36,440 nt of DNA from contig JACPRB010000320.1 in NCBI GenBank assembly GCA_016190155.1, positions 1 to 36,440 on the forward strand. Direction: 5' to 3'. The translations under genes were made by a program, and so were the position numbers. Below the pieces are notes generated by a model. The model had not been told where the DNA came from and searched no databases. It saw only the letters and a list, made by a program, of their open reading frames with translations. Shown here piece by piece: positions 1-36,440 of the stretch. Each line of letters opens with the position of its first letter. The first letter of the stretch is position 1. This DNA comes from Planctomycetota bacterium (GTDB lineage Bacteria > Planctomycetota > MHYJ01 > JACPRB01).

Positions 1-35
1 AGGGCGTGTGCGGCCGGCGGTGAACGGATGAACGG

Positions 36-2036
36 TTATCTGCTCGCGACCACGTTGTCGGCACCGGCCAGCGCCGCTTCCAAGGCCTTCTGAAACTCCC
101 CGGCGTCGGCGAACCGCTGTTCCGGCAGCTTCTCCAGGGCTCGCATGATGACCTGCTCCAACGACGCGGAGATGTGCGGATTGAGCGAACTCGGCAGCGC
201 CGGCTCCGTCATGCGAATGCGCAAGGCGACTTCCCCGAACTCTCCCCCGCCGAACGGATGCTGGCCGGTCAACAACTGGTACAGGGTGGCTCCCAAGCTC
301 CAAACGTCCGACCGGCCGTCGATGCCGCGCACGTCGCCGATCACGTGTTCCGGCGACATGAACGGAACCGTCCCCTGCACCAAACCGGCCACCGTCATCT
401 CGTCGGAACCGTTGAGCGACTTGGCCAGCCCGTAATCGATGAGGTACGCCTCCCGCTTCTGCGTGACCAGGATGTTCGCGGGCTTCACGTCCCGATGCAC
501 CAGACCGCACCGGTGAAGATGATCCAACACCTCCGCCACTTGAACGATCAGCTGCACAACGTGTCGTAGGCGCGCCGGCTCGTCCAAATGGGACATGAGG
601 AAACGGTTGTACGCCCCCAAGGGCGCTCCCTCGACGTACTCCGATACGAGATAATGGCTGTGAGGCGCCTGCTCCTCGACGCCCGCCTCGTACACCACGG
701 GGATCCGCGGGTGCCTCAACGAGGCTTGAATCCGGCACTCCCGCCGGAACCGTTCCGCCACCTCGCCCTGCAGGCCCCGAACGAACTTGACGACGACCTT
801 GCGTCCCGTGCTCGACTGCACCCCCAACCACACGTCGCTGAACTCCGTGCGCGCCAACTGCCGCTGCAGCACGTATCCCTTGATCCTGGCGGCGGGAAGC
901 ATGTCGGAGACGGCCGGCTGGGGAGCGCGCTCCGTCAAGTCCCGGCGCTCGAACACCGCGTTCAGATCCTCCTCTTGGATCTCGCCGAAGGGAGCGGCCA
1001 CGCCCGCCGCCTCCAGCGTGTGCGCCAGCTCGCGCACGTTCCCAGGCCAAGCACGCGCCCGGAGCAACTCGCGCGCGCCGTCCGCGATCCGAAGAGGACG
1101 GCCGACGCGCTTCTCGAGCCCGCCGAGCAGCTCCTCCACGATGAGCGACAGATCCTCCATCCGCTCGGCGAGCGAAGGCACCTCGATCCGCAGAACGCTC
1201 AAGGCGACCTGAAGCTCTTCCTCGAGGCCCAGAGTGCCCGGCGTCTTGCCGCGCACCGTGGCGATGAGACGCACATCCTCCTGCCGGACGTTCCTCGCCA
1301 GAATCAGTTGCGCGGCGACCGGCAGCTCGTGGACATGCTCGAGGATGAGCGTCCCGCCGGCGGCCGCTTCCAGAAGCCCCCCGCGGCGGCTCAGCCGACT
1401 GTCGCCGAAGAAGACCTGCTCGAACTCGTCGCACGAAAGCCCCGAACAGTCGAAGGCGACGCACGGCCCCACCGACCGCGCGCTCCGGCGATGAATCTCC
1501 CGCGCCACAAGCTCCTTGCCCACGCCTTGCTCCCCCAGGATCAGCACGGCGCAGTCCGATCGGGCCGCCCGAGCGATGCCGTTGTATACGCGAACGATGG
1601 GGGCGGTTCGTCCGACGAGCCTCGGTTCGCGCGCGGCGGCGACCGGCCCCGCGCACCCCGACGGCTTCACCTCCAGCGCTCGCCGCACCGTCGTGAGAAG
1701 CTGATCGACCTCGATGGGCTTCGACAGATAACCGACGGCCCCGAAGTTCATCGCCTCGACCGACGTCTCCAGGTCCGCCTGCCCCGTCATGAGGACGAAG
1801 GGGACGCGCGAGGCCGCTCGCTGAAGCAACTCCAGGCCGGTCTTCCCGCCGTCCAGATATAGGTCGCTGACCACCAGATCGCACGATTCCTGTTCGAGGA
1901 TGCGCGCGCCCTCCGAGTACGCCGTGGCCTGAACGGTCTCGAATCCCGCGTTCTTCAGCAGGGTCGAGATCAACTGACCCGTATGGACGTCGTCGTCGAC
2001 GATCAGGATGCGGGCCGTAGCATGCGACACGACCAT
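36..2036 (-). CDS. Response regulator-AAA(NtrC-like, degenerate)-Ser/Thr kinase fusion
   Basis: A three-domain signalling protein of 666 aa. Residues 8-125 form a receiver with acidic pair D14/D15, phospho-acceptor D58, T84 and K106. Residues 140-345 resemble the NtrC sigma-54 activator AAA domain, with Walker A GEQGVGKE (168-175) and sensor II WPGNVREL (330-337). The GAFTGA loop is missing and Walker B reads LILEHV, where LFLDEI is expected. Residues 385-655 form an Hanks-type kinase with K417, HRDVKPAN (514-521), DYG (534-536) in place of DFG, and SPE in place of APE. No Fis DNA-binding domain is present, so transcription activation is unlikely. Phosphorelay input probably controls the kinase output (inference). 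I chose the ATG at 2036, 4 nt after the upstream stop; a TTG at 2069 would add 11 residues. Confidence 0.88.
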   Translation of the reverse strand: MVVSHATARILIVDDDVHTGQLISTLLKNAGFETVQATAYSEGARILEQESCDLVVSDLYLDGGKTGLELLQRAASRVPFVLMTGQADLETSVEAMNFGAVGYLSKPIEVDQLLTTVRRALEVKPSGCAGPVAAAREPRLVGRTAPIVRVYNGIARAARSDCAVLILGEQGVGKELVAREIHRRSARSVGPCVAFDCSGLSCDEFEQVFFGDSRLSRRGGLLEAAAGGTLILEHVHELPVAAQLILARNVRQEDVRLIATVRGKTPGTLGLEEELQVALSVLRIEVPSLAERMEDLSLIVEELLGGLEKRVGRPLRIADGARELLRARAWPGNVRELAHTLEAAGVAAPFGEIQEEDLNAVFERRDLTERAPQPAVSDMLPAARIKGYVLQRQLARTEFSDVWLGVQSSTGRKVVVKFVRGLQGEVAERFRRECRIQASLRHPRIPVVYEAGVEEQAPHSHYLVSEYVEGAPLGAYNRFLMSHLDEPARLRHVVQLIVQVAEVLDHLHRCGLVHRDVKPANILVTQKREAYLIDYGLAKSLNGSDEMTVAGLVQGTVPFMSPEHVIGDVRGIDGRSDVWSLGATLYQLLTGQHPFGGGEFGEVALRIRMTEPALPSSLNPHISASLEQVIMRALEKLPEQRFADAGEFQKALEAALAGADNVVASR

Positions 2037-2040
2037 GGCT

Positions 2041-2421
2041 TCAGGCAACCCGCTGCGCTGCCCCTCCAATGGCTTCTCTGAGATCGAACAGATCGAAGTC
2101 GCCCCTCAGGAATACGGCCGACGACAGGCAGAAGCCGGATTCCAGGCATTCCGCCAAGGGCGTCTCCGCCCCAAGCACGGGACGAATGCCTCGATGGACG
2201 AGGTGGGCTCTTATCCAAGACGCCAGCGCCGCCGCCCCACGAATCCCCCACCGCAAATCCACCACCGCCACGACGTATAAGTTCTCTTCCAGCCGCGCCA
2301 TCGCCTCGGAAAGCGACGCCGCCACGTCGCACTTGGCGCCCAGAAGCGCCAACCCGAACGGCACGAGCGCCGCGGTCTTGGGTGCATCGGTAATGACCAA
2401 CACTCTCGACACGTCCTTCAT
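2041..2421 (-). CDS. Pseudo-receiver (CheY-like) domain protein
   Basis: A 126-aa single-domain protein. The pattern is receiver-like: a first strand VLVITDAP, a hydrophobic strand VVAVVDLRWG with D55 at the phospho-acceptor position, and a final VFLRGDFD strand. The acidic pair is reduced to one Asp (D12), and the Lys-Pro of normal receivers is replaced by Arg-Gly (106-107), so normal phosphorylation chemistry is doubtful. It lies 4 nt upstream of the receiver-AAA-kinase fusion on the same strand and is surely co-transcribed with it. It may act as a partner or decoy domain for that protein (inference). The domain call rests on pattern only. Confidence 0.6.
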   Translation of the reverse strand: MKDVSRVLVITDAPKTAALVPFGLALLGAKCDVAASLSEAMARLEENLYVVAVVDLRWGIRGAAALASWIRAHLVHRGIRPVLGAETPLAECLESGFCLSSAVFLRGDFDLFDLREAIGGAAQRVA

Positions 2422-2440
2422 CTCGCAATCGGTGTGCCAG

Positions 2441-2461
2441 GCGAAAATCGCGCGTTTTCGC
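2441..2461. promoter_or_regulatory. Inverted repeat in divergent promoter region
   Basis: Perfect 7-bp arms GCGAAAA (2441-2447) and TTTTCGC (2455-2461) flank a 7-nt GC spacer. The repeat sits 20 bp upstream of the minus-strand start at 2421 and just upstream of the plus-strand promoter at 2485. That is a plausible operator position for one or both divergent units. Confidence 0.35.
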
Positions 2462-2484
2462 GGTTCAGGCCCCAATATTGTCGG

Positions 2485-2513
2485 TTGCGCTCCACCTCCG
2501 GAATCAGTACAAT
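2485..2513 (+). promoter_or_regulatory. Sigma-70-type promoter for the beta-helix gene
   Basis: A -35 element TTGCGC (2485-2490), a 17-bp spacer, and a -10 element TACAAT (2508-2513). Transcription would start near 2520, about 28 nt before the ATG at 2548, which has the strong ribosome-binding site GAGGAGG at 2536-2542. Confidence 0.55.
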
Positions 2514-2547
2514 TTTGAATCGATTCTTTGTCGTCGAGGAGGTTTGT

Positions 2548-3942
2548 ATGGCCCGCACCGCGTGGGCGCTTGTTCTGGTGTCGTTCGTCGCCGTGGCCGC
2601 CGCCCCTTTGCAGGAGGAGCCCGCCCAGTTCGCGGGTATCCGGAACGCCGGCCAATACCCTTCTCTCCAGGATGCCGTCGATAGCCTTCCCCCCAGCGGC
2701 GGCGTCGTCGTCATCCCGCCCGGCCTGTACGCCCAAACCATCGCCATCACCGCCAACAAGCCCATCCACCTCATCGGATACGGCGCGAAGATCCTCGCCG
2801 GCGCCGGCCAGCCGGCGATCAAGATCAACCAGGGCATGTCCGGCGCTCGCGGTGTCACGATCGACGGCCTCATCGTCGACGGACAAAACGGCGCGGGCAC
2901 CGTCGGCGTCGAACTCGAGGACACCAATTGGTCCGTCCTGCGGAAGGTGACGGTGGAGAACTGCGCGACCGGCATCCTCCTCGAATCCAACCTGCCGGGC
3001 AACTTCGTGGAAGGCACCGCCCTGCAGGACGTGACCGTCCGCAATTGCTCCCTCAAAGGCATCCATTACCGCAGAATCCAGGGAACCGGCTCCTTCGGCC
3101 AGAACCAGATGAGGAACGTCGCGATCAACGGCTGCGCCGTGGGCGTCCACATCGACTCGGGAGCCCAGGTGTACCGCTCCCACTTCGACAATCTCACGAT
3201 CTGGCTGCAGAGCAATCAGAAGGCGCTCGTGATCGACGGCGACGTCAACATGAGCCGATTCGAGCTCGCCGTGGAAGGCCAAACGGGATCGACCGGCAAC
3301 GTGGCCGTGGAGCTCGGCGCTGCCGCCACGGGCACCGAACACCTGGACCTCGAGCTCTCGTGGTGGGGCTCGATCGGGAGGGTAATCGACAATCCCAGCG
3401 GCCTTCCCCTGCGCTACACGAAGAACCGGAACTGGTTCTCCTCCGGCAACATCAGGCCTCTGCGGACGCTCTCCCACGGAGACGCCCAGGAGCGATTCGC
3501 CATCGCCCACGGCTTCCCCGGCGGCGCGGGCCTGGTGCTTGGCCCGGGCAACATCGTTCCCGACGTCAACCTCTACCGCTCCGCCGCGGACACTCTTCGA
3601 ACGGACGACACGTTCGAGGTCGGCGGACATCTTCGAGTCTGGGGCGAGCTCTCCAGCCCGGGCGACCTGACGGTGCGGCCCACGGGACAACTCCTGCTGG
3701 CGCCCGGAAAGGGCCTCCTGTTCGAGAGCCCCGCCGTCCAAGTGCGCAAAGCGGCGGGAACGAACGCCCTCGAGATCGTCGCGCAAGACGCCGTCCAGGC
3801 GCAATTCAAGGAACCGGCGGAAGGAGAGATCGGCTTGCTCGTCCGCCGCAATGTCAACGGCTCCTACACCCTCCAGCGCGTCAGCGTGGGTCCGGCCGGC
3901 AGCGCGGGGCGAGGGTATCGCGTCCTGAGGGTTCCGAATTAA
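2548..3942 (+). CDS. Secreted right-handed parallel beta-helix protein
   Basis: A 464-aa protein with a clear signal peptide (MARTAWALVLVSFVAVAAA), so it is exported. Residues 25-300 have the pectate-lyase/polygalacturonase-type beta-helix character. They begin with a 'PSLQDAVDSLPPSGGVVVIPPG' type segment (about residues 37-58), followed by short repeated strands ending in N/G turns. The C-terminal part, from about residue 340, contains DVNLYRSAADTLRTDDTF, a motif type I associate with phage tail-fibre-like and cell-surface proteins. No lyase active-site residues are assigned. A carbohydrate-binding or adhesin role on the cell surface is possible. The gene stands alone, with its own promoter and a good ribosome-binding site. 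Confidence 0.75.
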   Translation: MARTAWALVLVSFVAVAAAPLQEEPAQFAGIRNAGQYPSLQDAVDSLPPSGGVVVIPPGLYAQTIAITANKPIHLIGYGAKILAGAGQPAIKINQGMSGARGVTIDGLIVDGQNGAGTVGVELEDTNWSVLRKVTVENCATGILLESNLPGNFVEGTALQDVTVRNCSLKGIHYRRIQGTGSFGQNQMRNVAINGCAVGVHIDSGAQVYRSHFDNLTIWLQSNQKALVIDGDVNMSRFELAVEGQTGSTGNVAVELGAAATGTEHLDLELSWWGSIGRVIDNPSGLPLRYTKNRNWFSSGNIRPLRTLSHGDAQERFAIAHGFPGGAGLVLGPGNIVPDVNLYRSAADTLRTDDTFEVGGHLRVWGELSSPGDLTVRPTGQLLLAPGKGLLFESPAVQVRKAAGTNALEIVAQDAVQAQFKEPAEGEIGLLVRRNVNGSYTLQRVSVGPAGSAGRGYRVLRVPN

Positions 3943-3990
3943 GCTGTAACGCCGGGCGAAGGACCGGTGTAGTCCCTTAGGATTCATGAA

Positions 3991-4527
3991 ATGCACCCGG
4001 CCCACCCGTCCGACGAAGAGATGGCCACCGCCGCCAAGCGCGGCGACCGGATGTGCCTCGATGGGCTGGTCCGGCGCTTCACGCGACCCGTCTACGCCAT
4101 CTGCCGGCAGATCCTGCGAGATTCCGCCGATGCCGAGGACGCCTGCCAGGAGGTCTTCTTGCGGCTCCTCAAGGAGCTTTCCAAACACGAAGAGGGGCGG
4201 CCCTTCGCCCCGTGGTTGTTCAAGATGACGACGAACGTCGCTTACAACTTCACCCGCTCGCGCCGGCGCCGCGCGCGCCATGAAGCCGCCGCCCAACCCC
4301 AAGAAGCTCTCACCGCTCCCCACGACGACATCGACCGCATCCGGCAGGCCATCGAGAACCTGCCCGAACGCTACGGTCTGGCCCTTCTCTACAAGTTCCG
4401 TGAAGGCCTGGCGAATGCCGACATCGCCGCGCTGCTGGAGGTCCAGCCCGACGCCGTGCGCGTCATCCTCTTCCGCGCGCTCGCCATGGTCCGGCAACGT
4501 CTCGGATCCGCGGAGGCCAAGCCATGA
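3991..4527 (+). CDS. RNA polymerase sigma factor, ECF (sigma-70 family)
   Basis: A 178-aa ECF sigma factor. Region 2 spans about residues 20-95 and contains YAICRQILRDSADAEDACQE, with the typical DAEDA(C)QEVFL core; region 4 spans 115-170, with the LPERYGLALLYKFREGL helix. It directs RNA polymerase to a regulon controlled by the overlapping downstream anti-sigma gene (stop and start overlap by 4 nt at 4524-4527), the usual arrangement for a sigma/anti-sigma pair. The ATG at 3991 has TTAGGA upstream. A TGTAAC hexamer at about 3943 could be part of an autoregulated ECF promoter, but I cannot confirm a -10 element. Confidence 0.9.
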   Translation: MHPAHPSDEEMATAAKRGDRMCLDGLVRRFTRPVYAICRQILRDSADAEDACQEVFLRLLKELSKHEEGRPFAPWLFKMTTNVAYNFTRSRRRRARHEAAAQPQEALTAPHDDIDRIRQAIENLPERYGLALLYKFREGLANADIAALLEVQPDAVRVILFRALAMVRQRLGSAEAKP

Positions 4528-6257
4528 TGCGCCACCTCGACGACGAATTGGCGACCTACTACGCTTACGGCCTGGCCGAGGACCAGGAGCGCCGGGACGT
4601 CGAATCCCACCTGCGCGAGTGCCCCGAATGCGCCGCGAAAGTCCGCACCTTCCAGGAAGAACGTCCCCAACTCGCGCAAGCCCTCGACCGTATCGCCGCC
4701 CCAGGCCTGGAAGCGCGTATCCTCCGGCCGAGACGCTTGCCACGCGGGCTCCTCCTCGCCGCGGCCGCCGCGGTCGTGATCGCGATCGGCGTCCGACTCC
4801 TCGCGCCGTCCCCGCGCGGGCTCGTTCGCGGCGAGATCGCCGTGCGCCACGGCGATCGGTGGGAGCCACAACGCGCCCCCGCGACGCTCCTCGAAGGCCA
4901 GATCTTCCGCGTGGAAGGATCGCAAACAGCCGAGATCGTGCTCGACGACGCCAGCCGCGCGACGCTCGCGCCGGGCACCTCGGCCACCTTCGGCGGCCGC
5001 CGCGGCGAACGCGCCGCCCTCGAGCTCCACGCGGGCCAAGGCCGGTTCGTCGTCACGCCGTCCAAGGAAAGGTTTTTCGTCGTCACGCCTGTCGGCACCG
5101 TCACCGTGTTGGGCACCGAATTTCTGGTCGACGTTTGGGAAGGAGAGAAGGACATGAACAAGGCACTCGCAATCGGCGCTCCGATCGCCGTCGGCGTCGC
5201 GGTCATCGTCGGCACCGTCGTGTTCCGCACCCCGCAGGGCGAGGCCCGGCTCGAGGGCGGCAAGACGGCCGTCGCGCGGACCGGCGGAGCCCCGCAAGTC
5301 CTGTCGGCGCGCGAGACGGAGCGGCTGCGCCGGGAGGTCGAGTCCCTGCGCGAACAGCTTGCGGCACAAACGGCCCGGGCCGAAACGGCGGAAGCGAAGC
5401 TCCCCGCTCCGGTCAAGCCGGAGTCGAAACAGCCGATCGATTGGAAGACGGAGCGAGGGCCGGAGTTCGAGGCCAAGCTGCGGGCGGTTGCCTGGGACAA
5501 GGGGTGCGGCGCCTTCATCCAGTACGCGTGCGAGCTCGACCAAGCCGTGCGTGAGGGCCGCCCGCCGAACCTCTCGCCCGAGAACCTCGCCGGGCTCTCG
5601 CAATTCAACCAGAAGGCAATGGAACTGGCCGACGCGCTAGGGCTGGACACAAAGGATTGGATGAACGTCTACCAGAACGAGCTCGTCCAGCAGTACTTTG
5701 CCGACGCGTTCCTCAAGGTCCTGGCGGGACAGCCCCTCACCGAAGCTCAGCTCGCGAAGCTGCGGCAGATAGATCCGTTATCTTCCGAAGGGGCGAGCCC
5801 CGATGACGGCCGACTGGCGCAATTCCGCAACGGCATCCAGAAGAACCTGGCGCTCCTGACGAAGACGCGTGAAGTGCTCCAGCCCGAGCAATACGAACAC
5901 TTGGCAAACCTCGTGACGCCGACGTTCAGGCTTGGAATTCAGGGCTACGCCGAGAAGACATTCCCCGCGGATACCGCTCATCAAGGAGTCGTGACCCATT
6001 GGATGGAGACCTTCAAGCTGTCCAAGGAGCACGCCGCGACGGTCGATATCGTCGCCGCGGAATACGTGGAGCGCCTCGCGCAGGTCACGGCGCGTTACGA
6101 GAAAGACCCCACCAAGGAGCGCGAGGCGGAGCTTCGCATCAAACTCCTGGACCTGCAAATCGAGGCGGAGAAGAAGCTCGCCGACTCCCTGCCGCTCGAC
6201 GATGAGCAGAAGACGCGCGTCCTGCGGGGATCGGGCGCGGCCATCCTGCTGAAGTAA
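4524..6257 (+). CDS. Anti-sigma factor with zinc finger, FecR domain and C-terminal coiled coil
   Basis: A 577-aa membrane protein. The N-terminus has the anti-sigma zinc motif HLRECPEC (29-36), which would hold the ECF factor encoded just upstream. A transmembrane helix lies at about 75-95, followed by a FecR-like beta domain (about 100-250, including TPVGTVTVLGTEF). This domain is interrupted at 211-234 by a second hydrophobic stretch that begins at Met211. After residue 250 come a coiled coil (ETERLRREVESLREQL, about 264-280) and a helical domain of unknown function. The FecR part suggests signal sensing at the envelope. An internal ATG with its own ribosome-binding site lies at 5154, described separately. 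The start overlaps the sigma gene by 4 nt. Confidence 0.8.
   Translation: MMRHLDDELATYYAYGLAEDQERRDVESHLRECPECAAKVRTFQEERPQLAQALDRIAAPGLEARILRPRRLPRGLLLAAAAAVVIAIGVRLLAPSPRGLVRGEIAVRHGDRWEPQRAPATLLEGQIFRVEGSQTAEIVLDDASRATLAPGTSATFGGRRGERAALELHAGQGRFVVTPSKERFFVVTPVGTVTVLGTEFLVDVWEGEKDMNKALAIGAPIAVGVAVIVGTVVFRTPQGEARLEGGKTAVARTGGAPQVLSARETERLRREVESLREQLAAQTARAETAEAKLPAPVKPESKQPIDWKTERGPEFEAKLRAVAWDKGCGAFIQYACELDQAVREGRPPNLSPENLAGLSQFNQKAMELADALGLDTKDWMNVYQNELVQQYFADAFLKVLAGQPLTEAQLAKLRQIDPLSSEGASPDDGRLAQFRNGIQKNLALLTKTREVLQPEQYEHLANLVTPTFRLGIQGYAEKTFPADTAHQGVVTHWMETFKLSKEHAATVDIVAAEYVERLAQVTARYEKDPTKEREAELRIKLLDLQIEAEKKLADSLPLDDEQKTRVLRGSGAAILLK
5138..5156 (+). promoter_or_regulatory. Internal ribosome-binding site and ATG within the anti-sigma gene
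   Basis: GGGAAGGAG at about 5137-5145 is spaced 8 nt from an in-frame ATG at 5154-5156 (Met211). Translation from here would give a 367-aa protein starting with an N-terminal membrane anchor (ALAIGAPIAVGVAVIVG) followed by the coiled coil. This may mark a former gene boundary now fused, or a second translation start still in use. Confidence 0.4.
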
Positions 6258-6258
6258 C

Positions 6259-6288
6259 TTTACGGCTCCCGAAACGGCCGGGTACAAT
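6259..6288 (+). promoter_or_regulatory. Possible promoter for the VOC gene
   Basis: A -35-like TTTACG (6259-6264), an 18-bp spacer and a -10-like TACAAT (6283-6288). They lie 26 nt upstream of the ATG at 6314, which is preceded by the ribosome-binding site GGAGG (6302-6306). Confidence 0.4.
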
Positions 6289-6313
6289 CCCCTCCCATAC
6301 CGGAGGAACGAAC

Positions 6314-6745
6314 ATGTTCAAGAGCGGAAACGTCACCGTGTACGTCGGCGACTTCGAACGCGCCGTCGAATTCTATACGAAGACCCTCAATCTGCCGCTG
6401 AAGTACAGAGCGGGCAACGTCTGGGCGGAGGTGGGCACGGACGGCCTGACGATCGGCATTTGCCCCGCCGCCGAAGGCGAGCCCAAGGGCTTGTCCATCG
6501 GACTCATGGTCGAGAAGATCGACGCCGCCGTGGCCCAGCTGCGCGAACGCGGCGTTTCCTTCCAAGGGAAGGTGATGGACTGCGAGTACGTGAAGCTGGC
6601 GATCTTCCAAGATCCCGAAGGCAATCCGCACTATCTCTGCGAATTGAAGCCGGCGGCGATGACGGGATGCTGCGAGTGCTCCTGCGCGAAACCGGCGGCG
6701 AAGAAAACCGCGAAAAAGGCCAAGAAGACCAAAGCCCGCCGGTAA
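6314..6745 (+). CDS. VOC/glyoxalase-fold protein with Cys cluster and Lys-rich tail
   Basis: A 143-aa protein. Residues 1-115 form a vicinal-oxygen-chelate (glyoxalase/bleomycin-resistance) fold: NVTVYVGDFERAVEFYTKTL opens it, and AIFQDPEGNPHYLCEL closes it with the typical D-P-E-G-N turn and a Glu at the metal position. The substrate is unknown. The C-terminal 28 residues are unusual: a CCECSC cluster followed by an Ala/Lys-rich tail like those of histone-H1-like bacterial proteins. The tail could bind nucleic acid and the cysteines a metal (inference). It is preceded by a strong ribosome-binding site and followed by a 550-bp repeat-containing intergenic region. Confidence 0.78.
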   Translation: MFKSGNVTVYVGDFERAVEFYTKTLNLPLKYRAGNVWAEVGTDGLTIGICPAAEGEPKGLSIGLMVEKIDAAVAQLRERGVSFQGKVMDCEYVKLAIFQDPEGNPHYLCELKPAAMTGCCECSCAKPAAKKTAKKAKKTKARR

Positions 6746-6786
6746 CAGTCTTGAAGGCGTTCCGGAGAGGAAAACCACGGAGTAAG

Positions 6787-6957
6787 CGTTCACCGCAGAG
6801 CGCCCCGAGAAACGCAGAGGGGAGCGCGGAGAAAACGCTCCAACTGAAGAACGAGCGCTTCTGGGGCCTCTTTGGGCCGATTCGGATGCGCCGACTTCCT
6901 TCACTCCTCCGGGACTCTGCGTCTTCTCCGCGCCCTCTGCGCGCTCTGCGGTGAACG
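6787..6957. repeat. Long nested inverted repeat (intergenic)
   Basis: The outer arms CGTTCACCGCAGAGCG (6787-6802) and its exact complement (6942-6957) match over 16 bp. The inner arms GCGCGGAGAAAACGC (6824-6838) and 6919-6933 match at 14 of 15 positions. The spacer is about 80 bp. A transcript would fold into a large cruciform-like hairpin. The sequence belongs to the GCAGAG/CTCTGCG intergenic repeat type seen further right. No gene lies in this stretch. Confidence 0.75.
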
Positions 6958-6972
6958 GTTACCCGCATTCTT

Positions 6973-7241
6973 CTCTGCGTCCTCAGCGTCCTCTGGTGTT
7001 GGTTCTGGTCTTCCCCTGCACTACTCACGATCCACATCTTCTCGCGACGCGAAGATCTTCCGTGGCACTCAGACAACCAGCTCGGCCTTAAGCGGTTGCG
7101 TCCGTTTTCGAAAGGACTCTCTGCGTCCTCAGCGTCCTCTGGTGTTGGATTCTTCTCAGGGTTCTCTGGTCCCCTCCGAGTACTCCGGTTGCGGCACGGC
7201 TGCGCTGCGTCCTCTGTCCCCCTCTGGGTCCTCCATCTGAA
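6973..7241. repeat. Two tandem copies of a CTCTGCGTCC-type dispersed repeat
   Basis: Copy one starts at 6973 and copy two at 7119. They share about 30 bp beginning CTCTGCGTCCTCAGCG and ending TCTGGTGTTGG. Copy two continues with a 'TTCTTCTCAGGG' stretch and ends at 7241 with CTCTGGGTCCTC and CTGAA. A third copy lies at 13634-13715. The stretch 6746-7297 holds only these repeats and the inverted repeat; I see no gene in it. Confidence 0.75.
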
Positions 7242-7297
7242 CGCAACGTTAACAAGCGCTTCACGCGCGGCTTACCGTCTCTTCCTACCTTGGTCGC

Positions 7298-8545
7298 ATG
7301 AAACACTTGCTTGCGACCGGGGTCCTGCTTGTCGCCTGCGCGCGCGCCCAAGCACAGTCCCAAGAGGAGCCGACGATCTCCGCCTCCTTCAAGGACGGGC
7401 TGCACTTCAAGTCGTCCGACGGGAACTTCGACGGCCACATCGGCGGCCGGCTCGTCACCCACTTCCGCGACGTCGTCGATCGCCCCGAACAAGGCGCGCG
7501 CGCCTCGAGCGACACCTTCTTCATCCGCCAGGCGCGGCTCGAAGCGACCTTCACGTTCTGGAAGGAATGGGAGGTCAAGGTGCAGACCGACTTCCCCACC
7601 GGCGCCGCCTCGTCCACCACGGGCACGCTCCAGGACGCCTGGGTGCTCTGGAAGCACACCCCCGAGTTCAATCTCCGCGTCGGCCAATTCAAACAGCCGT
7701 TCAGCCAGGAAGAGACGACCAGCACGCGCTTCATCGACTTCGCGGAACGCTCCGCGCTCAACCGCCTCGTGCCCGCGCGCGATATCGGCGTCATGGTCGG
7801 AGGCCGTCTCTTCGACGGCGTCTTCGACTACGAGCTGAGCGTCTTCAACGGCCAAGGCCGGGCCATCCTCGACGGCAACGACGAGAAGGACGTCGCCGCG
7901 CGACTCAGACTCTCTCCCATCCAGGGCTTGCGCGTCGGCGTGGCCGGCTCTCTCGGTCGACTGGATCGCGTGGCGGCCCCCACCGCGCTCGACTTCTCGA
8001 CGCCGGAACTGGGCGTCCTCTTTCTCGACACGACGCTCGCGAGCACCTTCCTCGACGGCGAGCGCGTACGGCTCGGCGCGGAGCTGTCGTGGGCGTATGG
8101 TCCGTATGGCCTGCGAATGGAATGGGCCCAGCGCGCCGACGAGGTGGACGGTCCCGCGTTCTCGGACGAGGAGATCGCGGCGACCGCATGGTATGCGGCT
8201 TTCACGTGGATCGTAACCGGCGAGAAGAAGGCGCAGGAGAACCGCGTAACACCCGCCGAACCCTTCGACCTCTCCAAGGGTACGTGGGGCGCTGTGGAGC
8301 TGGCCTTCCGCGTGGCGGGCTTGGAGATCGACGACGAGATCTTCGACCTGGGCTTGGCATCCGCCGCGACGGAGAGCCGGGGCGTGACGACGTTCACCCT
8401 CGGCGTCAACTGGTGGCCGACCCAGAACGTCCGAGTCTCGCCCAACGTGATCCTGGAGCGCTTCGACGACGACGTCACGTTCACCGCGGGCGACGCGGAG
8501 GACTCGCTGCCGGGGTTCCTCGTCCGGGTGCAGATGGATTTTTAG
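7298..8545 (+). CDS. OprO/OprP-type (phosphate-selective) outer-membrane porin
   Basis: A 415-aa beta-barrel protein with signal peptide (MKHLLATGVLLVACARAQAQ) and C-terminal Phe, the outer-membrane insertion signature. The pattern matches the porin O/P family: FDGHIGGRLVTHFRD near the N-terminus, FFIRQARLEATFTFWKEWEV, the WVLWKHTPEFNLRVGQFKQPFS segment (about 124-145), and a C-terminal 'TLGVNWWPTQNVRVSPNVI' strand (about 364-382). Family members pass anions such as phosphate, but specificity cannot be read from this sequence. No Pho box is evident upstream, where the dispersed repeat lies. The gene converges on the kinase gene ending at 8834. Confidence 0.85.
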   Translation: MKHLLATGVLLVACARAQAQSQEEPTISASFKDGLHFKSSDGNFDGHIGGRLVTHFRDVVDRPEQGARASSDTFFIRQARLEATFTFWKEWEVKVQTDFPTGAASSTTGTLQDAWVLWKHTPEFNLRVGQFKQPFSQEETTSTRFIDFAERSALNRLVPARDIGVMVGGRLFDGVFDYELSVFNGQGRAILDGNDEKDVAARLRLSPIQGLRVGVAGSLGRLDRVAAPTALDFSTPELGVLFLDTTLASTFLDGERVRLGAELSWAYGPYGLRMEWAQRADEVDGPAFSDEEIAATAWYAAFTWIVTGEKKAQENRVTPAEPFDLSKGTWGAVELAFRVAGLEIDDEIFDLGLASAATESRGVTTFTLGVNWWPTQNVRVSPNVILERFDDDVTFTAGDAEDSLPGFLVRVQMDF

Positions 8546-8590
8546 GTGCCCGCAACACAGGATGTGTAAGAAAGGGAGAGACGGCAGATC

Positions 8591-8628
8591 GAGTCGCCCG
8601 TACAAAGTCCTTTCCTTGCGGGCGACTC
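8591..8628. terminator. Perfect 10-bp hairpin between convergent genes
   Basis: GAGTCGCCCG (8591-8600) and CGGGCGACTC (8619-8628) form a perfect stem around an 18-nt loop. It lies between the porin (ends 8545) and the convergent kinase (ends 8834), a position suited to a bidirectional terminator, although neither side has a clear U-tract. The remaining 8546-8833 stretch shows no supported gene. Confidence 0.5.
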
Positions 8629-8833
8629 ATCCGCGGTAGCTCGCGAAACCTCGAAAACGACGCGAAAGCGAAGGCGGATCGCCTGGCGTTTTGATCACAG
8701 GAAGCGGCCCCCTCTCGAATTCAGATTCTCACGGGCCCTCGGCAAGTCGGCAAGACCACGATCCCGCTGGATCGCGTCGAGGCGCTCGGAGAACAGGCCC
8801 TCTATGCCGCCGGGGACGGACCAGAGACCGCCC

Positions 8834-11275
8834 TCATCGCCGCTCCATCCGCAGACGCGCCAGAACCCCTTCCGCCTCCCCGCGGGTAGGCCATCCCGAA
8901 GGGGCGATCGCGAGCGCCTTCTCCACATCGGCCGTCGCCTCGTCGAATCGCCCAAGGTTGGCGCGCGCGAGCGCTCGGTTGTACAGCGCCTCGGGAAAAC
9001 CGGAACGGATCCGCAACGCCTCGTCGTAGTCGGCGCAGGCCGCCTCCCACTCCCGCCGTTCCCGCCGGGCATTTCCGCGGTTGTAGTAGGCACTCGCCAG
9101 GCGCGGATTGGAGGCGATCGCTTCGCTGCAATCGGCGATCGCGCCGTCCAGGTCCTGCATGCGACTGCGCAGGACACCGCGATTGTTGTAGGCCATGGAG
9201 AACGTCGGCTTGAGCTCGAGCGCCCGGCTGTAGTCGGCCAGCGCAGCGGCGGACGCGCCGCGGGCGTCGTGGGCCAAGGCGCGGTCGTAGTACGCCTCCG
9301 CGATGCGAGGATTGACGAGGATCGCGGTGTCGAGGTCGCTCAACGCGCCGTCCAAGTCCGAGACGGCCAGGCGCGCCACCGCGCGTTCGATGAGCACCAT
9401 CGGATAGCGCGGCCGCAGATCGAGGGCGCGCTCCAGGCACTCGAGCTTCTCGCGCCCTTCAGAGACCCGGGCTTCGACCCAATGGAATTCCTCGAGCCCC
9501 TTGCGCCCCGCAAAGCGAGAAACCGCGGACGCGACGCGGGCGCGTACCGCGGCGGAATCGCGGTTGTTCACTTCCCGCATGGCGGCGACGAGCTCGATGA
9601 GCATCTCATCGTCGGCGTCCCTCTTCCGGGTGGCCGCGATGTCGACATGCACGCCCGCCTCCCGCACCAAACGTTGGATCTCCGGCAGCGCCTCCTGCTG
9701 CTCTTCGAGCGACCCGCACATGGCCGCCAGATCCGCCCGCACGAGAAGGAGGCGCGCCAGGCTCACGCGGGCGGGAACGAAATCGTAATCCAGCTCGATC
9801 GCCTTCTTCCAGCAGGCCTCGGCCCGATCGTGCCACCCCTTGAGTTCCCAGGCCCGGCCCAGCAGGTAGTGCCCCATCCGAAGGTCGGGCGCCTTCTTCA
9901 CCGCCTCCTCGATCAACGCCTGGCCACGATCGACGCGGCGCACCAGCTCGTCGTAACTCAATCCGGCGTCGTAGAGATAAAGGAAGGCCTCATCCAAGCC
10001 CGGACGCCCGCGGTCCAGCAGCTCCTCCGCCTCCTTGCGGGCGGCCGCCGTCTCGCGCAGTCGCGTCTCCGCCTGCCTCAAGCCGGCCCGCGCCTCTTCG
10101 CAGCCCTCCTCCACCGCCAGCGCCGCGCGATAGGCGTCCCGCGCGTCCTGATGCCGTCCCTGCGCCGCCCGGGCGTCGCCCCGGCGCACCAACTCCCGCA
10201 CTCGCGCGCGATCCCGAACGATGCGGCCCAAGATCCACGCACTCGAGCCGAGCAGGAGCGCCGCGACCGCCGCGGTGCCGGCGATGCCCCGCCAGCGCCT
10301 CCGGACCCATCGGTAGGTCTTCTTGGGAGCGGACAGCCGCGCCGCCCGAACCGGTTCCCCAGCCAGGTGCCGCGCCAGCTCGTCGGCGAACTCCCCCGCG
10401 TCGGCGTACCGCAACTCGGGGACCTTCTCGAGCGCCTTCATGCAGACGGACTCGAGATCGGACGGCACGTCGGACATGCACCGGCTGGGAGGCACGGGTT
10501 CCCGGATGAGAATCCGCTCGTAGAGCTCGAAGATCGTCACCTCTTCCTTACACGCGAAGGGCGGGCGTCCCGCGAGCATCTCGTAGAGGATGGCGCCGAG
10601 CGCGTAGACGTCCGTGCGCGGAGTGGCCTTGCCTCCACCCCCACGGATCTGTTCGGGCGCCATGTAGAGCGGCGTGCCAACGGTGGAGCCGGTGCGCGTC
10701 AGGCGCGCGTCCGATCCCATCTGCTGCGCCAATCCGAAATCCGCGACCTTCGGTTCGCCGTCCGCCCCGACCAAGATGTTGGAAGGCTTGAGATCGCGGT
10801 GCACGATCCCACGCTCATGCGCCGCCGCCACGCCCCGCGCCGCCTTCTCCAACACGCGCAGCATCCGGTCGCGCGTGAGCGACCGCGTTTCGAGAAGCCG
10901 GTCGAGAGGCGCCCCCTCCACGAGCTCCATCACGAGGTACGGCCGGCCGCCCCATTCGCCGACATCGTGCACGACCACCAGATTGGGATGCGTCAGCGCG
11001 GCGGCCGCCCGAGCTTCGCGCTCGAAGCGGGCGCGGAGCTGACTTCCGAATTCATCGCTCAACCTCAAGACCTTGATCGCCACGGCACGGCCGAGCTGGC
11101 GATCGGTGGCGCGGTAGACCGTGGCGGACGCCCCTTCGCCCAAGGACGCTTCCACGGCGTACCGGCCCAACATGATGTCGGGGGGATGAAACGACGGCGG
11201 TCCGCTTTCCTGCTCGTACTCCCGAAAGCCGCGACGAAAGCGCTCCAGAGGCCCTTCAGGCTCCGAAGAGGGCAT
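8834..11275 (-). CDS. Membrane Ser/Thr protein kinase with TPR repeats
   Basis: An 813-aa PknB-type kinase. The catalytic domain (about 38-305) has the glycine loop GEGASATVY (47-55), K68, HRDLKPSN (159-166), DFG (179-181) and APEQ (206-209), all intact. A single transmembrane helix follows at about 330-352, then a TPR-rich region whose last five or six repeats run from about 590 to 805 (for example YYDRALAHDARGASAAALAD). The kinase is thus cytoplasmic-facing with a protein-interaction scaffold beyond the membrane. Its start overlaps the end of an ECF sigma gene by 20 nt, so the two are co-expressed and probably act together. Confidence 0.93.
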   Translation of the reverse strand: MPSSEPEGPLERFRRGFREYEQESGPPSFHPPDIMLGRYAVEASLGEGASATVYRATDRQLGRAVAIKVLRLSDEFGSQLRARFEREARAAAALTHPNLVVVHDVGEWGGRPYLVMELVEGAPLDRLLETRSLTRDRMLRVLEKAARGVAAAHERGIVHRDLKPSNILVGADGEPKVADFGLAQQMGSDARLTRTGSTVGTPLYMAPEQIRGGGGKATPRTDVYALGAILYEMLAGRPPFACKEEVTIFELYERILIREPVPPSRCMSDVPSDLESVCMKALEKVPELRYADAGEFADELARHLAGEPVRAARLSAPKKTYRWVRRRWRGIAGTAAVAALLLGSSAWILGRIVRDRARVRELVRRGDARAAQGRHQDARDAYRAALAVEEGCEEARAGLRQAETRLRETAAARKEAEELLDRGRPGLDEAFLYLYDAGLSYDELVRRVDRGQALIEEAVKKAPDLRMGHYLLGRAWELKGWHDRAEACWKKAIELDYDFVPARVSLARLLLVRADLAAMCGSLEEQQEALPEIQRLVREAGVHVDIAATRKRDADDEMLIELVAAMREVNNRDSAAVRARVASAVSRFAGRKGLEEFHWVEARVSEGREKLECLERALDLRPRYPMVLIERAVARLAVSDLDGALSDLDTAILVNPRIAEAYYDRALAHDARGASAAALADYSRALELKPTFSMAYNNRGVLRSRMQDLDGAIADCSEAIASNPRLASAYYNRGNARRERREWEAACADYDEALRIRSGFPEALYNRALARANLGRFDEATADVEKALAIAPSGWPTRGEAEGVLARLRMERR

Positions 11276-11990
11276 TCCACTCCTCCCGAAGGTCCTGCTC
11301 GCTCGACGTCATCTGCCGGAGCTCCCCCAGAATCTCCTCGCGAACCGCTCCGCGCACCTCATGCAGCTGATGTCGCACTTGTCCCTCGGTCAAGTCGAAG
11401 CGTCGCGCCAGCTCGGCATACGTGGGCTGGCGCGCGTCCTCGCAAAGATCATAGGCCTCATAGACGAGCATGAGCCCGCCGCGTCCCTCTTTCGTCAGCC
11501 GTTCCCGGACTCGCTTCACGGCCTCCGCCACGACCGCGAGGGTCCATTCGCGATCGAAGACCTCCTCGGACGGCCCGACGCGGCCGACATCCAGCGAATC
11601 CGCCGATGAAAGATCTTCAAGACTGAGGATGCAAACGTCGCCCCCTCGCTTCAGCCGCACGAGCGCGCGCTCGGCGTGTCCCACAAACCGTCTGAGCAGA
11701 ACCTTGAGATAGCGACGCAAGCTCCCTCGTTGCCGGTCGTATCGCGAGAGCGCCCCATCCTTGAAAAGCCACAGGAAGAACGCCTGAGTAAGGTCCTTCG
11801 CATCCTCGTTGGACTTGGACCAGCAGACCCTCAGATGGCAGTACACCGGCTTCCAATAGCGCCGGCAGAGCTCCTGGTACGCCGGATGTCGAGCCGCGGG
11901 CGTCTGATCGCGCAATTGCGAAAGCAAGCCCCAGGTCGTGGCGGGAAATTCCTTTCCTAGCCCCCCCAGGCTGGTGTCCAGCATCCCCAT
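11256..11990 (-). CDS. Large ECF-type RNA polymerase sigma factor linked to the Ser/Thr kinase
   Basis: A 244-aa sigma-70 family protein of the type common in Planctomycetota and Verrucomicrobiota. It has FPATTWGLLSQLRD near the N-terminus, CRRYWKPVYCHLR and EDAKDLTQAFFLWLF (region 2), an insert between the domains, then TYAELARRFDLTEGQVRHQLHEVR (region 4 helix-turn-helix, about 193-216) and the typical EEWNALF C-terminus. No anti-sigma gene is adjacent; the overlapping downstream kinase may take that control role by phosphorylation (inference). The start was set at the ATG at 11990, where family similarity begins; another ATG lies at 11984. There is no clear ribosome-binding site. Confidence 0.88.
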   Translation of the reverse strand: MGMLDTSLGGLGKEFPATTWGLLSQLRDQTPAARHPAYQELCRRYWKPVYCHLRVCWSKSNEDAKDLTQAFFLWLFKDGALSRYDRQRGSLRRYLKVLLRRFVGHAERALVRLKRGGDVCILSLEDLSSADSLDVGRVGPSEEVFDREWTLAVVAEAVKRVRERLTKEGRGGLMLVYEAYDLCEDARQPTYAELARRFDLTEGQVRHQLHEVRGAVREEILGELRQMTSSEQDLREEWNALFGA

Positions 11991-11997
11991 CGCGCAT

Positions 11998-12006
11998 AGT
12001 TTACCA
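11998..12006 (-). promoter_or_regulatory. Extended -10 element; possible leaderless start for the sigma gene
   Basis: Reading the minus strand, TGGTAAACT (12006 to 11998) fits an extended -10. Transcription would start about 7 nt downstream, essentially at the ATG at 11990. That would fit a leaderless mRNA and the absence of a ribosome-binding site. There is no good -35 hexamer. Confidence 0.35.
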
Positions 12007-12072
12007 AAACCGCCGCAGGAGCGCTCGCGCCCGCGCCCAACCGGACTCGTACCATCGCCAATCCGCGCGCGT

Positions 12073-13032
12073 TCAGAACCCGGCGGCGAACCCCAGCGCC
12101 CAATAGTGATTCCGCTCGTCGGGGAACTGCGTCTGCGCCGCCATCCCGCGATAGTACTCCAGGAGGATCCGCACTCCGGCCGTCGTCCCAGGCACATCCT
12201 GCACGAGCCACCACCCCGTCTGCAGATTGAGCGCCCAGTCGGCCGTTTCCTCCCGCCACTTGAGATCGCACGCGACGAACGTGCGCGGGGCGTCCTCCCA
12301 CAGGCCCTGGCCTACCCATTCCCAGCCGAGCTGGAAACGCCATGGCTCGTTGGGCGTGCCGATGTAGAACCCCCACCCCGCGTCCACATAGACCCGCAGC
12401 TCCGGCGTGACGTCGTAGGCCATCGCCACCGCCACCTCGTCCTTGTGATAGCGGATCGCCCTGGACCCCGTGCGCGACATGTACTCGTCGCCCCTATGCG
12501 ACGTCAGGTGCCAGATGTGGAACTTGCCGGAGATGCGACCCTGGCGGTATCCGATCGGAAAGCCGAAGCGGTAGTCGGCCGCGTCGATGTCCCAGTTCTC
12601 GTCGTAATCGAAACGCGAGAGCACCGCGCCCTCGATGCCGACATCGAAGCCCTCCTGCGTCACGGGATCGGCGCGACGGAAGAACGTGCGCTGGGTGCCG
12701 AGGCAATTCTCGACCCTAATGTTGTCCTTCTTGCGCACCGGCATCATCACCTTGCTGCCGCTGCGGGGCGAGACCGGATCCGCCAGATACGTGCCGTAGA
12801 GCGACTCCGCCGGGAACCACTCGGTGCGCCAGCGTTCCGCCACGACCGGGCGGATCAGGAGCCGCTCGTCTTCGCCGTCCTGAAGGCCCTCCTGCTCGCC
12901 GTCCTGCGCGGCGGCGGCGGGAACGTCCGCGTCCAAACGCCACTTCTGCCCGCCCAGGAAATCGTAGCCGTAGCCGTCATCCGGAGGCTGCGGCTGGAGC
13001 GCCAGCAGGACGACACATACGATATGCGGCAT
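12073..13032 (-). CDS. DUF1207 outer-membrane protein
   Basis: A 319-aa protein with a short signal peptide (MPHIVCVVLLALQPQ). It shows the DUF1207 pattern: WFPAESLYGTYLADPVSPR (about 72-90), YRFGFPIGYRQGRISGKFHI in the middle, then YHKDEVAVAMAYDV and YVDAGWGFYIGTPNEPW. The chain ends ALGFAAGF with a terminal Phe, consistent with a beta-barrel in the outer membrane. The family has no known function. The start is the ATG at 13032, with GGAGG 8 nt upstream, rather than the longer open frame beyond it. It is transcribed alone, from the promoter at 13088-13114. Confidence 0.82.
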   Translation of the reverse strand: MPHIVCVVLLALQPQPPDDGYGYDFLGGQKWRLDADVPAAAAQDGEQEGLQDGEDERLLIRPVVAERWRTEWFPAESLYGTYLADPVSPRSGSKVMMPVRKKDNIRVENCLGTQRTFFRRADPVTQEGFDVGIEGAVLSRFDYDENWDIDAADYRFGFPIGYRQGRISGKFHIWHLTSHRGDEYMSRTGSRAIRYHKDEVAVAMAYDVTPELRVYVDAGWGFYIGTPNEPWRFQLGWEWVGQGLWEDAPRTFVACDLKWREETADWALNLQTGWWLVQDVPGTTAGVRILLEYYRGMAAQTQFPDERNHYWALGFAAGF

Positions 13033-13087
13033 TCCCGAGTCCTCCCCGGCCGTAGGAACGGCCACCCCTTCGAACGAGCTGGTCTTA

Positions 13088-13114
13088 ATTATACTCCGTC
13101 TTGGCCGCAAACAA
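13088..13114 (-). promoter_or_regulatory. Sigma-70-type promoter for the DUF1207 gene
   Basis: Reading the minus strand: TTGTTT (13114-13109), a 15-bp spacer, and a perfect consensus TATAAT (13093-13088). GCTTGT, 2 bp upstream, would give a 17-bp spacer. The start point would be near 13081, about 50 nt before the ATG. Confidence 0.6.
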
Positions 13115-13174
13115 GCTCCGCGCACCACCGGGTTCAGCGGTGAGCAAACTTCTTCACATTCATCCCACCAATCC

Positions 13175-13570
13175 ATGCAGGAATCCTTCGGGAAGGATTG
13201 GCATCCAGTTTGCGGTTCTCCCGGTCGAAACACAGACAGGGACCTCCAGGAGTTGCGCCGCCGCCTGATGGAAGAGCCCTGCGGCTACGTCCTCTTTCCG
13301 GAAGGGACGCGCACGCGCACCGGCGCCACGGCCCGCTTCAAGCGAGGCGTCGGGATGCTCGTGGCCGGAACGCACGTCCCCGTCGTGCCCTGCCGGCTGC
13401 GCGGGACATTCGAGGCCTGGCCGCCCCACCGCAGACTGCCCCGCCCGGGAAAGATCACCCTCACCGTGGGTCCGCCTCTTCACTTCGCCGACGTAAGGAA
13501 CGATCCGGACGGGTGGATCAGGGTCGCCGCAGATTTGGAGTCCGCGGTGCGGCGCCAAATGGAACTTTGA
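13175..13570 (+). pseudogene. 5'-truncated 1-acylglycerol-3-phosphate acyltransferase (PlsC-type)
   Basis: The open frame gives 131 aa. From about residue 18 it matches the C-terminal half of PlsC-type acyltransferases: RNTDRDLQELRRRL, then LFPEGTRTRTG (block III, acyl-acceptor binding) and VPVVPCRLRGTFEAW (block IV). The N-terminal half with the catalytic NHxxxxD/HxxxxD motif is missing, and I find no matching frame in the 140 bp upstream, so this is a remnant unable to catalyse acyl transfer. It lies between the DUF1207 promoter and a copy of the dispersed repeat, consistent with a rearrangement breakpoint near 13200. No ribosome-binding site is evident. Confidence 0.7.
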
Positions 13571-13633
13571 TTCGGCACGTCCCGGCGGTATGTTCTGCGG
13601 TTGCCCATGAATGAGAACAGGCATGGCCCCTTT

Positions 13634-13715
13634 TCTCAGCGTCCTCAGCGTCCTCTGGTGTTGGTTCTTCGTCTTTCTCAGGGTCCTCCGCTACCCTCTG
13701 GGTCCTCAACCTGAA
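13634..13715. repeat. Third copy of the CTCTGCGTCC-type dispersed repeat
   Basis: It shares TCCTCAGCGTCCTCTGGTG and the following TTGGTTCTT with the copies at 6973 and 7119. Like the second copy, it runs through a TCAGGG segment and ends with CTCTGGGTCCTC and CTGAA (13696-13715). It sits immediately before the ATG of the ABC ATPase gene, so any promoter for that operon overlaps the repeat. Confidence 0.75.
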
Positions 13716-13717
13716 CC

Positions 13718-14647
13718 ATGAACGAAAACGTCATCGCCGCGCGCGGACTCATCAAACGGTACGGGACGTTCACGGCCGTCGACGGCATCGACTTCGACGT
13801 CCACCGCGGCGAGTGCTTCGGCTTCCTCGGCCCCAACGGCGCGGGGAAAACCAGCACGATGCGGATGATCTATCGCGCAGCCGCCGTCGACGGCGGGACC
13901 CTCATGATCCTGGGATGGGAAGCGGCCGACGGCCGCCACGACCGCGCCATCAAGGCCAGGATCGGCGTCGTGCCGCAGGAGGACAACCTCGACCAGGAGT
14001 TGTCGGTGCGGCAGAACCTCGAGGTCTTCGCGCGCTTCTACAAGCTGCCGCGCCCCGAAGCAGCCCGCCGAATCGACGAGCTCCTCAAGCTGCTGCGCCT
14101 GGAGGAGAAGGCGCACAGCCGCGCGGAGCAGCTCTCCGGAGGGCTCAAGCGCCGCACACAAATCGCGCGCGGGCTGCTGGGTACTCCGGAAATCCTCGTG
14201 CTCGACGAGCCGACGACCGGGCTCGACCCGCAAGCGCGCCACGACCTCTGGGAACGGCTCAACGCCCTCAAGAGGCAACAGGCCACGCTCCTGCTCACGA
14301 CACACTACATGGACGAAGCGGAGCGGCTATGCGATCGTTTGGTCGTCATCGACCACGGCAAGATCGTCGCGGCGGGCAGCCCCGCCGAGCTGATCGCGCG
14401 GCATGTGTCGCCGGTGGTCGTGGAGATCGAGCTGACCGACGGCGCCGTCCCAACCGAAGCCGAGGCCCTCAAGCAGCACGCGCGCCGCGTGGAAGTGCTC
14501 TCCGACCGCCTGCTGCTCTACGCGGATCACGGCGAGCAACTCATCGCGCAAGCCGCGCACCTGATGCCCGACCGCCGCGCCCTCCAGCGACGCACGACGC
14601 TCGAGGACGTCTTCCTGCGCATCACGGGACGGCGACTGGAGGAATGA
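13718..14647 (+). CDS. ABC transporter ATP-binding protein (NodI/DrrA-like)
   Basis: A 309-aa ABC ATPase with Walker A GPNGAGKT (38-45), Q-loop VVPQEDNLD (84-92), signature LSGG (139-142), Walker B ILVLDEPT (159-166) and H-loop TTHYMDEAE. The C-terminal extension (about 230-309) is typical of ATPases serving ABC-2 exporters. The sequence most resembles NodI-type exporters, given the two-gene layout. It would power the permease encoded next, whose start overlaps this stop. The substrate (a lipid-linked saccharide or a drug) cannot be told. The start lies directly behind a dispersed repeat and has no clear ribosome-binding site. Confidence 0.93.
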
Positions 14648-15441
14648 TGGCACCCTCGAGAGGCGTCGATTGGCGACTGGCGTGGGCCGTCTGGATGCGC
14701 AACTTCACGGTGTATCGCCGCACTTGGACACTCAACATCCTGCCCAACTTCTTCGAGCCGCTGCTCTATCTCGTCGGCATGGGCCTGGGCGTGGGGTTCT
14801 ACGTGCGCGAGGGGATGAACGGCGTGTCGACGTACCTCGCCTTCATCGCCCCCGGCCTGATGGCCGCCTCGGCCATGAACGGCGCCTCCTTCGAGGTGAC
14901 CTACAACATGTTCGTAAAGCTCCACTTCGCCAAGACCTACGACGCGTTCCTCTCCACGCCGGTCCAGATCGAGGACATCGTGATGGGCGAGCTGCTCTGG
15001 GCCGTCACGCGAGCGCTCATCTATGGTCTCGCGTTCCTCGTCATCCTCGCGGGGTTCACGCTGGCCGGCACTCCGATGCTCTCCGGCCCCGGCGCGCTGG
15101 CTCTGCCTCTGGCGCTCGCCCTGATCGGAACGCTCTTCGCGCTCATCGGCCAGCTCTTCACGTCGAAGGTGAACACGATCGACCTGTACTCCTACTACTT
15201 CACGCTCTGGCTGAGCCCGCTGTTCATCTTCTCGAACGTCTTCTTCCCGGTCGACCGCTTCCCTTACGGCGCGCAGATCGCGTGGTTCACCCCGCTCTAT
15301 CACGGAGTACGCCTGACCCGGGGGCTGGCGCAGAGCCGCTTCGGCACGGAGGAGCTCGTCAGCGCCGCATGGATGATCGCCGTCTGCGCGGCCCTGCTCT
15401 GGATCGTGCCGCGGACCTACCGGCGGCGCATCATCCGCTGA
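14644..15441 (+). CDS. ABC-2 type transporter permease (NodJ-like)
   Basis: A 265-aa integral membrane protein with about six transmembrane helices (for example [47 protein letters not shown]). The N-terminal part has [24 protein letters not shown], and the chain carries the ABC-2 features [18 protein letters not shown] and [23 protein letters not shown], the latter typical of the NodJ/O-antigen-exporter branch. It forms an exporter with the ATPase whose stop it overlaps (ATGA at 14644). The ATG at 14647 is equally possible. Confidence 0.9.
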
Positions 15442-15538
15442 CCGGAGGCTGTCAGGCTGCGGGTTCCGGCTCCGATCTCAACGTGAAATCTCCCAGGCCG
15501 CTGAGGAAATCGCCGCATCGATCATCGAGGACAGAAGC

Positions 15539-17197
15539 GTGCACGCATGGCCCGCCGTTTGCGCTCTGATACGTCGCATGCACGAATTGGCACCAGGTTT
15601 TCGGGAGTGCCGCGATCCCCGCACGGGGGAGAGGTACCTGGAGGTACCGACCGCAGGGAAGCTGCTCAATGATTTCCCGATGTTCAACAAGGGCACGGCG
15701 TTCACGCAGGAAGAGCGCGACACGCTGGGGCTGCACGGCCTGCTGCCGCCCCGCATCGTCACGATGCAGCAGCAGATCGAGCGCGTCCTGGACAACTACG
15801 CGGCCAAGACCACCGATCTGGAGCGGTATATCCATCTGATGTCGCTCCTCGATCGGAACGAAACGCTCTTCTACCGAATCCTCCTGGATCGTTTGGAACA
15901 GCTCCTTCCCATCGTCTACATGCCCACCGTCGGTCTGGCATGCCAACGTTTCGGCCACATCTATCGCCGGAATCGAGGTCTGTACTTCACTCCGGAAGAC
16001 GCCGGGCGCGTTGATGAGATCCTCGGCAACTGGCCCTTTCAGGAGATCCAAGTCGTTGTCGTTACCGACGGCCAACGCATCCTGGGGCTCGGTGATCTCG
16101 GAGCGGGTGGAATGGGGATCTCGATCGGAAAGGGGATCCTCTATGCGGCAGGAGCCGGGATTCACCCGGCTCGCATACTGCCGGTCTGTCTCGACGTGGG
16201 GACCGACAATGCCTCGCTCCTCTCCGACCCGCTGTATCTGGGCAAACCTCGGCCGCGCGTGCGGGGCCGAAAGTACGACGACCTCGTCGAGGCGTTCATC
16301 GCGGGAGTGCAGCGGCGCTGGCCGTCGGCGCTCATCCAGTTCGAAGACTTCGGCATCGAGAACGCGTTCCGGCTCCTGGACGGCCATCGCACGCGCGCCT
16401 GCTGCTTCAATGACGACATCCAAGGAACAGGTGCCGTGGCCCGCGCGGGAATACGGGCCGCGCTCAAGAAGACGGACGGTCGATGGGAGGATCAGCGTGC
16501 GTTCATCGTGGGGGCCGGCAGCGCCGGCATCGGAATCGCGCGGGCACTCAAAGGAGTGCCGCTCTGGATCTTCGATTCGAAGGGCCTCCTGACGACCGAT
16601 CGGCCCGAGATGAGGGAGTTCCAACGGCCTTTCGCCAGGACGGAGCCGGGCGGCGGGCTTCTCGATACGGCGCGTCGCGTGCACCCGACGATCTTGATCG
16701 GCGTCTCGGGTCGGCCCGGAATGTTCACGCGCGAGCTGATCGAGTCGATGGCGGGCTCCCACCCCATCGTTTTTCCGCTGTCGAATCCGACGTCGAAGAC
16801 GGAATGCACGCCTCAACAGGCCATGGAATGGACGAACGGCCGGGCCATGGTGGCCACGGGAAGCCCGTTTCCGGGTACGCCCCAGTGCAACAACATGTAC
16901 GTCTTCCCCGGCGTGGGACTCGGTGCCGTGGTCAGCGGCGCCCGACGCATCACGGACGGCATGTTCGAAACCGCGGCGGACACGCTCGTGTCGATGTCTC
17001 CCGAGGATGGCCTCTTTCCGCCGCTCCGCGACATTCGCCGCATCGCGCGCCGGATCGCGCTGAGCGTCGCGAGAAACGCCATGGCGTCCGGCCTTGTCCC
17101 GCACGCCGACGACGTCGATCTGGACGCGAAAATCGCCGCTAGGATGTGGGATCCGCAATACCTGCCGTATCGACCGGCGAACATCGACCGATCCTGA
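15539..17197 (+). CDS. maeA: Malate dehydrogenase (oxaloacetate-decarboxylating), NAD-type malic enzyme
   Basis: A 552-aa large-type malic enzyme that oxidatively decarboxylates malate to pyruvate with NAD(P)H formation in the cytoplasm. Catalytic residues are intact: Tyr127 in PIVYMPTVG, Lys198 in GMGISIGKG, metal ligands E269/D270 (FEDF) and D293 (NDDIQGTG). The dinucleotide site is VGAGSAGIG (324-332). The length fits the 540-570 aa class. I used the GTG at 15539, which has GAGGA 7-8 nt upstream; an ATG lies at 15578. The same frame stays open upstream as far as the permease gene and has a coding look (REISQAAEEIAASIIEDRS), so a non-standard start or a lost N-terminus is possible. Confidence 0.92.
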   Translation: MHAWPAVCALIRRMHELAPGFRECRDPRTGERYLEVPTAGKLLNDFPMFNKGTAFTQEERDTLGLHGLLPPRIVTMQQQIERVLDNYAAKTTDLERYIHLMSLLDRNETLFYRILLDRLEQLLPIVYMPTVGLACQRFGHIYRRNRGLYFTPEDAGRVDEILGNWPFQEIQVVVVTDGQRILGLGDLGAGGMGISIGKGILYAAGAGIHPARILPVCLDVGTDNASLLSDPLYLGKPRPRVRGRKYDDLVEAFIAGVQRRWPSALIQFEDFGIENAFRLLDGHRTRACCFNDDIQGTGAVARAGIRAALKKTDGRWEDQRAFIVGAGSAGIGIARALKGVPLWIFDSKGLLTTDRPEMREFQRPFARTEPGGGLLDTARRVHPTILIGVSGRPGMFTRELIESMAGSHPIVFPLSNPTSKTECTPQQAMEWTNGRAMVATGSPFPGTPQCNNMYVFPGVGLGAVVSGARRITDGMFETAADTLVSMSPEDGLFPPLRDIRRIARRIALSVARNAMASGLVPHADDVDLDAKIAARMWDPQYLPYRPANIDRS

Positions 17198-17378
17198 TCC
17201 GACAGCGCCGGACCTTCAACTGAATGCTCGACGACCCACCCCCATCGGTGGTATCGTGGTCCGGATCGCGGAGGGAGCGGAAGAGGTCGGCCGCGCCGGT
17301 CGTCGCCCAGGAAAGGGCTTCGGCCGGAACCGTCCTTGTGACTTGGCAGACGAGGTCGTCTCAACTTCTGGAGGTCGC

Positions 17379-17561
17379 ATGTCCGACAGTCCCGCAAAGC
17401 GGATCCGCGAAGCGAAGAAGTTCCAAAAGCGGGCGATGAAGGCCGAACGCAAACGTCTGCGAAAGGAAGGGCGGTTGGGCAAGGACGTCGTCCCGCAGTC
17501 TCCTCCGGCAGAGCCGAGCGCGGCACCCATCGTCTCTCCGCCGCAGGAGCCGAAGTCATGA
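17379..17561 (+). CDS. Small basic protein, unknown function
   Basis: A 60-aa protein with a very basic first half (SPAKRIREAKKFQKRAMKAE, then RKRLRKEGRLGK) likely to form one amphipathic helix, and a Pro/Ala-rich tail. The ATG at 17379 has a strong ribosome-binding site GGAGG (17370-17374), which decides the start within a longer open frame. The charge pattern suggests RNA, ribosome or nucleic-acid binding, but I do not recognise a family. The downstream neighbour, 31 nt away, encodes a protein with a very acidic tail. Confidence 0.6.
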   Translation: MSDSPAKRIREAKKFQKRAMKAERKRLRKEGRLGKDVVPQSPPAEPSAAPIVSPPQEPKS

Positions 17562-17592
17562 ACCCGTCGGCCTTCCCACGGTTCGTGTCCCC

Positions 17593-17958
17593 ATGAGCTT
17601 CACCGCGCCCCACGGCTGGGAGAAGGACTCGGAGAAGCTCTACGTCCACCGCAGCGGCGCCCGCATCCAGCTCATGACGTACCGGGAGAAGGAGGGATGG
17701 TTCCTGATCCCGGCCGAGCTGGATCAGCCCTTGATCGGGTTCCTGCCGACCTCGGAAGGACGCGACAAAGCCTTCGAAGCCTTTGCCAAACCCGGCCCGA
17801 CCCGCCCGCCCCGCGTCCGCAAGCCGGCACCGACCGATGAGCCTGAGGCGCCGCCCGAGGCGGGGAAAAACGAGGACGAAGACGACGAGGACGACGAGGA
17901 AGACAAAGAGGACGAAGACAAGGCGGAGCCGGAAGGCGAACCTGAAGGGACGCCTTGA
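17593..17958 (+). CDS. Hypothetical protein with highly acidic C-terminal tail
   Basis: A 121-aa protein. Residues 1-70 look like a small folded domain (APHGWEKDSEKLYVHRSGAR, GWFLIPAELDQPLIGFLP). Residues 75-121 are low complexity, Pro then Asp/Glu-rich, with about 25 acidic residues in the last 35. I do not recognise the family. The acidic tail could bind basic partners, perhaps the adjacent 60-aa basic protein (inference from proximity only). Confidence 0.55.
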   Translation: MSFTAPHGWEKDSEKLYVHRSGARIQLMTYREKEGWFLIPAELDQPLIGFLPTSEGRDKAFEAFAKPGPTRPPRVRKPAPTDEPEAPPEAGKNEDEDDEDDEEDKEDEDKAEPEGEPEGTP

Positions 17959-18004
17959 TCCGAACCGGCGAATGCCCTGTCAGTAACCGCGGAATACGCC
18001 GGCA

Positions 18005-18033
18005 TTGCGATGACGGGCTGAATCGACTATGAT
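18005..18033 (+). promoter_or_regulatory. Sigma-70-type promoter for the DEAD-box helicase gene
   Basis: A -35 TTGCGA (18005-18010), exactly 17 bp, then -10 TATGAT (18028-18033). The start point would be near 18040, giving a 5' leader of about 105 nt before the ATG at 18146. The leader contains a TTTATTTTT-type stretch near 18111-18119. Long leaders are common on cold-shock helicase genes. Confidence 0.6.
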
Positions 18034-18145
18034 GCCGGCCGTTCGGGAAGTCTACTTCGGTTGCCGCTGACCTTCCACGTCCGCGATTTCTGAACGAAAC
18101 GCCCCCGAGTTTATTTTTCAGTCCCCTGTTCACCGGCATCCATCC

Positions 18146-19396
18146 ATGAATCGTTTCGAAGACTTCCCGCTCGTCGAGCCCATCCTCCGCGCCGTGCGCG
18201 AGGAAGGGTACGAACGTCCCACGCCGATCCAGCACCAGACCATCCGTCTCGCGACCGAAGGGCGCGACATCCTCGGCTGCGCGCAGACCGGGACCGGCAA
18301 AACGGCCGCGTTCGCTCTGCCGATCCTCCAGCGACTCCAAGCGGCGCCCCCGCCGGTGCCGCGTCACGTCCGCGTGCTCGTGCTCTCGCCCACGCGCGAG
18401 CTCACGTCGCAGATCGGAGACAGCTTCGCACGCTACGGCCGGCATACGGCCTTGCGGTGCACCACCGTTTTCGGCGGCGTCGGTCAGGAGCCGCAGGAAC
18501 GCGCCCTGCGCGGCGGCGTCGACATTCTGATCGCGACACCGGGCCGGCTCCTCGATCTCATGCGACAGCGGATCGCGCGGCTCGACCGCGTGGAGATCCT
18601 GGTGCTGGACGAGGCGGACCGCATGCTCGACATGGGCTTCATCCACGACGTGCGTCGCATCATCTCCGCGCTGCCAAAGAAACGCCAGACGCTCTTCTTC
18701 TCCGCAACGCTGCCGCGCGACATCATGAGTTTGGCGCAGGACATCTTGATCGACCCGATCCACGTGGAGGTGACGCCGCCGACGACGACGGTCGAGAAGA
18801 TCGTGCAGTCGCTCTACTGCTTGGAGAAGCGCGAGAAGTTCGCCCTGCTCGCGCGGTTGCTGAAGGATCCCCAGATGCGTCGCGTGCTCGTATTCACGCG
18901 CACGAAGCGGGCGGCGAACAAGCTCGCGGAGCATCTCAACCGCGAGCGGCTCCATGCCGACGCGATCCACGGCAACAAGGGGCAGACCGCGCGCGAAAAG
19001 GCGCTCGACGATTTCAAGCGCGGCGCGTGCCGGGTGCTCGTCGCCACCGACATCGCGTCGCGCGGGATCGATGTCGACGACGTCACGCACGTCATCAACT
19101 TCGACCTGCCCGACGTGCCGGAGAACTACGTGCATCGCATCGGGCGAACGGCGCGTGCCGGGGCCGGCGGCGCGGCGATCACGTTCTGTTCGACGGACGA
19201 GCGCGAGGAGCTGGCCGCCGTGGAGCGGCTGATCGGGATGGCGATCCCGCAGCGCGACGTGCCGCACGGTTTCATCCGCGCCGTGCTGCCGCCCCTTCCG
19301 ATCGGTCACGCGACACCCTCGCGGCCGCACGGTTCGTCGCATCACGCCGCTCCGCGCGGTTCGTACGCGCGTCGCCGTCGGCACCGCCGGCGGTAG
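18146..19396 (+). CDS. rhlE: DEAD-box ATP-dependent RNA helicase (RhlE-like)
   Basis: A 416-aa RNA helicase with all core motifs: Q motif (F4 and Q29 in PTPIQHQ), motif I AQTGTGKT (46-53), PTRELTSQI (82-90), GG doublet, TPGR (131-134), DEAD (155-158), SAT (186-188), then the ARGID-type motif (IASRGIDV) and HRIGRTARAG. The C-terminal tail is short and basic (RRRHRRR), for RNA binding. It unwinds RNA in ribosome assembly or mRNA decay. Downstream lies an RRM-protein gene, hinting at a shared RNA-remodelling or cold-response role. The symbol follows family resemblance; other DEAD-box names are possible. Confidence 0.93.
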   Translation: MNRFEDFPLVEPILRAVREEGYERPTPIQHQTIRLATEGRDILGCAQTGTGKTAAFALPILQRLQAAPPPVPRHVRVLVLSPTRELTSQIGDSFARYGRHTALRCTTVFGGVGQEPQERALRGGVDILIATPGRLLDLMRQRIARLDRVEILVLDEADRMLDMGFIHDVRRIISALPKKRQTLFFSATLPRDIMSLAQDILIDPIHVEVTPPTTTVEKIVQSLYCLEKREKFALLARLLKDPQMRRVLVFTRTKRAANKLAEHLNRERLHADAIHGNKGQTAREKALDDFKRGACRVLVATDIASRGIDVDDVTHVINFDLPDVPENYVHRIGRTARAGAGGAAITFCSTDEREELAAVERLIGMAIPQRDVPHGFIRAVLPPLPIGHATPSRPHGSSHHAAPRGSYARRRRHRRR

Positions 19397-19437
19397 GATC
19401 GGTCGACTTCCGCCGCGGCGCGGGAACCCGCGAAGCG

Positions 19438-20022
19438 CTACCCGCGCCGCTTGGCCTCCAGCCACGCGCGCTTCAGCCCCTCGAAAACGCCCGTCGCCTC
19501 GGCCTCACGCTTCATGTATTGCGCGTCGATCCGGCCCGCGTTGGCGCGAAGCAGTCCGATGACGTCTTCGCAATCGGCGGAGTCGGCGGATCCCGCGCGC
19601 ATCAGGATCAGATCCTCGCACGTCGCGACCGCCAGCTCCACGTCGAAGACCCATCGACGCTGCGCGCGATTGAGCACTTGCTTGAGGTAGGGCGTCGCGG
19701 CCTCGCGCAGCTCAAGATTCACCGTGGCCGCCGGCTTCGCGTCCGTGTAGGACACGCGAGACGTGAACGATCCCGGCGCCGCGGGCATCACGCTGTCCGG
19801 CGACTGCTTGAAGCCCTCACCGCGGGCCGCGCTCAGGACAGCGTCCCGTTGAGCCTCGCCGAACGGCGTGAGGAGCTCGACCGCGCCCAGTTCGGAGGGG
19901 CAATCCCACGCTCTGTGCGCAAGGGTGCCGATGAGTGCGGGCTCGTAACCCATGCCTTTGAGCGCCGCCAGCATCCGGCGGAGCGCCTTGATCATGGTGT
20001 CGCTGGGAGCGGAGACAGACAT
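19438..20022 (-). CDS. Nucleotidyltransferase-like protein, probably catalytically degenerate
   Basis: A 194-aa protein that resembles small nucleotidyltransferases (AbiEii/MNT-like). It has PALIGTLAHRAW where active members have the GG-x-A-x-x-W/H loop, a middle sheet, and a C-terminal EDLILMRAGSADSADCEDV helix-turn typical of the family. The second Gly is Thr and the DxD motif reads GAVELL, so metal binding and catalysis are doubtful. The family call is from pattern only. No antitoxin partner is adjacent, which argues against a working toxin-antitoxin pair. The gene converges with the helicase and is separated from the RRM gene by a strong terminator. Confidence 0.55.
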   Translation of the reverse strand: MSVSAPSDTMIKALRRMLAALKGMGYEPALIGTLAHRAWDCPSELGAVELLTPFGEAQRDAVLSAARGEGFKQSPDSVMPAAPGSFTSRVSYTDAKPAATVNLELREAATPYLKQVLNRAQRRWVFDVELAVATCEDLILMRAGSADSADCEDVIGLLRANAGRIDAQYMKREAEATGVFEGLKRAWLEAKRRG

Positions 20023-20054
20023 AGTCGGCGTCCTATCTCGGCCGGCCGAGCCGG

Positions 20055-20091
20055 AAAAGAGAAGGCGTCCCCCTTTCGGAGGACGCCTTCC
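20055..20091 (-). terminator. Rho-independent terminator of the RRM gene
   Basis: A perfect 10-bp stem, GAAGGCGTCC (20062-20071) with GGACGCCTTC (20082-20091), and a 10-nt loop. On the minus strand it is followed by TCTTTT. It lies 18 nt past the stop of the RRM gene, a classic intrinsic terminator. Confidence 0.88.
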
Positions 20092-20108
20092 ATGGTTTGC
20101 GTTGGGAC

Positions 20109-20438
20109 CTACCAGCGATCGCGACGCCCCCCGCCGCCGCCACCACCACCGTATCCGCCGCGGCCACCACCGCCGCCGCGCGGAGCGCCCTCGCCCTTGG
20201 GGCGGGCCTCATTGACGGTCATCGCCCGACCCTGGATCTCCTGAAGATTGAGCGCCTTGATGGCGGCCTGAGCCTGCGCAGCGTCCGGCATTTCCACGAA
20301 CCCGAATCCCCGCGACCGGCCGGTCATCTTGTCCATGATGATCGACACGGACGAGACGGTGCCATGCGCTTCGAACGCCTGACGCAGGTCCTGCTCGGTT
20401 GCCTGATACGACAGGTTGCCCACAAAGATGTTGGTCAT
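20109..20438 (-). CDS. Glycine-rich RRM RNA-binding protein
   Basis: A 109-aa protein with one RNA-recognition motif: RNP2 IFVGNLS (4-10) and RNP1 RSRGFGFVEM (41-50). It ends in a Gly/Arg tail (GGGGGRGGYGGGGGGGG then RRDRW). Such proteins are cold- or stress-inducible RNA chaperones in cyanobacteria and many other bacteria. The start is the ATG at 20438, with GAGG 6 nt upstream; the open frame extends upstream without RRM similarity. It is monocistronic, ending in the terminator at 20062-20091. The leader is U-rich and described separately. Confidence 0.9.
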   Translation of the reverse strand: MTNIFVGNLSYQATEQDLRQAFEAHGTVSSVSIIMDKMTGRSRGFGFVEMPDAAQAQAAIKALNLQEIQGRAMTVNEARPKGEGAPRGGGGGRGGYGGGGGGGGRRDRW

Positions 20439-20480
20439 CCACAGCCTCGAAAAAAGAGGAAAAAAACGAACCCGAGGAGG
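20439..20480 (-). promoter_or_regulatory. U-rich leader with SD-sequestering hairpin before the RRM gene
   Basis: Reading the minus strand, the ribosome-binding sequence CGAGG (20449-20445) can pair with CCTCG (20477-20473). The 23-nt loop has two runs of six or more T. The stem is short (5 bp), so it would be easily opened. A U-rich loop is a plausible binding site for the RRM protein itself, giving feedback control (inference). Confidence 0.3.
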
Positions 20481-20619
20481 GGGTCGAAAAATGCAGGACG
20501 TGTCAGTCTCAGCAGTTAGCGAACCGTACCTCTCAACACGGCTAATATACGGCGCCTGGGCCGCAAGTTCCAGGTTTTTCCGGCCCCCTGTCGGCACCCC
20601 CGATCGCAGCGGTGCATGG

Positions 20620-20778
20620 ATGCTCGGTGCGCTCATCCCAGGATTCTGGGTGGAAGTACCGCCCATGATCATCCCAACGACGCTGGGCACCTCGCTCATG
20701 GTCGGGGTCGTGGCCGGGGTGCTTCCCGCCGTCCGAGCGGCGCACCTGGATCCAATTCAGGCGCTGATGACGGAATAG
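20620..20778 (+). pseudogene. C-terminal remnant of an FtsX/MacB-type ABC permease
   Basis: The open frame encodes 52 aa that match only the end of FtsX-domain permeases: the last transmembrane helix (TTLGTSLMVGVVAGVLPAV) and the hallmark tail RAAHLDPIQALMTE. The preceding 200 bp has no matching sequence, so the rest of the gene is lost. It converges with the baeRF gene and its stop lies 4 nt from that gene's end. Confidence 0.72.
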
Positions 20779-20782
20779 GAGA

Positions 20783-21967
20783 TTAGTCATGCCTTCCTCC
20801 GGTCTTCACGCGCATTCCCTTCGCGGACAACAGCGCCGCCATGCCGCCGATCGCGCCGAGCCACGGCGCCGGCGTAGGAACGAACGTGACCGCCAAGGGA
20901 GGATGCTTGAGCCCGTGGGCCAACGCCTCTTGGGCCAGCGATGTTCCTACGGTGCGGCCGTCGCAATGAGGGCACCCGTTCGGCGGGCTCGCGAAGAGCG
21001 AGTTGCAGACGAGACAACGCGATCCCTCGACGGGATTCGTGGTATCGAGGTAAAGACGCGCCACCTTACCTTGATTCATCCAGTCCAGGACCTCGGCAGA
21101 CCCCAGAGCCACAAACGTACCCTTCGCGCGACGTTCGTGAAATTCGAGGAGTTCCGCCTCCGTGCGCTCATGGACAAGACGCTCGACCGCGACATACGCC
21201 GCGGCTCGCAGATCGGATTCCTGCCAGGGTGTGGGACCGACGTACCTCGCGCGCGAACGCAAACTTGGGGGGAGATGGTCGCGGAAGATCGGGAAGCCCT
21301 CGCGATCACCGAAACCGAGGATCGCTTCCGGAAATGCCTTTCGCGCATGGATCGCAAGCTCCCGGGCGGCCTTTCGGACCATGGCGGCCGTGAATTCCAG
21401 ACGGCTCTCGTCGAATCGGCTGCGTCTTCCCCCGCCGATTCCCGAGCCTAGGGCGTGAGGTCGTGTTCGCACCACGACCGCCCGCCCCGAAATCGTATGT
21501 TCGTAGTCGCCCGCGAGCGCATCCGCCCTGTAGGCACCCAGCTCCGACCAGACCCCCATGTCAACCTCCTGCACAAGTCCGGTCCTGAGGTCGAACCGAG
21601 CGATCGCGACGCGAGGAGCGCGAGCGCGCGCCTCCAGGAGCGGTAGGAGGTACGGCACGGAAGTGATGGTGATGAAGTTGCGCATCGGCACCTGCAACTC
21701 GAGCGCAACCCAAGCCGTCGTGCCCGCGACGAGGAAGAGTCCATTCGTCTCGGGATGCCGTTCGACCAGAGAGCCCATATGCTTCCGAATTCGTCGGGCC
21801 GTCTTTTCCAGGCCGGGACCGCGCAGCCGCTCCTCCACGACATCTTTCAGGAATGTTCGAGTGGCAACCGGAATGCCCGCCCGCGAAAGATCCAGCGTGA
21901 GCGTTACAACGGTGCCCTCCGGCTCAAAGAGGGGCAGAAGCGCATCGACATGAGGTGTCAAGTTCAT
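20783..21967 (-). CDS. Bacterial eRF1-like (baeRF) protein with C-terminal zinc ribbon
   Basis: A 394-aa protein resembling the bacterial homologues of archaeal/eukaryotic release factor eRF1/Pelota. The N-terminal domain (1-170) has VTLTLDLSRAG and FDLRTGLVQEVDMG. A loop GSGIGGGRRSRFDESR (174-189) occupies the place of the GGQ loop in eRF1, here GGG followed by the R-x-R-F pattern. The middle domain has EAILGFGDREGF. A zinc ribbon CLVC...CPHC (C318, C321, C332, C335) follows. Related proteins are thought to act on stalled or hibernating ribosomes, and they often sit in stress islands. The ribosome-binding site AAGGGG precedes the ATG at 21967. The family assignment is by pattern. Confidence 0.7.
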   Translation of the reverse strand: MNLTPHVDALLPLFEPEGTVVTLTLDLSRAGIPVATRTFLKDVVEERLRGPGLEKTARRIRKHMGSLVERHPETNGLFLVAGTTAWVALELQVPMRNFITITSVPYLLPLLEARARAPRVAIARFDLRTGLVQEVDMGVWSELGAYRADALAGDYEHTISGRAVVVRTRPHALGSGIGGGRRSRFDESRLEFTAAMVRKAARELAIHARKAFPEAILGFGDREGFPIFRDHLPPSLRSRARYVGPTPWQESDLRAAAYVAVERLVHERTEAELLEFHERRAKGTFVALGSAEVLDWMNQGKVARLYLDTTNPVEGSRCLVCNSLFASPPNGCPHCDGRTVGTSLAQEALAHGLKHPPLAVTFVPTPAPWLGAIGGMAALLSAKGMRVKTGGRHD

Positions 21968-22123
21968 AACATTCCCCTTACTGGCGAGCGCGAGCGCAGG
22001 CCTTCATTACCAATCGAGCAACTCGTCCCCGGGAGTGCTACAGTTCCGCGGTCGCCTGTCGACTCTCATGCCCTCGTCCGACGTTCCGACATGGCTCAGG
22101 CCGCCGACCGTAGATGGCGCTCG

Positions 22124-22145
22124 GCCCATTTCTGTGCGAATGGGC
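22124..22145 (-). terminator. Hairpin downstream of the ferredoxin gene
   Basis: GCCCATT (22124-22130) and AATGGGC (22139-22145) form a 7-bp stem with an 8-nt loop just after the ferredoxin stop. There is no U-tract, so it is at most a weak or factor-assisted terminator. The remainder of 21968-22150 holds no gene. Confidence 0.35.
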
Positions 22146-22150
22146 TGTAG

Positions 22151-22396
22151 TCAAGCCGGTAGTAGTCGGCATTGACGGCCGCGCCAGTCGTTCGGAAGGT
22201 CATCGCTCCTGAAGATGGCATTCACGGGACAAGGCTCGACGCAGACCCCGCAGTCGATGCACTCGTCGGGGTTGATGTAGAGCACGATCTCCCCCTTGTC
22301 CTCCGGCTCCGTGGGATGCATGCAGTCCACCGGACACGCGGGGACGCAGGCGCGATCTTTTACGCCGATACACGGTTCTGCAATTACGTAAGTCAT
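22151..22396 (-). CDS. fdxA: 7Fe ferredoxin ([3Fe-4S][4Fe-4S])
   Basis: An 81-aa small electron carrier. The cysteine pattern is that of 7Fe ferredoxins: C9-x7-C17-x3-CP (C21), then [12 protein letters not shown] (C46, C49, C52, C56), inside the family-typical [10 protein letters not shown] and [12 protein letters not shown] segments. It is shorter at the C-terminus than the roughly 105-aa Azotobacter type. It lies 185 bp downstream of hypE on the same strand and may accept or donate electrons in hydrogenase-linked metabolism (inference). The start was chosen at the ATG at 22396, with AAGG 8 nt upstream. Confidence 0.9.
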
Positions 22397-22581
22397 GACG
22401 TACCTTCTTCTCAGGCCGCCTCCTCCGGAACCCACAAATACCCGTCCGCCGCGCCTGACGCACGCCGGCGCTTGTTCAGACGGCGCCGTACGAAGCCGAT
22501 ATCGATCGTGCCAGGGGGCCGGAATCACCCTTTGTCCTTCTTCTCAACCATAGCGGACAGATCTCAGAAGCCGCGCGCCGA

Positions 22582-23622
22582 TCAGCAGATCCGTGGCAAC
22601 TGCTCCCCGCTGAGCATATCGAGGATGCGTAGCGCCCCGATGCGGCTCTTCACGGTGACCCGGCCCCTTGGCCCTTCCGCCACGCGTCCCGCCAACACGG
22701 CCCCGTGTGCCACGCGCGTCGAACGTAAGACGGCAAGCGACCGCTCCGCCTCAGTCGCCGGCACGAAGCAGACGAATCGCCCCTCATTGGCGACATAGAA
22801 CGGATCGAGTCCCAAGATCTCGCACGCGCCGGCGACCTCCTCGCTGACGGGAATGGCGCATTCATCCATACCGATCGAAACGCCTGCAGCCTCAGCGATT
22901 TCGACGAGCGCGCTGGAGAGACCGCCACGGGTCAGGTCGCGTAGACAGTGGATCGAGATTCCCGCACGCAGAAGCTCGGAGACCGCGTCCCAAAGCGGCG
23001 CCGTGTCACTCTCGATCGTCGTTTCGAAGGAGAGTCCCTCCCGCTGAGCAAGGACAGCGATCCCGTGTCGGCCTAAGTCGCCGCTCACGAGCACGGCATC
23101 CCCAGGCCGAACGCCGGCCGGGTTGATCGCGAGCGAGTGATCCACGACACCGACCCCCGCCGTCGTGACGTAGATCCCATCTCCCTTGCCGCGATCCACG
23201 ACCTTCGTGTCGCCCGTGGCGATCGGGACATCGCCGGCCGCGACACGCATGGAATCGATCACGCGATGGAAGTCCTCGATCGAGAAGCCTTCCTCAAGAA
23301 TGAAGGCCGCGCTCAACGCCACCGGGCGGGCGCCGCACATCGCGAGATCGTTGATCGTGCCGTGCACCGCCAACTTCCCGATATCGCCGCCCGGGAAAAA
23401 GATCGGCCGCACCACGTACGAGTCCGTCGTGAAGGCGACGCGTCCCGGCACGTCGAAAACGGCCCCGTCGTGCCGCTGATCGAGAAGGGGATTGCGGAAT
23501 GCGGGCAGGATCAGCTTCTCGAGAAGCCCGTGCATCAGCCGTCCCCCGCCGCCGTGCGCGAGCCGTATTCGCTCGGAATCGACCTTGGGGACGGGGCAGG
23601 AAGACGCAACCTCTTCACGCAT
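22582..23622 (-). CDS. hypE: Hydrogenase maturation protein HypE (carbamoyl dehydratase)
   Basis: A 346-aa protein that receives a carbamoyl group from HypF on its C-terminal Cys and dehydrates it with ATP to the thiocyanate that becomes the CN ligand of the [NiFe] site. The C-terminus is the diagnostic PRIC. The body has the PurM/AIR-synthetase-type ATP fold: [48 protein letters not shown]. The ATG at 23622 overlaps the end of hypD by 8 nt; an upstream open frame is only a shadow. It is the last gene of the tightly overlapping hydrogenase operon. Confidence 0.96.
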
Positions 23623-24718
23623 GACTCGCCTCCGAGAAACGACGATACCGATAATAGGCGGCGCACGCGCCTTCGGCGCTGACCATCGTGGCCCCGAGCG
23701 GATGGTCCGGCGTGCAGCGCGCGCCGAACGCGGGGCACTCCTGCGGCTTCCTGAGGCCCTGGAGAACAAGGCCGCTGACGCACTCGCTCGATTCCTCGGT
23801 GGCCCGGCCGGCCACGCCGAAACGAACCTGAGCGTCGAACCCGGCGTACCGTTCCGAGAGAGCCAAGCCGCTTCGAGGAATCTCTCCGATCCCGCGCCAC
23901 CGCCGGTGCACGATCCGAAAGACGTCCGCGATGAGCGCCTGCGCGGGTCTGTTTCCCTCGGCGCGGACGGCGCGGGCGTAAGCGTTCTCCACCTCCGCGC
24001 GCCCCTCCTCCAGTTGCTGGATGCAGCGGCAGACGCCGTCCAGGATGTCCAGAGGCTCGAACCCGGTGATGACGATGGGCACGCGGTACTTCCTCGCCAG
24101 CGGCTCGTACTCGCCGGAGCCCATGACCGTGCACACGTGGCCGGCGGCGAGAAACCCCTGCACTCGGCGCTGCGGCGACGACACGATCGCCTCGATCGCG
24201 GGCGGCACGAGGACATGGGACACCAGGATCGAGAAGTTCGAAACCCGGTGTCGATGCGCCTCGGCCACCGCCATGGCGTTGGCGGGGGCCGTCGTCTCGA
24301 ACCCGACCGCGAAGAAAACGACCTCGCGCGCGGGGTTCGCTCTGGCCAGGGCGAGCGCGTCCATCGGCGAGTAGACCATGCGAACGTCGCCGCCGCGCGC
24401 CTTCACGGCCAGGAGATCCTCGTTCGTTCCGGGCACTCGAAGCATGTCGCCGAAGGACGCGAGGACGACGTTCGGTCGGCCCGCGATCTCGATCGCCTGG
24501 TCGATGAGTTCCACGGGCGTGACGCACACGGGGCAGCCGGGACCGTGAACAAGGGTGATCGTCGGCGGCAGCAGCTCGTCGATCCCGAAACGCACGATCG
24601 CATGCGTCTGCCCCCCGCACACCTCCATGATCGTCCACGGTCGTGTACCGGCGCGCGCGATCCGATCGGCGAGCCGGCGGGCCGCCTCCGCATCGCGGTA
24701 CTCATCGAGATATTTCAT
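23615..24718 (-). CDS. hypD: Hydrogenase maturation protein HypD
   Basis: A 367-aa iron-sulfur scaffold on which, with HypC, the Fe(CN)2CO group is built. It carries EVCGGQTHA (32-40), [11 protein letters not shown] (58-68), the C-terminal [4Fe-4S] cysteines ([20 protein letters not shown] then [11 protein letters not shown]) and a terminal segment with AEGACAAYY. The length is standard. Its start overlaps hypC by 17 nt. Confidence 0.96.
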
Positions 24719-24944
24719 CGCTCTCGATCTCCTTCAGATACTCGAAGATGCGGACCGCTTCCGCCTCGTCGATCCGGCTGATGGCGAATCCGACGTGGAC
24801 GAGCACGTAATCTCCCCGCCGCGCTTCCGGCACAAAGGCGAGATTCACGTCCTTCACGATGCCGCCGAAGCGCACCCGGCCCGATCGAGCGCCGGGTTCG
24901 TCTCCCTGGATTTCGAGGATTTCTCCGGGCACGGCCAGGCACAT
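24702..24944 (-). CDS. hypC: Hydrogenase maturation chaperone HypC
   Basis: An 80-aa small chaperone with the essential N-terminal Cys ([10 protein letters not shown]). It also has the OB-like strand pattern [20 protein letters not shown] and [16 protein letters not shown]. It shuttles the Fe(CN)2CO unit between HypD and the hydrogenase large subunit. It starts 3 nt after the hypF stop and overlaps hypD. Confidence 0.95.
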
Positions 24945-24947
24945 AGA

Positions 24948-27074
24948 TCAGCTCCAAGAAGCAGCCACGATTTGTCCGATCGCGATCCCTCCATCATTGG
25001 GCGGGATGCGCCGATGCCAATACGGCTTGAAACCGGCCGCGCGAAGCGCCGTCACGGCACGTTCCGTGAGATAGCGATTCTGGAAGCAGCCGCCGGAGAG
25101 CACCACGCGCTCCTCGCCTACCTCTCGCGCGACGGTCACGATGGCCTCGGCGAGCGTGTTGTGAAACCGCGCCGCGGCTCTGGACCGATCCGTTAGAATG
25201 GCGCGTATCATCGGCTCCCAATCGAGTACGCCGCCGCGCAGTGGGAGCGGATACCCATCGTCCGACGGCTCGGCCTCGGCCGCGAACTCCAGCGCCATCG
25301 CCGCCTGTCCTTCGAAGGCGCTGCGATCCCGCAGCCCGACGAGCGAGGCGACGGCGTCGAACAGTCGACCCACGCTCGATGTCCACGGGGAATTGACGCC
25401 CCTGCGGAGCATTCGGACCCGCGGCTCGTCCGGCAACGCATCTCCGATTTCGTAGAGCACGCCGAGCGCCGCACGACGCGGCTCTCGCGCGGCACGGTCG
25501 CCCCCCGGAAGCCGGAACGTCCGCATGTGCGCCGCGCGCGTGAACCGCCCGTTTTCCACGCGCAGGAACTCGCCGCCCCAGAGGGTGCCGTCGCTCCCCA
25601 GGCCGTTGCCGTCCCACGCGACACCCAGCACCGGGCCGTCGAGCTCGTTGTCGGCCATGCACGCGAGGACGTGAGCCAAGTGGTGCTGTACGAACACTCG
25701 TGGAAGCGACCCGCGCTCCGCGTGCCGGGACGACGCGTAGTCCGGATGAGCGTCGCACGCCACTCGAACGACAGGACTCTCATGCAACGCGACAAGGCTT
25801 TGGACGCTCTTCTCGAACGCATCCACGGCCTGACCGGTGTCGAGGTCGCCCACGTGCGGACCGAGGAAGACGTGCGACCCCACCGAGACGGCAACCGCGT
25901 TCTTCAGATGCGCGCCTGTCGCGAGAGTCCGAGGCATTTCACGTGTGAGCGTGAACGGCAACGGCGCGTAACCTCGGGCGCGCCGTAAGATGAGCTCGCG
26001 TCCCAAGACGACGCGCGTCACGGAATCTTCCACCGGTCGAACGATCGGCCGGTCGTGCATGAGGAACTCATCCGCGATCCCGCCCAAGCGCTCCATCGCC
26101 TCCCGCTCGTCGATGCAGATGGGTTCCTGGGAAAGGTTGCCGCTCGTGGCGACGACCGGGAAGCCGAGCTCCCGCATCAGGAGATGATGGAGCGGGGTGT
26201 ACGGAAGCATGGCCCCGAGATACGGATTGCCCGGCGCAATGGCCGGCGCCACTTCGACGCGTCGTCGCAGAAGCACGATCGGCGATTCGGGCGACGCCAG
26301 GAGCCTGGCCTCGACCGGCGAGACGCGGCACCACTCCCGCACCGCTTCAACCGTCGGGAACATGAGCGCGAACGGCTTCTCCTCGCGCGCCTTGCGCTCC
26401 CGCAGCCGCCGTAGGGCCGCATCGTTACGGGCATCGACGACGAGATGGAAGCCGCCGAGGCCCTTCACCGCGATGATGGCGCCGCGCCGAATCGTGTCGG
26501 CCACGTCGCGGATCGGCCGATCGAGCTTGGGCCCGCAAGCCGGACACGCGTTCGGCTGCGCGTGAAAACGCCGATCGCTTGGATCGTCGTACTCCGCCCG
26601 GCAGGCGCCGCACATCTCGAACGACCGCATGCTCGTGTTCCCGCGGTCGTAGGGCAGCGCCGCGAGGATGCTGTAGCGCGGACCGCAATTCGTGCAGTTC
26701 GTGAACGGGTAGAGGTGCCGCCGGTCGTGGCGATCGAACAGCTCGCGCAGGCACTCCCCGCACGTGGCGATGTCGGGCATGACGACGGCCGTCTTCGCGT
26801 CCGATTCGTCGCTTTCGCGGATCTCGAAGCCACGATATCCGACCGGATCGAGATGAGACGCCTCGAGACCTTGGATGAGCGCACGCGGCGGCGGCTCGGC
26901 CCGCAACCGTTCCAGAAAGGCTTCGACGCCCGCGCCTTCGATCTCGATCGTCACCCCCTGGCCGCCGTTGCGGACCCAGCCCGAGAGGCCGAGCTCGCCG
27001 GCCAGTCGATGAACGAACGGCCGGAAGCCGACGCCCTGCACGGCGCCCCGCACGTCGATCCGCAGGCGCTTCAC
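24948..27074 (-). CDS. hypF: Carbamoyltransferase HypF
   Basis: A 708-aa enzyme that turns carbamoyl phosphate into carbamoyl-AMP and hands the group to HypE for the CN ligands. Domains in order: acylphosphatase (GVGFRPFVHR, 14-23), two zinc fingers (CGECLRELFD...CTNCGPRYS and CGACRAEYDD...CPACGPK), YrdC-like (KGLGGFHLVVDARND), and Kae1-like (HHLAHV, WDGNGLGSDG, LSGGCFQNR). It is slightly shorter than the usual 750 aa but complete in motifs. Its start overlaps the hypA-like gene by 4 nt. Confidence 0.96.
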   Translation of the reverse strand: MKRLRIDVRGAVQGVGFRPFVHRLAGELGLSGWVRNGGQGVTIEIEGAGVEAFLERLRAEPPPRALIQGLEASHLDPVGYRGFEIRESDESDAKTAVVMPDIATCGECLRELFDRHDRRHLYPFTNCTNCGPRYSILAALPYDRGNTSMRSFEMCGACRAEYDDPSDRRFHAQPNACPACGPKLDRPIRDVADTIRRGAIIAVKGLGGFHLVVDARNDAALRRLRERKAREEKPFALMFPTVEAVREWCRVSPVEARLLASPESPIVLLRRRVEVAPAIAPGNPYLGAMLPYTPLHHLLMRELGFPVVATSGNLSQEPICIDEREAMERLGGIADEFLMHDRPIVRPVEDSVTRVVLGRELILRRARGYAPLPFTLTREMPRTLATGAHLKNAVAVSVGSHVFLGPHVGDLDTGQAVDAFEKSVQSLVALHESPVVRVACDAHPDYASSRHAERGSLPRVFVQHHLAHVLACMADNELDGPVLGVAWDGNGLGSDGTLWGGEFLRVENGRFTRAAHMRTFRLPGGDRAAREPRRAALGVLYEIGDALPDEPRVRMLRRGVNSPWTSSVGRLFDAVASLVGLRDRSAFEGQAAMALEFAAEAEPSDDGYPLPLRGGVLDWEPMIRAILTDRSRAAARFHNTLAEAIVTVAREVGEERVVLSGGCFQNRYLTERAVTALRAAGFKPYWHRRIPPNDGGIAIGQIVAASWS

Positions 27075-27340
27075 CCCGCCACCTCCACGTCGATGCTCCG
27101 GACAATCACGTCCTGGGCGCGCGGATCGGCGAGATCGGTCGAAACCTCGATCTCGAGCGCCGCGTCGTGGGCGGTCGTCCCGCGTGAAGCCTCCTCGAAA
27201 TGCTCGCGGAAGTGCTCCGCCGAAAAGTGCGAGAGGGCGCCCAACCAGACCCGCACGCCCTTGACCCGTTTCGCGCGTTGCTCGCGCGCCAGGGACTCCA
27301 GCTTCGCCATCAAGGCGCGCATCAGCGAGACTTCATGCAT
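27071..27340 (-). CDS. HypA-like protein lacking the zinc-ribbon domain
   Basis: An 89-aa protein. The N-terminus [11 protein letters not shown] matches the nickel-binding MHE of HypA, and the first 65 residues follow HypA. The chain lacks the two CxxC pairs that form the zinc ribbon; it contains no Cys at all. The C-terminal strand (VIVRSIDVEV) matches the end of HypA, so the zinc domain appears excised rather than the protein truncated. Normal HypA is about 113-118 aa and works with HypB to deliver nickel, and no hypB is present here. It may deliver nickel by another route or act as a scaffold. It overlaps the protease gene by 19 nt. Confidence 0.8.
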   Translation of the reverse strand: MHEVSLMRALMAKLESLAREQRAKRVKGVRVWLGALSHFSAEHFREHFEEASRGTTAHDAALEIEVSTDLADPRAQDVIVRSIDVEVAG

Positions 27341-27759
27341 GACGCCACCTCCTCCACAAGGGACGACAAGGCGCCCTCGACCTCCGCCGACAGGCCGACG
27401 CCGGCCGTGAAATCCCGACCTTCAATGCCAAAGACAAGGACACGCGCCGGGAGAGTCCCCAACGCGCGCGAGAGCTCAACGGCGTCCGCCAATCCGAGCG
27501 CGTGGGTCGAACTCTTGAAAAGCTCCCGCGGAAGGGGCGACGCGCCGGCATCGAGTCGATGCACCGTGCCCGGCGCCGCTCCCGACCAGACGGCATCGAC
27601 GAGGACCACGCCGTCCGCGCCCTTCCATTGATCCATGAGGGTCGCGAGATCGCCCTCGTGCTCCAGAGCAGCCACGCCCCGTTCTCGCAATCGACGCGCC
27701 GCGACAAGACCGGCCGCGTCATCGTGCCGGAACTCATGGCCCAGGCCGACGACGATCAT
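27322..27759 (-). CDS. [NiFe] hydrogenase maturation endopeptidase (HyaD/HycI/HoxW family)
   Basis: A 145-aa protease that removes the C-terminal peptide of the large subunit after nickel insertion. It shows [17 protein letters not shown], where Glu and Asp at the family's nickel-sensing site are present; the usual Asn of the G-x-N-x-L motif is His. It continues with VLVDAVWSG and [12 protein letters not shown] (His ligand). The start ATG at 27759 overlaps the large-subunit stop by 4 nt; an upstream extension is not needed. Confidence 0.92.
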
Positions 27760-29048
27760 GGCTCCCGCTCCACTTCGAGCTTGAGGAAGTGCGTCGCGCA
27801 CGAGATGCACGGATCATAGTTGCGGATCGCCTGCTCGCATTCGGCGCGCAGCTGGTCTGTCGGCATGTCCACGCGCGGGGCCACGTACTGCCTCAAATCG
27901 TCCTCGATCGCCTTCTGGTTTTGCGACGTGGGCGGGACGATCTTGGCGTCCTGAATGATGCCTTTCGCGTCGATGGTATAGCGGTGATAGAGGCTCCCGC
28001 GCGGGGCCTCGGTGCATGCCGTGCCCGTGGCCGCGCGGGGCTCGCACGCCACGGCCGGGACTTCCGGCGGTTCGTACTCCGCGATGACGCGGATCGCCTC
28101 CTCGAAGGCGTAGAGCATCTCGAGGGCGCGGACGATGATGCTCTCGAACGGATTGCGACACGTCGCCGCGAGCCCCACCTCTCGGGCCACCTCCTGGACG
28201 GAGGCCGGCAGCCGGTCGCGGTTCAGGTTGTAACGCGCCAGCGGCCCCGTGAGATACGCCCCGCGTCCCTTGATCACCGAGTGAAGGGCGTTCGAGTGCG
28301 CGACGTGCTCCTCTTCGAAGTGGGCGTCGTACTCGCGCGCGTGGATGTCGAGCCCCCGGCTCGAAACGAGCCGGCCTTCGTTCATGGGATATTCGGTCGG
28401 ATGTCGCAGCGCCACGAATTCGGTGTCGTGCGAGTACTCACGCATCGGGAGCGTTCGGGTCCATCGCACGTCGTCGCGGCAGGCGTCGCATCCGTGCTTC
28501 AAGCGCTCGGCGAGAGGCGCGAGCTCCTGCCGCGCCGGCACGCGATAGAAGCCTCCCACGCGGACATTGACGGGATGGATGGCGCGCCCGGCCAGAAGCG
28601 AGATGATCTCGTTTCCGAGCTTCTTGAGCTCCAGACCCTGCTGGACCAGCTTCGGATGGTCCTTGGCCATCCGGATCGCATCGGGGTAACCGAGGAAATC
28701 CGGCGCGTGGAGCATGAAGATGTGAAGCGCATGGCTCTCGATCCACTCCCCGCAGTAGATCAGGCGCCGCAGCTCGCGGATGGAGCGCGGGATCGCGACG
28801 GCGAGCGCGTCCTCCATCGCGTGAACGGCGCTCATCTGGTACGCCACGGGACAGATGCCGCAGATGCGCGCGGTGATGTCGGGCGCCTCCATGTAAGAGC
28901 GGCCGCGCAGGAACGCCTCGAAGAAACGGGGCGGCTCGAAGATCTTGAGCTTCACGTCGGCGACCCGCCCGTTCTTGATGCGAACGACCATCGCGCCTTC
29001 GCCTTCGACGCGCGCGAGATAATCGACTTTGATGGTCTTGTTCGTCAT
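27756..29048 (-). CDS. [NiFe] hydrogenase large (alpha) subunit, group 3b-type
   Basis: A 430-aa catalytic subunit carrying the Ni-Fe site. The L1 motif RICGICP (61-67) supplies C63/C66 and the L2 motif DPCISCATH (412-420) supplies C414/C417. The last 10 residues after His420 are the peptide cut off by the protease encoded next. In L1 the residue four after C66 is Tyr, where many hydrogenases have His. There is no signal peptide, so the enzyme is cytoplasmic. The gene order matches the hydBGDA sulfhydrogenases of Pyrococcus furiosus (group 3b), which exchange electrons between H2 and NADP(H). The ATG at 29048 overlaps the small-subunit stop. Confidence 0.94.
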
Positions 29049-29824
29049 GAGAGCTTCTCCTGCCGTTCGCTCTCCTCGCGGAACGCGGGCGCGTCGGAGT
29101 TGAAGTTCCGAAAGACCCGCATCACTTCGTCGCGGGACGTCCCGACTCGCGCGAACCATTCCGCGAGCGATCCCGTGTTGGGATTCTCCTTCGGGCCGAA
29201 GCAGCCGTAGCAGCCGCGCGCGTACGACGGGCAGAGGACGCCGCATCCCGTATGAGTCACCGGGCCCATGCACGGGATCCCGCGGGCGACCATGACGCAG
29301 ACGACGCCCTTGCGCTTGCAGTCGAGGCAGACGCTGTGCGGCGGCACGGTCGGCGCGGGGCCGTAAATGAACGCCGCGATGACGTCGACGAGCTGGTTCT
29401 TGTTGATCGGGCAGCCGCGCAGCTCGAAATCCACCTTCACGTGCGCGGAGATCGCCGTCGACTTCTCGAGCGTCTGAATGTATTCCGGCTTGGCATAGAC
29501 GATGGATATGAACTCCTTGACGTCGCGGAAATTCCGGAGCGCCTGGATGCCTCCGGCCGTGGCGCAGGCACCCAACGTGACGAGGAAGCGGGAGGCGGCG
29601 CGGATCCTTTGGATGCGTTCCGCGTCGTGCGGCGTCGTGACGGATCCTTCGACGAGCGACAGATCATAGGGACCTTTCACGACCGCGCTCGAAGCCTCCG
29701 GGAAGTAGGCGATCTCGACCTGACCGGCCAGCGTGAGCAGCTCGTCTTCGCACGAGAGGACGCTGAGCTGACACCCGTCGCAGGATGCGAACTTCCAGAC
29801 GGCGAGCTTCGGTTTGCGTGCCAT
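29045..29824 (-). CDS. [NiFe] hydrogenase small (delta) subunit, group 3b-type
   Basis: A 259-aa electron-transfer subunit. The proximal cluster has C15/C18 (SCDGCQ), the GACATAGG Cys and [10 protein letters not shown]. Further Cys groups [11 protein letters not shown] and [20 protein letters not shown] are consistent with medial and distal 4Fe-4S clusters. It has no Tat signal, so it is cytoplasmic. Its stop overlaps the large subunit and its ATG shares one base with the stop of the FAD/NAD(P) subunit (TGATG), showing translational coupling. Confidence 0.95.
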
Positions 29825-30660
29825 CAAATGTTCCGAATCACGAGCCAGGGTTCCAGGCGAGGGTAGGCAAACACGGGGCCGTCCTTGCAGATGAAAGCCG
29901 GCCCCAGCTGACAGTGACCGCAGAATCCGATCGCGCACTTCATGTTGCGCTCCATGGAGACGAAGAGGCGTTCGCGCGGGACGCCGCGATCGGACAGTGC
30001 TTGAACGGCGAACTTCATCATGATCTCCGGGCCGACGATGAAGGCCGACGCGCGCGAATGCTCGAAGTCGGCGCGCGGAACGAGTGTCGTGACGGGTCCC
30101 ACGGAGCCTTCCCATCCGAGCGCCGCGGCATCCACGGTGACGCGAACGTCGATGTCGCGCGCCCGCCAGCGATCGAATTCGCGAGGATAGAGGAGAATGT
30201 CCGGCGTTCGAGCTCCGATCAGGAGGGACACGCGTCGATATCGAGCCCGGTCGGCCATGATGGCGTATAGGACCGGCCGCAGCGGCGCCAAACCGATCCC
30301 GCCGGCCACGAGCACGACATCGTCGCCTTCGCACTCTCCCATGGGCCAGGCGCTCCCGAAGGGGCCGCGTACTCCGATGGCGAAGCCGGGTTTCGCCTCG
30401 CAGATGGCCCGGCTCACGGCTCCGGCGGCACGAACGGTGTGGACGATCGCCTCGCGCTGCGCCGGATCACCGCTGATCGAGATCGGGATTTCGCCGACGC
30501 CGAACACGTAGAGCATCATGAACTGGCCAGGCCGCCACGCCGGTGCTTCGGTCTCGTCGCGAGGGACCAGCTCCAGCGTGCGCGTATCCGCGGTCTCCCG
30601 GCGGTTCTTCCGCACGCGGAAGGCCGCGCTCAGCATGGGCTCAATGGGCGGCGGTTCCAT
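29824..30660 (-). CDS. Hydrogenase FAD/NAD(P)-binding (gamma) subunit, HydG/AsrB-like
   Basis: A 278-aa ferredoxin-NADP reductase-like subunit. It has an FAD-binding barrel ([21 protein letters not shown], about 43-63), an NAD(P) site [14 protein letters not shown] (117-130) and a C-terminal 2Fe-2S site C242, C247, C250, C258. It passes electrons between the hydrogenase clusters and NAD(P)H. The start is the ATG at 30660, which overlaps the last codons of the upstream cNMP-binding gene in the ancestral frame. In the sequence as given, an upstream one-base loss joins the two proteins in frame, so translation could also run from 31107 as a 427-aa fusion. Confidence 0.9.
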
Positions 30661-31107
30661 ACAGATCCAGGAGCTGCAGGCGTGCCGCCTGCAGGCGGTC
30701 CATGAACACCTGCGCGAACCGCTCATGAAGTCGTACCCCATGGCCGGATCGCGATCGCACTTGCCTCTGAGACATTCGCCGTCGAAGCTGATGGCGCGAA
30801 TCTGCTCGATCGCGCGCGCATCGAACGTCCAACGGTACGGCGGGAAGAGCCATGACCAGCCGAGGATGTCCCCGGCCTCCAGGGTCTGAAGGATGAGGGG
30901 GCCCTTCTCGGGCGCATGGAGTTCGATCGACGCCCGCCCGTGACGGATCGCGAAGAACTGATTGGCCACGTCGCCCGTCTTCGCGATGAGCTGTCCCGCG
31001 TCGAAACGCACGTTCTTTCCGCAGCCGGCGATCAGCGCTCGATAAGGCGCGCTCATATCTTTGAAGAACGGGTGCTCCGCCAGGAGCGCTTCAATGTCCT
31101 TTTCCAC
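30641..31107 (-). pseudogene. Cyclic-nucleotide-binding domain protein with apparent frameshift
   Basis: It starts at the GTG at 31107 behind the ribosome-binding site GGGAGG. The first 128 residues form a Crp-type cNMP-binding barrel (LIAKTGDVANQFFAIRHG and GDILGWSWLFPPYRWTFDA), without a DNA-binding domain. After codon 128 (30724) the similarity continues in another frame as ERFAQVFMDRLQAARLQLLD, ending at 30641. Restoring one G (ATGGAG for ATGAG) would repair the gene to about 155 aa. The present sequence instead reads on into the FAD/NAD(P) subunit. This may be a sequencing error, a true lesion, or a real fusion. The protein could sense cAMP or the like to gate the hydrogenase (inference). 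Confidence 0.75.
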
Positions 31108-32227
31108 GATTATCCTCCCGAATCGCCCGGACCTCCTCCGTGATGTCGATGCCGACCGGGCACCACGTGATGCATCGGCCGCAGCCGACGCAGCCCGACG
31201 TCCCGAACTGATCGATCCATGTGGCGAGTTTGTGCGTCATCCATTGGCGATAACGCGACAGCGTCGTCGGCCGCACGCTGCCGCCGTGGATGTACGAGTG
31301 CGCGGCGGTGAAGCAGGAATCCCATCGCCGCCGGCGTTCCGCGTGGTCGCCGGTGAGATCCGTGACCTCCTCGACGGTGCTGCAGAAGCACGTGGGGCAC
31401 ACCAGGGTGCAGTTCGCGCAGGACAGGCAGCGCGCCGCCACGTTTCCCCACCGGGGATGGTCCAGGGCGCGATAAAGGAGTTCCTTGAGGTCGGTGGTGT
31501 CCATCGCCCGCCCCATCTGCGCCACGGCGCGGTCGACCATGCGGCGGGCGGCGCGGGCGTCGCTCTCGGTCGCGGCTTGGCTCGGCAGTTCGCCCGCCAC
31601 CTCCGCGCCGCGTGGGCTTCCGACCTCGACGAGGAATTCATGGCGCCCGTCTTCGAGAATCTCCGTCAGGGCGAGGTCGTAGCCGGCCTTGGCCATCGGG
31701 CCGGTCTCCATCGAGACGCAAAAGCACGTCCGAGCGGCCTGTCCGCAGTGGACGACGACGATGAACGCGGCCTCTCGGCGCGCCTTGTAGGTCGGATCTA
31801 CGTAAGGACCCGTGAGGAACGTGCGGTCTTGCACCGCGATCGCGTTGAGGTCGCAGGAGCGTACCCCCAGGAATGCGTGCGGCGTGGCCTTCTCCCCGGG
31901 TGCCTCCGCCGTGAAGCCGTCCGGCGTGCGCTTCGCCTTCATGAGCAGCGTCGAAGGCGGAAAAAGGTACCGCTTCCACGACTGAGGGCCGGCGGTATAG
32001 CCGAAGCGTGCCTCGTCATTTCTCTTTTTCAGTCGATAGGATCCACCTTCTTGCTCGTCGGCCCAACCGATCGGGAGATCCCGTTCGGAGCGAATCTCGT
32101 CGTACACGACGGCCGCATCGCGCAGGGTCGGCCCGATGCACATATAGCCTCGTTGGCGGAGAGCGTGCAGCAGGGAATCCACACAGTTTCCAGGCGCGAT
32201 TCGGGCCACGTGGGAGACGTGAAGCAT
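31091..32227 (-). CDS. Hydrogenase 4Fe-4S (beta) subunit, HydB/AsrA-like
   Basis: A 378-aa subunit resembling anaerobic sulfite reductase A and P. furiosus HydB. The N-terminal domain contains [16 protein letters not shown] (about 119-134). The C-terminal part has two ferredoxin-like cluster sets, [17 protein letters not shown] and [14 protein letters not shown]. It relays electrons between the FAD subunit and outside donors. It is the first gene of the operon. Its ATG at 32227 has no strong ribosome-binding site (GAGG is about 13 nt upstream). Its stop overlaps the cNMP gene by 17 nt. Confidence 0.93.
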
Positions 32228-32246
32228 AGCATCGCGCCATCGACCT

Positions 32247-32301
32247 CACAATGTTGTGTTCAATGAATGTGATACGCTCGCTACATTGAGAGGATCCTCT
32301 C
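32247..32301. promoter_or_regulatory. Palindrome cluster upstream of the hydrogenase operon
   Basis: There are three symmetrical elements within 55 bp. CACAA-TG-TTGTG (32247-32258) is perfect. TCAATG (32260-32265) pairs with CATTGA (32284-32289), and includes an AATGT/ACATT pair. GAGAGGATCCTCTC (32288-32301) is a perfect 14-bp palindrome. They lie 20-75 bp upstream of the first operon gene, the place for operators. They do not fit the FNR or CRP consensus exactly. The last one also follows the PRPP synthetase gene by 42 bp. Confidence 0.5.
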
Positions 32302-32342
32302 CGTCACGCTCTCGAGCCCCCGGCGGCACGGCCCGGAGCGCG

Positions 32343-33296
32343 TCACGGCTGACCCGCGATGAGATCGGCAAGCGATCTTCCTTCGTGAAGCCGCCGGATC
32401 GCCTCGCCGACCAGAGGTGCGAGCGAGATGTGGTTGACGGGAACATTCGGGATCTTATCTGACGGAACGCTGTCGGTGACGAGGAGGCGCGCGATGTGAC
32501 GCTCGGCGAGGCGTTGCGGCGCTCCGTCGACAAACAGGCCATGGGTGGCGGCCACCATGGCCCCATCTGCACGGGCCCCACGCGCCGTCAAGGCTTCGAG
32601 AGCCGCGGCGATCGTGGCGCCCGTGGAGATCATGTCATCGACGACGAACGGCGTGCGATCGCGGACTTCGCCCGCCACTTCCTCGACCACCACCGCGGAG
32701 GCCGCAAGCCGCGACTTGTGCACGAGCGCGACGGGGAGTCCGAACCTGCGTCCGTACGCATGCGCCAGCCGCGCGGCTCCGAGGTCGGGCGCCACGATGA
32801 TCATGTCCGGGCTCAGGAATGGTCGGGAAGCTTCCGCGAGCAAGGGCACCGCGGTCAGATGCTCGGCGGGACAGGAGAAGCAGCCTTCAGTCGCCGGGGA
32901 GTGAAGATCAAAGAGAACCAAACGATCCAGGCGCGCCTGGGCCAGGAGATCCGCCACCACTCGGACGCTGATGGGTTCCCCCCCGCGTGTGCGGCGGTCC
33001 TGCCGGGCATATCCCAAGTAGGGAATGATTGCAAAGAGGCGCTTCGCTCCGCTCCGCCGGCAAGCGTCCGCCAGCAGCAGGACTTCGACGAGGCTTTCGC
33101 CCACCGGGGCCGACGTCGACTGAAGGATGAAGACGTCACCGCCCGCCAGGGATCGCTCGATTCGAACGTGCCGCTCGCCGTCAGGAAATAGCTCATTGGC
33201 CATGGGCGTCCGCTGGATTCCCAGGTCGCCCGCCAAGCTCTCGCCCAGCGTGCCCACGTGCGAACCCACAATCAGGAATAGTCCATCCATATTCAT
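32343..33296 (-). CDS. Ribose-phosphate pyrophosphokinase (PRPP synthetase), diverged
   Basis: A 317-aa enzyme making PRPP from ribose 5-phosphate and ATP. It has the flexible-loop motif YARQDRR (96-102), the PRPP/ribose phosphate loop VVDDMISTGAT (218-228), and FPDGE at 37-41. The usual DLHADQIQGFF is DLHSPATEGCF here and the KRR catalytic segment reads KSR, so this looks like a diverged paralogue rather than the housekeeping copy (inference). It lies upstream of the hydrogenase operon on the same strand and divergent from a phosphoribosyltransferase-containing set, which may use its product. The start ATG at 33296 has a modest GGA ribosome site. Confidence 0.9.
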   Translation of the reverse strand: MNMDGLFLIVGSHVGTLGESLAGDLGIQRTPMANELFPDGERHVRIERSLAGGDVFILQSTSAPVGESLVEVLLLADACRRSGAKRLFAIIPYLGYARQDRRTRGGEPISVRVVADLLAQARLDRLVLFDLHSPATEGCFSCPAEHLTAVPLLAEASRPFLSPDMIIVAPDLGAARLAHAYGRRFGLPVALVHKSRLAASAVVVEEVAGEVRDRTPFVVDDMISTGATIAAALEALTARGARADGAMVAATHGLFVDGAPQRLAERHIARLLVTDSVPSDKIPNVPVNHISLAPLVGEAIRRLHEGRSLADLIAGQP

Positions 33297-33584
33297 GATC
33301 CGTTCCAGCTCTTTAACGAACGTCTGATGGCCACATGCCGGGCGCTCGTCGAGGATTGGACCATAACTCTCCCAGGCATCGCAAGCTACATGCCACCGCC
33401 GGCTTCACGTACGCGGCCCGCCACGACTGCGCCGAGCCGCGGAAAGATTCAGGGCGCGGACGTTCGCGCGCGCGATGCGTGAATGCTCACGGCATTCGCA
33501 GTTGCGAGGTTGCAAGTTCACGTGGTGTTCGCTCCCCTGAAATGGGCGCCTTGTTCATCCAGAACCCAGTTTGTCAGGTGCGTT
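33297..33584. promoter_or_regulatory. Divergent intergenic region with an inverted repeat
   Basis: This 288-bp stretch separates the PRPP synthetase from the alpha/beta hydrolase genes and holds no supported gene. GAATGC (33481-33486) and GCATTC (33492-33497) form a 6-bp inverted repeat with a 5-nt spacer, about 90 bp upstream of the hydrolase start. I see no convincing -35/-10 pair. Confidence 0.3.
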
Positions 33585-34226
33585 ATGCTCGTCTCGATCC
33601 GTGCCGACACGATCACCCTGGAAGGCGATCTGAGCATCCCGCGCAGGGTGCGAGGCCTTGTGCTTTTCGCGCATGGCAGCGGCAGCAGCCGTCACAGCCC
33701 GCGCAACAGACAAGTGGCCAAGCACCTGCAGGACGCGGAGTTCGCCACGCTGCTGATGGATCTCCTCACGGAGGAAGAGGACGCGATCGAGGGGATGCGC
33801 TTCGATATCGCACTCCTGGCTCGCCGGCTCCGAGAAGCCACCCGATGGACGGCCACGCGCCAGGCCATCGCCAGGCTGCCGTTGGGCTACTTCGGAGCGA
33901 GCACCGGAGCGGCGGTGGCGCTGCAGGCTGCCGTGGAATTCGACGAGCGTGTCATGGCCGTGGTCTCCCGCGGCGGGAGACCGGACTTGGCATGGGAGAT
34001 CCTCGATCGAGTGCGGGCACCCACGCTGCTCATCGTGGGAAGCCGAGATGAGGACGTCCTGCAGATCAATCGCGAAGCGCTCGAGAGGCTCGGCGGACCG
34101 AAACGGCTTGCGATCGTCGAAGGCGCCACGCATCTCTTCGAGGAGCCTGGAGCGCTGGAGGAAGTCGCAGAATTAGCCGCCGCCTGGTTCAGGCTTTGGG
34201 TGGCGCGCGAGAAGATCCCGGCGTGA
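33585..34226 (+). CDS. Alpha/beta hydrolase (dienelactone hydrolase-like)
   Basis: A 213-aa hydrolase. It has the oxyanion region LFAHGSGSSRHSPRN (28-41), nucleophile elbow GASTG (S106), acid D155 in VGSRDED and His183 in EGATHLF, so the catalytic triad is intact. The substrate is unknown. It heads a three-gene plus-strand set with a CBS protein (7-nt gap) and a phosphoribosyltransferase (12-nt gap), a combination found in bacterial stress/dormancy islands. The ATG at 33585 is preceded by CAGGTG; a longer upstream frame is not supported. Confidence 0.85.
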   Translation: MLVSIRADTITLEGDLSIPRRVRGLVLFAHGSGSSRHSPRNRQVAKHLQDAEFATLLMDLLTEEEDAIEGMRFDIALLARRLREATRWTATRQAIARLPLGYFGASTGAAVALQAAVEFDERVMAVVSRGGRPDLAWEILDRVRAPTLLIVGSRDEDVLQINREALERLGGPKRLAIVEGATHLFEEPGALEEVAELAAAWFRLWVAREKIPA

Positions 34227-34233
34227 GGCTCGG

Positions 34234-34710
34234 ATGCAAGTCAAAGAGTGTATGCGGCAAGATCCAGCCACGTGCGGCCCAGAGACGACTCGCGCGCAGG
34301 CCGTCGGGACGATGTGGGAGCGCGATTGCGGCATGCTGCCGGTAGTTCAACAGGACGGGCAAGTGGTCGGCGTCATCACGGATCGCGATGTCGCCATCGC
34401 CCTGGGAACGCGCTCGCTTCTGGCATCCGAGGTTGCCGTGCGCGACGTCATTTCGGGCGACGTCGTGTCGTGCGGGCCGGAGGACGATGTGGGCGCAGCG
34501 TTGAGCACGAGGGGACGCCGGCAGGTACGCCGTCTTCCCGTCCTGGACCGGCAGCGCCGGTTGCTGGGCGTCATCTCGCTGACGGACATTGCGAGGCGTG
34601 CGTCGGGCACGGACGTGCTGCGTTGCGCCGAGATCGTGTGTGCGCTTCAGGCCGTAACGGAGCCGCACTTCGAGCAGGCGCAGGCGGCGCTGCAGTCGGA
34701 AAGCGACTGA
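34234..34710 (+). CDS. Two-CBS-domain protein
   Basis: A 158-aa protein with two CBS motifs: VKECMRQDPATCGPETT...LPVVQQDGQVVGVITDRDVA (about 3-55) and VRDVISGDVVSCGPED...LPVLDRQRRLLGVISLTDIA (about 69-122). It ends in a short helix. CBS pairs bind adenine nucleotides and report energy charge. Lying between a hydrolase and a phosphoribosyltransferase gene, it may regulate one of them or a hydrogenase partner (inference). Confidence 0.92.
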   Translation: MQVKECMRQDPATCGPETTRAQAVGTMWERDCGMLPVVQQDGQVVGVITDRDVAIALGTRSLLASEVAVRDVISGDVVSCGPEDDVGAALSTRGRRQVRRLPVLDRQRRLLGVISLTDIARRASGTDVLRCAEIVCALQAVTEPHFEQAQAALQSESD

Positions 34711-34722
34711 AGGAGTATCCGG

Positions 34723-35376
34723 ATGTCATTCATAAACCGACTTGATGCGGCTGAGCAATTGGTCGCTCGGCTCTACGAGTACCGGGGGCACAAGCCGCTC
34801 ATCCTCGCCATCCCGAGAGGCGCCGTTCCGATGGGAGCGGTCATTGCGGAGGCTCTTGACGGAGACCTCGATGTGGTGCTTGTTCGCAAGCTCGGCGCAC
34901 CGTTCGAGCCCGAGTTGGCGATCGGAGCGGTCACGGAGTCCGGCGAAGTCATCCTGAACCTCGATCCAAGCCAGGTCGAGATCAGCGATACCTATATCGA
35001 AGAGGAAGTTCGGGAACAACTCGCCACGTTGCACGATCGCCGCCGCAGATACACGCCCGAAGCTCCCGCGATCAATCCAGCAGGTCGGATCGTAATCGTC
35101 GTCGACGATGGGATCGCGACCGGTTCAACCATGCTCGCAGCGCTGAGAACGATTCGAGCGCGGCGGCCTTCACGGTTGATCGTGGCCGTCGGCGTAGCCC
35201 CCGTCGATACCGTACGACGGATGGCTCAACACGCGGACGAAGTCGTTTGCCTCGAAGTTCCCGAGGATTTTCGCGCCGTCGGGAACTACTACGACGATTT
35301 TTCCGAAGTGACCGACGAAGACGTCGTTCGCGTGCTGCGACAGGCCCGAACCGTCTCGAAGCGGGAGAGACTGTGA
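34723..35376 (+). CDS. Phosphoribosyltransferase-domain protein
   Basis: A 217-aa protein with the type I phosphoribosyltransferase loop IVVDDGIATGSTM (125-137). It also has LAIPRGAVPMGAVIAEAL (about 28-45) and VRKLGAPFEPELAIGAV, the pattern of the stress-linked 'PRTase' family found with dienelactone hydrolases. The true acceptor base is unknown. It is the third gene of the set. The PRPP it needs could come from the divergent PRPP synthetase. Confidence 0.92.
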   Translation: MSFINRLDAAEQLVARLYEYRGHKPLILAIPRGAVPMGAVIAEALDGDLDVVLVRKLGAPFEPELAIGAVTESGEVILNLDPSQVEISDTYIEEEVREQLATLHDRRRRYTPEAPAINPAGRIVIVVDDGIATGSTMLAALRTIRARRPSRLIVAVGVAPVDTVRRMAQHADEVVCLEVPEDFRAVGNYYDDFSEVTDEDVVRVLRQARTVSKRERL

Positions 35377-35958
35377 TTGTTCGCTCACCCAAGGCGGAGC
35401 AAAGACCTGCTGAACTGGCATCTCCGGCGGCCCAGCGGGAACGCGGAGCCGGCGCGTGGACGGCTCCGGAGGATATCGCGTGCAGGAGCCGCTATGGTGC
35501 CCCCAACGGGGCCGGATACAAAAAGGAACGCGGGAAGCGCGGCCAAATCGCGGGTCTTGAGACTGTACTACAAGACCGGCGAGGTGGTCCAGGTCGGGTC
35601 GTAGCCCGACCACCGGCAACCCGCGTTCTTTGGCAAGAAGCAGATCGGCGTGGCTGCGCCCTGGGTGGCGGGGTCGTCCCCGGGCGCGGCAGGGTCGGGG
35701 CCGCAGACGCGGCGCGGCCGAACGGAAGCGAGACGCGGACCGTCTCATGACCGGTCGGCCGTGCTGCGGCGACCCCAGTGGGGTCCGGCTCGCGCGGCGA
35801 GTCGCGGCTCCGACCCTGTCGCACCTATTCAAGCACACAACCCATACCCTTTGACTCCCCACCCAACCGCCTCGGAAGCCCGGTCCAACCCCTCACCCTT
35901 CGGATCGGGCTTCGCGGGACGGCGGGCGCGGTCACGCTGGTCGACCGGCGGCCGATGG
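35377..35958. other. Non-coding or decayed stretch with small hairpins
   Basis: About 580 bp with no supported gene; the open frames look like shadows of high-GC DNA. It contains the hairpins GGTCGGG/CCCGACC (35592-35598 and 35605-35611) and GACCCC/GGGGTC (35771-35776 and 35780-35785). A short coding-like phrase, RLYYKTGEVVQVGS, ends at 35604 but has no context. It lies between the stress module and an integrase remnant. Confidence 0.45.
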
Positions 35959-36333
35959 ATGCGCCTCGGCCGCCCGGAGGTCCTGGTCGCGCTGTCGGCG
36001 AAGGGCGGTCGGATCGAGCACTTCGTCCTCTCGCCGGAACTCCATCAGCAGTTGTCGCGCTATCTTCGGACGTACGGCGGCAGGCTTGCGGACCAAGACG
36101 GCTACCGCGCCGCCTACAAGCGTGCGATTGAGGCTGCGGGCGGCCGAGTCACCGGCACCCATGGCCTCCGGCGACTGTCCGTCCAGGACTTCTACCATCA
36201 GCGCTACAGATCCGCCGTCGGCGACGGCCTGGCGCCCCAGGCCGCGGCCGAGCGCGCCGCAGGCGACGCCATCGAGCGCCTTGGACATAGCCGTGACCGC
36301 GCGGATCACCGTCGTGTGTATCTGGGACGGTAG
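35959..36333 (+). pseudogene. C-terminal remnant of a tyrosine recombinase/integrase
   Basis: A 124-aa frame matching only the catalytic end of phage-type integrases: LVALSAKGGRIEHFVLSPEL (early catalytic beta-hairpin, with Lys), HGLRR (His and Arg), ERLGHSR (the LGH motif) and a final Tyr in RVYLGR. The N-terminal DNA-binding and first catalytic Arg regions are missing from the upstream sequence. It is a remnant of an integrated element, perhaps the one that brought in the neighbouring genes (inference). Confidence 0.65.
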
Positions 36334-36350
36334 GACGCGGATCGCCAACG

Positions 36351-36399
36351 ACCTCGACATGGTGCCGACTTGATGCCTTGAGCGGCACCAAGTCGAGGT
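36351..36399. repeat. 17-bp near-perfect inverted repeat after the integrase remnant
   Basis: The arm ACCTCGACATGGTGCCG (36351-36367) pairs with 36383-36399 at 16 of 17 positions around a 15-nt loop. It starts 18 nt past the recombinase stop. It could be its terminator (there is no U-tract) or an attachment or excision site. Nothing else is seen up to 36440. Confidence 0.65.
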
Positions 36400-36440
36400 G
36401 CTCTCCGTTTCGGGACATGGCATCAGAACTTGAACGGTTC

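Follow-up and report, generated by a model that had tools for sequence, protein, structure and literature searches.

A single polypeptide encoded at the end of a planctomycetal contig joins a two-component receiver, a degenerate AAA+ domain of the sigma54 activator type and a Ser/Thr kinase. We consider it probable (about 0.6) that this signalling protein is real and that receiver phosphorylation is passed in it, via an AAA+ domain that neither hydrolyses ATP nor contacts sigma54, to a Hanks-type Ser/Thr kinase. The gene was studied within a window, i.e. the whole 36,440-nucleotide stretch of DNA that was analysed, and in comparison with other genomes of the phylum.

The fusion protein and its surroundings

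The gene runs on the minus strand from an ATG at position 2036 to a stop codon at 38..36 and contains no internal stops. A sequence-only reading of the DNA had proposed a receiver, an NtrC-type AAA+ domain and a Ser/Thr kinase in this order, and both the single frame and the order of the Pfam matches agree with it (Table 1). A frameshift between the AAA+ and kinase parts was looked for and none was found: the frame is one, and the same order occurs in other genomes. Given this recurrence and the Pfam E-values, a chance co-occurrence of the domains is excluded. That two genes were united by an assembly or frameshift artefact is highly improbable: the gene does lie on a MAG contig that ends 35 bp past its 3' end, but its frame is continuous, its linkers are normal and the same architecture is found in nine other genomes.

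Table 1. Features of the fusion gene and of the cistron upstream of it (window coordinates). Pfam was run on the protein numbered from a TTG 11 codons upstream; motif positions follow the 666-aa numbering.
Feature	Position	Strand	Residues and hallmarks	Basis
Upstream cistron, weak receiver-like protein	2041..2421	-	126 aa; stop 4 bp before the fusion ATG	
Whole gene: receiver, degenerate sigma54-type AAA+, Ser/Thr kinase	36..2036	-	666 aa	Single ORF and Pfam
Receiver domain, NtrC-type	1683..2012	-	aa ~9-118; phospho-acceptor D58	Pfam PF00072 (Response_reg), 7e-20; motif positions; receiver tree
AAA+ core	1167..1622	-	aa ~139-290	Pfam PF00158 (Sigma54_activat), 3e-21, 76 bits; alignment; AlphaFold2 mean pLDDT 89 (receiver-AAA+ part); NtrC1/NtrX best PDB matches
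AAA+ lid	930..1166	-	aa ~291-369; sensor II WPGNVREL	Pfam PF25601 (AAA_lid_14), 3e-14, 53 bits
Ser/Thr kinase domain	75..875	-	aa 388-654; HRDVKPAN, DYG, glycine-free G-loop	Pfam PF00069 (Pkinase), 6e-40; AlphaFold2 pLDDT 90, pTM 0.89

The receiver has retained D14/D15/D16, the phospho-acceptor, T84 and K106 and, by these residues, looks active. As the sequence-only reading had noticed, the AAA+ domain has kept Walker A (GEQGVGKE, 168-175, with K174) and sensor II (330-337, with R335), and it has lost both GAFTGA, the whole L1 loop being deleted in the alignment with canonical activators, and the D-E of Walker B, which reads GTLILEHV (228-235) instead of GTLFLDEI (D to E, E to H). The loss had been understated, however: the sensor I asparagine is gone (IATVR versus AATN), and so are both arginine fingers (LEEELQVALSV versus FREDLFYRLNV). 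The lid is followed by the kinase, in the place where an activator carries its HTH, and Pfam detects no HTH or Fis-type DNA-binding domain in the protein, as anticipated by the earlier proposal that the kinase had replaced it. In the kinase, K417, E433, D516, K518, N521, D534 and E563 are kept, within or alongside the motifs HRDVKPAN (514-521), DYG (534-536) and SPE (561-563). DYG instead of DFG, correctly reported before, is rare (2 of the 76 kinases compared); the absence of all three GxGxxG glycines from the glycine-rich loop (LARTEFSDVW, 394-403) had been overlooked.

The receiver-AAA+ part and the kinase were folded separately with AlphaFold2, the former from an alignment of 30 activator and receiver relatives; viral contigs, among which there was no close kinase relative, contributed alignment depth to the folds only. 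Foldseek returned as best PDB matches of the receiver-AAA+ part the inactive state of NtrC1 (1ny5) and NtrX from Brucella in complex with ATP or ADP (5m7n, 5m7p); matches to the AAA+ domain only had TM scores of ~0.8 by target length, and FleQ was also among the fold matches. Alignment and modelling together thus describe a domain with few motifs left, yet predicted to be properly folded and NtrC-like.

The fusion gene is an orphan at its contig end, and a motif scan of the 36-kb window revealed no histidine-kinase gene. The upstream cistron, probably co-transcribed with it, encodes a protein that has no Pfam match and resembles response-regulator receivers weakly. One clear paralogue of it is present in the genome (39% identity; contig C132, 4561-4899, minus strand, in locus L048) and adjoins two kinase genes, so that this small Pfam-less family lies twice beside Ser/Thr kinase genes in the same genome. 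Elsewhere in the window, translations inspected by eye point to an apparent NiFe-hydrogenase cluster (22582-32227, minus strand), with HypE-, HypD- and HypF-like genes and genes resembling those of the large, small, flavin and iron-sulfur subunits, and to an ECF sigma factor-like gene that overlaps the gene of a large zinc-finger/FecR-like anti-sigma protein (3991-6257, plus strand).

The source genome, a 4.49-Mb MAG that is 88% complete, contains 35 sigma54-domain matches and more than 100 kinase matches. Two further genes in it encode GAFTGA-less AAA+ domains, in proteins whose C-termini both look DNA-binding; by eye, one appears to be a receiver-AAA+-HTH protein (L051:788-2185, plus strand) and the other to have an FHA-type N-terminus, an AAA+ domain and an HTH (L048:7075-9228, minus strand). 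Judging from these genes, GAFTGA loss is recurrent in this genome.

Related proteins in the phylum and their origins

No full-length three-domain orthologue was found in 59 relatives or in the class of the window genome. When 392 genomes of this phylum were scanned, a single collinear match turned up, in genome G203, where two tandem receiver-AAA+-kinase genes are followed by a gene for a hybrid histidine kinase. A profile built from the three receiver-AAA+-kinase proteins was then used to search the phylum; it retrieved full-length receiver-bearing relatives in six genomes (G073, G382, G085, G283, G091 and G125). In G162, G133, G085 and G125 it also retrieved AAA+-kinase proteins that begin differently, their N-termini being identified by Pfam as protoglobin (two), PAS and STAS domains. 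Besides the window protein, at least 12 sensor-AAA+-kinase proteins thus come from 9 genomes, which belong to seven family-level groups; the counts are lower bounds because the scan scored 3-6 candidates per genome. Within families, the distribution of the genes is patchy. The phylum is probably Planctomycetota: 77 of 294 of its genomes, G203, G073 and G085 among them, contain the target of the Pla46 probe, and the reversed pattern used as control occurs in none of the genomes listed; the window genome itself has no copy of this site. Two other apparent matches dissolved on inspection: that of a Planctomycetaceae MAG (L041, residues 9-652) combines a hybrid histidine kinase with a separate kinase gene, and in that of Rhizobium jaguaris H1 (residues 109-652) the activator carries GAFTGA and the kinase is encoded by a neighbouring gene of its own, with a ClpV-like gene alongside.

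In all 12 proteins the AAA+ domain precedes the kinase, while the sensor in front is a receiver, a PAS, a protoglobin or a STAS domain; a constant AAA+-kinase order behind interchangeable sensors is as expected of a relay. The catalytic motifs of the AAA+ domain have almost vanished from this lineage: the Walker A lysine and GAFTGA are absent throughout (0/12 each), the D-E of Walker B survives in one protein, the sensor II arginine in two and each arginine finger in one. The domain itself persists, as does the lid loop P(S)LxER(R)EDIP; the motif counts thus indicate that the lineage has retained the AAA+ domain and not its ATPase. The AAA+ domain of the window protein is less degraded, and its C-terminus is devoid of the W..WW extension that follows the kinase in lineage members. 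With the window protein included, no AAA+-kinase fusion carries GAFTGA (0/13); among the relatives, only proteins with a DNA-binding domain have GAFTGA or GAFTDA, the latter a tolerated variant (PMC4641369).

A HisKA-HATPase hybrid kinase, in several cases with Hpt domains, lies next to five of the seven receiver-bearing loci and to none of the four loci with other sensors (Fisher p 0.045, from small numbers and post hoc). Such neighbours would fit a phosphorelay feeding the receivers of the lineage. As to individual members, the two protoglobin-AAA+-kinase proteins (L095:1743-4208 and L096:5116-7308, both minus strand) are possible oxygen-controlled Ser/Thr kinases, and in the G203 tandem pair the first protein (L059:6076-8118, plus strand) has HRDVRPAN, with arginine for lysine, and its G-loop is broken; it may serve the second protein as a pseudokinase partner.

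The window protein and the lineage differ in the ancestry of their kinases. In the kinase tree, the window kinase is sister (100/99) to that of a receiver-kinase protein from genome G010 (contig C190; L050:3081-4445, minus strand), far from the 12-protein lineage, and an AU test rejects a single clade of window and lineage kinases (p-AU 0.0004). The receiver tree likewise groups the window with G010 (100/98, on long branches) and places the lineage receivers elsewhere. In the AAA+ tree, the lineage forms one clade (99/99) with the window domain outside it, on a long branch (1.77), although forcing it into the lineage is not rejected (p-AU 0.34). A common origin is thus rejected on the kinases, and the AAA+ domain alone does not reject it; with the kinase evidence, the sensor-AAA+-kinase fusion probably arose twice.

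With modest support (85/63), the window AAA+ domain falls next to receiver-AAA+-HTH regulators that have GAFTDA or lack GAFTGA. In the simplest history, an NtrC-type regulator already drifting away from sigma54 would have swapped its HTH for a kinase, and the G010 protein would later have lost the AAA+ domain; insertion of an AAA+ domain is a possible alternative. A clade of receiver-AAA+-HTH regulators with GAFTDA (L052, L022 and L054-L058, family f18) includes two members, L052 and L022, in which the motif or the whole loop is gone, a possible stepwise departure from sigma54.

A proposed relay without ATP hydrolysis and its alternatives

The best reading, in our view, is that the AAA+ domain has become a pseudo-ATPase, a scaffold or relay through which a sensor governs a Ser/Thr kinase. 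The phosphate would reach the receiver from a histidine kinase or from a small phosphodonor; by analogy with NtrC1-type activators, phosphorylation would alter the dimeric or oligomeric arrangement of the receiver-AAA+ part, which in turn would set the proximity or orientation of the kinase domains, so that these meet for trans-autophosphorylation or are drawn apart. The output would then be the Ser/Thr kinase instead of DNA binding. We infer accordingly from the layout that the receiver controls the kinase and that the AAA+ domain acts by assembly and does not hydrolyse ATP. The loss of the arginine fingers disfavours a canonical ATP-driven ring, so assembly may differ from that of NtrC.

In favour of this relay, a dead AAA+ domain is flanked by an intact receiver and intact kinase catalytic residues, and the layout probably has two independent origins; the absence of a histidine kinase from the window, the G010 protein without an AAA+ domain and the lack of a full-layout orthologue in the genomes searched that are close to the window's own count against it. 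The two-component input to Ser/Thr phosphorylation put forward in the sequence-only reading is supported by the receiver, by the catalytic residues of the kinase and by the hybrid-kinase neighbours of related genes. Its other suggestion, that the AAA+ part was kept for ATP binding or for assembly, fared unevenly: the predicted intact fold with its motifs lost supports a non-motor module, whereas ATP binding does not hold as the general reason for keeping the domain, because the Walker A lysine is missing from each of the 12 proteins in the other lineage.

The latter point bears on the most serious alternative, in which ATP or ADP is bound, but not hydrolysed, at Walker A and sensor II, and the kinase is gated by nucleotide binding and not by the phosphorylated receiver alone. 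We regard this as rather unlikely, even though GEQGVGKE and R335 are intact in the window protein while Walker B, sensor I and the arginine fingers are gone, and even though there is a precedent, the GAFTGA-less activator NtrC of R. capsulatus, for which ATP binding, and not hydrolysis, is stated to count (PMC10274813). Nucleotide binding is no general need of the layout, and the Walker A of the window protein may only reflect a younger fusion; ATP binding would be at most a feature of this protein. The AAA+ domain could instead be a passing relic, decaying after a receiver-AAA+ regulator was fused to a kinase, with only the receiver and the kinase mattering. The long branch of the domain is compatible with this, as is the G010 protein, the closest kinase homologue, whose receiver groups with that of the window and which implies that the AAA+ domain is not indispensable in this lineage. 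We give this reading little credence, since the window domain has an open frame and a fold predicted intact at high confidence, and since an independent lineage has kept a dead AAA+ domain in combination with four sensor types and in seven family-level groups.

The output, finally, may be questioned. With a glycine-free G-loop, the kinase might be weak or inactive, and both members of this kinase lineage (window and G010) carry RTxFSxVW and DYG; the kinase domain would then be an inactive binding module. This, too, seems unlikely to us: the full set of catalytic residues is kept, the kinase fold is predicted well, and DYG by itself is compatible with catalysis. Extending the relay reading from the window protein to the phylum, we propose more tentatively, and with slightly more doubt than belief, that the dead sigma54-type AAA+ domain is a reusable relay module in Planctomycetota that came at least twice, independently, to stand between Ser/Thr kinases and exchangeable sensors; there, with no hydrolysis of ATP, it would translate the state of the sensor into kinase assembly and provide a direct route from histidine-kinase phosphorelay to Ser/Thr phosphorylation.

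Known systems and significance

Sigma54-dependent response regulators of the NtrC/NtrX/ZraR type (group I bEBPs) share with the window protein the succession of receiver, AAA+ core and lid, and its nearest sequence relatives are receiver-AAA+-HTH regulators (39-43% identity). Unlike them, it has no GAFTGA, Walker B D-E, arginine fingers or HTH, and its output is a Ser/Thr kinase. GAFTGA-less bEBPs are known, namely NtrC of Rhodobacter and Caulobacter and VpsR (PMC10274813); they too lack the L1 motif, hence no sigma54 contact is expected, but they keep the DNA-binding domain and act at promoters. Among Hanks-type bacterial Ser/Thr kinases, PknB and PknA are the best PDB sequence matches of the window kinase, which differs from them in its glycine-free G-loop, its DYG, its receiver-AAA+ input and the absence of PASTA domains. 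The G010 receiver-kinase, its closest kinase relative (46% identity), has in common with it DYG, the RTxFSxVW loop and the receiver motif LDxGKTGLxLL; in place of the AAA+ domain it has a short four-cysteine linker, and its receiver is degenerate.

A survey of planctomycetal Ser/Thr kinases reports 105 accessory domain groups and 307 architectures and considers that similar architectures may have several independent origins (PMC11032199); its main text names WD40, TPR, FHA and other domains and makes no mention of a receiver or a sigma54-type AAA+ domain with a kinase. No description of the receiver-AAA+-kinase layout was found in the literature searched, which lacks most subscription journals. 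GAFTGA-less activators and varied planctomycetal kinase architectures were already known; to these the present analysis adds the recurrence, in front of kinases, of sigma54-type AAA+ domains that are dead as ATPases.

Histidine-kinase and Ser/Thr-kinase signalling are usually studied apart and meet on shared substrates; here they come together in one polypeptide, and they are connected by what was once the ATPase of a transcription activator, now without its motor parts. That the arrangement recurs independently, behind sensors of four kinds, suggests a capacity of the sigma54 AAA+ fold to act as a general conformational relay. Such fusions would also form a concrete class of pseudo-AAA+ proteins whose output can be measured as kinase activity.
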